The translations under genes and the position numbers were made by a program. Below the pieces are notes generated by a model. The model saw only the letters and a list, made by a program, of their open reading frames with translations, had not been told where the DNA came from and made no database searches. From Natrinema sp. DC36 (GTDB lineage: Archaea > Halobacteriota > Halobacteria > Halobacteriales > Natrialbaceae), in assembly GCF_020405225.1 (NCBI RefSeq), contig NZ_CP084472.1, positions 3,472,001 to 3,536,000 of the forward strand: 64,000 nt of DNA. The letters run 5' to 3'. Of the stretch, positions 1-64,000 are shown piece after piece (the stretch's first letter is position 1; each line of letters begins with the position of its first letter).

Positions 1-629
1 CCCTGGTTGATGATGGCGATGCGGTCGGCCATCGTCATCGCCTCCTCCTGGTCGTGGGTCACGTACACGGTCGTGATCCCCAGGTTCTTCTGTAGTCGCT
101 GGATCTCCGTCCGCATGTGGACCCGCAGCTTCGCGTCGAGGTTGGCCAGCGGCTCGTCCATGAGGAACACTTCCGGTTCGCGGACGATCGCGCGGGCGAT
201 CCCGACGCGTTGCTGTTGGCCGCCGGAGAGTTCGCTCGGGCTGCGATCGAGCATCCCCTGAAGCTGGACGGTCTTGGCCGCCCTCTCGACGCGACGGTCG
301 ATCTCGTCTTTGTCGAAGCTCCGGAGCCGCAGCCCGAAACTGATGTTCTCGTAGACGTCCATGTGGGGGAACAGGGCGATGTTCTGGAAGACCATCGAGA
401 TGTTCCGGTCCTTCGGCGGTTCGTTCGTCACGTCCTCGCCGGCGATCTCGACGGTTCCGCTCGAGGGGAGCGTTAGCCCCGAGATCATCTCCAGCGTCGT
501 CGACTTTCCACAGCCCGACGGGCCGACGAGACAGAGGAACTCGCCCTCCTCGATCTCGATGTTCATCTCCTCGACCGCGACGACGGCGTCGTACCGCTTT
601 GTCGTATCTTTTAGATTAACGTGTCCCAT
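1..629 (-). CDS. Sugar ABC transporter ATP-binding protein (MalK/UgpC type), 3' end cut by window
   Basis: This is the cytoplasmic ATPase that powers a carbohydrate importer. The reading frame starts MGHVNLKDTTKRYD at 629 and runs off the left edge, so the C-terminal regulatory (TOBE-type) domain is not visible. Visible motifs are Walker A (GPSGCGKST), the signature LSGGQQQR, Walker B followed by DEP (VFLMDEPLANLDAK) and the switch histidine (YVTHDQEEA). The DEPLANLDAKLR wording is typical of the MalK/UgpC subfamily that uptakes di- and oligosaccharides or glycerol phosphate. It starts four bases after the stop of the permease gene, so it is the last gene of the transporter operon. The substrate cannot be told from the sequence. 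Confidence 0.93.
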   Translation of the reverse strand, partial: MGHVNLKDTTKRYDAVVAVEEMNIEIEEGEFLCLVGPSGCGKSTTLEMISGLTLPSSGTVEIAGEDVTNEPPKDRNISMVFQNIALFPHMDVYENISFGLRLRSFDKDEIDRRVERAAKTVQLQGMLDRSPSELSGGQQQRVGIARAIVREPEVFLMDEPLANLDAKLRVHMRTEIQRLQKNLGITTVYVTHDQEEAMTMADRIAIINQ

Positions 630-633
630 GTTG

Positions 634-1551
634 TCACTCCTTTAGTCCGCCTTGAGTTAAGCCTCTAACGATATGTTTCTGTGCGAAGACGACCAGCAGT
701 GCGACGGGAATGATCCCGACGATGCTCGCCGCTGCCATCATGTTGTACAGCTGTCCACCCTGCTGTTCGAACTCGAGGATGCCGTAGACCAGCACCGCCC
801 AGTTGTCGGCCTCGCCGTCGGTCATCATGAACGAGAAGAAGAACTCCCGGTAGACGCTGATGAAGACGATTATCGCCGCCGTCGTGACGCCGGGGGCCGA
901 CAGCGGCAGGATCACCCGGAACAGGGCCCCGAGTCGCGTCGTCCCTTCGACTCTGGCGGCGTCCTCGAGCCCGTCGGGGATCTGGCTGAAGAACGTCGTG
1001 AGGATGAAGATCGTGAGCGGGAGCGTCAACATCGTGAACGGGAAGGCCATCGCCCACGGCGTGTTGTAGAGGTCCGGCGTCATGAACGGTCCGATGGTTA
1101 GCGTACCCGTCAGCATCTCGTATAGCGGGATCAGGTACGCGATCCCGGGGAAATACGAGACGACGAGCAACAGCAACATCAGCGGTGCCTTGCCCCGGAA
1201 GTCGACGCGGCCGAACGCGTACCCCGCGAGACTACCGATCAGCAGGCAGATAACCACCGTCAGCATCGCGATAACGATGCTGTTGAAGACGTAGTGGTGG
1301 ATCGGATACTCCTGGAATATCTCGACGAACACCGCGACGTTCGTTCCCTCGGGCAGGATCCCCATCCCGTAGAGTTGATCGCTGGGCGTGATCGCCAGGA
1401 CGAACAGCCAGTAGAACGGGAACAGCGTCACGATGATGAACGACGTCAGCCCGACGTAGAACAGGATCCTGTAGGTGTCGTACGGGTTGTTGATGAGCAG
1501 GTCGACGAGCTGCCCGACGCGACTTCGCGAGTCGTCTCGGACGTTACTCAC
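634..1551 (-). CDS. Carbohydrate ABC transporter permease, MalG-like
   Basis: Inner-membrane permease of 305 residues, the usual size for MalG-type subunits. About six hydrophobic segments are visible, the first near residues 33-53. The cytoplasmic EAA loop that docks the ATPase reads EDAARVEGTTRLGALFRVILP around residues 200-220, with the conserved glycine. The start overlaps the end of the MalF-like gene by eight bases, which supports translational coupling. It pairs with the upstream permease and the downstream ATPase to make the core importer. Confidence 0.92.
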   Translation of the reverse strand: MSNVRDDSRSRVGQLVDLLINNPYDTYRILFYVGLTSFIIVTLFPFYWLFVLAITPSDQLYGMGILPEGTNVAVFVEIFQEYPIHHYVFNSIVIAMLTVVICLLIGSLAGYAFGRVDFRGKAPLMLLLLVVSYFPGIAYLIPLYEMLTGTLTIGPFMTPDLYNTPWAMAFPFTMLTLPLTIFILTTFFSQIPDGLEDAARVEGTTRLGALFRVILPLSAPGVTTAAIIVFISVYREFFFSFMMTDGEADNWAVLVYGILEFEQQGGQLYNMMAAASIVGIIPVALLVVFAQKHIVRGLTQGGLKE

Positions 1552-2503
1552 TGGTAGTCACCTCGTTGCGGAATTTGATGAGATATACCATCACGATCAG
1601 GGCGATGATGAGCGCCGTCAGGAAGGCGATTGCGGAGGCGGTCGCCCACCGCTGCATACGGAACGTATCGACGACGAGGCAGGTTAGCGTCGGGACCGTG
1701 CTACAGCCTGCGGAGGCCTCGACGATGCCGTAGACCTTCATCGAACTGATCGTGTAGAAGATCATGCCGATGAACACGACCGGCTTGATCAACGGGAACG
1801 TGATCAGTTTGAATTGCTGCCACTTCGAGGCGCCGGCGACTTTGGCGACATCGTAGAGGCTCTGATCCACGCTCGCGAGTCCGGCGAGGATGATAAGCGC
1901 CATGAACGGCACCCGCCGCCAGACGTCGACCAGCATGATCACGATCATCGAATCGCGCGTACTGACGAGCGGGTTCGCCGAGAACAGGCCGAGGCTGTGC
2001 AACGGTTCGACGAGAAAGCTGATCGACGGCTGGAACAGCAGGTAGAAGATCATCCCCTGAATGACGATCGGGATCGACCACGGGAGGAGAACGATCATCC
2101 TCGCGACCGCGCGCCCGCGGAATTCCTTGTTGAGCAGCAAGGCCATGCCGAGACCGAGACTCGTCCCCATGGCGACGCTCACGGCCGTGATCAGGAGCGT
2201 GATGACCAGCGCGCTCGAGAGCGGATCGCTCAGGCTGATGAACGGGTCACTGAGGATGATATTTATATCACCGTTGAGAATCGCGATATACGTATCGAGC
2301 CCGGTGAACTCACCGACCGGATATTCGCCGTAGAGGTCGTCGCTGTGAAGCGAGACCCACAGCGTTCTGATGAGCGGATAGAACGCGAGAACCGAGAGGA
2401 CGAAGAGCATGGGTCCGATGAGGAGGTAGCCATACTTGTCCTCGTCTAGCCGTTCGATCCTGTATAGGATGGGCGATGCAGCGCGGGATACCTTGTCTAA
2501 CAT
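1544..2503 (-). CDS. Carbohydrate ABC transporter permease, MalF-like
   Basis: Membrane subunit of 319 residues that forms a heterodimer with the MalG-like permease. It has an N-terminal cytoplasmic stretch with arginines and acidic residues, then about six membrane segments. The EAA loop is recognisable as YDVAKVAGASKWQQFKLITFP near residues 225-245. The gene lies 84 bases downstream of the binding-protein gene and overlaps the next permease. Gene order (binding protein, MalF, MalG, ATPase) is that of a complete sugar importer. Confidence 0.92.
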   Translation of the reverse strand: MLDKVSRAASPILYRIERLDEDKYGYLLIGPMLFVLSVLAFYPLIRTLWVSLHSDDLYGEYPVGEFTGLDTYIAILNGDINIILSDPFISLSDPLSSALVITLLITAVSVAMGTSLGLGMALLLNKEFRGRAVARMIVLLPWSIPIVIQGMIFYLLFQPSISFLVEPLHSLGLFSANPLVSTRDSMIVIMLVDVWRRVPFMALIILAGLASVDQSLYDVAKVAGASKWQQFKLITFPLIKPVVFIGMIFYTISSMKVYGIVEASAGCSTVPTLTCLVVDTFRMQRWATASAIAFLTALIIALIVMVYLIKFRNEVTTSE

Positions 2504-2587
2504 TGTGATGGCCTACTTCGGATGAGATCCACGAACGATCTTGTAAGTTTCGTTATTCCAGTTGCCGGCGTGGATCGTCGAAGCCGA

Positions 2588-4072
2588 CTAGAAGTCGGCG
2601 TTTTCGATTTCCTCGACGGCTTCCTGTGCCGACGCGACGGCCGCTTCAGGGGACTGCTCCTGGTTGAGACACGCGTGGAACTCGTCGGCGATCGCGTCCT
2701 TTTGCGAGTCCCAGATCTGGTTGATCGGATGGACCCACTGGTTCTCCGACTGGAGCTGGAGAGTATCGAGATACCGGCTCATCACCGGGACGTTTTGTGC
2801 TTGGTCCGACTCGTACAGTTCGGGTTTCGGCGGTGTCGATCCGGCGAGTTCGAAGATATCGAGGTAGAACTCGTCGGACGTCATCGCCTTCAGCACTTCG
2901 ACGGCTGCCGGGAGAGTCTCGGAGTTGGGATTCAACGAGAGATGCCACCCGCCGAGTGTCGAGTTCGTGCCGCCGGTGCCCTCGTACTCCGCTTCGTCTT
3001 TGGTCACGCCGTAGGGGAACGGCATGAGCCCGATGTCGTCACCGAACGCGTCCTCGCCCGCGAACTGTGCGATCGCGTACGACCAGTTTCGATGGAAGAC
3101 CGCCTCGCCGGCAGCGAACGATTCCTGAGACGGTTGCGTGTCCCAGCCCAGCGCTTCGGACGGGAGGATGTCACCGGTTATCCCGTCCAGCGCGTGCTCG
3201 TCGTCGGACCCGTGCATGAACGTCCGTAGCAACTGGAGCGCTTCGATTACCGGCTCGTCGTCGATCGTGATCGGCCGGTCGCCGATGGGACCGTGCTGGT
3301 TTTCCATGTCGCCGAAGTAGTTACCGCCCATCGTGACGACCTTCTCGTAGCCGGTCTGGTGACCGATCGTCCGCTGGTTGAGCGTCGTCGTATAGCCGTG
3401 ATCGACGTCGTTTGCCGCCATCGACTCGCTGACGATGTCGGCGAACCGTTCCCACTCCATCGGCTCCGTCGCCCAGTTTTCTCCTTCGGGATCGTAGCCG
3501 GCGTTCTCGACGTAGTCCTTGCGGTAGAGGATCGCAGGGATGTCGACGAACTGCGGCACGCCGTAGAGGCCGCCGTCCCACCGCATTGAATCGACCATCA
3601 CCTGGTGGTAGTCGTTCTCAATCTCGTCGAGCTTCTCCTGCGGGAGCGCCTCGTTCAGGTCGACCAGCCATCCCCGCGGCGCGAACGAGGACGTGTACGC
3701 GAAGTTGGTCAACATGATGTCCGGGGTACTTCGGCCGGCTTGCAGGATCTGATTGTACCGATCCTCTTGATCGTCCGCACCCCAGACGCCGGTCGAGAAC
3801 TCGACGTCGATGTTCTCGTGGAGACCGGCATTTCGCATCGACTCCTTTAGCTGGTCTTCGATGTCCCCGAAAAGCGGCGCGGTACTGTACTCGACCGTCG
3901 CCGGCTCGCCGTCGTACTCCGAAAGGTCGAGTTCGTCGTCGCTGTCGCCGCCGAGACAACCGGCGGTTCCGACGGCTCCAGCAGCACCGGCCGCTGCGAG
4001 GAACCGTCGACGGGAAACCGGACTCGTGGTTTGCATTCTACTCGTTAACCTATGGTTGGGTCTACCTGCCAT
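2588..4072 (-). CDS. Extracellular sugar-binding lipoprotein of the ABC importer
   Basis: Solute-binding protein of about 494 residues, family 1 type, which captures the sugar outside the cell. The N-terminus has a Tat motif SRRRFLAAAG followed by a lipobox ending in GTAGC, so it should be exported folded and anchored by a lipid on the cysteine. An acidic linker (GGDSDDELDLSEYDGE) follows. I chose the ATG at 4072 because a TATA box sits 24-30 bases upstream, which fits a leaderless message; the ATG at 4036 (MQTTSPVSRRRFL) is an alternative that gives a more typical short n-region. A longer frame from 4081 would need a TTG codon and is unlikely. First gene of the operon, divergent from the IclR gene. 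Confidence 0.9.
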   Translation of the reverse strand: MAGRPNHRLTSRMQTTSPVSRRRFLAAAGAAGAVGTAGCLGGDSDDELDLSEYDGEPATVEYSTAPLFGDIEDQLKESMRNAGLHENIDVEFSTGVWGADDQEDRYNQILQAGRSTPDIMLTNFAYTSSFAPRGWLVDLNEALPQEKLDEIENDYHQVMVDSMRWDGGLYGVPQFVDIPAILYRKDYVENAGYDPEGENWATEPMEWERFADIVSESMAANDVDHGYTTTLNQRTIGHQTGYEKVVTMGGNYFGDMENQHGPIGDRPITIDDEPVIEALQLLRTFMHGSDDEHALDGITGDILPSEALGWDTQPSQESFAAGEAVFHRNWSYAIAQFAGEDAFGDDIGLMPFPYGVTKDEAEYEGTGGTNSTLGGWHLSLNPNSETLPAAVEVLKAMTSDEFYLDIFELAGSTPPKPELYESDQAQNVPVMSRYLDTLQLQSENQWVHPINQIWDSQKDAIADEFHACLNQEQSPEAAVASAQEAVEEIENADF

Positions 4073-4094
4073 GGTTGTCAAATAAGTAGGCCCT

Positions 4095-4102
4095 TATATA
4101 AA
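4095..4102 (-). promoter_or_regulatory. TATA box of the sugar transporter operon
   Basis: An AT-only run reading TTTATATA on the minus strand lies about 26 bases before the ATG at 4072. This is the normal distance from an archaeal TATA box to the transcription start, so the message is probably leaderless or nearly so. The 280-base region shared with the divergent IclR gene is the expected control region. Confidence 0.6.
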
Positions 4103-4319
4103 TATATCTATTCACCATTTACATGATCTGTTGTTCGGTTTCGGGCGGGCGAGAAGAGAGGGGAGACGTCTCGCCGGACGAGATTCGACGTCGAACGGTC
4201 CCGCGACGGTTCCGGCCGTGAGACTCGTTGTTCGACCCTCTCGGACGGGTTCGGGTCTCTCGATGGTCGTCACGATGTGCCGAGCGGACGACGGAAGACG
4301 TCCGGCGACACCGGACAAC

Positions 4320-4327
4320 TATTAAAT
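4320..4327 (+). promoter_or_regulatory. TATA-like box of the IclR gene
   Basis: The sequence TATTAAAT sits about 29 bases before the ATG at 4353, consistent with a leaderless transcript of the regulator gene. It faces away from the transporter promoter. Confidence 0.5.
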
Positions 4328-4352
4328 AGATCCCGTCCATACTGGGGCGTAG

Positions 4353-5117
4353 ATGTCGAACGAATCACGATATCCGGTCCAGGCCGCTGCGACGACGTTC
4401 CGGATCATCGAAACGCTTCACGAACTCGACGGGGCCGGCGTGTCCGACCTCTCAGACGAACTCGAGATGCCAAAGAGTACGGTTCACGATCATCTCCAGA
4501 CGCTGACCGAGATCGAGTATCTCGTCAACGAGGGTGGAACGTACCACGTCGGTGCACGGTTTCTCGAGTTGGGCGGGTTCGCTCGAAGCCAGATGAAACT
4601 CTACCAGATCGCCTCTCCCGAGATCAAGAAGTTAGCGTCAGAAACCGGCGAACACGCGAACCTCCTGATCGAAGAACACGGCAAGGGGATCTTTCTAAAC
4701 AAGACGAAAGGGCAAGATGCAGTGAACCTCGATACCCACATCGGCAAGCGGGTTCATCTCCATACGACCGCTCTGGGAAAGGCGATCCTTTCGAGGCTCT
4801 CCGAACCGGCCGTCGACGAGATCATCGATCGGCACGGACTACCCGCCGTGACCGAGAAGACGATCACCAATGTCGGTGAATTGAAGCGGCAGCTGGCGAC
4901 GATCCGCGAACAGGGGTACGCGATCGACGATGAAGAACGGGTGTCCGGAATGCGGTGTGTCGCTGCACCGATCTGTGACGATGAAGCGAATCCGATCGGC
5001 GCGATCAGCGTCTCGGGGCCGACGAATCGATTCGACGACGAGATATTCGCGACCGAGATTCCGAAGGCCGTTCTGAGTACTGCAAACGTTATCGAAGTGA
5101 ATATGACCTACTCATAG
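4353..5117 (+). CDS. IclR-family transcriptional regulator
   Basis: Regulator of 254 residues, normal for the family. The N-terminal winged helix-turn-helix covers about residues 10-70, with the recognition part reading VSDLSDELEMPKSTVHDHL. The C-terminal IclR effector-binding domain follows, with recognisable stretches LGKAILSRL and VSGMRCVAAPI. It is divergent from the sugar transporter operon and upstream of a Gfo/Idh/MocA dehydrogenase, so it probably controls both in response to the sugar or a breakdown product; that role is an inference from position. Confidence 0.93.
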   Translation: MSNESRYPVQAAATTFRIIETLHELDGAGVSDLSDELEMPKSTVHDHLQTLTEIEYLVNEGGTYHVGARFLELGGFARSQMKLYQIASPEIKKLASETGEHANLLIEEHGKGIFLNKTKGQDAVNLDTHIGKRVHLHTTALGKAILSRLSEPAVDEIIDRHGLPAVTEKTITNVGELKRQLATIREQGYAIDDEERVSGMRCVAAPICDDEANPIGAISVSGPTNRFDDEIFATEIPKAVLSTANVIEVNMTYS

Positions 5118-5120
5118 ATC

Positions 5121-5137
5121 ATCCGGTGTGACCGGAT
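5121..5137 (+). terminator. Hairpin just after the IclR gene
   Basis: A perfect seven-base-pair palindrome, ATCCGGT-GTG-ACCGGAT, begins four bases after the IclR stop codon. There is no T-run after it, so the call as a terminator is tentative; it could also be an operator. Confidence 0.3.
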
Positions 5138-5229
5138 AGCACTGCAGGTCCAGTATCCGGAAATGTGTCGCTCGAAAGCTGCATTTTTCGTCGATCCGAG
5201 GCCGCTCCTGAGCCGGCGACCTCGTTCCA

Positions 5230-5249
5230 TTACATTCATATCCATGTAA
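5230..5249. promoter_or_regulatory. Palindromic site, copy 1 (TTACAT-N8-ATGTAA)
   Basis: The arms TTACAT and ATGTAA form a perfect six-base dyad around the core TCATATCC. A second site of the same pattern starts 88 bases downstream, sharing TTACA, CATAT and ATGTA at identical spacing. The pair resembles operator sites for a dimeric regulator such as the neighbouring IclR protein; this assignment is an inference. Confidence 0.4.
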
Positions 5250-5317
5250 TCTTTGTGTGGTCGAGATGGGCAGATCGCTTATCCTCCTCGCGAGACGACC
5301 TACGTGCTCCCTTTGGT

Positions 5318-5337
5318 TTACACCCATATAGATGTAC
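5318..5337. promoter_or_regulatory. Palindromic site, copy 2 (TTACA-N10-ATGTA pattern)
   Basis: Matches copy 1 at 14 of 20 positions, keeping TTACA on the left, CATAT in the middle and ATGTA on the right. The inner dyad is TACA/TGTA. Lies about 336 bases before the dehydrogenase start. Confidence 0.4.
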
Positions 5338-5673
5338 AACGAAACGCCGAAAGACCGCGGGATCAGTTTCCGGTACCACCGAACGCTTTCATGCTAACAG
5401 TTACCGTGTGATTGGGTTCGGACCCCGCGCCCAGTACGCCACGACGGAACGCCGCACTCCCACCGCTCCGGCCGTGGGGTATCCCGTGCGGACGTCCCAC
5501 AGCGGCATCCTCGGCGGTCGATCCGCCTCGGACGACGAGCGATCGCTCCGGTGAGAATGTCGAAGATATATGGGTACCGGTTGCGATTGGCAGGGTGTGA
5601 ACTCACCAGTCGTCGATCCCTCGATTCGCGTCTCGCGTCCCAACGACACGACTACCGCCGATTGGAGACAGGA

Positions 5674-6771
5674 ATGACATATACCGCAGGCATCATCGGA
5701 ACCGGTGGTATCGCAGGAATGGGGATCCTCGGCATGCACGACGAGGATGTCATCGGAACGGAGAAGATTCGGGCCAGCCACGCCGGCGGATACGCCGCCA
5801 CCGACGAGATCGAACTCGTCGCCGTCGCGGACGTCGACGAGTCGGCGCTCGAACAGTTCGGCGATGCGTGGGACGTTTCGTCGGATCGCCGGTATACCGG
5901 CCACGAGGCGATGCTCGAGTCCGAGTCCCTCGACGTCGTCTCGATCTGCACTCCCTCGTATCTCCACGACGAACACACCATCGACGCCGCTCGATCCGCC
6001 GCGGATCCCGAGGTCGTCTGGTGTGAGAAGCCGATCGCCTCGCAAGTCAGTGCGGCCGAGCGAATGGTCGACGTCTGCGCGGAAACGGACACCGAACTCG
6101 TCGTCAATCACTCCTTCCGGTTTACCGACAAACTCCGGCAGCTTCGGTCCCTCGTCCGAGAGGAGAACCTCCTCGGCGACGTCGCCTCCGTGAGCACGCA
6201 GTATCGCATGGAGCTCCTGCGGAACTCGACGCACGTGCTCGATACGCTCGTGTACTTGCTCGACGCGCGCGCGGAGCGGGTCAGCGGCTACATCACCGGA
6301 GAGAACGAGGCTGTCGACTCCCTCGATGTCTCGCAGGACATCGCCGACGCCGGCGGTGGCGGTCACGTCGTGATGGACGACGACACCTTCGTCACCGTCG
6401 ACTGTACGATCCCCCGCGACATCTCGTCGATGACGCTCCAGTTCGTCGGCACGGAGGGCAAACTCTACATGAACAACGACGACGGGGAGTGGCGGTACTG
6501 GACGCTCGAGGACGGTGAGCACGTCGAGACCGACCTGCCGGGGATCGACGGGTCGTGGACGTGGGACGACGACTACGAGGAATCGTTCGCGAACGCCGCA
6601 GGGCACATCGAGGCCCTGCTGAACGGCGAGGCCGAGAATCGATCACCGGGTCGCGAGGCGATCCGATCGCTGGAGATCATCGTCGCGTTCTACCTCTCTC
6701 ACCACGCGAACGGGACGATCGACGTCCCCCTCTCACAGCCGCTCCGCGAGGTCACTATCACCTCCTGGTAG
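5674..6771 (+). CDS. Gfo/Idh/MocA-family oxidoreductase
   Basis: NAD(P)-dependent sugar or polyol dehydrogenase of 365 residues. The Rossmann motif GIIGTGGIAGMG is at the N-terminus, and the family motif with the active-site lysine reads WCEKPIA near residue 115. The C-terminal half is the usual dimerisation/substrate domain. I chose the ATG at 5674, which places the Rossmann motif right after the start as in the family; the upstream in-frame extension is not conserved-looking. Its position after the IclR gene and opposite the sugar importer suggests that it oxidises or isomerises the imported sugar. Substrate unknown. Confidence 0.9.
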   Translation: MTYTAGIIGTGGIAGMGILGMHDEDVIGTEKIRASHAGGYAATDEIELVAVADVDESALEQFGDAWDVSSDRRYTGHEAMLESESLDVVSICTPSYLHDEHTIDAARSAADPEVVWCEKPIASQVSAAERMVDVCAETDTELVVNHSFRFTDKLRQLRSLVREENLLGDVASVSTQYRMELLRNSTHVLDTLVYLLDARAERVSGYITGENEAVDSLDVSQDIADAGGGGHVVMDDDTFVTVDCTIPRDISSMTLQFVGTEGKLYMNNDDGEWRYWTLEDGEHVETDLPGIDGSWTWDDDYEESFANAAGHIEALLNGEAENRSPGREAIRSLEIIVAFYLSHHANGTIDVPLSQPLREVTITSW

Positions 6772-7908
6772 CCGGCTTCCATCGGGACGTCGACTTTCGC
6801 GGCCGAGCCGTCGACCGACGAGGGCGCAGCCGTCGCGATTCGCACGGTCGACGGATGACCGCGCTCCGGACACGGTCGCCACCGTGTATCGTCGCGATAT
6901 CCGTCGGGAGCAACGCGTTTGCGTCCGACTCGCCCCCTCGAGCGGTGGCGGGCGAGACGGCGGGTGCGTTTCGGACCGCTCGATTCTGTCGCGGCTCGTG
7001 ACGCCGACGATCGGCGTCGGAACCGTCTCAGCGGCGAGGGTGGCCGTCGAATCGACACGCTGGCTCCAGTATCGGAATTCAAATAGTGTCCGTTTCGAAT
7101 ACAACTATGAACACTGATATATGCGCATTTATCTCGCTCGGAAGACGCGTTTGCACCGTTTCGACGTCGTCCGTGTAATCGGGCCCGTCTCGCTGACGTG
7201 CGCGATCGCGTCGACGTATCGCCGCTGACGAGACCACAATTCGGACCCGGGCGGCCGACAGCCGGGATCCTCATCGTCGAATCGGATCGCGGTTTCGTGT
7301 ACCCTGTGAGGGGGCGACCGAGCGCGTTCACCACCGCCCGTCTCGGATGTCGAAGGCGAGCCCCGCGAGACGGGGCCGGGGACCCCTCTCTCGGCGGCCA
7401 CGCTGGCATTTCGCTCCACGGATCCGAGCGGATCCGGCCGGTACCCCTCCACGACGTGCGTTCTCCGCCCACATGCGGTCGGAAAACGCGGTGTCGGCTC
7501 CGCTCCGCCCCATCGACAGCGAGACCACAACTGCCGTGATTCCCCCATCGATTGTACCGATGACCGGTCGCCCGTCAACGGGGCGGCGACCTCGAGACGA
7601 GACCACGGATAATTCTCCCCTCTCACACAAATATAACTCATCTAGTAGGACCTCTTATCTACATGGACTCAAACATTTCTAACGACGGGCTATTATGGCG
7701 AACGACGCGGTAGTCGTTCGGGAACCGGCCGACGAAACGAGCCGGGGACGAGACGTTCCGAGACGAAGGGTCGTCGCCGCTCCAGTACCGTCGCGGGAGT
7801 CCGGGTCTCGACCGACGGGTGGCTCCCCGTCGGCGAGTATCGGGATGATCAATCGAGTTCGCTCCCGTCCGACTGCGAGTCACACCCCCGGTCGGCGGCT
7901 ACTGCCGC
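6772..7908. other. Long intergenic stretch, no supported gene
   Basis: Over 1.1 kb separates the dehydrogenase from the ferritin-like gene. Open frames exist on both strands but they are arginine- and serine-rich, lack the acidic composition of haloarchaeal proteins and overlap one another. An AT-rich island lies near 7076-7130. It may be a decayed region; I see no transposase remnant. Confidence 0.5.
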
Positions 7909-8544
7909 CTAACAGACCGGCTTCGGATTCGCGCCCATCCCCTCGAGCGTCTCGACGTACTCGTCGTAGGCGGCCTGGATCGCGCCGCTCGCGGCCTCTT
8001 GGGCGCGGTTCCAGTCCTCATCGCTGTCACAGACCGTCTCGAGCAGCGTTTTCGCACGCTCGAGCTGGTCGTCCAGGTCCTCGCCGAAGCCGCGGAACAG
8101 GCTGGCCGTCTGGGGATCGGCGTCGCCGACGAAGTAGCCGACGACCTGGTCCTTCGAGCGCTGGCTCGCGAGAATGCGGCCGACGAGTGCGCCGACCCGT
8201 TCCACGGTGTCCTCGCGATTCCGGAGATACTCGTGGAGCTGGGGGACCTCGCTCGGCTCGTACTCGTCGTCAGCGAGTTTGCCGTCGACGGTCTCGTAGT
8301 GATTTTGCTCCTCCTCGGCCGTAGTCTCGAAGGCCGCGCGCGCCTCGTCGTCGCCCTCGTCGTCGGCCCACGCGAGGAACGTCTGCCAGGCGGCGTACTC
8401 GGCGTCGGCGGTCGCCTCGAGGACGGGCTCGGTGTCGATCTCCCCGCCGGTGTCGGCGTACAGCGATTTCGAGGAGCCGAGTCGCGAGAGCGCGGTCTGG
8501 TTGTCCTCGCTGACGGCCTCGACGAACGCGTCCGGATCGGTCAT
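7909..8544 (-). CDS. Rubrerythrin/ferritin-like four-helix protein
   Basis: Acidic soluble protein of 211 residues, predicted almost entirely helical. A ferritin-like iron-binding pattern is visible: a helix with AEYAAWQTF near residues 48-56, then an ExxH motif in EEEQNHYETV near residues 76-85. The second helical pair (ASLFRGFGEDLDDQLERAK) is less clearly metal-binding. Homologues in haloarchaea are commonly labelled rubrerythrin family; there is no rubredoxin domain at the C-terminus, although it ends in PKPVC. A role in iron or peroxide handling is an inference. Monocistronic. Confidence 0.65.
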   Translation of the reverse strand: MTDPDAFVEAVSEDNQTALSRLGSSKSLYADTGGEIDTEPVLEATADAEYAAWQTFLAWADDEGDDEARAAFETTAEEEQNHYETVDGKLADDEYEPSEVPQLHEYLRNREDTVERVGALVGRILASQRSKDQVVGYFVGDADPQTASLFRGFGEDLDDQLERAKTLLETVCDSDEDWNRAQEAASGAIQAAYDEYVETLEGMGANPKPVC

Positions 8545-8759
8545 GCGGAGTGCTTCGGGGGGGCTCGAGTTATGTCTGTCGTCAGCGACTCGCGGCTCCG
8601 TCGCGGGCGTCCACGCTGTCCGCTGTAACGGCTCCGCTCGCTCGCCTTCGACCCCGCGTTGTCCGTCCCCGTACCCGTCGATAGGCGCCGGTTACCAGTC
8701 GCGAACGGAACTACAACGGCGGCATAACAATGATACTACTCGGAATTTCATCGATCGGA

Positions 8760-9980
8760 ATGAAACGACGAGCGTATCTCGTGACGGCCGCCGCAGCGAC
8801 GCTCGGTGGCTGTTCCGCCCTGAGCGATTCCGAAACGTCGGACGAACCGGACGATGACGACGGCAACGGCGATTCCGATTCGCCGGAGCCGGTCGACGAG
8901 GATCCCGGGTCGTTCGATCAGTTCGACGACCTCTCGATGTGGACGGTGATGGAGGGCTCGCTCGAACTCGATGCCGAACGCACGTACGTCGGCGAGCAGT
9001 CCGGCCGCATGGAGGCGATGGAGGCAGAGCAACGAGTGATGATCAAACGACGATTCGACCAGCCGCGGGACCTCTCCGACGAGTTCCCCGCGATGGCGTT
9101 TGCGACCGAGCAGGACGTCGATCCGATCGTCCAGCTCTCCGATACGGACGGTAACCGGCTTCTCCTCCAGTGTGACGTCCCGCCGGGACTTCCGTTCGCC
9201 CGCTACGATCTCGGGGTTATCGGGACCGACGGCGAGCCGGATCTGAGCTCGATCGCCCACATCAAGATCTCGGCGCTGGCGGGCGACGGCGAGTCGGTGA
9301 CGCTGTGGTGTGACGACCTCCACTTCGTCTCTCGCCCGGACACCGGCAAAGTCCTCCTCCAGTTCGACGGCGGCCGCGCATCCACCGCGACCCGGGCTCG
9401 TTCGGCGCTGTCGGACTACGACTTCCCCGCGACCGCGTTCGTCCCCACCGACTACGTCGGCGGCTCCAGCTACGTCAGTCAGGGCCAACTCGAGACCCTC
9501 CAGAGCGAGGGGTGGACGATCGCCAGTCAGGGGACGTCCAGCGGCAGTCTCGCCGGCCGGTCCGAATCGACACAGCGAGACCGCATCCAGGGCGCGATCG
9601 AGTGGCTCGAGAGCAACGGGTTCGAAGACGGTGCCGGCTACTTCGCCTATCCGCTCAATCGCTACGACGAGACGACGATGTCCCTCGTCGAGGAGCACCA
9701 CGACGTCGGCTTCGTCGGCGGCTACGGCGGTCACGCCGATCTGTTGAACCCGGCAATCGCCCCGCGGACGGTCGGTCCGTCCGCCGACGAGGCCAAGCAG
9801 TTGCTCGACCGGACGGCACAGTTCCGGACGATCACCACGCTCAGCTACGGAGACCTCTCCGGCGAATCGGGGACGGCGCTCGAGGAGACGCTCTCCTATC
9901 TCAGCGACCTCGAGTCGGCCGGTGACCTCGAGGTCGTCGGGCCGGACGACATCGCGTCGAGCCACATCTACGAGGAGTAG
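8760..9980 (+). CDS. Polysaccharide deacetylase (NodB)-like lipoprotein with altered catalytic motifs
   Basis: Exported protein of about 406 residues. The ATG at 8760 gives MKRRAYLVTAAAATLGGC, a signal sequence ending in a lipobox; the frame can be opened from 8730 but that would bury the signal. An acidic D/E/S linker follows, then a beta-rich region (about 60-190) and a NodB-like fold from about 195. The expected motif TFDDG appears as QFDGG, and the later metal-binding histidine position reads IASQGTSS, so two metal ligands seem replaced. It may bind glycans rather than deacetylate them. No neighbouring operon partner. Confidence 0.75.
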   Translation: MKRRAYLVTAAAATLGGCSALSDSETSDEPDDDDGNGDSDSPEPVDEDPGSFDQFDDLSMWTVMEGSLELDAERTYVGEQSGRMEAMEAEQRVMIKRRFDQPRDLSDEFPAMAFATEQDVDPIVQLSDTDGNRLLLQCDVPPGLPFARYDLGVIGTDGEPDLSSIAHIKISALAGDGESVTLWCDDLHFVSRPDTGKVLLQFDGGRASTATRARSALSDYDFPATAFVPTDYVGGSSYVSQGQLETLQSEGWTIASQGTSSGSLAGRSESTQRDRIQGAIEWLESNGFEDGAGYFAYPLNRYDETTMSLVEEHHDVGFVGGYGGHADLLNPAIAPRTVGPSADEAKQLLDRTAQFRTITTLSYGDLSGESGTALEETLSYLSDLESAGDLEVVGPDDIASSHIYEE

Positions 9981-10087
9981 ACGCTCAGGCGAGCGGTCGT
10001 CCGTCAGCGTGGCTGCCGCTATTTTTCGAGTGGCGCAGAAATGGGTGCGGCAAAGCCGCTAGTTGTCCGTTGCGTACCGAACGATGC

Positions 10088-10945
10088 TCAGTTGCCTTTT
10101 TCAATCGGCGCGTTGACGAGGTTGCCCCACTCGGTCCAGGAACCGTCGTAGTTGACGGTGTCCTCGTAGCCGAGCAGTTCGTGCAGGGCGAACCAGGCGA
10201 CCGACGAGCGCTCGCCGATGCGGCAGTAGGCGACGGTCGTCTCGTCGCCGTCGATGTCCTCGTCGGCGTAGAGCTCCTCGAGATCTTCGGGATCCTTGAA
10301 GGTGCCGTCGTCGTTGGTCACGGCGGCCCACGAGATGTTCTTCGCGCCGGGGATGTGGCCGCCGCGCTGGGCGGTCTCCTGAAGTCCCGGGGGCGCGAGG
10401 ATTTCGCCGGAGTACTCCTCGGGCGAGCGAACGTCGACGAGCGGAACGCCGCGATCGATCGCGTTCTCGACGTCCTCGCGGTAGGCGCGGATGCTCTCGC
10501 GCGGGCCGGCCGCCTCGTACTCGGCGTCGGAGAAGTCGGGCTCCTCGTCCGTGGTCGGGTAGTCGTTCTCGAGCCAGTATTCGCGGCCGCCGTCGAGCAG
10601 GTAGACCTCGTCGTGGCCGTAGTACTTGAACTGCCAGTAGGTGTAGGCGGCGAACCAGTTGGAGTTGTCACCGTAGAGGACGACCGTGTCGTCCTCGCTG
10701 ATGCCGTGGCTCCCGAGGAGGTCCTCGAAGTCCTCCTTGTCGAGGATGTCTCGCTGGGTCTGGTCCTGGAGTTGCGTCTCCCAGTTGAACCCGATCGCGC
10801 CGGGTGCGTGTGCGTCGTCGTATGCTTCCGTGTCGACGTCGACCTCGACCAGTCGAAGGTCGGAGCCGTCGTCCTGAAAGTCGTCGAGGCGCTCCTCGAC
10901 CCAGTCAGCCGTGACGAGTACGTCTTTGGCGTAGTCGTTTGCCAT
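10088..10945 (-). CDS. Sulfurtransferase, tandem rhodanese (TssA/thiosulfate sulfurtransferase type)
   Basis: Cytoplasmic protein of 285 residues with two rhodanese domains: an inactive N-terminal half (about 10-150) and a catalytic C-terminal half (about 165-285). The active loop is CRIGERSS, with the persulfide cysteine, near residue 237. Start at 10945 (MANDYAKDVLVT) matches the usual N-terminus; the frame upstream is extension. It is divergent from a second rhodanese gene at 11225. It transfers sulfane sulfur from thiosulfate or another donor; the acceptor is not known. Confidence 0.9.
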   Translation of the reverse strand: MANDYAKDVLVTADWVEERLDDFQDDGSDLRLVEVDVDTEAYDDAHAPGAIGFNWETQLQDQTQRDILDKEDFEDLLGSHGISEDDTVVLYGDNSNWFAAYTYWQFKYYGHDEVYLLDGGREYWLENDYPTTDEEPDFSDAEYEAAGPRESIRAYREDVENAIDRGVPLVDVRSPEEYSGEILAPPGLQETAQRGGHIPGAKNISWAAVTNDDGTFKDPEDLEELYADEDIDGDETTVAYCRIGERSSVAWFALHELLGYEDTVNYDGSWTEWGNLVNAPIEKGN

Positions 10946-11224
10946 ACTCGTTCTATGGACGGGGACACACAAAGGGACTACTTAACCGGTCAATTCGGAC
11001 ACCAGTCGACTCTGTCGGAAATAATTGCCGCCACTGGGATCGATGATCCACAGCACCGTTCGTACAGCGGCTGTATTCGTCGGATTCGCGGTGTTTGCTG
11101 GAGCAAGAGGGCGGGACAGGACAGGAACTCCACCAAAAACAAGCAAGAGTTGCCACTGTCCCGGTAGCCGGGATCGTCGCGAAACCGGTGCGTACTCGGA
11201 TCTGCGGTTCGTATCGGTCGCCTA

Positions 11225-12037
11225 ATGGACGAATCCGTCGTCGTCTCCCCCGACTGGCTCGCAGCGCGTTTAGACGATCCGACCGTACGCATCGTGGACG
11301 TCAGGGACGCCTGGGAGTACGACGGGATCGGTCACCTCCCCGGTGCAGTGAACGTCCCCTTCGACAGCTACCGGGACGAGAGCGACGTCGATCGCGGTAC
11401 CTTGCCCGGTGCCCAGGCATTCGCCGACCTGCTCAGCGAGAGAGGGATCGATCCCGACGACACGATCGTCGCCTACGACGACACCCACGGCGTCTTCGCC
11501 GCCCGGTTCGTGCTCACCGCCCTCGAGTACGGCCACGACGACATCCGCCTGCTCGACGGCGACTACAGCGCCTGGAACCGGGCGTACGAGACCACGAGCG
11601 AGACGCCCGAAATCGAGGCGACCGACTACGAGCCCGATCCGCTCGAGCCCTCGGAGAGCCCGCTGGTCGGCTACGACGCCGTTGCGGACGCCCTCGAGCG
11701 CGACGCCGTTTTCGTCGACACGCGCGAGCAAGACGAGTTCGAGGAGGCCCGGTTACCCGGCGCGGTGCGCTTCGACTGGCGCGAGGTCGTCGACGACGAA
11801 ACGCGGCGGTTGAAACCCGAGGGGGAACTCGAGGCACTGCTCGCCGAGCACGGAATCACGCCGGACCGAGATATCGTCCTCTACTGCAACACAGCCCGCC
11901 GGATCAGCCACACCTACGTCGTCCTCAGGGCGCTGGGCTACGAGAACGTCCGCTTCTACGAGGGGAGTCTGACGGAGTGGCTCGCCAACGACGGCGAGGT
12001 CGAGACCGGTCCCGTTTCGACGGCCGACGACAACTGA
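11225..12037 (+). CDS. Sulfurtransferase, second tandem rhodanese
   Basis: Two-domain rhodanese of 270 residues starting MDESVVVSPDWLA. The C-terminal catalytic loop reads CNTARRIS near residue 222, so the nucleophile cysteine is kept but the loop differs from that of the divergent neighbour (CRIGERSS), which suggests a different sulfur donor or acceptor. The two genes are separated by about 280 bases and are transcribed away from each other. Confidence 0.88.
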   Translation: MDESVVVSPDWLAARLDDPTVRIVDVRDAWEYDGIGHLPGAVNVPFDSYRDESDVDRGTLPGAQAFADLLSERGIDPDDTIVAYDDTHGVFAARFVLTALEYGHDDIRLLDGDYSAWNRAYETTSETPEIEATDYEPDPLEPSESPLVGYDAVADALERDAVFVDTREQDEFEEARLPGAVRFDWREVVDDETRRLKPEGELEALLAEHGITPDRDIVLYCNTARRISHTYVVLRALGYENVRFYEGSLTEWLANDGEVETGPVSTADDN

Positions 12038-12252
12038 CGCTCCGCGACCGACTCGTCCCGGTTTCCGTCTCCGTCTCGACCGCGTGACTCCCACCGATTC
12101 CGAATCGACAGGGTTCACGTACGCATGAATTGCCGTCGGCGTCCTCTGTTCCGATCGCGGAGATGTTCGGCGGAACTGTACGTTGGACGCAGAAACGATG
12201 ATTCGGTACTTACTGGCCGGTCTCACTCGTTCCGCCCGGGTACTCCCCAAGC

Positions 12253-12960
12253 ATGACTAACGACAATTCAGATCGGTTTGACATCGGTCGACGACCCGTC
12301 CTCGGCGGCATCGCTGGCGCCCTGTCGACGGGGGCCGTCGGCAGTGCTGCGGCGACTGGTGGGGACCACCATCACGAAACCAGTGACGAATCGGCAACGG
12401 AAGAATCGGCGGAGCAGCCGCCCGAAGCAGTCCCCGACGAATTCGGGAGCGACGTCGACATCCTCAACTACGCGCTCACCCTCGAGTATCTCGAGGCGAC
12501 GTTCTACACCCGCGGGATCCGGAACATCGACGAATCGGCTCTCGAACAGCACTTCGAGGAGTGGGGGCCGATCGGGGACCGGGTCCTCAACCGACTCCGC
12601 GTCGTTCGGGATCACGAGATACGGCACGTGGAAGTCCTCGCGGAGACGGTGGAAGCGTTGGGCGGCGAACCGGTCCAGCCACCGGAGTTCGACTTCGGGA
12701 CGGCCGTCCAGGATCCGGCGGAGTTCATCGCCACCGCCGCCACCCTCGAGGACGTCGGCGTCTCGGCGTACGCCGGTGCGGCGCCGTATATCGATACGTT
12801 CGAACTTATCGCGCCGGCGCTCAGCATCCACAGCGTCGAGGCGCGTCACGCCTCGTTCCTCCGAGAGCTCAACGGCGAGATCGGATTCCCCGAGGCGTTC
12901 GACGATCCGCGCTCCAAATCGGAGGTCCTGGAGCTGGCAAGCGGGTTCATCGTGGAATAG
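12253..12960 (+). CDS. Exported ferritin-like domain protein
   Basis: Protein of 235 residues with a Tat-like signal (DIGRRPVLGGIAGALS) and a histidine/acidic linker, then a four-helix ferritin-like domain from about residue 75. Candidate metal ligands are LEYLEATFY, the DHEIRHVE segment with its ExxH motif, TLEDVGVSAY and SVEARHASF. It is predicted outside the membrane, where it could store or oxidise metal. The family is usually described as ferritin-like (Ferritin_2). Single gene with its own upstream region. Confidence 0.78.
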   Translation: MTNDNSDRFDIGRRPVLGGIAGALSTGAVGSAAATGGDHHHETSDESATEESAEQPPEAVPDEFGSDVDILNYALTLEYLEATFYTRGIRNIDESALEQHFEEWGPIGDRVLNRLRVVRDHEIRHVEVLAETVEALGGEPVQPPEFDFGTAVQDPAEFIATAATLEDVGVSAYAGAAPYIDTFELIAPALSIHSVEARHASFLRELNGEIGFPEAFDDPRSKSEVLELASGFIVE

Positions 12961-13053
12961 GGAGCGGTACGCGTTCACTCCTCTGCGCGGTATTTTTTCC
13001 GCGGGTCCGACATCGCTCGATCCACCGTCCGTACTGATCGCCAGCGAATCCCC

Positions 13054-14502
13054 TCAGTCCCGCCCGCTCACGTCTCGCCAATCGGGCGCCGTCGAATATT
13101 TCGAGTCCGATAGCTCGTCGAACGCCGCGTAGACGACCTCGTTCAGCGCGGGATGGACGTGGACCGGCCCCGCGACGTCGTCGACCGTGCCGCCGCCGTC
13201 CATCGCGACGACCACCTCGTGGAGCAGCGTCGCGGCCTGTGGCCCAACGATGTGACAGCCAAAAATCTCGCCGTCGGGTCCAGCGATGGCTTTGACGAAG
13301 CCGTCGTCGGCCTCGAGGATCATCCCCATCGGCGCGGTCCCGTAGGGGACGGTTACGGCCTCGTACTCGTGGCCCGCGTCCTCGAGTTCGCCCTCCGTTC
13401 GCCCGACGCTCGCGACCCGCGGGCTGGTGAAGATCGCGTGGGGCATCGCCTCGTAGTCGATCGTCTCCCCGGCATCGTCCAGCACGTTCGCCGCGACGAC
13501 TTTCGACTCGTCGTCGGCCGCGTGCTTGAACGGCTGCTCGCCGAGAACGTCGCCGAGCGCCCAGACCCCGTCCACGGCGGTCTCCAGCCGATCGTCCGTC
13601 TCGACGTAGCCCGTGTCGTCCGTTTCGACGCCCGTGGTCTCGAGGTCGAGCGTATCGGTATTCGGCCGCCGCCCGGTCGCGAGCAGGAGGTCGTCGGCGG
13701 TGAGTTCGACCGCGTTACCGTCCCCTTCCTCCTCATCGCCGTCGCTCGGCTCCGCGGTCACGACGACCGTGTCACCTTCCTCGACCTCGGCCGCCTCGTA
13801 GCCGGTGTACACGTCGCAGTACGTCTCGAGCGAGTCCGTCACGACCTCGCTCACGTCGTCGTCTTCCCGTGGGACGAGCCGGTCGCTACGGCCGACGATC
13901 GAGACGTCGGCCCCCAGCGCGCCGAAGAAATAGCCGAGTTCGGCACCGATGTAGCCGCCGCCGACGATCACGAGTTCGTCGGGGCGCTCCTCGAGGAAGA
14001 GCGCGTCGTCGCTCGTGAGAAAGTCGACGTCCTCGAGGCCGTCGATCGGCGGGACCATCGGTCGGCCCCCCACGGCGATGACGACGGTCTCGCCGCTGAT
14101 CTCCGCCGTTTCGTTCCCCTCGCCGTTCAGTTCGACCTCGATCGTTCGGTCGTCGACGAATCGGCCCTCGCCGCGGTAGAGCGTGACGTTCTCGCTGTCG
14201 TTCAGGCTCGATTCCTGACTGTTCGCCTTCTCGTAGACCGTGTCGTGAACCGATTCCGTGATCTCGCCGTAGTCGATCTCGTGCAACCGAGCGGGGACGC
14301 CGAACTTCTCGGCTCCGCGCACGCCTTCCGCGACGTCCGCGCGGTGGATGAGCGCCTTCGAGGGAACGCAGCCCCGCGTGATGCAGGCCCCGCCGAGCGG
14401 CCCGGGTTCGACGACGGCCGCCTCGAGTCCCCGGTCGGCCGCCGCGGTCGCGACCTGACTCCCCGATCCGCCGCCGAGGACGACGATGTCGTACGCGTCC
14501 AT
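13054..14502 (-). CDS. Dihydrolipoyl dehydrogenase-like flavoprotein disulfide reductase
   Basis: FAD/NAD-dependent oxidoreductase of 482 residues. The FAD-binding motif VVLGGGSGSQVA is at the N-terminus, the redox-active disulfide is in GGACITRGCVPSKAL (CX4C) near residue 42, the NAD motif is IVGGGYIGAE, and the C-terminal dimerisation domain carries the histidine motif HVHPALNE. The long acidic insert DGDEEEGDGNA is typical of haloarchaea. The start was set at 14502; the frame upstream is extension. It lies apart from 2-oxoacid dehydrogenase genes, so it could be a mercuric-reductase-like or soluble transhydrogenase-like member rather than an E3 subunit. Confidence 0.88.
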   Translation of the reverse strand: MDAYDIVVLGGGSGSQVATAAADRGLEAAVVEPGPLGGACITRGCVPSKALIHRADVAEGVRGAEKFGVPARLHEIDYGEITESVHDTVYEKANSQESSLNDSENVTLYRGEGRFVDDRTIEVELNGEGNETAEISGETVVIAVGGRPMVPPIDGLEDVDFLTSDDALFLEERPDELVIVGGGYIGAELGYFFGALGADVSIVGRSDRLVPREDDDVSEVVTDSLETYCDVYTGYEAAEVEEGDTVVVTAEPSDGDEEEGDGNAVELTADDLLLATGRRPNTDTLDLETTGVETDDTGYVETDDRLETAVDGVWALGDVLGEQPFKHAADDESKVVAANVLDDAGETIDYEAMPHAIFTSPRVASVGRTEGELEDAGHEYEAVTVPYGTAPMGMILEADDGFVKAIAGPDGEIFGCHIVGPQAATLLHEVVVAMDGGGTVDDVAGPVHVHPALNEVVYAAFDELSDSKYSTAPDWRDVSGRD

Positions 14503-14558
14503 ACCGTTCGAAACCACGAACGGCCGCGTAAAACGGGGGCCTGCTATGCGAACCCCGA

Positions 14559-15089
14559 TCAGTCCCTGCCGCGCCGGCCGACGATCGTTACCGGCGCCGT
14601 TCCCGCGAGTCCGTGATTCCCCTCGTCGTCGCGTTCCCACTCGAGTCGGCCAGTTGATTCGCCGCCGTCGAACCCGGTCTCGTCGGCTCGGAAGAACAGG
14701 AGGAGAGCCGGTCGGCCGTCCCGATCCGCGTCGATGAGGTGACCGTCACCGATCGGTCGGGCACCGCCGCCGCCGTCACCGACGACGTCGGGCGCACCGA
14801 ACCGGTATCGAACCGGCTCGCTCGTCGGATCGAACTCGTCAGTCTGTCGGACGGCAACCGGGACTACGCCGCGACTGTCCGGATTGATCGGCGCGCGATC
14901 GCAGCCCGGTCGGATCTCGATCTCGAGGTCGGCCGGGAAGTGTGCGGCGGCCTGTCCGCCGAACGCTGCGATTCCGAGCGTCGTCGCAACCAGCCCCGTT
15001 CCGGCTCGGAGAACGCGTCGCCGACCGAACGCGGCGTTCGTCTTCGTCGATTCCACCTGTCCTGACGGCTCGTGCGGTGTGTCTGCCAT
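14559..15089 (-). CDS. Tat-exported haloarchaeal protein of unknown function
   Basis: Protein of 176 residues with a clear Tat signal, FGRRRVLRAGTGLVATTLG, and an AAAH cleavage region. The mature part begins DLEIEIRPGCDRAPINPDSRGVVPVAV, a beta-rich pattern that I associate with haloarchaeal secreted proteins related to EF-hand or dockerin-adjacent modules; that link is uncertain. No lipobox. It ends 57 bases upstream of the flavoprotein start, on the same strand, so the two could be cotranscribed. Confidence 0.7.
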   Translation of the reverse strand: MADTPHEPSGQVESTKTNAAFGRRRVLRAGTGLVATTLGIAAFGGQAAAHFPADLEIEIRPGCDRAPINPDSRGVVPVAVRQTDEFDPTSEPVRYRFGAPDVVGDGGGGARPIGDGHLIDADRDGRPALLLFFRADETGFDGGESTGRLEWERDDEGNHGLAGTAPVTIVGRRGRD

Positions 15090-15206
15090 GCGACGCTTAC
15101 AGATCCATCGCCGGTGGTAATATCCGATCTGGTCCTCCTCTCGAAAAAACGTGTACTGATACCGACTCTCTCGGCCATCTCGGGGCGTCGTCGCACGCGG
15201 CTCGTC

Positions 15207-15428
15207 TCAGAGCCAGTCGTCGCCCGGATCGTCGTCCGTCGCGTCCGCGTATCCCTCGACCGCCGCCGCGAGATTCGCGAGGGCCTCTTCGGGCGTCTGT
15301 CCCTGGCTCGAGACGCCGGTCTCCTCGTCGTCGGCGATGTGGAGGCCGTGCTCGTTTTGCCGCATGGTCACGTCCGCGTCCGCGAGCGCCTCGTACTCCG
15401 AGGGATCTACATCTGCGTCGGAACTCAT
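15207..15428 (-). CDS. HicB-like small protein
   Basis: Acidic protein of 73 residues with the HicB/UPF0150 signature: a short beta pattern (DVTMRQNEHGLHIADDEETGVSSQG) followed by TPEEALANLAAAVEGY. HicB proteins are antitoxins of HicA RNases, but no HicA gene is adjacent, so this is an orphan, as is common in haloarchaea. Function as a solitary regulator is unknown. Confidence 0.7.
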   Translation of the reverse strand: MSSDADVDPSEYEALADADVTMRQNEHGLHIADDEETGVSSQGQTPEEALANLAAAVEGYADATDDDPGDDWL

Positions 15429-15571
15429 ACGTGGGAGTTGTCGCGGTCGGCTGAAATACTCTCCGACGCCAGGCGATCGGTTCGGGCGATGAGCGCTCGA
15501 GCGGGCAAACCGAGCCGATCGCGTCGGCCGTAGAAAAAGCCTTTAACACCATCGCCCCGTAGACCCAGCAA

Positions 15572-16966
15572 ATGGTACTCGACGATCTCGGGAGTTCTCT
15601 GCGGGGCACCCTCGACAAGCTCCGCGGGAAGTCGCGACTCAGCGAGGAAGATATCGAGGAGATCGTCAAGGAGATCCAGCGCTCGCTGCTCTCCGCCGAC
15701 GTCGACGTCTCGCTCGTGATGGCGCTGTCGGACAACATCAAAGAGCGCGCCCTCGAGGAGGAACCCCCGGCCGGCACCCCGGCGCGGGACTTCGTCCTCC
15801 GCATCGTCTACGAGGAACTGGTCGACCTCATCGGCGACTCCACCGAGTTGCCCCTCGAGGAACAGACCATCCTGCTGGCCGGGCTGCAGGGGTCCGGTAA
15901 AACCACGTCCGCCGCGAAGATGGCCTGGTGGTTCTCCACGAAGGGGCTCCGACCGGCCGTCATTCAGACGGACACCTTCCGCCCCGGCGCGTACGACCAG
16001 GCCGCGGAGATGGCCGAGCGCGCAGAAGTCGACTTCTACGGCGATCCCGACGGCGAGGACCCCGTCGAAATCGCCCGCGAGGGCCTCGAGGCGACGAGCG
16101 AGGCCGACGTCCACATCGTGGACACGGCGGGTCGCCACGCGCTCGAGGACGACCTGATCGCCGAGATCGAGCAGATCGAAGGCGTCGTCGAACCCGACAC
16201 GTCCCTACTCGTTCTCGACGCCGCGATCGGACAGGGCGCGAAGGATCAGGCCCAGCAGTTCGACGACTCGATCGGGATCGACGGCGTCGTCATCACGAAG
16301 TTAGACGGGACCGCGAAGGGTGGCGGTGCCCTCACCGCGGTGGACCAGACCGATTCCTCGATCGCCTTCCTCGGGACGGGCGAGGAGGTCCAGGACGTCG
16401 AGCGCTTCGAGCCCGACGGCTTCATCTCGCGGCTGCTCGGGATGGGGGACCTCAGTCAGCTCGCCGAGCGCGTCGAGCGCGCGATGGAGCAGACCGAGAT
16501 CGAGGAGGACGACTGGGACCCCGAGGACATGCTGCAGGGCCAGTTCACCCTGAACGACATGCAGAAACAGATGGAGGCGATGAACAACATGGGGCCGCTC
16601 GATCAGGTGATGGACATGATCCCCGGCCTCGGCGGCGGGATCAAGGATCAGCTGCCCGACGACGCGATGGACGTCACCCAGGACCGGATGCGGGCCTTTT
16701 CGGTGATCATGGACTCGATGACCGACGCGGAGAAGGAGTACCCCAAGGCCATCGGCGCGAGTCAGATCAAGCGCATCGCCCGCGGTTCGGGGACCAGCGA
16801 GGAGCAGGTCCGAGAACTGCTCCAGCAGTACAAGATGATGGAACGCACCATCAAGCAGTTCCAGGGCATGGGTTCGGAACAGGAGATGCAGCGCATGATG
16901 AAACAGATGCAACAGGGCGGCGGTGGCGGTGGCGGCGGCATGGGCGGTATGGGGCCGTTCGGGTAG
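15572..16966 (+). CDS. srp54: Signal recognition particle protein SRP54
   Basis: GTPase of 464 residues that binds 7S RNA and signal sequences and hands ribosomes to FtsY. Order: N domain (about 1-95), G domain with [36 protein letters not shown] and [11 protein letters not shown], then a methionine-rich M domain (about 310-440) with [12 protein letters not shown] and repeated [11 protein letters not shown]-type segments. The tail is a glycine/methionine run ending GGMGPFG. A TATA-like TTTAAC lies about 30 bases before the ATG. Monocistronic here. Confidence 0.97.
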
Positions 16967-17081
16967 ATCTCGCCCGCGTTTCGCCAATACCCGCCTCACG
17001 AAACGCTTCCGTCCTGTCGGTTCGGAAGGCTCTCTCGCTGCCACTACGTTAATGGACTTCTAGACGAATCCTCGGGTACCA

Positions 17082-18077
17082 ATGAATCGTCGGCAGTATC
17101 TCGCTCGTACCGGCGCGGCCGGTGTGAGCACAGGAACCCTGGCAGCGATGGCCGGCTGTCTCGGTGGGCTCACCGGCTCGTCGGACACGGACAACGTCGC
17201 GGTCAGCGATCGGACCGGCGAACGCGCGCTCGACCGCGCTGCGGGCAGTCTGAATAAGGCTGCACAGTCGCTGGACGCCCTCGACGACCTCGAGAATCCC
17301 GAAGACGTCGAGTTCGACCCACAGGAGCCGCGGAGCCACCTCTCGGCGGCGCGCGAGCACCTCGAGACAGCGGAATCGGAACTGGGCGACGACCGGACGA
17401 GCGACATCGGGACGCTTCGCTCGTACGCGGACGCTCTCGAGGGCCTCATCGCGGTGACCGTGGCGGTCACCGACGACACGATCACCGACGATATCGAGGC
17501 CGTCAACGCGGCGCTCGAGGAGGACGGGGACCTCGATGCGGCGAACGAGACCGTCGACGAACGCAACGAGACCGTCACCGGGGCGCGCGAGCGCCACGAG
17601 GAATCGACGGCGACGATCGAATCCATCGACGGCGATCGGCTCGGCGAACTGTCCGGCATCGATCTCGCGGATCTCGCGGACGGCGCGGCCGCGCTCGGCG
17701 ATGCGGTGACGTCGCTCGAGACGCTCACCGAGACGTACGATGCGACGCTGAGCGAGGACGACGGATTCGGCGCGCTCGAGCGCGGCCGGGACCAGCTGGA
17801 AAACGACGAGTACGAGGACGCGCAGGCGGAGTTCGAGACCGCCGAAGCGACGTTTGCGGCGTCGCTGGACCGACTCGAAACCGGGCGGTCGGAGTCCCCG
17901 GAGGGATACGCCGACTACTTCGAGACGGCGTCGTGTCAGAACGGACACCTGCGAGACGCGGCAGCGGCGTTCGCCGAGGCGGCAGCCGCCGCGGCGGCCA
18001 GAGACCCGATCGCTGCCGAGAACCACCGGAATCAGGGCGAGGACTCGCTCGATGCGGTCGGTTCCTGTCCCGATTAG
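17082..18077 (+). CDS. Predicted helical lipoprotein, unknown function
   Basis: Exported protein of 331 residues. The N-terminus MNRRQYLARTGAAGVSTG is a twin-arginine signal and ends in a lipobox AAMAGC. The rest is very acidic, alanine-rich and predicted helical with coiled-coil character, including SLNKAAQSLDALDDLENPEDV and repeated E/A-rich helices near the end that resemble TPR-like packing. No enzyme motif. It is convergent with the CBS-MaoC gene and overlaps it by four bases. Confidence 0.75.
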   Translation: MNRRQYLARTGAAGVSTGTLAAMAGCLGGLTGSSDTDNVAVSDRTGERALDRAAGSLNKAAQSLDALDDLENPEDVEFDPQEPRSHLSAAREHLETAESELGDDRTSDIGTLRSYADALEGLIAVTVAVTDDTITDDIEAVNAALEEDGDLDAANETVDERNETVTGARERHEESTATIESIDGDRLGELSGIDLADLADGAAALGDAVTSLETLTETYDATLSEDDGFGALERGRDQLENDEYEDAQAEFETAEATFAASLDRLETGRSESPEGYADYFETASCQNGHLRDAAAAFAEAAAAAAARDPIAAENHRNQGEDSLDAVGSCPD

Positions 18078-19045
18078 TCGGACGACCCGGTCGCCGCAGC
18101 GTCGCGCTCGCGGGCGGCCGCCGGCGGGAGGTCGTCGATCAGCACGACCGCGTCCCCCTCGAGGACCGTCGTGCCGTCGCCGTCGAGCACGTCGGTCTCG
18201 ATCCGGTACTTCGACCGGCCGAGGTCCTCGACGACCTCGCAGACGGCGGTGGCGCGGGTGCCGATCGGGAGCGGGGCGCGGAAGCTGCTTTCCTGTGAAA
18301 GATAGATCGTCAGTCCCGGGAGCCGGGCCAGCGCCGCACTGACGATCCCGTTCGCGAGGACGCCGTGGACGATCCGCTCGCCGAAGCGCGTTTCGGCCGC
18401 GTAGGCCGCGTCGAGGTGGACCCGGTTGGTGTCGCCGGTCACCGACGCGAAGGCCTCGACGTCGTCTTCGGAAATCGGCTTCGAGAACCGTGCGACGTCG
18501 CCGACCGAGACGGCCGTCTCGTCCGCGCCGCGGTACTCGAACTCCCAGTCGTCGCGCTCGTAGAGGGTGTCGGTCCGCACACGTCGCTGAGGCGGTTGCT
18601 CGCGTGACTCCGTCGCACGGTGGACGAGCTGTGGCACGTAGTAGGTGAGTTCGGTCGTCGTGACGATTCCCACCAGTTCGCCGGTGCCGTCATCCGCCGC
18701 CGTCTCGCTCGTCCGCTCGGGACTCGAGACGACCGGCAGGTGTTCGATGTCCGTCGACCGCAACAGCGCCACGGCGTCGACGATCGAGGCCGTCGGTTCG
18801 ATCGTCGTCAGCGGTGACGACATGACCGCTGATAGCTCGAGGTGGCCGAGATCCCGTCGTTCACAGAGCTGTGTCACGAAGTCGCCCTCGGTGATGATAC
18901 CCTCGGGGTCACCGTCTCGGACGACGAGTACCGAACTGACGCCTTCGTCGCGTAGTAGCGTCGCCGCTTCGGTGACGGTCGCGTTCGGCGGGGCGGTGAC
19001 GACATCCTCGACCATGATTTCCGCGACGGATATCGTGTCGTGCAT
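18074..19045 (-). CDS. CBS-domain pair fused to a MaoC-like hotdog domain
   Basis: Cytoplasmic protein of 323 residues. Residues about 5-125 form a CBS pair (VAEIMVEDVVTAPPNATVTEAATLL; VLVVRDGDPEGIITEGDFV), a nucleotide-sensing module. Residues about 185-310 form a MaoC/(R)-hydratase-like hotdog fold with ARFSKPISEDDVEAFASVTGD, NRVHLDAAYA and FGERIVHGVLANG. The hydratase motif D..H (NRVHLD) is present, so enzymatic activity on an acyl-CoA is plausible. The fusion suggests adenine-nucleotide control of fatty-acyl metabolism, an inference. Confidence 0.85.
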   Translation of the reverse strand: MHDTISVAEIMVEDVVTAPPNATVTEAATLLRDEGVSSVLVVRDGDPEGIITEGDFVTQLCERRDLGHLELSAVMSSPLTTIEPTASIVDAVALLRSTDIEHLPVVSSPERTSETAADDGTGELVGIVTTTELTYYVPQLVHRATESREQPPQRRVRTDTLYERDDWEFEYRGADETAVSVGDVARFSKPISEDDVEAFASVTGDTNRVHLDAAYAAETRFGERIVHGVLANGIVSAALARLPGLTIYLSQESSFRAPLPIGTRATAVCEVVEDLGRSKYRIETDVLDGDGTTVLEGDAVVLIDDLPPAAARERDAAATGSSD

Positions 19046-19209
19046 CTGACGGCCCTACGTGGTCGACCCCTATCAGTTGGCAGGGCCACTCGCTGAACGG
19101 ACACCCGCCGGCGCTGTTCGAGCGCGACCGCGAGTGACCGGGTTCGAGACCGACTCGAGCGGCACAGTGGGACAGACAGAACAATGAGTCGCGACTCGGG
19201 AGCGCCGAT

Positions 19210-19623
19210 TCAGGTGTCGACCGGCCGCCCGTCTTCCGTCGGCGGCGCGATGTGGTCGACGTACTCCTCGAGGCTCGGTTCGTCGACCCGGACCCGGACG
19301 GCGATCTCGCCGAGTTCGTCGGGTTTGCCGACCGAGAAGTTGACGTAGTCCTCGAAGGCCGCCTGCTTTTTCAGCGCGAAGGTGAACGCGTCGCCCTCGC
19401 GGTTGGCGAAGAACTCGCCGCGGGCGGTGTCGAGGATCTCCTGGCGGTGCAACTGCTCCGAAAAGTGATCGAGCGTGTGGGCCTCGCCCCTGACCTCGCC
19501 GAACTCCTCCTCGAGGTCGGCGGTGGGAAAGATATTCGCGACGGCGTCGATCACGCGACTCGTGACCTCGGTGTCGTATATCGGTGCCGTAATCTCCACG
19601 TCGACGCGGTAGATCTCGCTCAT
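19210..19623 (-). CDS. UPF0201-type RNA-binding domain protein
   Basis: Small protein of 137 residues, starting MSEIYRVDVEITAPIYDTEV. It matches the archaeal UPF0201/COG1325 pattern (VEITAPIYDTEV near the N-terminus, HFSEQLHRQEILDTAR in the middle), described as a predicted RNA-binding, possibly exosome-associated protein. Its ATG overlaps the stop of the kinase-like gene by four bases (ATGA), so the two are translationally coupled; the pairing of UPF0200 and UPF0201 is conserved in archaea. Exact role unproven. Confidence 0.85.
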   Translation of the reverse strand: MSEIYRVDVEITAPIYDTEVTSRVIDAVANIFPTADLEEEFGEVRGEAHTLDHFSEQLHRQEILDTARGEFFANREGDAFTFALKKQAAFEDYVNFSVGKPDELGEIAVRVRVDEPSLEEYVDHIAPPTEDGRPVDT

Positions 19624-20201
19624 GGGTCCGCTTCGGCCTCGGCACGTTTCTCGTCGTCGGTTCCCCGGACGATCGACCGAATCCGATCGTGGAACGCCTC
19701 GAGCGAGTCGGTGTTCTCGACGACCACGTCGGCGCGGGCCATCGCATCGTCCATTCCGAAGCTGCGCTCGCGTTCGTCGCGGGCGGCCAGCCCCTCGCCG
19801 CCGTCGGCCTCGCTCGCGTCCCGGCCGCGCTCGTCGATCCGCTCGGCTCGCAACTCGAAGGGAGCTTCGATACTGACCAGCGTGAACGCGTCTTCGAACT
19901 CGTCCTCGAAGACGTCGACCTCGGTGCCCGAGCGGATGCCGTCGACCAGCACCGTCTCGTGGGCCTCGAGGCGATCCTCGATCATCGGCAGCGATCGTTC
20001 GGCGATGGCCGCCGGGCCGTTTTCCTCGCGCAGCGCCTGCGCGACCGTGCCGTGATCCGTCGCGGGGTCGAGCCCGCGGTCGGCCGTCTCCTGGCGGACG
20101 ACGTCGCCCATCGTGACCACCGGGATTCCGTCCTCGCGTGCGACGGTCGCGGCCTCGCCCTTGCCGCTTCCGGGGAGCCCGACCGTTCCGATGACGTGCA
20201 T
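19620..20201 (-). CDS. UPF0200 P-loop kinase (dephospho-CoA/nucleotide kinase-like)
   Basis: P-loop protein of 193 residues starting MHVIGTVGLPGSGKGEAA, with Walker A GLPGSGKG, a nucleoside-kinase-type VVTMGDVVRQE segment and DGIRSGTEVDVF. The family was placed near CoaE and adenylate kinases, but its substrate is unknown. I set the start at 20201 so that the P-loop is near the N-terminus; the upstream frame is rich in arginine and unlikely to be translated. Coupled to the UPF0201 gene. Confidence 0.87.
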   Translation of the reverse strand: MHVIGTVGLPGSGKGEAATVAREDGIPVVTMGDVVRQETADRGLDPATDHGTVAQALREENGPAAIAERSLPMIEDRLEAHETVLVDGIRSGTEVDVFEDEFEDAFTLVSIEAPFELRAERIDERGRDASEADGGEGLAARDERERSFGMDDAMARADVVVENTDSLEAFHDRIRSIVRGTDDEKRAEAEADP

Positions 20202-20567
20202 CGAGACTACGTACCGGCGAGACGTGCATAAACGCTGTGTTCGCCGTTCGGTCCGGACTGCACCGTCTCCGCTCGGCGGTCGGACCATCCATCGGTTCGC
20301 TGCAACGGTTTTAGGATCGACATTCGCCGCGTTACATTCCGAGTCGGCCGCCCCTCGAGCGGGGTCGAACTCGACAGCCGGTCTCGCTCGAGTCGGCGCG
20401 GCTTATGCGCCTGCTATCGATGAGTTCGCTCGCATCGAACCGACGCGTTCGACGGTCGTACTTCGCTCAACCGTTCCAATTCGAGGCAATTCGATCAAAC
20501 TCTGACTGATCGCTGAAACGGAGAGACGCCGTTATGTGGCAGTCCGTTGCGGAGACGGGTGCGTACC
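20202..20567. other. Intergenic stretch, nothing identified
   Basis: About 365 bases between the divergent kinase and lipoprotein genes. No frame looks coding and no strong repeat is visible. Confidence 0.5.
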
Positions 20568-20936
20568 ATGACAGACAAGATACTCACCAGGCGTCGATTC
20601 ACGGCCGGAGCCGGTGCCGGACTGATCGCTGCAGTCGCAGGTTGTTCGGACGACGGCGAATCCAGCGAGGACTCGCCGGACGACGAGTCGGACGGAACGG
20701 ACGGTTCGGAGGACCTCGGCTCCGGCGATGGCGGTAACGAGTCCGACGACGGTGGGCTCGGTAACGAGTCGGATGACGGCGGACTCGGCAACGAATCCGA
20801 CAACGAGTCCGACGGCGGCGTGGGGAACGAATCCGACGACGGGACGGGTGATGACACGGAGAACGCGTCCATCAACGAGTCCGGCGGCAACGACACCGAG
20901 AACTCGAGCGACGACGATGCGGAGGTCGAGTTCTGA
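20568..20936 (+). CDS. Small acidic lipoprotein with NESDD repeats
   Basis: Predicted lipoprotein of 122 residues. MTDKILTRRRFTAGAGAGLIAAVAG is a Tat-type signal followed by a lipobox cysteine (VAGC). The mature part is almost all D, E, S, G and N, with imperfect repeats of the type GLGNESDDG. No domain can be assigned; it is likely a disordered surface tether. The ATG at 20568 was chosen over an upstream ATG at 20547 because it starts the signal peptide properly. Confidence 0.65.
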   Translation: MTDKILTRRRFTAGAGAGLIAAVAGCSDDGESSEDSPDDESDGTDGSEDLGSGDGGNESDDGGLGNESDDGGLGNESDNESDGGVGNESDDGTGDDTENASINESGGNDTENSSDDDAEVEF

Positions 20937-21110
20937 CGCCGGCCGGTGCCGACGCGGGTACTCACGAGGACGCACCTTTTTTGTGCGAATCACCGGGTAC
21001 CGTCGGGTACCGCGTTCGAATTCCGTTCGCCTGTTTGATACCGTAGCGAGCGGTTGACTGCGACGAGAATCCCAACCGCTTATGCCGTTCCGTCGTGGAT
21101 TCGGACTCGA

Positions 21111-21185
21111 GGGCACGTAGCTCAGTCCGGAAAGAGCGTCGGACTTCTAATCCGACGGTCGTGGGTTCAAATCCCATCGTGCCCG
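21111..21185 (+). tRNA. tRNA-Arg, anticodon TCT
   Basis: A 75-base cloverleaf. The acceptor stem GGGCACG pairs with CGTGCCC (21178-21184), the anticodon stem TCGGA/TCCGA closes a loop CTTCTAA with anticodon TCT, and the T-arm is GTGGG-TTCAAAT-CCCAT. The discriminator is G at 21185. No intron and no encoded CCA. The last 21 bases are repeated 159 bases downstream. Confidence 0.95.
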
Positions 21186-21193
21186 TGATTCTG

Positions 21194-21345
21194 CGACGGT
21201 TCCGCGAACCAGTGAGCGGAACGTCGTGAAACGTAGTTTCACGGAAACGGACGCGAGGAGCGAATCACAGACAGAGATGGGATTTGAACTAGACGGCGGC
21301 GAGCGGAGCGAGCCGACGGCGTAGTTCATAATCCCATCGTGCCCG
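21194..21345. repeat. Composite structured element after tRNA-Arg, with duplicated tRNA 3' end
   Basis: In order: a hairpin at 21194-21226 (CGACGGTTCCGC with GCGGAACGTCG), a perfect hairpin at 21225-21243 (CGTGAAAC-GTA-GTTTCACG), an inverted copy of the T-arm at 21276-21290, a GC-rich palindromic linker (GGCGAGCGGAGCGAGCC), and a direct copy of the tRNA 3' end at 21324-21345 that differs from the tRNA by one inserted T. The direct copy resembles an attachment-site duplication left by an integrative element. The same plan is seen after tRNA-Pro. Confidence 0.6.
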
Positions 21346-21392
21346 CGTTCGGCCACGAACCATTCATCAGCGACAGTACTCACTGAGATCGA

Positions 21393-21590
21393 ATGGGGCT
21401 CGAGAAAACTGGGGTCAGCCTCGAGTTCGACGACCAGGGCGAGCCCCGGCGGATGCGGATCGATACGATTCTCTCCCGGTTGAAGTCGGACCGTTTTGAG
21501 AACCTCCATGCGCTCGCGAGCGAGGCTCTCGAGAAGTGGTCGCGATCGGGGAACGATCCGACCGTACTCCGTGGCGTCGAGTTGACCTGA
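21393..21590 (+). CDS. Small conserved-looking haloarchaeal protein
   Basis: A frame of 65 residues starting MGLEKTGVSLEFDDQGEPRRMRID, with balanced charge and no shadowing gene. It contains a helical part (LKSDRFENLHALASEALEKWSR). Composition looks protein-like for a haloarchaeon. I do not recognise the family. It sits just after the tRNA-Arg tail element. Confidence 0.5.
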   Translation: MGLEKTGVSLEFDDQGEPRRMRIDTILSRLKSDRFENLHALASEALEKWSRSGNDPTVLRGVELT

Positions 21591-21738
21591 AAGACTCCAA
21601 GCGGCGGCTCTGAAACCGGATTCGTCGGCGCTGTCGCCGACCGCTGAACCGGCCTCCATAGTGGCAACACTACCCCTTCATTTCGTTTGCGCAACTACAC
21701 CTTCATCAGACGCTGATTTTCACAACTTTAGTTGCGTC

Positions 21739-21867
21739 GTGTTTACACGCACGGACCTCGAACTCACCGACCACGAAGCATACGGCTTTCTCTGCCTATA
21801 CGGATTGTTCCTCCTCTGGATGATTCTCGAATCGATGGAAATCATCGAGACTGTCCGGGGAATTTAA
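21739..21867 (+). CDS. Possible 42-residue membrane peptide
   Basis: From a GTG codon the frame reads VFTRTDLELTDHEAYGFLCLYGLFLLWMILE, with one hydrophobic segment and an acidic N-terminus. The frame is open from 21661 as well. Just upstream are a CAACT-TT-AGTTG palindrome and a pair of 13-base direct repeats, which could be control sites. No family recognised; weak. Confidence 0.3.
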   Translation: MFTRTDLELTDHEAYGFLCLYGLFLLWMILESMEIIETVRGI

Positions 21868-22250
21868 TCGATGTTTAGAACCGACTGGACTGATGAATTT
21901 GCGCTTTCTACTCAGCAGCGGCTACTCATTCTGCGTAAACACTGTCAGAAACGGCGTGCTGACTACAGAGGATGAGTTTAGTACGAGGATCTCGTTTGTT
22001 TCACGCCCGCCCTACTGAACCAGCCGTTCCGTAGATCTGCGAATCTAACGCTGGTGCCTCTATCAACTATTAGTGACTTCTGTAGAGCCGTGCTGAATAC
22101 ACAGCACACACTCGCAGTACAGTTCGCTGGATTAGCTGCAAGGTCGGCTAAGATGGAGATCCTCGATAGAGGTGGTAAAGTTAAAATGTAGAAATTATCA
22201 AAAGTTGCACGCCAACAAGGGTGAAGTGCGTAGAGACAATTGGCCAGAGT
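21868..22250. other. AT-richer accessory stretch
   Basis: Mostly non-coding. A 34-codon frame (21871-21975, MFRTDWTDEFALSTQQR) directly follows the 42-residue peptide frame but has no family support. The motif GTGCTGAATAC at 22090-22100 is one member of an inverted pair with the copy near 23073-23085. Confidence 0.4.
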
Positions 22251-22646
22251 ATGACTGCAAGTCCGTCTAACGATGAGGAATGGGCTGAGCGGTGGAATAA
22301 GTTATTTGACATCCTTTCTGTCGAGCCGCGGCGAGAGATTATCAATTCGTTGCTGGATGTGCCACAAGAGCGACGGCTCTCGCTACCTGAGGCTGCAGAA
22401 TCCCCTAACCAGTCGATGAACTCTGAGTCATTAGCTATTCACTTGCGCCATCATCACCTCCCTAAGCTCGCCGAAGAAGGGTACGTTCGCTGGGATTCCG
22501 AACGGTTCTGTGTCCAGCGTGGCCCCAACTTTGCGGAACCGGCATTTATCGTTGAGAACGTGTTCGAGTCGATGGACGAAATCCCCGAACCCTTGATTGA
22601 CAACTGTAGGATTATACAGAAGAAAATTAACGATGATGCGAACTGA
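22251..22646 (+). CDS. DUF7344-like winged-helix protein
   Basis: Protein of 131 residues starting MTASPSNDEEWAERWNKLFDILS. It has the DUF7344-like pattern: LFDILSVEPRREIINSLLDV, a middle helix, then IHLRHHHLPKLAEEGYVRWDSE, which is a winged-helix signature. Function is a presumed DNA-binding regulator. A GTG start ten codons upstream (22221) is possible. It overlaps the next gene by 14 bases. Codon use is AT-richer than in the flanking housekeeping genes, which supports acquisition. Confidence 0.72.
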   Translation: MTASPSNDEEWAERWNKLFDILSVEPRREIINSLLDVPQERRLSLPEAAESPNQSMNSESLAIHLRHHHLPKLAEEGYVRWDSERFCVQRGPNFAEPAFIVENVFESMDEIPEPLIDNCRIIQKKINDDAN

Positions 22647-22884
22647 CGTTGTCACCAACGTTGTCAAAGCGGTGGCCGCCCAAGATGAGGTAGAACCAGG
22701 GGAACTCGATTCATTGTACGAGTACATCGACCCAGAAATATTAGAGAAAGTGTATGAGCAAGAGAAGGGCGACTGGACCTTTACGTTCCAATATTCCGAT
22801 CCTCAAGTCACTCTGACCCACGAGGAACAAATCTTCGTTGATGGTGTCCTGCATACGCCGAGTGTATCAAGAGGGAGTAAATGA
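22633..22884 (+). CDS. HalOD1 output-domain protein
   Basis: Protein of 83 residues, start MMRTDVVTNVVKAVAAQDEV. It matches the halobacterial output domain 1 pattern: VVKAVAAQDEVEPGELDSLYEYIDPEILEKV, then a beta hairpin with FTFQYSDPQVTL. Stand-alone HalOD1 proteins are thought to act in signal transduction, without a known partner. Its start lies inside the end of the winged-helix gene, so both are translated together and may form a regulator-output unit. Confidence 0.72.
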   Translation: MMRTDVVTNVVKAVAAQDEVEPGELDSLYEYIDPEILEKVYEQEKGDWTFTFQYSDPQVTLTHEEQIFVDGVLHTPSVSRGSK

Positions 22885-23437
22885 CTATTGAGTGATGCGG
22901 GTTCTCCACTCTAAACTCAATGTCCCTTCCAGGCTAACTTCCACCTCTGCATTCAGCACGCAGTCTCTGCTATCTCCCAGATAAATCAGTCGTCGATCCA
23001 ATACCTACTTGACCTGTACTGAGCGATCTCCACTTTCGCAAACCGGGGCTGATCTCGTGCGACATTCGCGCGCTGTATTCAGCACGACTCTGGCAACATC
23101 ACCGATAGTTGGTAAAAGTGCTAGCGTTAGATACGCATGTCTTGGTATCAGCCTACTCAAAATCGTCTACCTGAACGAAAGAGGAGAGATTGCCGTAAAT
23201 GCCCCTAAGGGGGCAGGGCAATTGCGCGGCGCGCAGAGCGCGCGCCGCGCTAGCGAAAAGTCAGACTGGCCGATTCGAGACGGTAGAACGGTGCTGCTCC
23301 AGCAGTAGGAGAGGATGGGACCTCGATAACGAGTGTTGTCGAGTCCGCTTAGGGGGGGAAGAGATTAGACTATCGCCGAGCGGTAAGTACAGACCAAGGT
23401 CTTAACGGAACTGAAGCCGATATATTCTCGTACGAGT
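22885..23437. other. Intergenic region with repeat remnants
   Basis: No gene supported. The motif GCATTCAGCACG near 22952 and TGTATTCAGCACG at 23073-23085 are minus-strand relatives of the plus-strand motif at 22090. A perfect CG-rich hairpin lies at 23224-23250. A TATA-like ATATATTC is at 23417, just before the PAP2 gene. Confidence 0.45.
23224..23250. repeat. CG-alternating perfect hairpin
   Basis: Arms GCGCGGCGCGC and GCGCGCCGCGC (11 base pairs) around a five-base loop. The alternating CG composition stands out in a locally AT-rich region. It is not followed by a T-run, so a terminator role is unsupported. Confidence 0.6.
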
Positions 23438-24343
23438 ATGTTCGGAGGTGACCGTGGTCTCGGGCTGGCCGAGGTGCTTCACGAGTCAGCGTCAGAACCC
23501 GTTCTTATAGTCTTCGCTCTACTAACCCAGCTCGGCGACGTTTGGTTTCTCTTCCTGTTGGGGGGTCTTCTGTACGTCGCCGGCGATCAGTTTCCGCGGT
23601 GGGGGATCGATCGGCGGCGTGGCCTGTTTGTGCTCGGTCTCCTACTCACGTACGTGGCTCTCATCGGGGTGCTCAAGCATTTCTTTCTGCTCCCTCGGCC
23701 CCCGGGAGCGGGTGAGCCACCCGTCATTGCGTGGCTTCCAGCCGTCTTCCAGGGCGTGTTAGCTTCGATCGCGACTGGGTCGGGCCCCGGATTTCCGAGT
23801 GGCCACGCCTTCGGGAGTACGATCGTCTGGGGTGGGTTCGCACTCGTCGTCTTCGAAGACAAATTTTCGCCGGGGTGGCTCGGAGTCGCAGCCGTCGTCG
23901 GTCTCGTCTCGCTCTCACGACTTATCTTGGGCGTCCACTATCTCGTTGATGTCGTAGTCGGGGTCGGTTTCGGAGTGGTGGTGCTGGGTGTGCTCTACGT
24001 GATCGCCGATCGAGGTACTGCCCCTGCTCGAGTACTCCTCATCGCGGTCGGTGCTGGCGCCCTGGGACTAATCCAGGGAGCCACCTTCGAGAGCGTGGCC
24101 GCGCTCGGAAGTGGCGTCGGCGGGTGGCTCGTCTGGCGTGGCATCGCCGATTCAACGCCCGCTCACCCGTCAAACCGCCGAGAGGCAGCTGCTGGATTCG
24201 TTGTGTTCGGATTGGCAGGCGGTTTCTTCGCGCTGATGTATGCTGTCGAACCGCCACTACTGGCCACGTTTTTCGGCTCCGCGATCGCCGTCGGTGGGGC
24301 CGTTATCGCCCCTTTGGCCGGTGAGAAACTCCTTGATTGGTGA
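23438..24343 (+). CDS. PAP2-family membrane phosphatase
   Basis: Integral membrane protein of 301 residues with about eight hydrophobic segments. The three phosphatase motifs are KHFFLLPRP (about residues 80-88), PSGHAFGS (about 121-128) and SRLILGVHYLVD (about 161-172), which supply the catalytic histidines. It should hydrolyse lipid phosphates such as isoprenyl or phosphatidyl phosphates at the membrane. A C-terminal extension with extra hydrophobic segments (after about 200) is longer than in minimal PAP2 proteins. Single gene. Confidence 0.9.
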   Translation: MFGGDRGLGLAEVLHESASEPVLIVFALLTQLGDVWFLFLLGGLLYVAGDQFPRWGIDRRRGLFVLGLLLTYVALIGVLKHFFLLPRPPGAGEPPVIAWLPAVFQGVLASIATGSGPGFPSGHAFGSTIVWGGFALVVFEDKFSPGWLGVAAVVGLVSLSRLILGVHYLVDVVVGVGFGVVVLGVLYVIADRGTAPARVLLIAVGAGALGLIQGATFESVAALGSGVGGWLVWRGIADSTPAHPSNRREAAAGFVVFGLAGGFFALMYAVEPPLLATFFGSAIAVGGAVIAPLAGEKLLDW

Positions 24344-24677
24344 GGTGCGTGACTACGCGGCTAAGAGGAAGCCAGGGCGGTCGTATCCATGGACGAACAA
24401 TACGCACACATAGTTATCGCGGCGTTCAGCCAACTTCCAAGTGAATAGAAGATAATGAAGCACCCTTTCGACTCAACTGCCTGGAGTTGCACGTCGCGAA
24501 GAACGATTCCCTCGATATGAACACGAACCGAATACCGGCTGTGTTCATATTCGGCCCATCGCCCATGAGAACGTACCGGTGATCGCGACGATCATGGCGA
24601 TCCCGAACCCCTCTTTATAAACTGAGATTGTTTGAGTGAACCGAAAAAACTAGGATAGGCGGGTTGTGTTCACGGCC
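24344..24677. other. Intergenic stretch before the decayed small gene
   Basis: No gene seen. A TATA-like TTTATAAA lies near 24613-24620, about 60 bases before the next start codon. Confidence 0.4.
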
Positions 24678-24959
24678 ATGTCTCACAACGAGACTCCCGG
24701 ATCGGTGCGCGTCCGGACCGACGACGGTAACGAATGGCGCTTCGATGCCATCCAGAAAGCAGCCCGCTTCTACGACTGCAACCGATCGAACGCGATCGCG
24801 TTCGCGTGCAACGACGTGGATGCGCTGGTCTCCGCAGCTCGGCGCGTCCTCGAGCGCGACGACCGCACGCTCGAGTAGCGCCGGGAGATCGCCGAGACGC
24901 TCTCGACTCGAGTAGTGACGTTCGAAGTCGATACCGACATCGCTGTCACTACTGATTGA
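24678..24959 (+). pseudogene. DUF7692-type small protein interrupted by a stop codon
   Basis: The frame starts MSHNETPGSVRVRTDDGNEW and stops at a TAG at 24876-24878 (66 residues). After the TAG the same frame continues without a break as RREIAETLSTRVVTFEV to a TGA at 24957. This continuation is what I expect for the C-terminus of this haloarchaeal family, where a glutamine precedes RREIAETL. One CAG to TAG change would explain it. The truncated part alone could still be made. Confidence 0.55.
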
Positions 24960-25304
24960 ATTCTTGCCTCGAGAAACGCCGGCCAGGGGCCGGCGTCGGA
25001 GCCCCCACCCCCCATAGGTGATGTGTTGGGTGGGAGGGTTTGAGATCAAGTTTGACAAGTTGACTTTCAAGTCGGACCGATCTCAGGTGCGGCGAGGTTC
25101 CGTCTGTCTCGAAGTCGGACGGATTCAGTCGGCCAACGACCGAATCCTCTCCCCCGCCATCCGCTTCTTTGCATTACATAGACATAATCTTGTCGTCTGT
25201 ATGACTACTACCGGAACAATCAATAATAATTATCGATAACAACGGATTGCCTCCGACCATCCTCTCCCCCATCCATTCGGAGGCATCCACCACCTGCCGT
25301 TTTG
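24960..25304. other. Intergenic, hairpins only
   Basis: No gene. A hairpin GCCGGC/GCCGGC lies near 24977-24995, a CCCACCC/GGGTGGG pair is near 25005-25036, and a perfect nine-base-pair stem (TGCCTCCGA with TCGGAGGCA) spans 25248-25285, just beyond the 3' end of the minus-strand gene remnant. Confidence 0.45.
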
Positions 25305-25520
25305 TCAAAAAATGGTATTAATCGCGATTTTTGCTTGTTTGGTCCCGCGGTGATCACCGCCAGCGGAGTAGCGGGAAATCACTCGAGCGGACCATCTTCT
25401 CACAACGGATCGTGCAGCCGATCGCCTCTGTGGCCGATAGACGACGAAACAGTACCAGCCGTCGTGACGCCGGAGTTTCTCGTCGTATTCGCGGTAGACC
25501 TTCCATACCGGGCTGTCCAT
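25305..25520 (-). pseudogene. Small haloarchaeal gene with two apparent compensating frameshifts
   Basis: The uninterrupted frame has 71 residues. Its ends look like a genuine haloarchaeal protein: MDSPVWKVYREYDEKLRRHD at the start, and GGDHRGTKQAKIAINTIF at the end. The middle (about residues 30-52) is arginine-rich and implausible, whereas the neighbouring frame over the same bases reads LSATEAIGCTIRCEKMVRSS, which looks coding. Two opposite single-base indels would explain this. Family function unknown. If the frame as written is used, it is a 71-residue protein. Confidence 0.4.
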
Positions 25521-25844
25521 CGGAATGCTCGTGCATCGTCGACTTGCTCTCGACGGGCGTGCCGTTCCCGACCCTCGCGTCGTGCCAGCTGGCCCGCTCG
25601 AGATCGAAGCGACGTAGAGGATGAGGCCGGCGTTTCGATGGTGAACGGCCGCTTGTGTAAGCTACTTTCATTGTCAGGGGTCAGCCCCATTTCATTGACC
25701 GCTCATCAGCATTCGTATGCAGGTCATCTCCGTTGTGCCACGCCCCGGTGACGGGCGGAACCCACTACACACAATGGACTATGTGCCGCCGAACCGGTGT
25801 GGTACGGTTCCGCCCGCCGCCGCCGACAACGGGGTCGACCGCCG
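25521..25844. other. Intergenic, nothing identified
   Basis: About 320 bases with arginine-rich shadow frames only. Upstream region of the Nramp-type gene. Confidence 0.4.
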
Positions 25845-27080
25845 ATGAACAACGTCCAGTGGAACGACGACTCGTACCGATACGTACGGAACCTGTTTCG
25901 GAGTTACGGCATGGGGCTGATATTTGCGGCGAACATCTTCGGCGCTGGGTCGATTTACATTCTCTCTTCCATCGGCGTATCGTTTGGGTTCACCCTCCTG
26001 TGGGTCCTCCCACTCTCCCTTGGTGTCGGTCTCGCGGTCCACGAGATGTCCGCACGGCTGGCCGTGCTCGATCGGCCACTCATGGGGTACATTCGCGACG
26101 TTATCGGGTCACCTGCCGCGAAGGCGTTCGCAGTGTTCATCGCGTTCATCATGCACCTCTGGAGCGTGGCGAACTACGCGCTGACGGGGGCCGCACTTGC
26201 GTTTCTCACCCCGCTCGACAACGTTCTGATCGCCACCATCCTCAGTGGTGCCGCCGGGATTGCACTCATCGAACTCCGCGTCTATCAGCGGATCGAAGCG
26301 GTCATCGCGATCCTCGTTCTCGTGGTCTTCGGGTCGTATCTCGTGATCTTTCTCGGCATCGACATCCCGGCCGCCGACATCGCCCGGGGGTTGATCCCGG
26401 CGGTCCGGACCAGGATGGGACCACTCACGATGATTATCGCGCTGGTCGGCACGACAATCTACTACCCGAACTTCTTCATCCAGACGAGCATGCACCAGGC
26501 GAAGGAGTTCGACACCGTCAGCCAGTACCGACGGGACCACACCGTCGGCCTGGTTGCGGCCGTCCTGATGAGCATGGCCGTGCTGATCGTAGCCGCGATC
26601 ACGGTTCCGTCCGGCGTGGTCTCGCTCGTCGATCCGGCTCGGCCACTCGTGGAGGAGCTCGGCCCCTGGGCCCTGACCGTGTTCATCGTCGGGGCCGGGG
26701 CGGCCTCCTTTTCCAGCGCGACGGGCACCCTGTTCGGGGCCGGGTTCATGGTTCCCCAGGCGTTCGGCAACGACACCGCATTCGGTGACCGGCCGTTCCG
26801 CATCGTCGTCAACGGTCTGATCGTCCTGTCGTTGCTCCTCGCCGTGTCGATCCTCACGTTCACCGACTTCTCGGCGGTGCAACTGGCACTCGTGGTGCCC
26901 GCTGTGAACGGCGTAATCGGCCTGCCGGTGACGGTGCTGGCACTCTACGGCGCGATGCACCGGTATTACAACCCCACGCGGATCGAAAATGTGGTCTTCA
27001 TCGGCACCGTGATCCTCACGTTCCTCGTGGCACTCCTGACGGCCACGTCGTTGGCCGAGACGATCAGAACGATTGTCTGA
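25845..27080 (+). CDS. Divergent Nramp-family membrane transporter
   Basis: Membrane protein of 411 residues with about eleven hydrophobic segments, start MNNVQWNDDSYRYVRNLFRS. The overall pattern (YGMGLIFAANIFGAGSIYIL in the first helix, IYYPNFFIQTSMHQAKEF in the sixth) aligns with Nramp divalent-metal transporters. However the canonical metal ligands are missing: the first-helix DPGN is read as FGAGS, and the sixth-helix MPHN as YYPN. So the substrate may not be manganese or iron. The start was set at 25845; the upstream 16 codons are arginine-rich extension. Monocistronic. Confidence 0.75.
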   Translation: MNNVQWNDDSYRYVRNLFRSYGMGLIFAANIFGAGSIYILSSIGVSFGFTLLWVLPLSLGVGLAVHEMSARLAVLDRPLMGYIRDVIGSPAAKAFAVFIAFIMHLWSVANYALTGAALAFLTPLDNVLIATILSGAAGIALIELRVYQRIEAVIAILVLVVFGSYLVIFLGIDIPAADIARGLIPAVRTRMGPLTMIIALVGTTIYYPNFFIQTSMHQAKEFDTVSQYRRDHTVGLVAAVLMSMAVLIVAAITVPSGVVSLVDPARPLVEELGPWALTVFIVGAGAASFSSATGTLFGAGFMVPQAFGNDTAFGDRPFRIVVNGLIVLSLLLAVSILTFTDFSAVQLALVVPAVNGVIGLPVTVLALYGAMHRYYNPTRIENVVFIGTVILTFLVALLTATSLAETIRTIV

Positions 27081-27225
27081 CGTTTCCCCGCCGTCTCCAG
27101 GGCCTCCGCTGGCCTCGAGCCACACGCCCATCGCTCGAGCGACCGCGTCGGTCATCCGGTCGCCGGGCGATAGCGAACACACTGCGGCGACTCGATCGAT
27201 GAGGAGGACTCTCGAGAGAAAATCC

Positions 27226-27234
27226 TATATATAA
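27226..27234 (+). promoter_or_regulatory. TATA box of the PGF-CTERM gene
   Basis: TATATATAA lies about 29 bases before the ATG at 27259, matching the spacing for a leaderless transcript. Confidence 0.55.
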
Positions 27235-27258
27235 CAGATAGAGAGTAAATCGTGAAAT

Positions 27259-27960
27259 ATGAAACGAACGAATACGATTCTCGCGGTGACGCTCGTCGTC
27301 GTGGCGTTGGGACTCGTCACGATGCCACTGTCGGCAGTGGCGCAAGAAGACGGTGATTCGATGGAGATGGAGGCCACGATAACGGAAGACGGCGAATTTG
27401 AGACCCTCCGAATGGTGTGGGAAACGGACGCACAGACCTACAGTTCTCTGGAGTCGACTGCGTCTGAGCAGGGATACGATACCGTAGCCGCGTGGTTCGC
27501 CGAGGAGGAAATGCTCCCGGAAGAGAACGGGTACGCTGGCTACGAGAACGCCGACGATACCGAACTCGAAGACGGGTACGCGATCGAAATTGAATTCACG
27601 GATTTCAATCAGGAGCAGTTCGATGACACGGAACTAACGGCGGAGAACGGAACGGTCTCCATGCAAATCGGTAACGTAGAAGATCCCGAAACAGACGATA
27701 CGTTTAGCGAGATGACGTACGTCATCAATATGCCCGGCGAGGTGACGGACTCGAACGCGCTGACGGTCGATGGAAACACTGCCACGTGGCACCTCCACGA
27801 AGAGCGACCGAACGTCTTGTCCGTGGAGTCCGAGACGGGGTCCGAGACGGGGTCCGACTCTGACTCCGCTGATGATGACGGTATTCCTGGCTTCGGAGTC
27901 GGTGCCTCCGTCGTCGGATTACTCGTTGCCGTGCTAGCGCTCGGATACCGACACGACTGA
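27259..27960 (+). CDS. Exported PGF-CTERM surface protein
   Basis: Protein of 233 residues. A Sec signal (about residues 7-29, ending SAVAQ) is followed by an acidic domain that is beta-rich (about 35-185), then a threonine/serine/aspartate linker. The C-terminus has PGFGVGASVVGLLVAVLALGY plus RHD, the PGF-CTERM sorting signal cleaved by archaeosortase with lipid attachment. Function of the domain is unknown; its repeated YxNADDTELED-type features do not match a domain I recognise. Own promoter. Confidence 0.82.
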   Translation: MKRTNTILAVTLVVVALGLVTMPLSAVAQEDGDSMEMEATITEDGEFETLRMVWETDAQTYSSLESTASEQGYDTVAAWFAEEEMLPEENGYAGYENADDTELEDGYAIEIEFTDFNQEQFDDTELTAENGTVSMQIGNVEDPETDDTFSEMTYVINMPGEVTDSNALTVDGNTATWHLHEERPNVLSVESETGSETGSDSDSADDDGIPGFGVGASVVGLLVAVLALGYRHD

Positions 27961-28419
27961 GACGCACTACCCCGGTTCGGTCGTCGTTCGACGATGGATT
28001 CGAAGCGGGTGCGAGACCGATACCGCTCGCGACTCCCAGCAGACGCTCGAGAACGACGACCGACCGAAGGGGGATACTTCTTCACCAGATATTATTTAAA
28101 AATTGACTTGTTCCGATACACTAATGTCGGCCACTAACGTTATATAGAACGTCGGCAGGGCCAGCCGTTGGCATCACAGGGGATACGGGGGACGCACCGA
28201 TCATCGCGATGCACGCACGACGATCGCCATCCCGCTGCCGACACGTGTACACCCTTTCGAACCTCGATACCTGCCCGATAGTCCTCGCTGTCGCCCGTAC
28301 TCGACTGCTGGTACCCGCTCTCAGCTTCCGCCGTTCGAGCCGACGATTTCCGCTCTCACCCGTACCCGGGCTTCTCGTTCAGGCCCACGATACAACCCGC
28401 TGGATCACCTTCCGACGGT
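27961..28419. other. Intergenic region with TATA-like boxes
   Basis: No gene supported. An AT-rich box TTATTTAAAAA is near 28093-28103 and another (GTTATATAG) near 28140. Either could start the next gene with a long leader. Confidence 0.4.
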
Positions 28420-29598
28420 ATGGACGACACCGACCTCGAGCCGGTCGCGTTCACCGGTCCGGACGCGCCGTCCGAACCGGACACGTTCGCCGACCAGGCG
28501 CGCCGACGCGCCGACACCGAACGCGAGGCCGTCGAGTGGGCCGTCGCCGAACTCGAGTCGCTGATCGACGCCCGGAACGTCGACCTCGAGCCGCTGCTCG
28601 AGTACGCGCGTCGCAGTCGGGAGAGCATGCCAGACCGACACGTGCGGTCCTACGAGGCGATGGCCGAGACCCTCGACGTCGATCCCGATATATACGAGGT
28701 CTACGCCTTCGCGTACAGCGACCTCTGTGACGAACTGGCCGCCGAGCCGGCCGCCGATCCCTCGCGCGGCTGTACGAACGCGCTCGTGTCGCCGTCGCGG
28801 ACCGGACGAGACGGCTCGCTCGTGCTCAAGAATCGCGACATCGCCGGCCGGGGTGCCCGCCCCAAATCGGTCGTCGAGCAGCCGGCGATCGACGGCTACC
28901 ACGGCTTTCTGACCGTCGACACCTGCGGGACGGTCATGCTCTACAAGGGCGTGAACGATCGGGGGCTGGTCGCCGCGAACACCTACATCGACGCGAACCG
29001 GGACGATATCGAGCCCGAGGCGCAGTTCCGGAACGGCACCGTCGTCCGGCGCGTGCTCGAGGAGTGTGCCACCGTCGAGGCGGCCCGGGAACTCCTCGAG
29101 TCGATCCCGACGCGGCAGCTGATGGCCCAGACGCTGTTTCTGGCGGACGGAACCGATGCTGTCTTGCTCGAGGTGAACCCTCTCGAGGAGCGGATCGCGG
29201 TCGCCGACGACGGGGCCGTCGCCCGGACGAATCACTTCGTGCTGTCGCGCTCGGCGTCGACGGAGAGTTCTCGCCGCCGTCGGGAGCGAGCGACGGCGCT
29301 GCTCGAGGCGGGAGGCGACGAAATCGACCGCGACTACCTCTGGCGGATCGCGGCGGATCACGAGTACGGGCCGGGAAACGAGTCGATCTGCCGACATCCC
29401 GAACCCGAGACGGACGAGCACGCGTTCGGTCAGTTGACGACCGCGAGCGCGGCCGTCTTCGAGGGCGGCTCGCCGACGGTAGAACTCGTGATGGGCAACC
29501 CCTGTGAAACCGAGCCGGCGCGGTGTTCGTTCGGCGACGAGTTTTCGATGGCGCTTCGGACGGGAGCGCGGTGGCTCGAGTGGCTTCGATACCAGTAG
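28420..29598 (+). CDS. C45-type autoproteolytic acyltransferase/hydrolase
   Basis: Soluble protein of 392 residues, of the family of acyl-CoA:6-aminopenicillanate acyltransferase-like N-terminal nucleophile hydrolases. The nucleophile cysteine appears in SRGCTNALVS near residue 127; in the family the chain is cut before this cysteine. Other conserved parts are LVLKNRDI, YHGFLTVD, GVNDRGLVAANTYID and ANTNHF-like ARTNHFVLS. The natural substrate in haloarchaea is unknown. Acidic and with no signal peptide. Single gene. Confidence 0.8.
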   Translation: MDDTDLEPVAFTGPDAPSEPDTFADQARRRADTEREAVEWAVAELESLIDARNVDLEPLLEYARRSRESMPDRHVRSYEAMAETLDVDPDIYEVYAFAYSDLCDELAAEPAADPSRGCTNALVSPSRTGRDGSLVLKNRDIAGRGARPKSVVEQPAIDGYHGFLTVDTCGTVMLYKGVNDRGLVAANTYIDANRDDIEPEAQFRNGTVVRRVLEECATVEAARELLESIPTRQLMAQTLFLADGTDAVLLEVNPLEERIAVADDGAVARTNHFVLSRSASTESSRRRRERATALLEAGGDEIDRDYLWRIAADHEYGPGNESICRHPEPETDEHAFGQLTTASAAVFEGGSPTVELVMGNPCETEPARCSFGDEFSMALRTGARWLEWLRYQ

Positions 29599-29687
29599 GT
29601 GGGAATACGAGTTCGGTGCCCAGAAAAGTGACTGAAACCGTCCGTCAGTGAGTGACTGTTCGCTTCCGGCCAACTATTGGTCGCTCA

Positions 29688-29864
29688 CTATCGAATATCC
29701 TCGACACAGGTATAGTCAGCCTCCTCTGCACGAACCCACGTCGTTTCGAGTTGCTCGTCAGTCGCATCCGCGGGATAGAGAACGCACACGTCGGCCGAAT
29801 TTGTGTTTTCAGCCACGACAGCAGCCACTTCTATCGGACCCGTTTTCTCAAACCTCTGGTTCAT
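29688..29864 (-). CDS. DUF7511-type small protein (58 residues)
   Basis: A short gene that reads MNQRFEKTGPIEVAAVV and continues to ADYTCVEDIR before a TAG at 29688. The C-terminal pattern (ATDEQLETTWVRAEEADY) is characteristic of a haloarchaeal DUF7511 family. It begins one base after the stop of the UPF0058 gene, which implies cotranscription. A plus-strand frame over the same bases is arginine-rich and rejected. Function unknown. Confidence 0.65.
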   Translation of the reverse strand: MNQRFEKTGPIEVAAVVAENTNSADVCVLYPADATDEQLETTWVRAEEADYTCVEDIR

Positions 29865-29865
29865 T

Positions 29866-30102
29866 TTATGATACTATCGTGTGGTCTGGTGGGGGATGGC
29901 TCTGTACGGAATAGATGAGATCTCCCAGTAGATGGGCAATCGCTTTCTTGTGTGCGTCTTTCCCACAATGGATGTGAGTAGGACGGACCGATTGCGCGTC
30001 GTAGGCGGCAAATGCACCGGCAGGAAGCGTCTCTTCCCGTTCGAGATATCGGCGGATTTCCAACAGTAATGCGTGCAGATGTATGAGTTCTTGTTGTCTC
30101 AC
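29866..30102 (-). CDS. UPF0058 family protein
   Basis: Protein of 78 residues with the UPF0058 signature: QQELIHLHALLLEIRRYLER at the start, then VRPTHIHCGKDAHKKAIAHLLGDL. The conserved histidines and cysteine suggest metal binding. The start is a GTG at 30102, because an ATG further upstream meets a stop within four codons. The downstream DUF7511-type gene is one base away. Both are conserved in haloarchaea and of unknown function. Confidence 0.78.
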   Translation of the reverse strand: MRQQELIHLHALLLEIRRYLEREETLPAGAFAAYDAQSVRPTHIHCGKDAHKKAIAHLLGDLIYSVQSHPPPDHTIVS

Positions 30103-30298
30103 GTTACCATCTACCGCTATCTCTCTTCTTAGTGTTTTTTGAGGCGTTATTTAGATGTACTGATCCGAGTAACAAGTGTAAATGGTAGGTTCATCTGACG
30201 AGCGCTTTTATTGTGTCTTTTGTACAATCAGTATCCGCTCCGTGGCCTATATTCACCGCGAGTCGCACGAACTTCCACTCGCTGAAACCGGCTACTAT

Positions 30299-30384
30299 CT
30301 ATAGTAGCCACTGCAAGTCAATGCACACCTGATCGCACGACAGCTGTGCGATCAGTGTGTAAATAGTTGCAGTTGTTACTATAG
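30299..30384. mobile_element. MITE-like palindromic element, copy 1
   Basis: An 86-base near-palindrome between CTATAGTAGCCACTGCAAG and its inverted relative ending GTTACTATAG. The centre reads CACACCTGATCGCACGAC and its complement. No coding capacity. Related to the element at 35294-35373, so it is probably a non-autonomous transposable element; no parent transposase is in the window. Confidence 0.65.
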
Positions 30385-30427
30385 TGAGACGCGAGCAGGG
30401 AATCCGGTACGGAACTAAGAAATCTCG

Positions 30428-31522
30428 TCAGGCTCGAACGCGGCGCTGCTCGAGGTCGGCCTCGAGCCGATCGGCGGCCCGGAGCCGCAGTTTCTTCGCG
30501 CGGCGCTCGCCGAGTCGCGAGTCGGTCATCCGGTCTGCGAGCGGATCGTACGCCGCGGGCGTGAATCCGAGCCGTCGCAGGTAGTCCCTGACTCCCGCCC
30601 CCTCGAGTCCATCGTGGATGGCGACGTCAGTAACCGACTCGACGGTGTCGAACTCGGGGAGACGGAGCGGTCCGTCGGTGGCTGCATCCGGCCAAGCGCT
30701 CCGTTCCGAGCCGCCGACGACCGTCCCGTTCTCGTCCGCGCGGGTGACGATCGATCGCACGTCGTCCGCGAGTCGAAGCACCTGGCTCGGTAGGGCGGCG
30801 TCGGGCGAGCGCCACTCGACCGTGGGCATCGCTTTGCGAAGCCGAACTGGGTTCCAGACCGCGTCGTAGGGGCTGAACTCGTCCTCGAAGGTGGCCCGGT
30901 CGACGCCGCGCTCGAGCGCCCGCTCGCGGAACGAGTCGTAGGCGTCCTCGAGACGCTGCTCCCACTCGGCGACGCTGTCGACGTAGGACTGGAGCTGGCC
31001 CTGTTCGGGACAGGAGTCGTAACACGAGCGCCGGTAGAGGAAGGGGCGGGCGCACTCGAGGAGGCGTTCGCCGCGGTAGTGTGCCGAACTGGTGACCAGC
31101 GCGAACGCCGGGTCGATCGCGGTCAGGGCGTTGAGCTGGTCGGTGACGTTCGACTGCTCGAAGTGGATGTGCGTGCCGGCGCAGACGCGGGCGTCGTCGA
31201 ACGCCGGCCCGACGATCCGGCGCTGGAGGTCTGTCTCCTCCTTGTCGCGGTAGGGGACGTCCGCGGGTGCGGTGTTCAGCGGCGTCGCGAGCGGGACGAG
31301 TCGCTTGTTTCGATCGCGTGCCGCGTCGACGACGCGGCTGATTCGGCCGACGAGTTCCTCGCGGAGTTCGGCCATCGATCCACACGGGGTCGTCTTGATC
31401 TCGAGCATCGGCTCGACGAACTCGGGGTCGACCTGCGGCGAAACGTCGAGCAGTGTGTCAGGTGAGACGAGGTCGCCGTCGTCGTCGACGACCCAGTACT
31501 CCACCTCGAGGCTAGTGTTCAT
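30428..31522 (-). CDS. gshA: Glutamate-cysteine ligase-like (GshA) enzyme
   Basis: ATP-grasp-like carboxylate-amine ligase of 364 residues, of the type that makes gamma-glutamylcysteine, the main low-mass thiol of haloarchaea. Start MNTSLEVEYWVVDDDGDLVSP; key segments are EPMLEIKTTPC, DARVCAGTHIHFEQ and MPTVEWRSPDAALPSQVLRL. The frame upstream (to 31570) is extension. The pairing of a thiol-synthesis gene with the redox and glyoxalase-type genes downstream, although on the other strand, suggests a stress region. Confidence 0.85.
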   Translation of the reverse strand: MNTSLEVEYWVVDDDGDLVSPDTLLDVSPQVDPEFVEPMLEIKTTPCGSMAELREELVGRISRVVDAARDRNKRLVPLATPLNTAPADVPYRDKEETDLQRRIVGPAFDDARVCAGTHIHFEQSNVTDQLNALTAIDPAFALVTSSAHYRGERLLECARPFLYRRSCYDSCPEQGQLQSYVDSVAEWEQRLEDAYDSFRERALERGVDRATFEDEFSPYDAVWNPVRLRKAMPTVEWRSPDAALPSQVLRLADDVRSIVTRADENGTVVGGSERSAWPDAATDGPLRLPEFDTVESVTDVAIHDGLEGAGVRDYLRRLGFTPAAYDPLADRMTDSRLGERRAKKLRLRAADRLEADLEQRRVRA

Positions 31523-31790
31523 GGATATGTCTGTTGGAACGCGATGTCTGGCCCTCGAGCAAGCCGTCACCGGGCCGTCTGCCGACAGTTGTCCTGTTGG
31601 ATACGATAGTACGAACGAGTTACGCGAATGAATTGAGCCTGCGTGCGCAGGTCGTGCCGTCCGTTGGCAGCGTTCACGGGACCGCTCCGATGAGTGGCCT
31701 ATGGTAACTCACGACACTGACACTGGTGTTATGTGGTGGCTTCGGGGTTGCTGGGGATTGATACCCTTGCAGTAACACTATGTAACTACG

Positions 31791-32399
31791 ATGAGCGACG
31801 AGACGACTACGGACGATGCGACAGTGATCGTTGTCGGCGGCGGCCCCGCCGGACTGAGTGCGGCCCTCTTCACCGCGAAGAACGGGCTCGAGACGACGGT
31901 GTTCGACACCGACGGGACGTGGATGCACAAGGCCCACCTGTTCAACTACCTCGGCATCGGCTCGGTCGGCGGCAGCGAGTTCATGGCGACGGCCCGCCAG
32001 CAGGTCGACGACTTCGGCGTCGACCGTCGCCAGGGCGAGGAAGTGACCGGCGTCAGCGAAGCCGGCGACGGCTTTACCGTCGAGACCGAGGCGGGCAGCG
32101 ACGAGGCCGACTTCGTCGTCCTCGCGACCGGTGCGAACCGGGAACTGGCCGAGGATCTCGGCGTCGAGTTCACCGACGAGGACACCGTCGACGTCGGCGT
32201 CGAGATGGAGACGAGCGTCTCGGGTGCGTACGCGACCGGCGCGATGGTCCGCCCCGAGGAGTGGCAGGCCGCCATCGCCGTCGGCGACGGGGCCGCCGCA
32301 GCACTCAACATCCTCTCGAGCGTAAAGGGCGAACACTACCACGACTTCGACGTTCCCGATGACGCCGCGCGCGTCTTCGGCGAACACGTCGCGGAGTAG
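31791..32399 (+). CDS. Small NAD(P)/FAD-dependent oxidoreductase (thioredoxin-reductase-like)
   Basis: Protein of 202 residues with the FAD motif VIVVGGGPAGLSAALFTAKNG at residues 10-30, and ATGAN plus GAMVRPEEWQAAIAVGDGAAAALNIL, the second FAD-contact segment, near the C-terminus. It is much shorter than thioredoxin reductase (about 310) because the NADPH-binding domain and CxxC are absent. This short form is widespread in haloarchaea. The electron donor is unknown. Confidence 0.85.
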   Translation: MSDETTTDDATVIVVGGGPAGLSAALFTAKNGLETTVFDTDGTWMHKAHLFNYLGIGSVGGSEFMATARQQVDDFGVDRRQGEEVTGVSEAGDGFTVETEAGSDEADFVVLATGANRELAEDLGVEFTDEDTVDVGVEMETSVSGAYATGAMVRPEEWQAAIAVGDGAAAALNILSSVKGEHYHDFDVPDDAARVFGEHVAE

Positions 32400-32514
32400 T
32401 CGCGCCGACGCCGACGTCTTCGCGGCGTAGCTGTGGAGACGCCGGACCCGCAACCGAGCGGATCGCATTCGAACCCACCTCGGTCGGATTCACGACCGAT
32501 TCGATTCACCCACC

Positions 32515-33138
32515 ATGCCTACCGAACCTACCAATCCAGTCACGCCGGAACTACCCGACAGCCCCGTCCACACGACGGGAACGGATCACATCACCATCTG
32601 GGGGAGCAACGAAGCCGATACGATCGAGTTCTACCAAGACCTCCTCGGCATGCCGCTTGTGCTCCGCCAGCCAAACCTCGACGACCCCTCGCAAACGCAC
32701 CTGTTCTTCGACACCGGCGACGGTCGCATTCTGACCTTCTTCGTCAGCGACGACCGGCCGTCGAATCAGCGCGGCCAGCGCGGCGGCACCGGTGCCGTCC
32801 ACCATCTTTGTTTCAGCATCGATCCGGACGAGTACGAGGACACGATGGCGGCGCTCGAGGACGCGGGCCACCAGTACAACGTTTTCGACCGAGGCATCTT
32901 CCACTCGATCTACACCACGGACAACAACGGCCTCGTCATCGAGCTCTCGACGGACAAGTACGAGGTGCCCGACGACCGCCGCGGCGAGGTGCTGGCGAAG
33001 GCACAGGAGCTCCGCGAGGAAGATGGTGCCGACTACGCCAAGGACGAACACCTCCGCGGTGCGATCGAGGCGCTCGGCCTCGAGCTCATCGAACACGACC
33101 TGCCCGAGGCCAGCACCGGCGTCGGTGGTGTCGAATGA
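32515..33138 (+). CDS. VOC-superfamily dioxygenase/glyoxalase-like protein (MhqO type)
   Basis: Metal-dependent enzyme of 207 residues built on the vicinal-oxygen-chelate fold. Metal ligands suggested by position: His in TGTDHITIWG (about residue 23), His in VHHLCFSID (about 100) and Glu in LVIELSTDK (about 142). Its stop overlaps the start of the downstream esterase (ATGA), so they are coupled. The same pair (MhqO/MhqD-like) is known in bacteria for hydroquinone and quinone resistance; that role here is inferred by analogy. Confidence 0.88.
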   Translation: MPTEPTNPVTPELPDSPVHTTGTDHITIWGSNEADTIEFYQDLLGMPLVLRQPNLDDPSQTHLFFDTGDGRILTFFVSDDRPSNQRGQRGGTGAVHHLCFSIDPDEYEDTMAALEDAGHQYNVFDRGIFHSIYTTDNNGLVIELSTDKYEVPDDRRGEVLAKAQELREEDGADYAKDEHLRGAIEALGLELIEHDLPEASTGVGGVE

Positions 33139-33803
33139 GCGCGGACGACCGCGGCGACGGTCCCCATCAGGATCAGCAACTTGCGACGGGCGGAACCGAC
33201 CTCGAGGACGCGACCGCCGCGCTCGTCCTCACTCACGGTCGCGGCGCGACCGCGCAGGGAATGATCCAGCTGGCCGACGAAGTGGGTCGGGAGGGCGTCG
33301 CCTTCCTCGCGCCGCAGGCAGCCCGTCAGACGTGGTATCCGAACTCGTTTCTCGCGCCCGTCGAGCGGAACGAGCCCGGCCGCTCGTCGGGCCTGCAGGC
33401 CATCAGCGACGCGATCGGTGAGGCCACCGACGCCGGGATTCCCATCGAGCGGATCATGCTGATCGGCTTCTCGCAGGGGGCCTGCCTCGCCAGCGAGTAC
33501 CTCGCGCGTAACCCGCGCCGGTACGGCGGTCTCGCCGCCCTGAGCGGCGGTCTCATCGGCGAGGATATCGATCCCGACGACTACCTCGAGAACGACCCCG
33601 ACCTCGAGGGAACGCCCGTCTTCCTCGGCTGTAGCGACGTCGACCCCCACATCCCAGAGGAGCGCGTCCACGAGACGGCCGACGTGCTCGAGTCGATGCA
33701 CGCCGACGTCACGAAACGGCTCTACGAGGGGATGGGCCACGGCATCAACGAGGACGAGATGGCGTTCGTCTCCGAAATGGTCGCGGAGCTGGTCGAAGAC
33801 TAA
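33135..33803 (+). CDS. Phospholipase/carboxylesterase-type alpha/beta hydrolase (MhqD-like)
   Basis: Serine hydrolase of 222 residues, start MSADDRGDGPHQDQQLATGG. The nucleophile is in GFSQGACLA (about residue 115), the acid in CSDVDPHIPEERV (about residue 170) and the histidine in GMGHGIN (about 205). Pfam02230-like fold. It overlaps the VOC gene by four bases and so is translated with it. Likely hydrolyses an ester or thioester formed by the dioxygenase; substrate not known. Confidence 0.88.
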   Translation: MSADDRGDGPHQDQQLATGGTDLEDATAALVLTHGRGATAQGMIQLADEVGREGVAFLAPQAARQTWYPNSFLAPVERNEPGRSSGLQAISDAIGEATDAGIPIERIMLIGFSQGACLASEYLARNPRRYGGLAALSGGLIGEDIDPDDYLENDPDLEGTPVFLGCSDVDPHIPEERVHETADVLESMHADVTKRLYEGMGHGINEDEMAFVSEMVAELVED

Positions 33804-33887
33804 TCGCGGCTGCGTCGATTGATCGCGGCTTCGTCGACAACCGATTGCGGGTCTGTCGGCCGAGTTCGGCTCCGCTCGAGGCTCAGC

Positions 33888-34304
33888 TTAGCGGATAACG
33901 GTAACCGGCATGGGGGCGCGCCGGACGATTTTCTCGGCGACGCTGCCGAGCAGGATGCGGGAGAGCCCGGCCCGTCCGTGACTTCCGATAATGACGTGAT
34001 CGATGTCGTGCTCTTCTGCGAACGAGACGATCTCGCGTGCGGGCCGCCCGACGACGGTCTCGGTCCGAAACTCGACGTCGGGATCGCTGGTGATCGCGTC
34101 GATCTCGTCTGGGAACTCCTCGGAGATCTTCTCCTCTCGCTCCCGCAGCATCTCCTGGATAATACTGATCCCCGCCTCCGTCGAACTGTCCGCCGCCTCG
34201 ATGACGCGCAGCAACACGATCTCCGCGTCGGGATACGTCGTAAACGCGTGTTCGACCGCCTTTCGCGCGGGCTTTGAGCCGTCGTACGCGACGAGTACGT
34301 CCAT
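33888..34304 (-). CDS. Universal stress protein (UspA family)
   Basis: Cytoplasmic protein of 138 residues, start MDVLVAYDGSKPARKAVEHA. The nucleotide-binding motif GSHGRAGLSRILLGSVAEKIV (about 108-128) is complete, so it probably binds ATP. Single-domain. The frame is open far upstream, but the start at 34304 gives the usual N-terminus. Monocistronic. Confidence 0.93.
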   Translation of the reverse strand: MDVLVAYDGSKPARKAVEHAFTTYPDAEIVLLRVIEAADSSTEAGISIIQEMLREREEKISEEFPDEIDAITSDPDVEFRTETVVGRPAREIVSFAEEHDIDHVIIGSHGRAGLSRILLGSVAEKIVRRAPMPVTVIR

Positions 34305-34442
34305 ACGCCTGATAGCTCTCTCGAGAGTATAAATCCGTCCGATAGTATCCGACCGACTCGGCCGAACGAGCGATCGCCCCGTCTTCGAACGGTTCGCGAA
34401 TCGGGTCGCTGACCGCCGTCTCACTTCGGACTGTCCGACCGG

Positions 34443-34759
34443 CATGCGGTGGCGCGCGCTGAGTCGCGGCGAACTGCGAGGCCTGAACGAAGTGACGGCC
34501 TCGGTAGTGTGAGCGGTGACCGGAGGGAACCGCGAACCACTGGTGAGCCGCGACACGACGCTGCGCGAGGGATGAGCGAGTGAACGAAGTGAACGAGCGT
34601 TAGCGCGGAACCGGAGGTTCCGCGAACCATGCGAACGGGCAGTGCGCGGCGCGACGCGCCGCGACTGTCGGGACGACGCAGCCGTCCCGCAGCGCCCGTG
34701 AGCAGAAATCGGCTGGGGAGGGCGTGGCAATTCCCTGTCGCCAGTGAGATCAGGACACT
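34443..34759 (+). repeat. Dispersed inverted-repeat element, copy A
   Basis: About 317 bases that match, in inverted orientation, the element at 35569-35740: ATGCGGTGGCGCGCGCTG at the outer end, GACGGCCTCGG in the middle, GCGAGGGATGAGCGA, and AATCGGCTGGGGAGGGCGT plus AGGACACT at the inner end. Copy A has extra internal palindromes (for example GCGCGGCGCGACGCGCCGCG). No protein is encoded. Confidence 0.6.
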
Positions 34760-34868
34760 TCCCGCTGCTATCCGCATGCTACAGATCAAATCAGGTTGAT
34801 CGCCCGTTAGCAAGTAATTTCGAATACGCTTGAGGCCTCGCCCACTCTATTCTACATACTTTCAGTAG

Positions 34869-34875
34869 TTATAAG
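34869..34875 (+). promoter_or_regulatory. TATA box before the structured RNA candidate
   Basis: TTATAAG, in a locally AT-rich patch, lies about 26-28 bases before position 34900, where the first base pair of the folded element begins. This spacing is what is expected between an archaeal TATA box and a transcription start. Confidence 0.5.
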
Positions 34876-34899
34876 TCTCTATAGTTCAACAATTAGAAC

Positions 34900-34976
34900 G
34901 GAAGCCACACTCCATCTGTCGCGAGGGGCATGCGCTGAAATGCCCCGGGTGTACCAGCACCCGAGACGTGGCTTCC
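34900..34976 (+). ncRNA. Candidate small structured RNA (77 nt, multi-branch fold)
   Basis: A closing helix of nine perfect pairs (GGAAGCCAC 34900-34908 with GTGGCTTCC 34968-34976) encloses two perfect hairpins: GGGGCAT (34925) with ATGCCCC (34940), and GGGTG (34947) with CACCC (34958). A 16-base strand precedes the first hairpin and a GAGAC strand follows the second. It lies outside any gene and has a TATA box at the right distance. It is not a tRNA: no T-loop consensus and the wrong arm spacing. It could alternatively be a mobile-element end. Function unknown. Confidence 0.5.
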
Positions 34977-35111
34977 AAACGCGACCCGTTTGCAAGCCAT
35001 GATTGCGTTGATTCTACCGGGATATAAACGTCCCGCACGACCGCGGAATCGCCCGCCACGACCAGCCTCGAGTCCCGTCTCGGCCTCGAGCCGAACCGGA
35101 GGTCACGGCCC

Positions 35112-35273
35112 ATGAGTACCGACCGTGAGCCGGGCGACGACGAGGACTCGCCGTTCCCCGCCTGTCCGCGCTGTGGCGATCCGGTCCTGTTCTCGGTCGT
35201 CACCGGTCCCCACACCGGCTTCGCCTCCCCCTGTGGCTGTTCGGTCCCGCCGGGGCTGCTCGAGCGCGAGTGA
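35112..35273 (+). CDS. Zinc-ribbon microprotein (53 residues)
   Basis: A short frame starting MSTDREPGDDEDSPFPACPRCG and ending PCGCSVPPGLLERE. Four cysteines in CPRCG and CGC (PACPRC and PCGC) look like a zinc ribbon. The acidic N-terminus is typical of haloarchaeal small zinc-finger proteins. It is too short for routine calling. No neighbour on the same strand. Confidence 0.6.
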   Translation: MSTDREPGDDEDSPFPACPRCGDPVLFSVVTGPHTGFASPCGCSVPPGLLERE

Positions 35274-35293
35274 TATCTCCGCTGGGCACCTAT

Positions 35294-35373
35294 CATAGCT
35301 ACTGAACGTCACTGCACACCTGATCGCACGACGGCTGTCCGATCTGTGTGTACATTCCTTCAGTGGCTACTAT
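35294..35373. mobile_element. MITE-like palindromic element, copy 2
   Basis: An 80-base near-palindrome starting CATAGCTACTGAACG and ending CAGTGGCTACTAT. The core matches copy 1 at 30299-30384 (CACACCTGATCGCACGAC and its partner arm). No coding capacity. The two copies differ by substitutions in the outer arms, which indicates independent ageing. Confidence 0.65.
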
Positions 35374-35568
35374 CTGCTCTCCGTCGGGTTCGAGCCCCGG
35401 CGGACAGCCGACCTCCCGTCGCCGGACGCCACCACCGAAACCACCGCGTCGACGGCAGGGGGTCGGCCCGTAAACGGGGCTCGAGCGGGTGTGATCCGTG
35501 ACTGCTCGAGCGGCTTCGAACCGCACTCTTCGTTGAACCTGTCTGAGCAGCGACCGCAGATGGTGACG

Positions 35569-35740
35569 AGTGTCCTGCTATCGTGGCAACAGGGAGACGC
35601 CACGCCCTCCCCAGCCGATTCACTCAGTCGCTTCGCTCCTTCGCTCATCCCTCGCACGGGGTTGCGCCGCGGCTCACAGCCGAGGCCGTCACTTCGTTCG
35701 GCCTCGTAGTTCACCGCGGCCCAGCGCGCGCCACCGCATG
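35569..35740 (-). repeat. Dispersed inverted-repeat element, copy B
   Basis: About 170 bases, inverted relative to copy A (34443-34759). The shared blocks appear in reverse order: AGTGTCCT, ACGCCCTCCCCAGCCGATT, TCGCTCATCCCTCGC, CCGAGGCCGTC and CAGCGCGCGCCACCGCAT. It is shorter than copy A by the internal palindromic section. Together A and B flank about 810 bases that hold the RNA candidate, the microprotein and the second palindromic element. Confidence 0.6.
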
Positions 35741-35904
35741 TGAACGTTCAGCGGGCTCCAGCCGTGACTTTGCCTCGAGAGTACGCCAAAAGCCGGCTCG
35801 AGTGAGTCGAACGGTCCCTGCTCCTCGAATCGGACCGTCACGATCGGACCGGTTTCCGCTCGCTCACGTCGTTCGCTCGCGCATAACCCCCAAAAAGACG
35901 CCTG

Positions 35905-36999
35905 CTATTCTTCGAACCCGTCCTCGAATCGGAAGGTGCCGTTGCGCTGGACTACTTCCCCGTCCACCTCGATGACCGAGTCCTCGCTCATGTCGACGAT
36001 CATGTCGACGTGGACCGCGGAGTCGTTGGCCTCGTTGCCCTCGCCGACGGTGTCGTCGTAGGCCCGGCCGACGGCCATGTGGACGGTGTCGCCCATCTTC
36101 TCGTCGAAGAGCATGTTGTAGGTAAACCGGTCGATATCGCGGTTCATCCCGATACCCAGTTCGCCGAGTCGGCGCGCGCCGTCGTCGGTGTTCAGCACTT
36201 CGGTCAGCACCTCCTCGTTCTTCGCCGCCGAGTGCGAGACGACCTCGCCGCCCTCGAACTCGAGGAAAACGTCCGTAATCTCCCGGCCCTGGTGATAGAG
36301 CGGCATGTCGAAGAGGACCTCGCCCTCGACGCTGTCGGGCTGGGGTGCGGTGAAGACCTCGCCACCCGGCAGGTTGTGTTCGCCGTGGTCGTTCAGCGTC
36401 GGGTTGCCCGCGACGGACATCGTTACGTCGGTCGTGTCACCGCTTTTGATCCGGATCTCGTCGGCGGGGTCCATGATCTCGACCATGTGCTCCTGGTGGG
36501 CGCGCTGGGCCTCCCAGTCCTTGTTGACGGCGTCCCAGACGAAGTTCTCGTAGCCGTCCGTACTCATCTCCGCGAGTTGGGCGTTCGCCGGTGCTGGGAA
36601 CTGCGTGAGACACCAGCGCTTCGAGAGGCGCTCCTCGAGAATCGGGCGATGGGCCTGCTGGTGGGCCGCGCTGATCTCGGGGTCGACGTCGCTGGTCTGG
36701 GTGGCGTTGTCCGTCGCACGAATGGCGATGTAAACGTCGGTGTTCTCGACGAGCGCGAGTTCGTGTTCCGGCGTCTCGAACTCGTCATCGGCAGCCCGAA
36801 GATACGCGCGCTGCTGTCGCTTCCCGGTTCGCTGGCTGGTCGTGATCGGGTTCGCTCCCCGATCGCCGATCACCTCGTGGAGGGCGACGACCAGGTCCTC
36901 GGCGACCGGATGGGCGTCGATGACGACGTTGTCCCCTGCCTCGAGGTCGACCGAGTGATTGGCGATAATCTCGGCGTGTTCTCGGATTCGCGGGTCCAT
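35905..36999 (-). CDS. Aminopeptidase, M29 family
   Basis: Metallo-aminopeptidase of 364 residues, of the AmpS/PepS-type thermophilic family. Start MDPRIREHAEIIANHSVDLEAG; conserved stretches include FLEFEGGEVVSHSAAKNEEVL, LGELGIGMN and HMAVGRAYDD near the C-terminus, where the metal ligands (Glu and His) of this family lie. Cytoplasmic, acidic. It probably releases N-terminal residues from short peptides. Single gene, convergent with none. Confidence 0.88.
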   Translation of the reverse strand: MDPRIREHAEIIANHSVDLEAGDNVVIDAHPVAEDLVVALHEVIGDRGANPITTSQRTGKRQQRAYLRAADDEFETPEHELALVENTDVYIAIRATDNATQTSDVDPEISAAHQQAHRPILEERLSKRWCLTQFPAPANAQLAEMSTDGYENFVWDAVNKDWEAQRAHQEHMVEIMDPADEIRIKSGDTTDVTMSVAGNPTLNDHGEHNLPGGEVFTAPQPDSVEGEVLFDMPLYHQGREITDVFLEFEGGEVVSHSAAKNEEVLTEVLNTDDGARRLGELGIGMNRDIDRFTYNMLFDEKMGDTVHMAVGRAYDDTVGEGNEANDSAVHVDMIVDMSEDSVIEVDGEVVQRNGTFRFEDGFEE

Positions 37000-37084
37000 A
37001 CCCCGCTATTGACGGGGGGAGGAAAAAACGGTTCGTGATGGGGAACCGTCCGGCGAACGGCTCGGCGAGGTCGGTTCCGCCCAC

Positions 37085-38176
37085 TCAGTCAGTCGCCCGG
37101 CCATATCCGTCTGTTACGGGCGTTTCGGTGTCGCCACTCGAGGGGCCGCCCGCCATCTCGGGACCGTCGCCTTCGAGGTGGGTCTGGAAGAACGAGACCG
37201 TCGCAGCGGTCAGGAGAAGGCCGAAAGGAGCCGAAACGAGCAGCGCGAGCAGGAAGCCCGCGCCGCCAGCGCTCACCGATATCGACAGGGCCACCGACGC
37301 GACGACTCCGGCAGCGATGTGCCAGAGCGCGAAGCTGAGAACAGGCCCGTCCGCGGTCGTCAGACGGACCGCCTGCCGAAACGCCTCGAGGAACGGCGCA
37401 TCGTCGACGACGAACAGAAACGGAACGGGGTAGAAGACGTAGCCGACGATGACGATCACTGGAATCGCGAGCAAGAACAGTCCCGGAGCGAGAGCGAAAA
37501 CCGGGACGACCAGCAGAAACGCACCGAACACCACGAGATTGTACAGGACGAATCGCGGCGCGTAGGTGACGACACACGAGGCGATCGCGATCGGCTCACC
37601 GCGGAGCCGTCGATCAATCCCGCCGACGTATCCCGCCATCAGTAGACCCGAAATCACCGCGTACGCGGCGAGCGCGAGTCCGATCCACGTCATCGTCTCG
37701 AGACCGATCGCCTCGAGAGGAACCTCGACAGTTTCGACCGGCGTCTCGACCGTTACGTCCGTCTCGCTGGACCCAGCAGATCCGGCGGGAGCAGTCCGTC
37801 CGTCGGTCGGAGCCGGCTCACCGGGGGCGTCGCCGAACGCGGGAGAGTCGTACGGTTCCCTGCGCGGTGCTTGCGTCGTCGCGGCGGGTGGTGCCGGCGG
37901 ATCGGCGAGCCGCCACAGCGTCACGAGCGGCGTCGGCACGAGGAACTCGAAGTTGATGGCGAACCCGCGAGTGGGAGAGTCGAGCGCTCGTTGTACCTTC
38001 TCGAACTCGATCAGCGCGACGAATAGGGGGACGAGCGCGAACGCCCAGAGATCGCCGAATCGATCGATGACGCGGGAAGTGTGACGCTGAAACGGCCTCG
38101 ACCGCCCGTCGCCCGACCCGTCAGTGGTCGCCGCTGGATCGTCGTCGCCCGACCCGGTACCGGAAGCGGGAGCCAT
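37085..38176 (-). CDS. Haloarchaeal multi-pass membrane protein of unknown function
   Basis: Protein of 363 residues. An acidic, glycine/aspartate-rich N-terminus leads to about six hydrophobic segments, including WAFALVPLFVALIEF, LETMTWIGLALAAYAVISGLL and GAFLLVVPVFALAPGLFLLAI. A proline/alanine/threonine-rich loop (about residues 105-145) separates the first from the later segments. No transporter or enzyme motif. It ends 85 bases upstream of the aminopeptidase start, same strand, so it might be cotranscribed. Confidence 0.7.
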   Translation of the reverse strand: MAPASGTGSGDDDPAATTDGSGDGRSRPFQRHTSRVIDRFGDLWAFALVPLFVALIEFEKVQRALDSPTRGFAINFEFLVPTPLVTLWRLADPPAPPAATTQAPRREPYDSPAFGDAPGEPAPTDGRTAPAGSAGSSETDVTVETPVETVEVPLEAIGLETMTWIGLALAAYAVISGLLMAGYVGGIDRRLRGEPIAIASCVVTYAPRFVLYNLVVFGAFLLVVPVFALAPGLFLLAIPVIVIVGYVFYPVPFLFVVDDAPFLEAFRQAVRLTTADGPVLSFALWHIAAGVVASVALSISVSAGGAGFLLALLVSAPFGLLLTAATVSFFQTHLEGDGPEMAGGPSSGDTETPVTDGYGRATD

Positions 38177-38330
38177 GTGTCGCTGTACAAATACTATCGA
38201 AATGAACGTTCCGCTCGCCGAAACACCGTCACGCTTCAGTTCGCAGTCGACCGTTCCACGCTCGAGGCGGCAGTTATCTCCCCGTATAACCGACCAACTT
38301 CTCTACCGGGTTCGATGACGCTGGGATCGC

Positions 38331-38477
38331 TCAGCGATCGCCGCGCATTCCGTCGCGGAACTCGAGGACGGTCCGTCGCAGGAGGAGATACGCGAAGAAG
38401 ACCAGCGAGAGGAGGATCACGACGACCGCGATGATGACGGGGTCGTCGGGGATGAGGCCGATGAGGGTATCCAGCAT
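38331..38477 (-). CDS. DUF7859-type small membrane protein (48 residues)
   Basis: A 48-residue frame: MLDTLIGLIPDDPVIIAVVV at the start, a single transmembrane segment, and the basic tail YLLLRRTVLEFRDGMRGDR. The composition and the TM-basic tail layout match small haloarchaeal membrane proteins. It is shorter than usual gene-calling limits. The family name is from memory and uncertain. Confidence 0.55.
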   Translation of the reverse strand: MLDTLIGLIPDDPVIIAVVVILLSLVFFAYLLLRRTVLEFRDGMRGDR

Positions 38478-38903
38478 AGTCGCCCGCTACACTGTCAGCG
38501 TGGTTAACCGTTTCGACCTCGATCGGTTGAATCCGTCCGCCCGAATCGGTAACTAAAATCGGTATTTCAGCTTGCGCTGACTATAACGTGTGGCGGTTCC
38601 TCCGTTCGAATAGGCCTCGATCGCCGGCCCTCCACCGTCCGAGGCGCGTCCTCGAGATCGGGGCCTGTCGCCCGTCCCCTGCGACTGCGACCGGCCGTCC
38701 GCCCACTCCCGTCTGACAGCTCGGAGATGCGGGCAGCCGGCCCCTCTGACATCCCTTTCAGGTTACCTCCCCGCTGACATCGTGCGCTGGTCCTGCGGCC
38801 CTCCTCCGTCGCGTACTCTATCGTTCGCCGCTCTAGCGGAGCGGACGACCGACTCGTCGGACCCGCGTTCCCAAACGGAAAACTGAGCCGCGACGCTACC
38901 CGT
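38478..38903. other. Intergenic, no supported gene
   Basis: About 425 bases between the small membrane protein and the reductase gene, containing only an arginine-rich shadow frame. No repeat seen. Confidence 0.4.
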
Positions 38904-39920
38904 TCAGTCGCCGCGCTCGCCGACCTTGACCAGCTGCTTGCCGATGTTCTCGCCCTCGAACAGGCCGAGGAATGCGTCGGGGGCATTTTCGAAGCCCTCG
39001 ACGACGTTCTCGCGGTAGCGGAGTTCGTCTTCCTGAATGAACGTGGAGAGGCGCTTGAGCGCCTCGCCCCATCGATCCTGATAGTCGCCGACGAGTAGTC
39101 CCTCGACCTTCGCGCGGGTCTCGATGAGTTTCGCGAGCTTTCGGGGACCCGTGGGGACCTCGGTCTCGTTGTATAGCGCGATCTGGCCGCAAACGGCGAC
39201 TCTCGCGTGGACGTTGAGACGGGGCCAGACGGCGTCGGTGATCGGGCCGCCGACGTTGTCGAAGTAGACGTCGATCCCGTCGGGACAGGCCTCGGCCACC
39301 GCGCTGCCGAGGTCGTCGGTCTCCTTGTAGTTGATCGCGGCGTCGAAGCCGAGCTCCTCGGTGAGCCACTCGACCTTCTCCTCGCTGCCGGCGGTGCCGA
39401 CCACGCGCGCGCCGTTGATCCGGGCGAGCTGGCCGACGACGGAGCCGACCGCGCCCGCGGCGGCGGAGACGACGACGGTGTCACCGGGGTTCGGGTCGCC
39501 GACGTCGAGCAGGCCCCAGAAGGCCGTCACACCGGGCATGCCGAGCACGCCCAGCGCCGTCGAGACCGGTCCGAGGTCCGGATTCACCGGCTGGAGCTCG
39601 TCCGCATCGGCGACCGCGTGCTCCGCCCAGAGGAGGTCGCCGGTTACCACGTCGCCTTCCGCGAACTCGTCGGCCTCGGACTCGAGGACCTCGCCGACGA
39701 CGCCGGCCTGCATGGGTTCGCCGACGTTCCACGGTTCGGCGTAGGATTCCACGTCGCGCATCCGCCCGCGCATGTAGGGATCGACCGACTGATACAGCGT
39801 CTCGACGAGCACCTCGCCGTCGCCCGGTTCGGGCCGGTCGACGGTGACGAGTTCGAAGTTCTCCGCGGTCGGTTCGCCGACCGGACGACTGGCGAGTTGC
39901 CACTGCCTGGTTTCTGCCAT
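38904..39920 (-). CDS. NADP-dependent oxidoreductase, zinc-free MDR family
   Basis: Enzyme of 338 residues, start MAETRQWQLASRPVGEPTAE. The NADP-binding motif VSAAAGAVGSVVGQLA (about residues 155-170) and the family segment GMPGVTAFWGLLDVG identify the curcumin/alkenal reductase group (PTGR/CurA-like). Zinc ligands of alcohol dehydrogenases are absent. It probably reduces activated double bonds of reactive aldehydes or ketones. The start at 39920 excludes eight upstream codons. Monocistronic. Confidence 0.9.
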   Translation of the reverse strand: MAETRQWQLASRPVGEPTAENFELVTVDRPEPGDGEVLVETLYQSVDPYMRGRMRDVESYAEPWNVGEPMQAGVVGEVLESEADEFAEGDVVTGDLLWAEHAVADADELQPVNPDLGPVSTALGVLGMPGVTAFWGLLDVGDPNPGDTVVVSAAAGAVGSVVGQLARINGARVVGTAGSEEKVEWLTEELGFDAAINYKETDDLGSAVAEACPDGIDVYFDNVGGPITDAVWPRLNVHARVAVCGQIALYNETEVPTGPRKLAKLIETRAKVEGLLVGDYQDRWGEALKRLSTFIQEDELRYRENVVEGFENAPDAFLGLFEGENIGKQLVKVGERGD

Positions 39921-40400
39921 ACCCGTCCTTGGTCCCGCCCCCAAGTCAATATTGGGCTCCCGGAACCCGGTCCGAACGGGACCGCCGTCCCGATCGCCTG
40001 CACGCGAACATCGTCCGTGCCACTACTGACGGGGGACACCGCCTGCGCGACTACTGACGGCGCATCTCGGTCCGCCGACCGGGAGCGCGTCGGTCCCGTT
40101 GTGCGAGTCGCGTCGAACGGAGGCGAACAGCGATGCGCGAACGCCTCGAGACCGATTTCGGAGAGGACAGCGCGTTGCCTTCCCGTTTACTACGCGTTCT
40201 GGGAGTTCCAGATCTCGATCTTCGTTCTCGGACTGGTCGCGGTCGCCGTGATCGATCTCGGTGCAGCGCCCGGAGGAGACGGAACGAGCGAGCCGCCGCT
40301 GAACCCGCACATACCGGTTCGAGCGGGTCTGTTCCCTCAATATCGTCGCTAGGTACGAGTCGGTGCCTTTATGACTTCCTGGCGCTTCTCTTCAGAAGCA
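39921..40400. other. Intergenic, possible decayed small membrane protein
   Basis: A frame from ATG 40133 (MRERLETDFGEDSA) and the neighbouring frame (VYYAFWEFQISIFVLGLVAVAVI near 40190-40260) look like two halves of one membrane protein separated by a frame change. There is not enough to call it a gene. A TATA-like CTTTATG lies near 40367. Confidence 0.35.
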
Positions 40401-40595
40401 ATGGCGAAAGGAACCGTTGATTTCTTCAACGACACTGGCGGCTACGGATTCATCGAGACTGAGGACGCGGACGACGACGTGTTCTTCCACATGGAAGACA
40501 TCGGCGGCCCGGACCTTGAGGAAGGACAGGAGCTCGAGTTCGACATCGAGCAGGCCCCCAAGGGCCCGCGCGCGACGAACGTCGAGCGCCTGTAA
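40401..40595 (+). CDS. Cold-shock domain protein (CspA family)
   Basis: Small protein of 64 residues, start MAKGTVDFFNDTGGYGFIE. RNP1 GGYGFIE and RNP2 DVFFHMED are complete. It binds single-stranded RNA or DNA. Haloarchaea carry several copies. The start at 40401 was chosen over an upstream ATG at 40371 because the family begins MAKGTV. Own transcript. Confidence 0.95.
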   Translation: MAKGTVDFFNDTGGYGFIETEDADDDVFFHMEDIGGPDLEEGQELEFDIEQAPKGPRATNVERL

Positions 40596-40799
40596 GGCGA
40601 ATTCGAACTGGTATCGGCACTTGACTGCAGTATTTTACACCGCTGAGCGACAGCACCGTCGTCGGCGACGCTGACTCCGAGAGTACTGGACGGATATTGC
40701 TGTCTCGAGATGATCGATGGACACCGAACCGACGTGGGATCGGTCGGTCGCAGCGAGGGAGATCCGGACGGTTTTGTGGCTCCGGCACCCATGCACGGT

Positions 40800-41165
40800 A
40801 TGGTCGACCCTGTACTGCGACGCGCCGACGAGATCGAGTACGAGTCGGTCGACGCGGCCGACGGGCTCTCGAAGGGCGTCCTGATCGACGACGACCACGG
40901 CGCGCCGAACTTCGCGATTCGGCGGTTCGTCCTCGAGCCCGGTGCCGAGGTGCCGAAACACACCAACGACGTCGAACACGAGCAGTACGTCCTCGAGGGC
41001 GAGTACACGGTAGGTATCAACGACGAGGTGCACGCGGTGGAGGCGGGCGACTCGCTGCTGATCCCAGCGGGGACAGTCCACTGGTACCGCAACGAGAGCG
41101 ACGGGCGGGGCACGTTCATCTGTGCGGTTCCGAACGGGGACGACGAGATCGACCTGCTCGAGTGA
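40800..41165 (+). CDS. Cupin-domain protein
   Basis: Protein of 121 residues from the ATG at 40800 (MVDPVLRRADEIEYE). The cupin motifs are visible: motif 1 PKHTNDVEHEQYVLEGEYTVG (about residues 61-81) with two histidines and one glutamate, and motif 2 GDSLLIPAGTVHWY (about 93-106). Single-domain beta barrel that probably binds a metal; substrate unknown. Starts at 40791 (MHGMVDP) or 40710 are possible. Confidence 0.85.
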   Translation: MVDPVLRRADEIEYESVDAADGLSKGVLIDDDHGAPNFAIRRFVLEPGAEVPKHTNDVEHEQYVLEGEYTVGINDEVHAVEAGDSLLIPAGTVHWYRNESDGRGTFICAVPNGDDEIDLLE

Positions 41166-41260
41166 GACTGCAGCCGATCGAGCCGATCCTGCCCGGCCCA
41201 GTTGTGTCCCTTGACAGTACTGTGTCATACCGCTCTGCAACCGCAACTACTAAACGTCTT

Positions 41261-41274
41261 TTAGGCACACCTAA
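41261..41274. promoter_or_regulatory. DtxR-type operator 1 (TTAGG-N4-CCTAA)
   Basis: TTAGGCACACCTAA, a perfect five-base dyad with a four-base spacer. It lies five bases before the start codon of the iron-type permease, downstream of the expected TATA position, so a bound repressor would block transcription start. Layout equals the core DtxR/IdeR box. Confidence 0.7.
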
Positions 41275-41279
41275 ATACG

Positions 41280-42389
41280 ATGGCAGAAGCGCAGTCGGTC
41301 GAGGGGCACGCGTCCGCCCGAGAGCGGGAGGGATGGGTCACGGGGATGCTCGTCCTCTTTTGTCTGGCGAGCACGGTCGTTACCGTCGCCGCCGGGCTCG
41401 TACAGGTGAGCTTCGGGGAGTACTCGATGACGTTCCTCGAGGCCTGGCAGGCGGTGTTCAACCCCAGCGTGATATTCAATCTTCACGCCTGGTCGGCGTT
41501 CCTCTTCGGGACGGACCTGCCGGAGATGAGCACCGCGAGCATCGTCGTCTGGACCCTCCGAATGCCGCGGGTGTTCGTCGCGATCATCGCCGGCGCGACG
41601 CTCGCGATCTCCGGTGCGATCTTTCAGGCCGTGACGCGAAACGAGCTGGCGAGTCCGTTCGTGCTGGGGGTCAGCTCCGGCGCTGGATTCGCCGTGCTGG
41701 CGACGCTGGTCGTCTTTAGCGGCCTCTCACCGTTCCTGCCGCTGATCGCCGCCCTGGGCGGGACGGTCGCGTTCGTGATCGTTTACACGATCGCCTGGAA
41801 GGGCGGGACGAGCCCCGTCCGACTCGTCCTCGCGGGCGTCGTCGTCAACATGGTCTTTCAGTCGCTCCAGCAGGGGCTGTTCTTCTTCGCGGACGATCTG
41901 GGCGTCGTCCAGACGGCGATCGCCTGGTTGACGGGATCGCTTACTGGTACCGGCTGGGAAGAAGTACGGATCGCGATCCTGCCGGCGGCCGTGGCGATCG
42001 CGATCGCGCTCGCCGGTGCGCGGCAGTTGAACGTCCTCATGTTGGGCGAGAGTACCGCCCGATCGCTCGGGATGCGCGTCGAACGAGTTCGGTTTTTCCT
42101 CTCGGCCGTCGCTATTCTGGCCGCCAGCGCTGCTATCGCCGTCGCTGGTATCGTCAGCTTCTTCGGCCTCGTCGTCCCCCACATCGTTCGGAACACGGTC
42201 GGTGGGGACTACCGACGGCTGATGATCGGGTGTCTCTTCGCCGGGCCCGCACTGATGGTTTCCGCCGATGTCGGTGCGCGACTCGCGCTGGGCGGGACCC
42301 AGATGCCCGTCGGCGTCGTCACCGGACTGATCGGCGGCCCGTATTTCCTCTATCTGATGCGGAAACAGCAATCGATGGGTGAGCTATAA
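41280..42389 (+). CDS. Iron-siderophore-type ABC permease (FecCD family)
   Basis: Membrane protein of 369 residues with about ten hydrophobic segments, the size of FecCD/BtuC permeases. Conserved patterns are RMPRVFVAIIAGATLAISGAI, NELASPFVLGVSSGAGF and FFGLVVPHIVRNTVGGDYR near the C-terminus. It imports ferric siderophores, haem or vitamin B12; the DtxR-type boxes in this operon favour iron. Its stop overlaps the ATPase start by one base (TAATG). The protein has an unusual acidic, serine-rich N-terminal extension of about 20 residues. Confidence 0.9.
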   Translation: MAEAQSVEGHASAREREGWVTGMLVLFCLASTVVTVAAGLVQVSFGEYSMTFLEAWQAVFNPSVIFNLHAWSAFLFGTDLPEMSTASIVVWTLRMPRVFVAIIAGATLAISGAIFQAVTRNELASPFVLGVSSGAGFAVLATLVVFSGLSPFLPLIAALGGTVAFVIVYTIAWKGGTSPVRLVLAGVVVNMVFQSLQQGLFFFADDLGVVQTAIAWLTGSLTGTGWEEVRIAILPAAVAIAIALAGARQLNVLMLGESTARSLGMRVERVRFFLSAVAILAASAAIAVAGIVSFFGLVVPHIVRNTVGGDYRRLMIGCLFAGPALMVSADVGARLALGGTQMPVGVVTGLIGGPYFLYLMRKQQSMGEL

Positions 42390-43252
42390 TGTCACGCACA
42401 CAGCAGAATGCGGATCGAGAACAGGAGCGGATCACCGACGACAACGGCGTTGCGGTCGAGAGCGCACTGGTCGGCGACGACCTCGAGCTCAGTTATCCGA
42501 CGAGCGAGGAGACCATCGTCGACTGCGCGCGCCTCGACATCCCCGAGAAAGCGGTGACCGCGCTCGTCGGCCCCAACGGCAGCGGGAAGAGTACCCTCCT
42601 GAAGGCACTCTCGAAGCACCTCGAGCCGGACGCGGGAACCGTACAGATACACGGCGAGGACCTCGACACGTTCAGTCGCAAGGAACTGGCGCGCGAAATG
42701 GGGGTCCTCTCGCAGGAGAACGACTCGCTCGGCTCGATCACCGTTGAGGATCTCATCTATCACGGGCGCTACCCGCACCGGGGCTTTTTCGACGGCGTCT
42801 CCGAGGAGGATCATCGGGCGGTCGAACGCGCGATCGAACTGGCGGGGATCGACCACCTGCGGGACTCCGAACTCGGCCAACTGAGCGGCGGTCAGAAGCA
42901 ACTGGCCTGGATCGCCATGGTGTTAGCACAGGACACCGACGTCCTGTTGCTCGACGAGCCGACCACGTTTCTGGACATTCACCACCAGTTCCGGGTGCTC
43001 GAGACGATCCGCCAGCTCAACGAGGAGAAAGGCGTCACCGTGGCCGTCATTCTCCACGACATCTCGCAGGCGGCCCGGTTCGCGGACTATCTGGTTGCGA
43101 TGCGCGACGGCGAACTGTACGACTGGGGGCCGCCCGAAGAGGTCGTGACCGAGCAACTGCTCGCCGACGTCTTCGGCGTCGAAGCCACCGTCGAGTACGA
43201 GCCCGAACTCCAGGTGCTGCCAAAGCGGGCGCTCCCGGATAGCCGGACCTGA
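42389..43252 (+). CDS. Iron-siderophore-type ABC ATPase (FecE-like)
   Basis: ATPase of 287 residues. Walker A GPNGSGKST, signature LSGGQKQLAW, Walker B DVLLLDEPTTF and the switch histidine ILHDISQAARF are all present. Subfamily wording (YHGRYPHRGFF) matches FecE-type. It pairs with the preceding permease, with which it overlaps by one base. An acidic N-terminal extension of about 40 residues precedes the fold, as in many haloarchaeal members. Confidence 0.93.
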   Translation: MSRTQQNADREQERITDDNGVAVESALVGDDLELSYPTSEETIVDCARLDIPEKAVTALVGPNGSGKSTLLKALSKHLEPDAGTVQIHGEDLDTFSRKELAREMGVLSQENDSLGSITVEDLIYHGRYPHRGFFDGVSEEDHRAVERAIELAGIDHLRDSELGQLSGGQKQLAWIAMVLAQDTDVLLLDEPTTFLDIHHQFRVLETIRQLNEEKGVTVAVILHDISQAARFADYLVAMRDGELYDWGPPEEVVTEQLLADVFGVEATVEYEPELQVLPKRALPDSRT

Positions 43253-43280
43253 CGCCGCTATCCGGAAGGTTTTTGTATTT

Positions 43281-43294
43281 TTAGGCCAGCCTAA
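43281..43294. promoter_or_regulatory. DtxR-type operator 2
   Basis: TTAGGCCAGCCTAA lies seven bases before the start of the first binding-protein gene. The dyad extends outward to TTTTTAGGC/GCCTAAAAA, making the most symmetric of the three copies. A TATA-like TTTTGTATTT precedes it. Confidence 0.72.
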
Positions 43295-43301
43295 AAAACT
43301 G

Positions 43302-44408
43302 ATGACAGCCGATTCGAAACGGACGAGACGACGCCTGATGAAAACGGGAGCGGCGATCGCCGGACTCGGGACGACCGCCGGCTGTCTCGGCACGCAGGGC
43401 TCGGGGGACGGCGAGAGCGAGTACTCCGTTACGATGGAGCCCGTCGGCACCGTCGAGTTCGAGTCCGTTCCCGAGACGTGGCTTCCCTATACGGGGGACT
43501 ACGCCGACATGGGCGTCGCGCTCGGGCAGGGCGACGGTCTGGTCGGAATCGGCCTGCAGAGCCGGTACGGAACCCACTACTACGACGAACTCCCGGGCGT
43601 CTCGGTCGACCCGGACGACCTGACTGAACTCTGGGACGACGGGACCGGGCAGGAGGTGTTCTACGAACTCGAGGCCGACGTTCACCTCATCGACCCGAAC
43701 TTCATGATCAACCGGCTTGGCTGGAGCCGGGACGAGGTCGACGAGATCGGTGAGACCGTCGCGCCGTTCGTCGGTAACACGATCTTCTCGGCCAGTTACG
43801 AGTGGCACGACTACCCCCGCTACACGCTGTACGAGGCCTTCGAGAAGGTGGCGGAGGTCTTTCAGGCCCGAGAGCGCTACGAGGCGTTCGAACGACTCCA
43901 CGATGACGTGCTGGCCGACGTCCAGTCCCGGCTGCCCGACGAGCGACCCGAGGTCGCGGTCCTGGTCCCCGCCTCGGCCGAGCCCGAAGCGTTCTATCCG
44001 TACCACATCGAGGACGATACCCAGTCCAAACACTGGACCGATCTACAGGTCGACGGCGCGCTCGCCGCGAACGGCGTCGGCGACGCGCAGGCGGCGAGCG
44101 GCACCATCGACTACGAGACGTTGCTCGAGATCGATCCCGACGTCATCGCGATCAGACAGCAGGGGGCGGTCACCGAGTCGGAGTTCGAACAGGGGATCGT
44201 CTCGTTCATGCGCGATCACGACGTCGCGAGCCAACTCCGGGCGGTCCGGAACGACCGCGTCGTCTACGGTGGCATGACCTACCAGGGACCGATCATTCAC
44301 TTGTTCCAGCTCGAGCGGGCGGCTCGCGGGATCTATCCCGACGAATTCGGCGACGAGGAGCTGTTCGACCGGCAGGCGGTCGCCGATATCGTTACCGGCG
44401 ACAGCTGA
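43302..44408 (+). CDS. Iron-siderophore-type binding lipoprotein 1
   Basis: Exported protein of 368 residues. RRRLMKTGAAIAGLG plus the lipobox TTAGC gives a Tat-lipoprotein signal. The mature part has the FecB/BtuF fold pattern: YTGDYADMGVALG near the N-terminus, DPNFMINRLGWS and a C-terminal part PIIHLFQLERAARGIYPDEF. It delivers the ligand to the permease. It has its own operator and promoter. About 40 bases downstream of it lies the control region of a paralogue. Confidence 0.88.
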   Translation: MTADSKRTRRRLMKTGAAIAGLGTTAGCLGTQGSGDGESEYSVTMEPVGTVEFESVPETWLPYTGDYADMGVALGQGDGLVGIGLQSRYGTHYYDELPGVSVDPDDLTELWDDGTGQEVFYELEADVHLIDPNFMINRLGWSRDEVDEIGETVAPFVGNTIFSASYEWHDYPRYTLYEAFEKVAEVFQARERYEAFERLHDDVLADVQSRLPDERPEVAVLVPASAEPEAFYPYHIEDDTQSKHWTDLQVDGALAANGVGDAQAASGTIDYETLLEIDPDVIAIRQQGAVTESEFEQGIVSFMRDHDVASQLRAVRNDRVVYGGMTYQGPIIHLFQLERAARGIYPDEFGDEELFDRQAVADIVTGDS

Positions 44409-44447
44409 CGCCGATCAGTCGGACGGCTTCGGAACACTTTTACTATT

Positions 44448-44461
44448 TTAGGCCAACCTAA
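44448..44461. promoter_or_regulatory. DtxR-type operator 3
   Basis: TTAGGCCAACCTAA is six bases before the start codon of the second binding protein. Arms extend to ATTTTAGG/CCTAAAAT. The distance to the start codon is nearly the same as for the other two copies (five, seven and six bases). Confidence 0.72.
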
Positions 44462-44467
44462 AATTTG

Positions 44468-45568
44468 ATGAGTGAGAAACGGACGTGGACGAGACGGAAC
44501 GTGCTTCGAACGGGGGGAGCGCTCGCAGGCGTGAGCGCGATGGCGGGCTGCATCGGGGACGACGGGTCCTCGGACGGCGAAACCGCATACACGGTATCGA
44601 TGCCGCCGGTCGGCGACGTCGAGTTCGAGGGCGTCCCGGAAAACTGGGCGGCCAACAACGGTAGCTGGGCCGACATGGGGATCGCACTGGGCCAGGACCC
44701 TCCCGCGGCCCTCTACCTCACCCACCGGTACCACACGCAGTACTACGACGAAATCCCCGACGTGAGCGTCGATCCGGACGAGGACGATATCGACGCGCTC
44801 TGGGCGGACGAACTGACCGTCGAGGAGTTCATAGATCTGAGCGAGGACGTGGATGTCTTCGTCATGGACCCGAACTTCCTGAAGGGTCAAGGCGAGTGGA
44901 GCGACGACGACATCGATCAAGTCGCGTCGACTGGGGTGCCGTTTTTCGGCAACAGTATCTTCTCGCGGGATTACGGCTTCCACGACGATTACGAGTACCT
45001 GACACTGTACCAAGCGTTCGAGAAACTCGCCGAGGTCTTCCAGGAAGAGGAACGCTACGAGGAGTTCGAGGCGCTACACGACGAGTTCCAGACGACACTC
45101 GAGGACACCGTCCCCGCGAACGATCCCCAGGTCGCCGTCTTGTGGCCCCTGGATGACGTTTTCCTCCCGTATATCGTCGATGAGGGAACGAGTTACAAAC
45201 CTCTACAGGACCTCGGGTACGAGGACGCGCTCGCGAACACCAACGTTGAGGACTTCCACAGCGGACGCGGCGAGGTTGACTACGAGACGCTGCTCGAGGT
45301 CGATCCGGACAATCTCTTGCTGCGCAGTGAAGAGTACGAGTCTCGGGAGGAGTTCGTACAGGGCACCGTCGAGCCGATGAAAGATCACGACGCCGCACAA
45401 CAACTCACGGCCGTCCAGAATGACAATATCTATCGGGCCGGTCCGCTCTACCAAGGGCCAATCATCAACCTCGCCGTCACCCAGCAGCTGGCCGAGCGGC
45501 TCTACGGCATCGACGAGCAACTGTACGACCCGCAGGAAGTCAGCGACATCGTCAACGGCGACTTCTAG
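44468..45568 (+). CDS. Iron-siderophore-type binding lipoprotein 2 (paralogue)
   Basis: Protein of 366 residues, start MSEKRTWTRRNVLRTGGALAG with a lipobox MAGC. It is a paralogue of binding protein 1: shared pattern includes GSWADMGIALG, DPNFLKGQGEWSDDDI and a C-terminal PIINLAVTQQLAERLYG. It probably serves a related ligand with the same permease. Start at 44468 (ATG); a TTG one codon upstream is possible. It is separately controlled by operator 3. Confidence 0.87.
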   Translation: MSEKRTWTRRNVLRTGGALAGVSAMAGCIGDDGSSDGETAYTVSMPPVGDVEFEGVPENWAANNGSWADMGIALGQDPPAALYLTHRYHTQYYDEIPDVSVDPDEDDIDALWADELTVEEFIDLSEDVDVFVMDPNFLKGQGEWSDDDIDQVASTGVPFFGNSIFSRDYGFHDDYEYLTLYQAFEKLAEVFQEEERYEEFEALHDEFQTTLEDTVPANDPQVAVLWPLDDVFLPYIVDEGTSYKPLQDLGYEDALANTNVEDFHSGRGEVDYETLLEVDPDNLLLRSEEYESREEFVQGTVEPMKDHDAAQQLTAVQNDNIYRAGPLYQGPIINLAVTQQLAERLYGIDEQLYDPQEVSDIVNGDF

Positions 45569-45589
45569 GCGACCGCTCGGTCGAAACCG

Positions 45590-47743
45590 GTGACACGGCA
45601 CGCATCCGGATCGACTCGCGCGCTCGACGCACTCGAGTCCGAATCGCTCAAGTACGCCACGCTACTATTCAGTCTCGTGTCGAAGCAGGTCCAGCAGGTC
45701 GATACCATCTTCTGTCACGAAACCGGTGGCGACTTCCTCGTCGTCGTCGAACGTGACGGGAAGCGGCTGTTCCGTGCGAAACTCGAGCTCTCGGAAACCT
45801 CGGCCGGGCCCCGCCCCGCGAAGTTCCGGCTGAAGGAGGGCTCGAGCGAAGAGCCTCGCCAACCCGACGAGTTCGTCGAACTCGCCCGCCGAGCCAAGCG
45901 GATCCGCATCTCCGAACAGACCTCGAGCGCGGGTCGGCGCGACCTTCGGGAAATGCTTGCGGGCTACCAGCTCGAGGACAAAGTCAAGACCGTCCGGACC
46001 TGCCGCTACTGCGCCGGTGCGGGCCGATACTCGCCGATCACTACCGAGACCGCCGTCAAAGACGACACCGACTGGATCTGTACGGACTGTGCGAAACGCG
46101 AACTCGAGCGCCAGCTTTCCTTTTCGGGCGGCGGCGAGGTCTCGGGTGCCGCCAAGGAGCGCCTCGAAGACCTCATGCTGGAGGTCCAGGATTTAGAACG
46201 GATCGTCAACCTGCTCAAGGGACAGCTCGATCCCGATCTGACGAAGTTCGATACCATCTCGGCGACGACCGAGGAGGTCGACCCCGTTCGGACGGACTCG
46301 TTGAACCTGCATCCGGGCATTCAGAACCTGCTCGAGGACCGGTTCGATACTCTGCTCCCGGTCCAGAGTCTCGCGGTCGAGAACGGCCTCCTGGATGGCG
46401 AGGACCAACTCGTCGTCTCCGCGACGGCGACCGGAAAGACCCTCGTCGGCGAGATGACCGGCATCGACCGCGTCCTCGAGGGCAAGGGGACGATGCTCTT
46501 TCTCGTCCCGCTGGTGGCGCTGGCCAATCAGAAGTACGAGGACTTTCAGGACGAATACGGCCACCTCGTCGACGTCTCCATCCGCGTGGGTGCGAGCCGG
46601 ATCGCCGACAACGGCAACCAGTTCGATCCGAACGCCGACGTCATCGTCGGCACCTACGAGGGGATCGACCACGCCCTGCGAACGGGCAAGGAGATGGGCG
46701 ACATCGGAACCGTCGTCATCGACGAGGTCCACACCCTCAAGGAGGAGGACCGGGGCCACCGCCTCGACGGCCTCATCTCGCGGCTCAAATACACCTGCGA
46801 GCAGCGGGCGGCGCGCCGCGACGAGTACGACGGCGCACAGTGGGTCTACCTCTCGGCGACCGTCGGCAACCCGACGCAGCTCACCGAAGCGCTCGAGGCC
46901 ACGCTCATCGAGTTCGAGGAGCGGCCGATCCCGATCGAACGCCACGTCACCTTCGCGGACGGTCAGGAGAAAGTCCGGGTCGAGAACAAACTCGTCAAAC
47001 GCGAGTTCGACACCGAGTCCTCGAAGGGGTATCGCGGGCAGACGATAATCTTCACCAACTCCCGGCGGCGCTGTCACGAGATTTCGCGAAAACTCGACTA
47101 CTCGGCCGCCCCCTACCACGCCGGGCTGGACTACAAGCGCCGGAAGACGGTCGAACGCAAGTTCGGCGACCAGGAGCTCTCGGCGGTCGTCACGACCGCC
47201 GCGCTGGCTGCAGGGGTCGACTTCCCCGCCTCGCAGGTCATTTTCGACTCGCTGGCGATGGGTATCGAGTGGCTCTCGGTCCAGGAGTTCCACCAGATGC
47301 TCGGCCGCGCGGGCCGGCCCGACTACCACGACACGGGGACGGTGTACGTCCTCGTCGAACCCGACACCGTCTACCACAACTCGATGGAGATGAGCGAAGA
47401 CGAGGTCGCCTTCAAACTCCTCAAAGGAGATATGGAGTCGGTGATGACCCACTACGACGAGGCCGCGGCCGTCGAGGAGACGCTCGCGAACGTCACTGTC
47501 GGCGGCAAGGCTGCGAAGACACTCAACGACCGCATGCTCGGCGACGTCCCCACGAAACACGCTATCGGCAAGCTGCTGCAGTACGAGTTCATCGACGGCT
47601 TCGAACCCACGCCGCTCGGTCGCGTGGTGACCGAACACTTCCTCGAGCCCGGCCAGGCGTTCACTCTTCTCGACGGGATCCGGAAGGACGCCCATCCCTA
47701 CGAACTCGTCGCGGATATCGAACTCCGCGACGAGGACCTCTAA
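45590..47743 (+). CDS. DEAD/DEAH-box helicase with zinc-ribbon, haloarchaeal type
   Basis: Large cytoplasmic helicase of 717 residues, GTG start at 45590. Domains: N-terminal alpha/beta region (about 1-125), a zinc ribbon with CRYC and CTDC (about 138-168), then a superfamily 2 core: Walker A region SATATGKTLVGEM (about 280-292), the motif II sequence IDEVHTL, motif III SATVG, and C-terminal helicase domain with HAGLDYKRRKTVE, AAGVDFPA and QMLGRAGRPDY. It is probably a DNA or RNA helicase of the Ski2/Hel308-like type. It starts 21 bases after the binding-protein gene but is unlikely to be functionally related. Confidence 0.9.
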   Translation: MTRHASGSTRALDALESESLKYATLLFSLVSKQVQQVDTIFCHETGGDFLVVVERDGKRLFRAKLELSETSAGPRPAKFRLKEGSSEEPRQPDEFVELARRAKRIRISEQTSSAGRRDLREMLAGYQLEDKVKTVRTCRYCAGAGRYSPITTETAVKDDTDWICTDCAKRELERQLSFSGGGEVSGAAKERLEDLMLEVQDLERIVNLLKGQLDPDLTKFDTISATTEEVDPVRTDSLNLHPGIQNLLEDRFDTLLPVQSLAVENGLLDGEDQLVVSATATGKTLVGEMTGIDRVLEGKGTMLFLVPLVALANQKYEDFQDEYGHLVDVSIRVGASRIADNGNQFDPNADVIVGTYEGIDHALRTGKEMGDIGTVVIDEVHTLKEEDRGHRLDGLISRLKYTCEQRAARRDEYDGAQWVYLSATVGNPTQLTEALEATLIEFEERPIPIERHVTFADGQEKVRVENKLVKREFDTESSKGYRGQTIIFTNSRRRCHEISRKLDYSAAPYHAGLDYKRRKTVERKFGDQELSAVVTTAALAAGVDFPASQVIFDSLAMGIEWLSVQEFHQMLGRAGRPDYHDTGTVYVLVEPDTVYHNSMEMSEDEVAFKLLKGDMESVMTHYDEAAAVEETLANVTVGGKAAKTLNDRMLGDVPTKHAIGKLLQYEFIDGFEPTPLGRVVTEHFLEPGQAFTLLDGIRKDAHPYELVADIELRDEDL

Positions 47744-47889
47744 TCAGGCCAGCGGTGCGATCCGTGACTGTCACTGGCGCAGCGAACGGCGGCCACGATC
47801 GTTTGTGAGCCGTCTCGACGGCCGGAACGGTAAAGGACGGCAGCGTTCAATCGATAGCCAGTACGGGCATCCGACCCGGAGCTGTCACC

Positions 47890-48585
47890 ATGGACACGAC
47901 GACGCCAGCCGCGATCGATCCGCCCGCGAACGTGTTGCTCGTCCACTCGAGACGAGCAGCGCCAAACGCCTGCGAAGAGCTGTGTTACGACGACAGCGAC
48001 ACGGCTCATCTCGCGGTCACCTTCGCCGACGAGGAGCCCGACTGTCCCGACGAGGAGGCGATCGACGGCCCGCTCGGTCAGCTCACTATCGGGGAGGTCC
48101 TAACCGATGCCGGCGACGAATCGGAGCCTGATTTCACCCGGCCGGTCGTCACCGATTCGGTGACCGATCCAACCGACCTCTCCGCGATCGGCGTCGCAGT
48201 CAGCCGGTTTTGTAAACACTGGGACGAAACCGGCGGGGAGATCACGATCTGTTTCGACTCGCTCGACGCCCTGCTTCGCCACAGCTCGCCGAAGGAGGTC
48301 TTCCAGTTCGCACACGTCCTCACGAACCGGCTCTCGAGCGTCGACGCCTACGCCCACTTTCACTTCGATCCGGCGCGCCACGAGGACCGGGTCATCTCGA
48401 CGTTCGGGACGATTTTCGACGCCGTCGTCGCCGACGACGAGACCCACGAGTCGCTCCCGGAAGCGACCGACGAGGACGTCGCGGCGTTACTGGCCGAGTG
48501 GGACGAGGAGTCGACGGTTGATACCGGATCCGATGCGGTCACCGAAGCGACCGACGAGGACATCGCACGTACTCTCGGAAACTGA
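47890..48585 (+). CDS. DUF7504-type haloarchaeal protein
   Basis: Acidic protein of 231 residues, start MDTTTPAAIDPPANVLLVHSRR. The first 170 residues look like a RecA/KaiC-like fold without a Walker motif: VLLVHSR, LTIGEVLT, ITICFDSLDALLRHSSPKEVFQF. The tail (ATDEDVAALLAEWD, ATDEDIARTLGN) contains two related short helices. The family is labelled DUF7504 by memory; function unknown, possibly a sensor-linked regulator. Confidence 0.6.
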   Translation: MDTTTPAAIDPPANVLLVHSRRAAPNACEELCYDDSDTAHLAVTFADEEPDCPDEEAIDGPLGQLTIGEVLTDAGDESEPDFTRPVVTDSVTDPTDLSAIGVAVSRFCKHWDETGGEITICFDSLDALLRHSSPKEVFQFAHVLTNRLSSVDAYAHFHFDPARHEDRVISTFGTIFDAVVADDETHESLPEATDEDVAALLAEWDEESTVDTGSDAVTEATDEDIARTLGN

Positions 48586-48609
48586 GACGGAAACGGTCCG
48601 TCAGTTCCG

Positions 48610-48639
48610 GCGCACCCGCGACCCGCCAGACGGGTGCGC
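48610..48639 (+). terminator. GC-rich hairpin after the DUF7504-type gene
   Basis: GCGCACCCG and CGGGTGCGC form a perfect nine-base-pair stem around a 12-base loop, 25 bases after the stop codon. No T-run follows, so the terminator call is tentative. Confidence 0.35.
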
Positions 48640-48696
48640 TGGGACATCGGTACGGCAGACCGTATGAATCGACGGTTCGACGCCGATCAGCGGGGC

Positions 48697-48951
48697 TCAC
48701 GGAACGAAGGCGACACCAAATAGCGAGAGCGCGAGCACGAGCAACGAGCCCGGAACGCCACCGATCGCGACGATTGCAACCGTCAGTGGCGTCACCGCCA
48801 CTCCGACACCGAAGACGACCTGGGCGAGGTACAACACCACGAGTCCACCCACCGCGTTGACGATGAAGGGTCTCGCGACCTCGATGAGCTGTGCCGCCAC
48901 GAGGACGAGTACCAACACGAGAATCAGAAGCAGTATCTCGAGTCCGGTCAT
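48697..48951 (-). CDS. BofA-like small membrane protein
   Basis: Membrane protein of 84 residues, start MTGLEILLLILVLVLVLVAAQL. Two to three hydrophobic segments, and a pattern (ARPFIVNAVGGLVVLYLAQVVFGVGVAVTPLTVAIVAIGGVPGSLL) seen in haloarchaeal proteins named after the sporulation protein BofA. Archaea do not sporulate, so the name describes only similarity. The frame is open upstream through the tRNA-Pro, but the start at 48951 is right. Confidence 0.7.
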   Translation of the reverse strand: MTGLEILLLILVLVLVLVAAQLIEVARPFIVNAVGGLVVLYLAQVVFGVGVAVTPLTVAIVAIGGVPGSLLVLALSLFGVAFVP

Positions 48952-49034
48952 GGCTGGCGCTATCACGGCACCGGGCAAAACCGTTCGGACCGTAACGAAA
49001 CGCTTTATGACGTGGGCGCGGTTTGCATAGATAC

Positions 49035-49107
49035 GGGATCGTGGGTTAGCTTGGTATACTTCGGGCCTTGGGTGCCCGTGACCCCGGTTCAAATCCGGGC
49101 GATCCCA
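49035..49107 (+). tRNA. tRNA-Pro, anticodon TGG
   Basis: A 73-base cloverleaf. The acceptor stem GGGATCG pairs with CGATCCC (49100-49106), the anticodon stem CGGGC/GCCCG closes the loop CTTGGGT with anticodon TGG, and the T-arm is CCCGG-TTCAAAT-CCGGG. The discriminator is A at 49107. No intron and no encoded CCA. Confidence 0.94.
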
Positions 49108-49111
49108 TATT

Positions 49112-49236
49112 GCTGCCGCGAACAAACTCGTGAGCGGCAGCCATTGGAAAGAGCACGGATTTGAACCTCGGAAGTCGCAGCGCTCGAGCGAAGCGAGAGC
49201 GACCGTCTTCCGTTAGTACAAATCCGGTCGGTCCTA
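49112..49236. repeat. Composite structured element after tRNA-Pro
   Basis: Same plan as after tRNA-Arg: a hairpin GCTGCCGC (49112-49119) with GCGGCAGC (49134-49141) that shares the CCGCGAAC...GTGAGCGG wording, an inverted copy of the T-arm in GGATTTGAACCTCGGAAG (49157-49174), a GC-rich linker (GCTCGAGCGAAGCGAGAGC), and a degraded direct copy of the tRNA 3' end at 49216-49236 that matches 17 of 21 positions. The outer parts of the last two make the inverted pair GGATTTGAAC / CAAATCC. Confidence 0.55.
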
Positions 49237-50021
49237 CCGCGAAAATAAGGCTTACGCAACCCTTATACACCAGTTTTCCTCAAATCGATAAAATTCTGTG
49301 TGAGAACGGTTCTCAGCAGTCGCTCTTCCCCTCCCTTAGTGAAAACAGGCCCACCCACCGACTCACCCACCCAGTGAGTGGTCTGTCGGCTGTTCGATTA
49401 TCCGCCGCAAGCGACGGAACCGTCTTTGCTACCCTCAGATGGGGAAAACATGGAAGCCCCGCGCAGGTCGCCATCGAAGGCGGCGACCAGCTTGTTACCT
49501 TCCCATTCGCCTCGAGGCGAAAAACACGGTCGGGATCGATAGGGTGGCTCTTGACCACTGTTGCACTATCTCTGTCGTGACGGAGCGATGGTCTTCCGCT
49601 GAGTCAAATACCGAGTGATTTCGCTGGGGTATCAAAACGCGTCGTGAAAACTGAGTGCCGAGGATCGAAGCATACGGGTTCGGGGTGTGACAATCTCCGG
49701 TGCTAGCCGGTTGCGGGGCCCACACGGAGTATGGTCACAATGGCCACAGGGGATTCGGATAGCCGTAGTGATCGTTTTGGTATTCGTCGTCATCACCTCA
49801 CTACTCCATAGCGTATGTTCAATAATAAAGCTTTTTATCGAGGTAATCGCCCTAGATGGGGCGGATAACATGGCCGAACGTGGTTCTAATGCCGCATTCT
49901 CTTCGATATCAAACGTTCGAAACGTGCCGCTATGGGCGTTTGTGACCGTCTTCCAAATCCGTCCCTGTCGCGGGCAGTATCGACCGATCAATCGACGCTC
50001 CGACGAGGCGCGCAACACCGA
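49237..50021. other. Long intergenic region, no supported gene
   Basis: About 785 bases. Frames such as one encoding IAVVIVLVFVVITSLLHSV around 49760 have a hydrophobic segment but no family support and no clear start. A remnant of something once coding is possible. AT content is higher than in the flanks. Confidence 0.4.
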
Positions 50022-50195
50022 TCAGGGAGACGAGGTTGGCTGCTCGAGCCGAGTGAACGAGCCGTCACCGCAGACGCAGTCTTCGCTCGTGCCCAGCGGG
50101 CGGATCGAGCCCGTCGGCGAGATCGCGCCGACGAGGATCGCGTCACAGTTCTCACAGCGGACCGCGGCTCGCGTTTGAGTGGATTGCATTGCCAT
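50022..50195 (-). CDS. Zinc-ribbon microprotein (57 residues)
   Basis: Short frame starting MAMQSTQTRAAVRCENCDAIL and ending FTRLEQPTSSP. Four cysteines in two pairs (CENC, CVC) look like a zinc ribbon. The composition is protein-like and the plus-strand frame over it is arginine-rich. It resembles the microprotein at 35112 in size and cysteine layout but not in sequence. Function unknown. Confidence 0.6.
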   Translation of the reverse strand: MAMQSTQTRAAVRCENCDAILVGAISPTGSIRPLGTSEDCVCGDGSFTRLEQPTSSP

Positions 50196-50386
50196 GGACT
50201 GAGATCAAGCGGCTACATCGCTATTAGTACGGCTCCAACGTATGAAGGTGCTCGAGTGCCCCTCGATTCGGTATCGACCGGAACAGGTGGATCTGTCACC
50301 TGTAGAGGGCCGATTTCGAAAGCGAATTCGAGAACGTCGGTAGAAGACGAATCGAGGTGCGAACTCGCCTCGATCTCTCGCCCTGC

Positions 50387-50977
50387 CTACTCGAGGAACC
50401 GATCGCCGACGTAGATCACTCCCGCAGCGACGAGGCCGACGGGAATCGCCATGGCGATCAGGGGGACGAGCACGTCGCCGAGATCGAAGAGATCGGTTCC
50501 GCCGCTCCCACCGGTGCCGCCGGTGTCCGCGCTATCGGTACTGGGGGAGAAGACGACGGTGACGAGGACGCCGATGATCGTCATCACGACGTAGCCGAGC
50601 GTCCCGCTTGCGAAGGCGGTGATCATCGCTTCGCGCGTGTCGGCCATCTGCCGATCGAGCTGAAGCCCACTGATCGCACCGAGTATCGGCCCGGTGAATA
50701 CCATGACGCCGAACAGGACGATCATGAAGAACGCGACGACGAATCCGCCCTCGTCGGAGCCGTCGAAGAGCATCCGGGTGCCGAGCGCACCGGTCAGTCC
50801 GAACCCGGCACCGACGATGGCGAAAATCGATGTCGTATAGGTGAGATACCCCTTATTTCGATCGTCGGAGAGAACGTCCGAGGCGGAACGGTTCCCTTGC
50901 TGGTGTGGCTCCCGTCTGGGAGTCGAGTCGGCAGTCGATTCAGTCGGTGTTTCTCGAGACACGACGTGTCGGTCCAA
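50387..50977 (-). CDS. Haloarchaeal membrane protein of unknown function
   Basis: Protein of 196 residues. An acidic and polar N-terminus (about 50 residues) precedes four hydrophobic segments, including YLTYTTSIFAIVGAGFGL, GGFVVAFFMIVLFGVMVF, GTLGYVVMTIIGVLVTVVF and LIAMAIPVGLVAAGVIYV. A glycine/threonine/serine linker joins the last two. No family recognised. Confidence 0.65.
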   Translation of the reverse strand: MDRHVVSRETPTESTADSTPRREPHQQGNRSASDVLSDDRNKGYLTYTTSIFAIVGAGFGLTGALGTRMLFDGSDEGGFVVAFFMIVLFGVMVFTGPILGAISGLQLDRQMADTREAMITAFASGTLGYVVMTIIGVLVTVVFSPSTDSADTGGTGGSGGTDLFDLGDVLVPLIAMAIPVGLVAAGVIYVGDRFLE

Positions 50978-51141
50978 CCGCGTTCAGTTAAGAATAGCGG
51001 CCATCTCGGGACTGTATTGGACCTCCGGATCCTGAGTCGTCCTCGAGCCTCGAGGTCGCGAGAGACACTGACCGACCGCACAGACGACTGCGACCGTCCG
51101 CAAGCCCAACGGTTTCGGTGTCACTTCGATTGACAGGAAAC

Positions 51142-51792
51142 ATGGTCTCTCACGGCTCGCGGTTCCGACGCTGGCTCATCAACGGGATCGTGATCACGAT
51201 TCCGCTGGTTGCGACGCTGCTGGTAGTGATGGTCGTTCTCAACTTCATTCGCAGTGCGATCTCACCGGTGACCGCCGGCGTCACCTATCTCTTGGCCGAC
51301 GAACCGCCGGCCCTGGCAATCGAGTTTGTAACGCTGCTCTCGCTGCTCGGCGTCTTCCTGCTGGTCGGCCTCGTCGCGGAGCACACGTCCGGCAAATACC
51401 TCTCGAAGCGAGTCCACGCGGTGATGGAGACGATCCCCGGCGTCAGCACCGTTTACGAGAGCGTTCGCCGGGCCAGTCGGCTGCTGGTCGATGACGACAC
51501 GGATCAGTTCCAGGACGTGAAACTCGTCGAGTTCCCTCACGAAGGCGCGTACATGCTCGGCTTTCTCACCGCGGAGACGCCCGCCGTGGTCGAGGCAAGC
51601 GCGGACGAAACGGAGATGGTGACGATCATGGTCCCGCTCGCGCCGAACCCGGCGACGAACGGCTACGTCATGCACATGCCCACCGAGAAAGTCCACGAGG
51701 TCGACCTGACCGTCGAGGAAGCGTTCCGATCGATCGCGACGCTCGGCGTCGCCGCGGATAGTCTCGGTGAGGCCACGAGCGGTGCCGATTGA
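51142..51792 (+). CDS. DUF502-family membrane protein
   Basis: Protein of 216 residues, start MVSHGSRFRRWLINGIVITIP. The DUF502 pattern is present: FRRWLINGIVITIPLVATLLVV, a second membrane segment (VTLLSLLGVFLLVGLVAEHT), then a soluble part with IPGVSTVYESVRRASRLL, VKLVEFPHEGAYMLGFLT and MVPLAPNPATNGYV. Function unknown; wide in bacteria and archaea. Single gene. Confidence 0.85.
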   Translation: MVSHGSRFRRWLINGIVITIPLVATLLVVMVVLNFIRSAISPVTAGVTYLLADEPPALAIEFVTLLSLLGVFLLVGLVAEHTSGKYLSKRVHAVMETIPGVSTVYESVRRASRLLVDDDTDQFQDVKLVEFPHEGAYMLGFLTAETPAVVEASADETEMVTIMVPLAPNPATNGYVMHMPTEKVHEVDLTVEEAFRSIATLGVAADSLGEATSGAD

Positions 51793-52141
51793 GACGGACT
51801 GCTGTCACCCTCATTCTTGGCCCCCGACATCCAAAACAGATTGGCCGTAGTTACATACCGTCGGGGTCGAACGAACGACTGTGGCCGCGCGGCCAACCGG
51901 TCGACGGGAATACTGTACACGGCGTGTGGTCCACGTCGGCCTGCCACGAAACAGGGTCGACGGGTTCGACGTGGACCGAATCGATTTTCCGATTTCTCGA
52001 GGGCACGGACACGGCTTCGTATCGCACCCGACCGACGGAACGATGGCGGCTCGAAGGCGGAGACCGGCTCTGGCTCGTCTCCGTTCAGTTTCGCCCCGGT
52101 ATACGACCATTTATACCCGATGCCGGTCCTAGAACGGTGCA
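51793..52141. other. Upstream region of mcm
   Basis: About 350 bases without a supported gene. A TATA box (listed separately) lies at the 3' side. Confidence 0.5.
52110..52115 (+). promoter_or_regulatory. TATA box of mcm
   Basis: TTTATA, about 29 bases before the ATG at 52142, fitting a leaderless message. Confidence 0.5.
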
Positions 52142-54784
52142 ATGGCGCAAGCGGGAAATTCCGAACTCGTCGACGCGTTCGAGCAGTTCTTTCGTAACTA
52201 CTACGACAACGAGGTCAAACAGCTTGCCCAGCAGTATCCCAACGAGCAGCGATCGCTCCACATCGACTGGCAGGACCTCTACAAATTCGATCCCGACCTC
52301 GCGGACGATTTCCTCGCACAGCCGGAACAGCTCCAGCGCTACGCCGAGGAGGCGCTGCGCCTCTACGACCTCCCGATCGACGTAAGTCTCGGGCAGGCTC
52401 ACGTCCGAATCCGGAACCTCCCGGAGACGGAGTCCCCCGAGATCCGGGAGATCCGCGCTCGAGAGATGAACTCCCTCGTCCAGGTCCGGGGGATCGTTCG
52501 CAAAGCCACCGATGTCCGGCCCAAGATCGAGGAATCCGCCTTCGAGTGCCAGCTCTGTGGTACTCTCACCCGCGTCCCCCAGTCCAGCGGCGACTTTCAG
52601 GAACCCCACGAGTGCCAGGGCTGTGAACGGCAGGGCCCGTTCCGCGTCAACTTCGACCAGTCCGAGTTCGTCGACTCGCAGAAGCTGCGCATTCAGGAGA
52701 GTCCCGAGGGGCTGCGCGGCGGGGAGACCCCGCAGTCGCTCGACATCCACATCGAGGACGACATCACCGGCGAGGTCACGCCCGGCGACCACGTCTCCGC
52801 AACCGGCGTCCTCCGGCTCGAGCAACAGGGCGACCAGCAGGAGAAGTCGCCGGTCTTCGACTTCTACATGGAGGGGATGTCAGTCGAGGTCGACGAAGAA
52901 CAGTTCGAGGACATGGACATCACCGACGAGGACAAAGAGGAGATCATCCGACTCTCGAGCTCCGAGGGCATCTACGAGCAGATGGTCGCCTCCATCGCGC
53001 CCTCGATCTACGGCTACGATCAGGAGAAGCTCTCGATGATCCTCCAGCTGTTTTCCGGCGTGACGAAGCAGCTGCCCGACGGCTCGAGGATTCGCGGGGA
53101 CTTGCACATGCTGCTTATCGGTGATCCTGGTACTGGTAAATGCGTCCGCGGAGATACGAAGGTTACTCTCGTAGACGGACGAGAGGTCCCGATTCGTGAT
53201 CTCGTCGAATCAAATCTCGAGGACCCGAAACCGATCGATGACGGCTGGTACGACGAAATCGATCTCGAGGTTCCGTCCCTGCAGGACGACGGTTCAATCG
53301 CCCCACAGCGTGCGACGAAAGTCTGGAAACGCAAAGCGCCCGAGCAGATGTATCGCGTGCAGACCTCGAGCGGACGGGAACTCGAGGTGACGCCGTCGCA
53401 TCCGCTGTTCGTTCCCACTGCGACCAGCTTTCAGGCAACACGCGCCGACGAACTATCCGTCGGTGACACCGTCGCTGCGATGGAAACGCTCGTAGACCCA
53501 GTCGGCCAGTCAGACCCAAAAGAAGTGCTGGCTGATGGTGGCGTAGCGACTATCTCTGGTACCGTCGAGACGGATCGAATCGTCTCGATCGAGACACTCG
53601 AGCCCGACTACGACTGGGTGTACGACCTCGAGGTCGAGAGCACTCACAACTACGTCTCGAACGGAGTCATCTCGCATAACTCCCAGATGCTGAGCTACAT
53701 TCAGAACATCGCTCCTCGCGCCGTTTACACCTCCGGGAAAGGCTCGTCCTCGGCGGGTCTTACCGCCGCCGCCGTTCGCGACGACTTCGGTGACGGCCAG
53801 CAATGGACTCTCGAGGCTGGGGCCCTCGTCCTCGCCGATCAGGGGATCGCCGCCATTGACGAGCTAGATAAAATGCGATCGGAAGACAGGAGTGCCATGC
53901 ACGAGGCCTTAGAACAACAGAAGATCTCGGTCTCGAAGGCCGGAATCAACGCGACGCTCAAGTCCCGCTGTTCCCTGCTCGGTGCGGCCAACCCCAAGTA
54001 CGGCCGCTTCGACCAGTACGAGCCGATCGGCGAGCAGATCGACCTCGAGCCGGCGCTGATCTCGCGGTTCGACCTGATCTTCACCGTGACGGACCAGCCC
54101 GACGAGGAGAAAGACCGCAACCTCGCGGAACACATCATCACCACGAACTACGCGGGCGAGTTGACCACGCAGCGCGAGGAGATGACGTCGATGGACGTCT
54201 CGACCGAGGAGATCGACGAGATGACCGCGCAGGTCGATCCGGAGATCGACGCCGAACTCCTGCGCAAGTACATCGCCTACGCGAAACAGAACTGCCATCC
54301 GCGGATGACCGAGAGCGCTCGCAATTCGATCCGGGATTTCTACGTCGACCTGCGTGCGAAGGGGTCCGACGAGGACGCGCCGGTCCCCGTGACGGCGCGG
54401 AAACTCGAGGCACTGGTGCGCCTCTCGGAGGCCAGCGCTCGCGTGCGACTGTCGGATACGGTCGAGCAGGTCGACGCCGAACGGGTCATCGAGATCGTTC
54501 GCTCGTGTCTGCAGGACATCGGCGTCGATCCCGAGACCGGCGAGTTCGACGCGGACATCGTCGAGGCCGGCACCTCGAAGTCCCAGCGCGACCGGATCAA
54601 GAACCTCAAACAGCTGATCGGCGACATCGAGGAGGAGTACGACGACGGCGCGCCGGTTGACATCGTCCTCGAGCGAGCCGAGGAAGTCGGCATGGATCAG
54701 TCCAAGGCCGAACACGAGATCGACAAGCTCAAACAGAAAGGCGAGGTCTACGAGCCGAGTACGGATACGCTTCGGACGACGTAG
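52142..54784 (+). CDS. mcm: Replicative helicase MCM, interrupted by a mini-intein
   Basis: The hexameric 3'-5' DNA helicase of archaeal replication. The full frame has 880 residues; without the 180-residue intein it is 700, the normal haloarchaeal length. Domains: N-terminal A/B/C region with a zinc ribbon (CQLC near 136, CQGC near 158), AAA+ core with Walker A GDPGTGK (327-333) directly before the intein, then after splicing SQML, Walker B AAIDELDKM, arginine-finger region SRFDLIF, and a C-terminal winged helix (ending EPSTDTLRTT). Convergent with tfb; only 33 bases separate their stops. Confidence 0.97.
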   Translation: MAQAGNSELVDAFEQFFRNYYDNEVKQLAQQYPNEQRSLHIDWQDLYKFDPDLADDFLAQPEQLQRYAEEALRLYDLPIDVSLGQAHVRIRNLPETESPEIREIRAREMNSLVQVRGIVRKATDVRPKIEESAFECQLCGTLTRVPQSSGDFQEPHECQGCERQGPFRVNFDQSEFVDSQKLRIQESPEGLRGGETPQSLDIHIEDDITGEVTPGDHVSATGVLRLEQQGDQQEKSPVFDFYMEGMSVEVDEEQFEDMDITDEDKEEIIRLSSSEGIYEQMVASIAPSIYGYDQEKLSMILQLFSGVTKQLPDGSRIRGDLHMLLIGDPGTGKCVRGDTKVTLVDGREVPIRDLVESNLEDPKPIDDGWYDEIDLEVPSLQDDGSIAPQRATKVWKRKAPEQMYRVQTSSGRELEVTPSHPLFVPTATSFQATRADELSVGDTVAAMETLVDPVGQSDPKEVLADGGVATISGTVETDRIVSIETLEPDYDWVYDLEVESTHNYVSNGVISHNSQMLSYIQNIAPRAVYTSGKGSSSAGLTAAAVRDDFGDGQQWTLEAGALVLADQGIAAIDELDKMRSEDRSAMHEALEQQKISVSKAGINATLKSRCSLLGAANPKYGRFDQYEPIGEQIDLEPALISRFDLIFTVTDQPDEEKDRNLAEHIITTNYAGELTTQREEMTSMDVSTEEIDEMTAQVDPEIDAELLRKYIAYAKQNCHPRMTESARNSIRDFYVDLRAKGSDEDAPVPVTARKLEALVRLSEASARVRLSDTVEQVDAERVIEIVRSCLQDIGVDPETGEFDADIVEAGTSKSQRDRIKNLKQLIGDIEEEYDDGAPVDIVLERAEEVGMDQSKAEHEIDKLKQKGEVYEPSTDTLRTT
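53141..53680 (+). other. Intein (180 residues, no homing endonuclease) in MCM Walker A
   Basis: In-frame protein intron, residues 334-513 of the frame. It starts with the nucleophile cysteine (CVRGDTKVTLVDG, block A), has block B with TPSHPLFVP, and ends with VYDLEVESTHNYVS followed by the C-terminal HN (blocks F and G). The first residue after it is serine, so the host reads GKS. Typical endonuclease blocks C-E (LAGLIDADG) are missing, and the sequence between block B and block F is only about 75 residues, so it is a mini-intein. It is expected to self-splice to give active MCM. GC content of this segment appears lower than the flanks. Confidence 0.9.
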
Positions 54785-54817
54785 GACGAGTGGCGGACCG
54801 ACATGCTCGAACGTGCC

Positions 54818-55717
54818 TTAGAGCTCTCTGAGATTCATGACGGTCGATCGGATCGTCACGGCAGCGACGTCGGCCACCTCCGCGGCGTCGGACTGGGTTA
54901 CCGACGGCCACTCCTCGCGTTCGCCGGTGGCCTTGTAGAGACAGCCCGCAGCGACCCCGCTCGGATTGCGCCCGCCGATCAGCCCGGCCTCGAGCAGGGC
55001 GTCGACGTGCTCTCGCGCACGCCGCTCGACCGCCTGTCCGAGGTCGAGTTTCGACGCGTACCGCGGGAGATACTGCGTGGGATCGATCGGCCCCGTCGGC
55101 AGACCGAGTTCACGGTTCAAGGCGTCGTAGGCGACGGTGAGTTCGTCGCTGTCGGCGCGCGCGACGGCGGCGATTTCGTCGATCGTCCGGGCGATCGAGC
55201 GCGTTCGACAGGTCGCGTAGATCGCGGCGGCGGCGAAGCCTTCCAGCGACCGCCCCTGCAGGAGGTCTTCGGACTGGGCGGACTCGAAGAGCGCGCAAGA
55301 CTGCTCTCGAGCGGAGTCCGGTAGTGAGAGCAAGGCGGTGATCCGCCTGATTTCTGCGAATCCGTACACCTGATTTCGTTCGGCCTTCGAGGAGATTCGG
55401 GCCCGGTTGTGCTCTCGGCGTAATCGAGCGATCTGCCGTCGTTTTCTGCCGGTTAACCGAGAACTGTACCCCGAACTCGAGCCGGAGCCGTATCCGATCT
55501 CCGTCGAGAGCCCGCGATCGTGTCTCGAGCGGGTTAGCGGGGCTCCGGTGCGTCTCGGGTCGGTGTCCTCGTCGTCGAACGACCGCCACTCGGGACCGTG
55601 ATCGATCGCGTCCTCTGCCGAGACAAGTCCGCACTCCTCACAGACTATTTCGGTATCCCTCTTCCGCAATCTGCCATCACATTCGGGACAGACTATAGAC
55701 GTATCAGCATTCGCCAT
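54818..55717 (-). CDS. tfb: Transcription initiation factor TFB
   Basis: General transcription factor of 299 residues that bridges TBP-DNA and RNA polymerase. A zinc ribbon (CPECDGRLRKRDTEIVCEEC, about 10-29) is followed by a B-finger/linker (about 40-100) and two cyclin-like repeats (about 105-200 and 205-299), each with AAAIYATCRTRSI or AAGCLYKATGEREE signatures. Haloarchaea usually carry several paralogues; this one has a serine/glycine-rich linker (GSGSSSGYSS) that may mark a specific paralogue. A TATA-like TTTAAATATTA is about 40 bases before the start. Confidence 0.94.
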   Translation of the reverse strand: MANADTSIVCPECDGRLRKRDTEIVCEECGLVSAEDAIDHGPEWRSFDDEDTDPRRTGAPLTRSRHDRGLSTEIGYGSGSSSGYSSRLTGRKRRQIARLRREHNRARISSKAERNQVYGFAEIRRITALLSLPDSAREQSCALFESAQSEDLLQGRSLEGFAAAAIYATCRTRSIARTIDEIAAVARADSDELTVAYDALNRELGLPTGPIDPTQYLPRYASKLDLGQAVERRAREHVDALLEAGLIGGRNPSGVAAGCLYKATGEREEWPSVTQSDAAEVADVAAVTIRSTVMNLREL

Positions 55718-55819
55718 TGGTTATTTCATTCCCTATCTACCACTGGCTTCCGCTTAATATTTAAACTGTTGGAATGTCTAAAGGAAACTGTGGGGCTGGA
55801 GGGAAAGAACAGGGGGAGG

Positions 55820-56170
55820 CTATCGGTCGACTAATCGCGCCAGCAGGGACCGTGACTGCGATTCCGACTCGCGGGTCGCCGTCTTGTCGTCCGCTCGATC
55901 GGCCAACAGTTGTTCGTACTGATCGATGACCGTCTGTCGGCGTCGTTCGCTGGTTTCGACCAGTTGCTCGAGGGCGGCGATCCGGGCGCGAAGCCGCGCG
56001 CGTTCGATCTTGTAGGCGAGCGGCGGTTCCCGTCGATCCGAGTCGGGGGAGGGCCGTTGCAGCGGGCGACCGTCTCGATGGTCCGATACGGCGGGTCCGT
56101 TTGGATACCTGTGTTCGGTTCGTTCGGCACTGAAGTGGATGGGCCTTGGACCTCGTTGCTCGGCGGACAT
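55820..56170 (-). CDS. Small coiled-coil protein, haloarchaeal
   Basis: Protein of 116 residues. The N-terminal 45 residues are arginine/proline-rich and low-complexity; residues about 50-100 (KIERARLRARIAALEQLVETSERRRQTVIDQYEQLL) are a strong coiled coil. No enzyme motif. It sits between tfb and thrC on the same strand with its own upstream gap. I am less sure of the start; the N-terminal part could be extension. Confidence 0.5.
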   Translation of the reverse strand: MSAEQRGPRPIHFSAERTEHRYPNGPAVSDHRDGRPLQRPSPDSDRREPPLAYKIERARLRARIAALEQLVETSERRRQTVIDQYEQLLADRADDKTATRESESQSRSLLARLVDR

Positions 56171-56260
56171 GGCTCGACAACGCCTACCATACCGTCCCGG
56201 AAAAAGCTCAGTCAGTCGGGCGTCAGACGCGTCAGACGCGGGTCGTCCGTCCGAACGACG

Positions 56261-57520
56261 CTACTCCTGCAGGTGCTCGAGCACTCCCTGCGTGTCGGCC
56301 GGCACGGGTTCGGGTTCGCTGCCGGCGGCGGCCGCGGCGTCGGGGTCTTTGAGCAGGTGGCCGGTAGTGAGACAGGCGACGCGCTCGTCGTCGTCGACGA
56401 TTCCCGCTGCGCGAAGCTTTCGGAGACCGGCGACGGAGGCCGCGGAGGCGGGCTCGACGCCGATCCCTTCGCCCGCGAGGTCGCGCTGGGCCTCGGTGAT
56501 CGCCTCGTCGGAGACCGCGACGGCGGTACCGCCGGTCTCGCGGATGCCGGGTAGGGCCTTGGGCGCGTTGACCGGGTTGCCGATTCGGATCGCGGTCGCG
56601 CGCGTCTCGACGTCGTCCCAGCGCCGGACTTCGTCGGCCCCGTTCTCGATCGCCTCGACCATCGGCGCGGCACCCTCGGCCTGGACGCCGGTCAGTTTCG
56701 GGACCTCGCCCTCCTCGAGTTCGCCCGCGTGGACGAGTTCGCGGAATGCCTTGTACAGCGCCGACGTGTTACCTGCGTTACCGACCGGGAGCACGATCCG
56801 GTCCGGGACGGTGTCGTAATCGGCGAGGAAGCCCTCGAGGATCTCGAGGCCGATCGTCTTCTGGCCCTCGAGTCGGAAGGGATTCAGCGAGTTCAGCAGG
56901 TAGGCCTCGCCCTGCCCCGCGAGTTCCTGAACGATGTCCAGACAGGCGTCGAAGTTGCCGTCGACCTCGAGGATGCGCGCGCCGTGAAGGCTCGCCTGGG
57001 CGATCTTGCCGGCGGCGACCTTGCCGGCGGGGAGGAGCACGAGCGTCTGCATCCCGCCGCGGGAGCCGTAGGCGGCCAGCGCGGCGCTGGTGTTGCCCGT
57101 CGAGGCACAGGCCAGTCGGCCGACGCCGAGTTCTTCGGCGACCCGAACGCCGACGGTCATCCCGCGGTCCTTGAACGAGCCGGTCGGGTTCATCCCCTCG
57201 TGTTTGATCCGCAGGGTCTCGACGCCGATATCGTCCTCGAGACGAGGGACCTCGTACAGCGGCGTCGCCCCTTCCTGAATCGAGACGCCCGATTCGAACG
57301 GCAGCGCGTCGGCGTAGCGCCAGACGCCCTCACCCTCGAAGTCGTCGAAGGTGGGCAGGTCGGCGTAGCGGACCTCGAGCAGCCCGTCACACTCGTCGCA
57401 CGTGTATCGGACGTCGTCGAAGGGAGCGAAGGTGTCGCCGCACTCGATGCACTCGAGCCAGACGCCCTCGTCGGCGTCCGCAGGTTGTTCCGGTTGATCA
57501 GCCGAGAGACTGAGACTCAT
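56261..57520 (-). CDS. thrC: Threonine synthase
   Basis: PLP enzyme of 419 residues that converts O-phosphohomoserine to threonine. A zinc-ribbon-like N-terminus (CIECGDTFAPFDDVRYTCDECDG) precedes the fold, as in many archaeal ThrC. The PLP lysine is in NPTGSFKDRGM (about residue 118), and ACASTGNTSAALAAYGSRGGM carries the phosphate-binding part. The C-terminus is extended with an alanine/glutamate-rich tail (DAAAAAGSEPEPVPADTQ). Single transcript. Confidence 0.94.
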   Translation of the reverse strand: MSLSLSADQPEQPADADEGVWLECIECGDTFAPFDDVRYTCDECDGLLEVRYADLPTFDDFEGEGVWRYADALPFESGVSIQEGATPLYEVPRLEDDIGVETLRIKHEGMNPTGSFKDRGMTVGVRVAEELGVGRLACASTGNTSAALAAYGSRGGMQTLVLLPAGKVAAGKIAQASLHGARILEVDGNFDACLDIVQELAGQGEAYLLNSLNPFRLEGQKTIGLEILEGFLADYDTVPDRIVLPVGNAGNTSALYKAFRELVHAGELEEGEVPKLTGVQAEGAAPMVEAIENGADEVRRWDDVETRATAIRIGNPVNAPKALPGIRETGGTAVAVSDEAITEAQRDLAGEGIGVEPASAASVAGLRKLRAAGIVDDDERVACLTTGHLLKDPDAAAAAGSEPEPVPADTQGVLEHLQE

Positions 57521-57704
57521 TGTCGGTCGAGAGGGAGGCGAGGGGGAAAAAGTGACTGGATTCGTCGGTGGGCGACCCGCTGGACCGCGTCGCTGACCTC
57601 GTTTCGGTGACGTGACGACGATGCTCGAGTCAGTCGATTCCCCGAACTGCGAACCGGATCACCGCAGTCCCCGTGATTAGTGGTCGGTACCCCTTTCCCC
57701 AGCG

Positions 57705-57782
57705 TTACAGCAGGACCAGCGCGATCAGGGCCGCCGGCCCTAACACCATGAGGAGCGTCGCGAGTACCAGTCTGAACGACAT
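57705..57782 (-). CDS. Possible 25-residue membrane peptide
   Basis: A short frame reading MSFRLVLATLLMVLGPAALI and ending ALVLL before a TAA. It is hydrophobic from end to end, with two positive-charge-free termini except R4. Such micro-membrane peptides exist in haloarchaea, but 25 residues can arise by chance in GC-rich DNA. Low confidence. Confidence 0.3.
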   Translation of the reverse strand: MSFRLVLATLLMVLGPAALIALVLL

Positions 57783-57993
57783 GGGTCGCGTCACTCCTCG
57801 ATCGACTCAGATATAAGCGCAATAGATTGTTCAGCTATATGAACACACGGCACCGGTGACCAATATCGGATTGACCGCGGAAACGAGCGATTTCTCCGAC
57901 GGTTTAGTACCCCGACGAGCCAGCGCAGCGAGTGTGCTCGGCTACGCGAGTTCTTCGGAACGTCACTCACCGCTCACGCAAACAATCTGGACC

Positions 57994-58027
57994 AAAAAGC
58001 CGACCGCTCGTTTCACTCGCGGTCGGC
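57994..58027 (-). terminator. Intrinsic-terminator-like hairpin of the arg operon
   Basis: On the minus strand GCCGACCGC pairs perfectly with GCGGTCGGC (nine base pairs), followed directly by five T residues (TTTTT on the minus strand at 57998-57994). It begins three bases after the argF stop codon. This is the clearest terminator in the window. Confidence 0.7.
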
Positions 58028-58030
58028 CAT

Positions 58031-58960
58031 CTACTCGAGCAGCCAGCTCAGCAACGCCTTCTGGGCGTGAAGTCGGTTTTCCGCCTGATCGAAGACGATC
58101 GAGCGGTCGCCCTCGATAATGTCGTCGGTGATCTCCTCGCCGCGGTGGGCCGGGAGACAGTGCATGACCGACGCATCGGGGGCGTGCTCGAGCAGCTCCG
58201 AACTGACCTGAAAGCCCGCGAAATCGTCCATGCGGACGTCGCGTTCGTCCTCCTGGCCCATGCTGATCCAGACGTCCGTATAGATGATATCGGCGTCGGT
58301 GACCGCCTCGACGGGATCGGTCGTGGTCGTCGGATCGCCGCCGAGTTCGCGAGCCCGCTCGAGGACGGCGTCGTCGACCTCGTAGCCCTCGGGCGTCGCG
58401 ATTGTCAGATCGACGTCCGTCAGCGCACAGCCGAGCGCGAACGACTGGGCGACGTTGTTGCCGTCGCCGATCCAGGCCGCCGAGACGTCCTCGAAGCCGT
58501 CCTCGTGTTCGCGGATCGTCAGCAGATCCGCGAGCGTCTGGCAGGGGTGGGCGTCGTCGGTGAGCCCGTTGACGATCGGAACCGAGGAGTACTCCGCGAG
58601 CACTTCGATGTTCTCGTGTTTGAAGACGCGAGCCATCACCGCGTCGACGTACCGCGAGAGCGCACGCGACGTGTCTTTCAGCGGTTCGCCCCGCCCGAGC
58701 TGGATGTCGTCTTCCCCGAGGAAGATCGCGTGTCCGCCGAGCTGTGTCATTCCCGTCTCGAAGGAGACCCTGGTACGGGTACTCGCCTTCTGGAAGAGCA
58801 TCCCCAGGGTCCGCCCGGAGAGGTCGGCGTGGTCCTCGCCGGCTTCGACGGCGCGTTTGTACTCGTCGGCCGTATCGAGAACTGCGAGCAGTTCCGCCTC
58901 GGAGAGGTCGTCGACGTCGAGGAAATGTCTCGGCTCCGTCTCGTTCGTTGCTGTTGTCAT
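58031..58960 (-). CDS. argF: Ornithine carbamoyltransferase
   Basis: Enzyme of 309 residues that makes citrulline from ornithine and carbamoyl phosphate. The carbamoyl-phosphate loop STRTRVSFE is near residue 60, the FLGEDDIQLGRGEPLKDTSR stretch follows it, and HCLPAHRGEEI near residue 270 carries the ornithine-binding cysteine. Last gene of the arginine cluster; 31 bases after argE. Confidence 0.95.
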   Translation of the reverse strand: MTTATNETEPRHFLDVDDLSEAELLAVLDTADEYKRAVEAGEDHADLSGRTLGMLFQKASTRTRVSFETGMTQLGGHAIFLGEDDIQLGRGEPLKDTSRALSRYVDAVMARVFKHENIEVLAEYSSVPIVNGLTDDAHPCQTLADLLTIREHEDGFEDVSAAWIGDGNNVAQSFALGCALTDVDLTIATPEGYEVDDAVLERARELGGDPTTTTDPVEAVTDADIIYTDVWISMGQEDERDVRMDDFAGFQVSSELLEHAPDASVMHCLPAHRGEEITDDIIEGDRSIVFDQAENRLHAQKALLSWLLE

Positions 58961-58991
58961 GGTATGATAAATCGTCTGCGTGTACTCGTGC

Positions 58992-60062
58992 TCAGTCCTC
59001 GCTAAGCGTCCGCGCGACGCGCTCGAGGATCGCTACTGACTGATCGAACTCCGACAGCGGCAGTCGTTCGTCGGGCGCGTGATCGAGGTCCGAGTTGCCC
59101 GGCCCGTAGGTGACCATCGGACAGTCCCAGGCCCCGGCGTAGATGTTCATGTCGCTCGTGCCGGTCTTTCGCACCAGGCGAGGATCGCCACCCTCCTTGC
59201 GGATGGCGACGCGAAACGCCCGTGCGACCGCCGTTCGCGGGCTCATCATCACCGGCGGGACCTTATCCTTCCAGGTGACGGTCCCGACCTCGAGTTCGGC
59301 CTCCGCGGCTTCGCGGACGGTCCCCACGGTGAGCGCTGGCGGCACGCGCAACTGGACGTCCATCGTCGCCTCGACGGAGAGGCCGTCGGCGCTGACGCCG
59401 CCTTCGATATCGACCGGCTTGGTCGTCACCTGCTCGAATACCGGTTCGTACTCGTCGCCCTCGAAGCGGTCCTCGACGGCCGACCACCAGCGGACGGCGT
59501 GTTGGATCGCGTTCGGGTCCGGCCGGGAGGTGTGGCCGGACTCGCTGGTCGCGACGTACGTGCCGGCGATCAGTCCGCGATACCCGAGCGTGATCCCGTC
59601 GGCTCCGGAGGGTTCGCCGTTGACGACGGCGTCCGGTGGCTCCTCGCGGTCGTCGACCAGATAGCGCGACCCCTTCGAGTCGATTTCTTCGCCGACGACG
59701 CCGACGAAGGAGACGCCGGTGCGGACGGCGGCGGCCGCCATCGCGGCGAGCGGCCCCGTCGCGTCGACGCTGCCGCGACCCCAGAGGATCTCGTCGTCGC
59801 CGGTCGCTTCGACCTCGACGGGGATGTCCCCCGGCACGGTGTCGATGTGTGAGGTCAACAACACGGCGTCGTCCGCCGGCGCGCGGACGTTTCCGACCGC
59901 GTCGATCCAGACCTCCCGGTCGTGGGCCTCGAAGAAGTCCACGAGGCGTTTGGCCGCCTCGCGTTCCTCGCCGGTCGGCGAGGGGATCGAAACGAGATCG
60001 ACCAACAGCTCCCGGGCGTCCGCCGCCGTCACGTCCGTCGGCTCGCTCGAGTTCGCGTTCAT
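58992..60062 (-). CDS. argE: [LysW]-ornithine/lysine hydrolase (ArgE/LysK-like)
   Basis: Metallopeptidase of 356 residues (M20 family) that releases ornithine (or lysine) from the LysW carrier. Metal ligands: HIDTVPGD (near 72), WGRGSVDATGPLAAM (near 95-109), and the catalytic VVGEEIDSKG (near 125) and GTSDMNIYAG. Start MNANSSEPTDVTAADARELL at 60062 overlaps the stop of argD by four bases. A much longer frame upstream is only the shadow of argD. Confidence 0.9.
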   Translation of the reverse strand: MNANSSEPTDVTAADARELLVDLVSIPSPTGEEREAAKRLVDFFEAHDREVWIDAVGNVRAPADDAVLLTSHIDTVPGDIPVEVEATGDDEILWGRGSVDATGPLAAMAAAAVRTGVSFVGVVGEEIDSKGSRYLVDDREEPPDAVVNGEPSGADGITLGYRGLIAGTYVATSESGHTSRPDPNAIQHAVRWWSAVEDRFEGDEYEPVFEQVTTKPVDIEGGVSADGLSVEATMDVQLRVPPALTVGTVREAAEAELEVGTVTWKDKVPPVMMSPRTAVARAFRVAIRKEGGDPRLVRKTGTSDMNIYAGAWDCPMVTYGPGNSDLDHAPDERLPLSEFDQSVAILERVARTLSED

Positions 60063-61207
60063 GATTCGGTGTCGGATGCGACGACCGCGGTCAGCGCGTC
60101 CACGAGTCGGTCCGCCTCCGCCTCTTCGATCACGAGCGGGGGCAGCAGACGCAGAACCGTTCGACCCGCGGGAAGCGCCAGGACCTGGTGGTTCATCGCC
60201 AGATCGCGAGCGGCGCGGTTCGCGCCGCGTTTCAACTCGACGCCGACGAGCAGTCCGTCGCCGCGGATCTCGCGGACCTCGTCGCCCAGCGCCGCCTCGA
60301 GTTCTGCCGTGAGATAGTCCCCCATCTCGGCTGCGTGGGCGGGCCACTCCTTTTCGACCAGCGTCGAGACGGTCGCGTGAACCGCCGCGGCGACGACGGG
60401 GCCGCCGCTGAACGTGGCGTTGTGCGAGGCCGCGCCGTCGGCGATCCAGTCCTGCACCGCGACCGCGCCGACGGGGAGGCCGTTGCCCAGCCCTTTCGCC
60501 GTCGTGAGCACGTCCGGCGTGACGCCCGCGTTCTGGCAGGCCCACATCTCGCCGGTGCGGCCCATCCCGGTCTGGACCTCGTCGAAGACGAGCGCCGCGC
60601 CGGCCTCGTCGGTGCACTCGCGGGCGGTCTCGAGGTAGCCCGCGGGCGGAACGTTGATCCCGCCTTCGCCCTGAATCGGCTCGAGGATGACGGCCGCGGT
60701 CTCGTCGTCGACGGCGGCCGCGAGCTCTTCGCCGTCGCCGTAGGGGACGAACTCCACGTCGCCGGCCAGCGGCTCGTAGGGCTTCTTGTACTTGTCCTTC
60801 CAGGTCGCCGCGAGCGCCCCCATCGTCCGCCCGTGGAACGAGCGGGTCGCGGCGACGATCTTGGACTCGCCGGTCGCCGACCGGGCGAACTTCAAGGCGG
60901 CCTCGTTGGCCTCGGTCCCGGAGTTGCAGAACCAGGCGGACTCGAGTCCGTCGGGCGCCGCCGCGACGAACGCCGCGTAGGCGTCCTCGCGCGACTGGAT
61001 GGGATAGGAGGAGTCGACGAACGTTAGGTCGCCGACCTGCTCCTGGACGGCCTCGACGACCGCGGGGTGGGAGTGACCCAGCGGCGTGCACGCGAAACTC
61101 GCGCCGGCGTCGAGGTACTCCGTCCCGTCGGCAGTGTAGAGATACGGTCCTTCGCCGGTCTCGAGCCCGATCGGCTTGCTCCCGGAGATGAAGTCGAGGT
61201 CGCTCAT
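60059..61207 (-). CDS. argD: Acetylornithine/LysW-aminoadipate-semialdehyde aminotransferase
   Basis: PLP-dependent class III aminotransferase of 382 residues. The motif GTEANEAALKFAR, the lysine region TTAKGLGNGLPVGAVA (about 235-250) and LRLLPPLVIEEAEADRLV in the C-terminus identify ArgD/LysJ. The acidic N-terminus is short. The start overlaps argB by four bases (ATGA). Confidence 0.93.
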   Translation of the reverse strand: MSDLDFISGSKPIGLETGEGPYLYTADGTEYLDAGASFACTPLGHSHPAVVEAVQEQVGDLTFVDSSYPIQSREDAYAAFVAAAPDGLESAWFCNSGTEANEAALKFARSATGESKIVAATRSFHGRTMGALAATWKDKYKKPYEPLAGDVEFVPYGDGEELAAAVDDETAAVILEPIQGEGGINVPPAGYLETARECTDEAGAALVFDEVQTGMGRTGEMWACQNAGVTPDVLTTAKGLGNGLPVGAVAVQDWIADGAASHNATFSGGPVVAAAVHATVSTLVEKEWPAHAAEMGDYLTAELEAALGDEVREIRGDGLLVGVELKRGANRAARDLAMNHQVLALPAGRTVLRLLPPLVIEEAEADRLVDALTAVVASDTES

Positions 61208-62076
61208 TCTGCGGCCTCCTGTGCCGTCTCGTCCGCGTCCGCATCACCGAGCGCGCCGGGCTCGAGGGTCGTCCCTTCCCCCGCGAGCGCGCTCGTAATC
61301 GGCTCGTCGGCGTTCGCGGTCGCGACGATTACCGACGACGCGCCGCCCTCGAGGGCCTCCTCGGCGGCCATGACCTTCTTCGTCATGAACCCCTCGGCGG
61401 CGGCTTTGACGGCCTCGAACTCGTCGGGCGTGGAGGCCGTGTCGATCTTGGTCGACTCGTCGTCGGGATCCTCGTAGATCCCCGAGACGTCGGTGAGGAC
61501 GACCAGATCGGCCTCGAGCGCGCCGGCGATCGCGGCCGCGGCGCGGTCGGCGTCGGCGTTGACCGCGGTGTAGCCGCCCTCCTTCTCTTTCCCCAACACG
61601 GGGACGGAGACGACTGGCGTGTAGCCGCCCGCGAGCACCGTCTCGAGCAGGTCGGCGTTGACCGACTCGATCGTGCCCGAGTGGTCGCCGCGCTTGATCT
61701 TCTTCTTGCCGTCCTCTTTCACGCGAACGGCGGACTTGCGCTTGCCCTCGAGCAGTTTGCCGTCGGTGCCCGAGAGGCCGACCGCGTCGACGCCCTCGTT
61801 GTGCAGACTCTCCACCAGATCGGTGTTGAGCTTGCCCGGCATCACCATCTTGAAGACGTCCATCGTGCGCTCGTCGGTGAAGCGGCCGACGACGCCGCCG
61901 GGCGTCTCGACGTAGGTCGGTTCCTCGCCGAGTTCTTCTAAGGTCTCGTCGACGGCGGTCGAACCGCCGTGCGTGAGGACCACGTCTTCGCCGTCCTCGA
62001 CGAGCGAGGCGACGTCGGCGAGCGCGCCTTCGGGGTCGACGGCGCGCGCGCCGCCGATCTTGACTACGACAGTCAT
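61204..62076 (-). CDS. argB: Acetylglutamate/acetylaminoadipate kinase
   Basis: Amino acid kinase of 290 residues. Start MTVVVKIGGARAVDPEGAL; the motif VVKIGGARAV is the phosphate-binding lysine region and HGGSTAVDETLEELG follows. The middle carries VPVLGKEKEGGYTAVNADADRAAAAIAGALEADLVVLTDVSGIY. It phosphorylates the gamma/delta carboxylate of the protected amino acid. Overlaps argD. Confidence 0.92.
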   Translation of the reverse strand: MTVVVKIGGARAVDPEGALADVASLVEDGEDVVLTHGGSTAVDETLEELGEEPTYVETPGGVVGRFTDERTMDVFKMVMPGKLNTDLVESLHNEGVDAVGLSGTDGKLLEGKRKSAVRVKEDGKKKIKRGDHSGTIESVNADLLETVLAGGYTPVVSVPVLGKEKEGGYTAVNADADRAAAAIAGALEADLVVLTDVSGIYEDPDDESTKIDTASTPDEFEAVKAAAEGFMTKKVMAAEEALEGGASSVIVATANADEPITSALAGEGTTLEPGALGDADADETAQEAAE

Positions 62077-63153
62077 TTACGGAGCCCCCACGGGGTGCAG
62101 CCCCGTAAACTCGAGTCCGGCCGTCTCCTCTAAGCCCAGCGCGACGTTGGCGGCGTGGACCGCCTGCCCCGCGGAGCCTTTCATCATGTTGTCGATCGCC
62201 GAGAAGACGACGATGCGCTTGTTCGAGGGGTCGAGTTCGAAGCCGACTTCGGCCAGATTCGTCCCGGCAACCGCTTTGGGTTCAGGGTAGCGGTAAACGC
62301 CGGAGCCGCCGGCGGCCATGCGGACGAACGGCTCGTCCTCGTAGCAGCCCCGATAGGCCTGCCAGAGGTCGCCCTTCGAGACCGGTCCCGAGGGGAAGAC
62401 GTGATTCGTCGCGCTCGCGCCGCGGATCATATCTACGGCGTGGCAGGTGAAGGCGACCGAGGTGTCGAGGAACTGCTCGATCTCGGCCTCGTGGCGGTGG
62501 CCGGTCGGCGCGTACGGACGGACGACGCCCGAGCGCTCGGGGTGGCTCGAGGCCTCGCCGCCGCCGGCGCCCCCTTCGGAGGAGCCGACTTTCACGTCGA
62601 CGACGATCTGCTCGCCGCCCTCGAGAATGCCGTGTTCGAACAGCGGGTACAGCCCCAAAATGGTCGCGGTGGCGTTACAGCCGCCGCCCGCGATGAGGTC
62701 CGCGCCCTCGAGGTTCTCGCGATTGATCTCGGGAAGCGCGTACTCGGCCCGCTCGAGGTATTCCGGAGCCTCGTGCCCGTCGTACCACTCCTCGTACTGG
62801 GCTTCGCTCTCGAGGCGGAAGTCCGCCGAGAGGTCGACGACGGTATCGGCAATGTCGAAAAAGTCGTCGATCCGGCCCATGGAGACGCCGTGTGGCGTCG
62901 CCGCGAACAGGACGTCGACGCTCTCGAGATCGTCGGGTTCGGTAAAGCGCAGGTCCGAGCCGCGAAGCGGCGGGTGGACGGAGCCCACGCTCTTGCCGGC
63001 CTTCGAGCGGCTCGTGACTTCCGTAATATCGAAATTTGGATGGCCGGCGAGCAGTCGCAGGAGCTCGCCGCCCGTGAAGCCGCTCCCGCCGATGACGCTC
63101 GCGGTAACGGTCTCGGCGTTTGCGTCCGCGCCGGTCTCGGTACCGACCGCCAT
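62077..63153 (-). CDS. argC: N-acetyl-gamma-glutamyl-phosphate/LysW-aminoadipyl-phosphate reductase
   Basis: NADPH-dependent reductase of 358 residues. GGSGFTGGELLRLLAGHP near residue 20 is the nucleotide motif, and AGGGCNATATILGLYPLF carries the catalytic cysteine (near 155). The GSSEGGAGGGEASSHPERS segment is typical of the LysW-type enzymes. Its start shares a base with the end of argX (TGATG), and its stop is adjacent to argB. Confidence 0.93.
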   Translation of the reverse strand: MAVGTETGADANAETVTASVIGGSGFTGGELLRLLAGHPNFDITEVTSRSKAGKSVGSVHPPLRGSDLRFTEPDDLESVDVLFAATPHGVSMGRIDDFFDIADTVVDLSADFRLESEAQYEEWYDGHEAPEYLERAEYALPEINRENLEGADLIAGGGCNATATILGLYPLFEHGILEGGEQIVVDVKVGSSEGGAGGGEASSHPERSGVVRPYAPTGHRHEAEIEQFLDTSVAFTCHAVDMIRGASATNHVFPSGPVSKGDLWQAYRGCYEDEPFVRMAAGGSGVYRYPEPKAVAGTNLAEVGFELDPSNKRIVVFSAIDNMMKGSAGQAVHAANVALGLEETAGLEFTGLHPVGAP

Positions 63154-64000
63154 CAGGCGCTCACCTCGAGTTCCTCGTCGGCCGCGGCGTCGGCTTTCGC
63201 CTCGAGCCAGTCGACGACGGTACCGGCGACATCGGTCTCGACGGCGCCGTCGAGGGCCTTGAACTCGACCGTGTGGTTGACCTCGTGAACCGTGTAGGAG
63301 TCACCGGTTTCCATGAGATCGACGCCGAGCAAGCCGCCACCGACGGCGTCGCTGGCCTTCTGGACGAGCTCTTTCGCTTCCTCGTCCGGTTCGAAGACGT
63401 CCGTTTCGGCGCCCTTGGCGGCGTTCGTGATCCAGTGGTCCGACGAGCGGACCATTCCGGCGATCGGCTCGCCGTCGACTGCGAGCACGCGAATGTCGCG
63501 GCCCGGCTTCTCGACGAACTCCTGGACGTAGAACACCTTGTGCTCGTAGTGGCCCAGCGTGGCCTTGTGCTCGAGGATGGCCTCGGCAGCCGACTCGGAG
63601 TCGATCTTGGCCATCAGACGACCCCACGAACCCACGACGGGTTTGAGGACGCAGGGGTAGCCGAAGTCCTCGATGGCTTCCATGGCCGTCTCCTTCGTGA
63701 AGGCGACTTTCGTCGCGGGCGTGGGCACGCCCGCCTTCTCGAGCGCGAGGCTGTTTTTCACCTTGTCGGCGCAGATGTCCGCGGTCTCGTGGCTGTTGAC
63801 CACGGGGATGCCGTAGGCCTCGAAGAATTGCGTGGCGTACAGGCTCCGACTCGTGGCGAGACAGCGGTCGACGACGATGTCGAGGCCGTCGAACGCCGCA
63901 GGGGCTTCCGAGATGTCGAAGGTCTGCTTGCGAACGTCGATCTTCGTGACCTCGTGGTCGCGCTCGCGAAGCTCGCTGAGCAGGAGTTTCTCGTCCTTGC
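63153..64000 (-). CDS. argX: Glutamate-LysW ligase ArgX (RimK/LysX family), 5' end outside window
   Basis: ATP-grasp ligase, cut by the right edge. Visible part covers the last 282 or so residues: KDEKLLLSELRERDHEV at the edge, then DIVVDRCLATSRSLYATQFFEAYG, DKVKNSLALEKAGVPTPATKVAFT, CVLKPVVGSWGRLMAKI and LGVDLMETGDSYTVHEVNHTVEFK, which carry the ATP and metal ligands. It attaches glutamate (or aminoadipate) to the C-terminal glutamate of LysW. First visible gene of the arg operon; LysW and argG/argH would lie beyond the window. Confidence 0.92.
   Translation of the reverse strand, partial: KDEKLLLSELRERDHEVTKIDVRKQTFDISEAPAAFDGLDIVVDRCLATSRSLYATQFFEAYGIPVVNSHETADICADKVKNSLALEKAGVPTPATKVAFTKETAMEAIEDFGYPCVLKPVVGSWGRLMAKIDSESAAEAILEHKATLGHYEHKVFYVQEFVEKPGRDIRVLAVDGEPIAGMVRSSDHWITNAAKGAETDVFEPDEEAKELVQKASDAVGGGLLGVDLMETGDSYTVHEVNHTVEFKALDGAVETDVAGTVVDWLEAKADAAADEELEVSA

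Follow-up and report, generated by a model that had tools for sequence, protein, structure and literature searches.

The window analyzed here, a 64,000-nt stretch (G000:C1:3472001-3536000) on a 4.1-Mb haloarchaeal contig, contains two tRNA genes according to ARAGORN and Rfam, tRNA-Arg(TCT) at 21111-21185 and tRNA-Pro(TGG) at 49035-49107, both on the plus strand. These two tRNAs are the only Rfam matches above gathering score within the window, and neither of the units described below is matched. The tRNA-Pro gene ends in segment X (T54-N73, TTCAAATCCGGGCGATCCCA, 49088-49107, +), which is duplicated downstream. Directly behind it lies an inserted segment, or unit, of 129 nt (49108-49236, +), supported by comparison with a congener and by a covariance model (CM) match (E = 3.4e-24; the Pro unit is itself among the 16 units from which the model was built). 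The unit opens with a hairpin, H1, that carries tandem G.A mismatches (CCGC-GA-AC..GT-GA-GCGG; 49112-49141, +) and reads GCTGCCGC-GA-AC-AAACTC-GT-GA-GCGGCAGC. This is followed by an inverted copy of the tRNA T-arm (XR, CGGATTTGAAC, 49156-49166, +), a linker hairpin, L (CTCGGAAGTCGCAGCGCTCGAGCGAAGCGAGAGCGACCGTCTTCCGTTAG, about 49167-49216, +), which contains GAGCGAAGCGAG and is of a type common to the Leu(TAG) units of several genomes, and a degraded direct copy of T54-N73 that is identical at 16 of 20 positions (TACAAATCCGGTCGGTCCTA, 49217-49236, +). A sequence-only reading had given this order for 49107-49236, and hairpin, inverted T-arm, linker and degraded direct copy are all present as it described.

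Both copies behind tRNA-Pro exceed chance: the inverted-copy match was equalled by none of 200 shuffles and the direct-copy match by 0.5%. Together they form the two arms of a single long imperfect hairpin, and the unit (127 nt folded) reaches -57 kcal/mol, with a z-score of -4.9 against dinucleotide shuffles; two other units gave RNA-fold z-scores of -10.2 and -6.2. An open reading frame (ORF) on the minus strand (48697-49125) runs antisense through tRNA-Pro and reaches into H1; its start would fall within the unit, and annotators could take this frame for the beginning of the neighboring membrane-protein gene. Another strict G.A-tandem hairpin occurs on the plus strand at window position 50104, outside the units and with no tRNA nearby.

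The second unit of the window (160 nt; 21186-21345, +) lies behind tRNA-Arg(TCT), in which X spans 21166-21185, and follows the same plan as the Pro unit, with H1, inverted T-arm copy, GC-rich L and direct copy in that order. Its H1 (TTCCGC-GA-AC..GT-GA-GCGGAA; 21200-21221, +) is followed by an additional hairpin at 21225-21243, the inverted copy (GATGGGATTTGAAC, 21276-21289, +) matches tRNA-Arg over 14 nt, the linker hairpin (21290-21324, +) has the apex GGCGAGCGGAGCGAGCC, and the direct copy of T54-N73 (21325-21345, +) contains one inserted base.

Across the 44 tRNA genes of this genome, an inverted copy (score ≥10) was found within 250 nt downstream of 20 and upstream of 1, a direct copy downstream of 25 versus upstream of 2, and both copies downstream of 18. 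The CM yielded 26 matches in the same genome, of which 23 lie directly behind a same-strand tRNA, a count that includes second units of arrays and a tRNA-Trp-like 3' end missed by ARAGORN; the other three are an intergenic L-type hairpin, a copy 1.2 kb behind tRNA-Gly and an antisense echo. A free-standing L-type hairpin (GGAAGTCGCAGC...GAACGTCTTCC) is located in an intergenic region (L078, G000:C1:2151000-2152000) whose 1 kb of sequence yielded no tRNA call, indicating that L-like hairpins can exist without arms.

The same CM identified units in 143 of 145 Halobacteria in an even sample of the class. In a sample of the phylum, units were present in 23 of 24 Halobacteria and in none of 125 other Halobacteriota. 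All 15 genomes searched from the genus Haloferax (g38) carry them. CM matches were absent from two Halobacteria genomes, G031 and G140, the former having congeners with 8-16 matches, and both are useful natural negatives when seeking a mobilizing factor. We also scanned named GTDB genomes with a DNA pattern (L then GTTC): 52 of 60 haloarchaeal matches, including those in Halorubrum, Haloarcula, Haloferax, Natronococcus, Halovivax and Halorhabdus, are found no more than 400 nt behind a tRNA on the same strand; of 23 chance matches in other organisms, 0 were close to a tRNA. The recurring post-tRNA architecture proposed from the two tRNA genes of the window thus extends to both copies behind 18 of 44 tRNA genes here and to nearly every sampled member of the class; about 40% of this genome's tRNA genes carry a unit, and relatives show a structured pattern in place of random variation.

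Units are about 95-160 nt long and consist of H1, the inverted T-arm copy, L and a 20-nt direct copy of X, the tRNA segment that begins at T54 and ends with the discriminator. Payloads (median 103 nt; 10-90% range, 93-133 nt) begin T-rich or with H1 and finish in L, and no ORF of the kind found in integron cassettes was seen in them. Their sole inverted pair is internal and derived from the T-arm, and no terminal inverted repeats, a feature of miniature inverted-repeat transposable elements (MITEs) and classical transposons, were found in them. In 112 of 167 units, the direct copy and the tRNA agree at 20 of 20 positions. As a rule, the inverted copy spans only T54 to about position 63/64 (T-loop and part of the T-stem) and fits the host tRNA clearly better than other tRNAs at positions 63, 62, 60 and 57. 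A full-length inverted copy as a general rule, which would make a closed dumbbell of X, was rejected because past position 64 the match is at chance level in most units.

Each insertion places some 95-160 bp immediately after the discriminator; because T54-N73 is duplicated in the process, the tRNA stays intact. The 3' end of the tRNA is repeated directly at both borders of the unit, and empty sites occur in relatives. At the Pro locus, the 129-nt unit of the window is absent from the congener G008 (L059), where the same downstream flank (..ATAAGG.TTACGCAACCCTTATACACCAGTTTT) abuts the tRNA, and a 114-nt unit is present in G004 and missing from G007, with an alignment score of 55 over a 60-base flank. 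Filled and empty pairs with non-unit flanks were also found at Gly(TCC) (G159/G023, G162/G023, G009/G000, G154/G157 and G003/G157) and a filled/empty pair at Ala(GGC) (G046/G156); at Leu(TAA), L040 of this genome and L083 of G004 form a presence/absence pair. Behind Arg(CCG), G101 carries an extra unit before one that it has in common with G062, and the flanks differ at 1 of 60 bases. Deletion between direct copies yields an identical empty site, so filled/empty pairs alone give no direction, and since flank polymorphism can also come from homologous replacement, individual gains remain putative. Units also stack: of 195 tRNA contexts, partly picked because they had matches, 117 hold one or more complete units, 37 two or more and 10 three or more. 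In G148 (L131, C1:2111400-2113200), an ordinary unit behind tRNA-Phe is joined to one that contains part of the tRNA-Phe anticodon/variable region, and this two-unit composite recurs in tandem with a 272-bp period.

tRNA-Gly(TCC) is in addition a hotspot for larger islands (G006:C1:187724/209639, G023:C1:885540/891633, G129:C2:383690/398905 and G157:C1:455279/452957), some of them with integrase-like ORFs (left ends of two different kinds) and with the 3' half of the tRNA directly repeated; units occur there next to the tRNA and also beyond the island. Such islands raise the question of whether the units are footprints of ordinary tRNA-integrating islands, that is, att remnants of integrase-encoding elements that have come and gone. 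We consider this quite improbable, as the island repeats start in the anticodon region and measure about 45-48 nt, those of units start in the T-loop and measure about 20-22 nt, and the tRNA-side island ends in G006, G010 and G023 lack H1 and L. Remnants would also keep neither a covarying two-hairpin fold nor give clean tandem arrays behind many different tRNAs. Integrase-like ORFs were seen in the separate, larger islands only, and the units are too short to encode an integrase. G009, G154 and G159 have a unit interposed between the tRNA and its flank; in G006/G010 or G023 this flank borders on the tRNA itself, with an integrase-like ORF after it. This layout is most simply explained by insertion of the unit after integration of the island; island integration at the distal copy of X is a possible alternative.

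The fold itself appears to have been kept. In 109 units, all 25 modeled base pairs have changed on both sides, and 94.8% of cells are paired, compared with 77.1% after shuffling and 32-50% after sliding, figures from an alignment that was fitted to the model and leans towards it. The motif GA-RC-loop-GY-GA was found 309 times on the tRNA sense strand versus 15 times on the opposite strand, an asymmetry implying that what was kept is a folded single strand, either RNA or single-stranded DNA. The strand-specific G.A hairpins, the strong covariation and the presence of units across the class would all suit a structured RNA with a cellular role (a tRNA trailer, a small RNA (sRNA) or a processing or decoy element) that spread by duplication and gene conversion. 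Either the tRNA T-arm or the decoy copy could be the pairing partner of the inverted arm in such an RNA; in a predicted co-transcript of the window's Pro locus, the partner is the tRNA's own T-arm. A lead in this direction comes from Haloferax mediterranei, in which several RNA-seq-verified sRNAs of 78-147 nt are intergenic and adjoin tRNA genes (PMC5852579). Yet more than half of the tRNA genes have no unit, orthologous tRNAs gain or lose one between congeners, G031 lacks units altogether while its congeners have them, and the copies decay freely, which together make a cellular role of this kind unlikely. The sequence-only reading had also suggested a structured trailer that functions in processing; because units are dispensable, occur in tandem and are present or absent between congeners, a required tRNA-processing element is likewise unlikely.

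The average similarity of H1 and of L is somewhat higher when one tRNA is compared across genera than when different tRNAs are compared, which points to much inheritance per tRNA. Genome-wide homogenization of H1 and L was rejected, as the average similarity between different tRNAs of the same genome equals that between different genera. Even so, transfer of L from one tRNA to another is clear. The Ile and Phe units of G131 have a 52-nt L in common at 98% identity and quite different H1 hairpins, and the Leu(TAG) and Val(TAC) units of G089 have a common L at 94%, with each inverted arm fitting its own tRNA. A single L type (ATCAGGGAG.GGGAGGTGAGCGAGCG.AGCGAGCGAACGGGA.CGA...G) occurs behind Lys(TTT) and Arg(CCG) in G101, Leu(TAA) and Arg(GCG) in G062, and Lys in G081, a member of another genus. 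It is always flanked by arms of the host tRNA, whose T-loops include TTCAATT, TTCAAAT and TTCGAAT. A common L with host-fitting arms indicates that the arms were taken from the target or corrected to it. The earlier suggestion of a mechanism that copies tRNA 3' ends is supported as a description, because one L lies behind four tRNAs (Lys, Arg(CCG), Leu and Arg(GCG)) with arms fitting each; the route may be synthesis at insertion, later hairpin correction or conversion of a pre-existing unit.

Arms that always match the host tRNA, even where L is common to different tRNAs, could also be born in replication. In this scenario, DNA polymerase would switch templates at the hairpin-rich tRNA 3' end, making first an inverted and then a direct T-arm copy and capturing H1 and L from other units, with no dedicated enzyme. 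It gains some plausibility from the Arg(CCG) unit of G101 that is absent in its congener G062, in which a near full-length inverted copy (local score 14) spans most of X, as opposed to the T-arm part only in most units, and from the frequency of long inverted copies overall (local score ≥13; 14 of 167 units versus 3 of 835 controls). Against it, the duplicate has the same limits every time, T54 and the discriminator, and such precision is what one expects of site-specific recombination. In addition, H1 and L would not stay conserved across the class under free template switching, and copies upstream of tRNAs are nearly absent (1 inverted and 2 direct for 44 tRNAs). On balance we regard replication-born copies as improbable, to about the same degree as a structured RNA with a cellular role.

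The explanation we favor, though with a little less than even confidence, is that the units are non-autonomous, gene-less insertion elements at the tRNA 3' end that are mobilized in trans, most likely by a tyrosine recombinase. A site-specific recombinase acting in trans would move the units, and a tyrosine recombinase with its crossover in the T-loop would be the most likely type; the T-loop is a classic att position in tRNA genes. The unit would be presented as a folded single strand, corresponding to the tRNA sense strand, on which the inverted arm and the direct copy may form a double-stranded recombination site, by analogy with integron cassettes and attC. A circle handled by a tyrosine recombinase does not by itself account for host-specific arms, which would be kept complementary to the target either because the target serves as template when the unit is inserted or because the hairpin is corrected afterwards (quasi-palindrome correction). 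Recombination between direct copies would cause loss of the unit and restore the empty site, and units would accrete behind tRNAs while acquiring target-derived arms. What the data show directly is inserted DNA, duplicated X, stacking, the fold and its strand bias; the enzyme, the single-stranded form and the way in which arms arise belong to the proposal. A bolder form of this proposal is possible but less probable: a class-wide mobile hairpin element that moves as the folded sense strand, acquires with every insertion newly written inverted and direct copies of the tRNA it targets, reuses hairpin modules and stacks in the manner of integron cassettes. We separately considered the units as attP sites of viruses or plasmids and rejected this candidate: no copy was found in phage records with two unit queries, a viral-contig scan for one L type gave chance matches only, and one match lies on an 828-kb Natronorubrum replicon that bears tRNA genes.

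Several known systems resemble the units in part. Like integron cassettes, they are small and stand in tandem behind a fixed receptor site, and as with attC a long imperfect hairpin ends the unit, its arms flank a G/TT-type junction and one strand folds better than the other. In tandem units the hairpin arms meet at ..GAAC/GTTC.., a resemblance to attC by description and not by attC-model score. Unlike integrons, the receptor is a tRNA T-arm, the arms are target-specific, and the 95-160-nt units show no ORF. Archaeal integrons have been reported in metagenome-assembled genomes of nine phyla, in a text that leaves Halobacteria and haloarchaea unmentioned (PMC9668308). Archaeal elements that target tRNAs (SSV, pNOB8, SNJ2 and other tyrosine-integrase families) likewise enter at the tRNA 3' end and restore the gene through a direct repeat, but they encode an integrase, are far larger and lack an internal inverted copy of their target. 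In SNJ2-type elements the repeat is very short (13 bp) and lies at the extreme 3' end (PMC8371274).

REP/BIME palindromes and IS605-type PATEs or MITEs are, like the units, short, non-coding, palindromic, repeated and mobilized, or presumed to be mobilized, in trans, and PATEs have been described in Haloquadratum (PMC3119063). The units differ from all of these by the lack of terminal inverted repeats, by tRNA 3'-end targeting with target duplication and by target-derived arms, and they are bound to tRNAs (23 of 26 CM matches in this genome and 52 of 60 matches in named genomes), unlike the dispersed intergenic REP/RAYT elements. In CRISPR arrays and casposon integration, a palindromic target is duplicated per insertion beside a fixed leader, and known casposons use tRNA 3' ends; the likeness lies in target duplication and the difference in the payload, which is a conserved two-hairpin structure and not a spacer. 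Methanopyrus kandleri has a palindrome 10 bp downstream of half of its tRNA genes (PMC5217627), which also stands behind many archaeal tRNA genes but is single, short, unrelated in sequence and free of T-arm copies. Haloarchaea have a further peculiarity of tRNA biology, being the only archaea, among those examined, in which whole circular tRNAs were reported (PMC12558985).

We found no description of the units in the open-access papers searched, and a prior one is possible in subscription papers, which lay outside the search. As integron cassettes, tRNA-integrating elements, MITEs/PATEs and REPs each fail, or may fail, on a defining feature, we place the units outside known kinds; a recombinase, once found, could make them a new branch of site-specific integrative elements. 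Their features suggest a class of very small insertion elements, devoid of genes and so far undescribed, that adopt the sequence of their target. On a conservative reading, as structured repeats accreting by site-specific recombination, they provide a new recombination marker at tRNA genes and call for caution when annotating islands, att sites and sRNAs. If the fuller interpretation is true, an abundant and unrecognized element family would reside at the tRNA genes of almost every haloarchaeon, model organisms included, and would reveal a process of movement or copying in which the sequence of the target is taken over. Much of the sequence behind haloarchaeal tRNAs would then be accounted for, and perhaps also some of the small RNAs reported adjacent to tRNAs.
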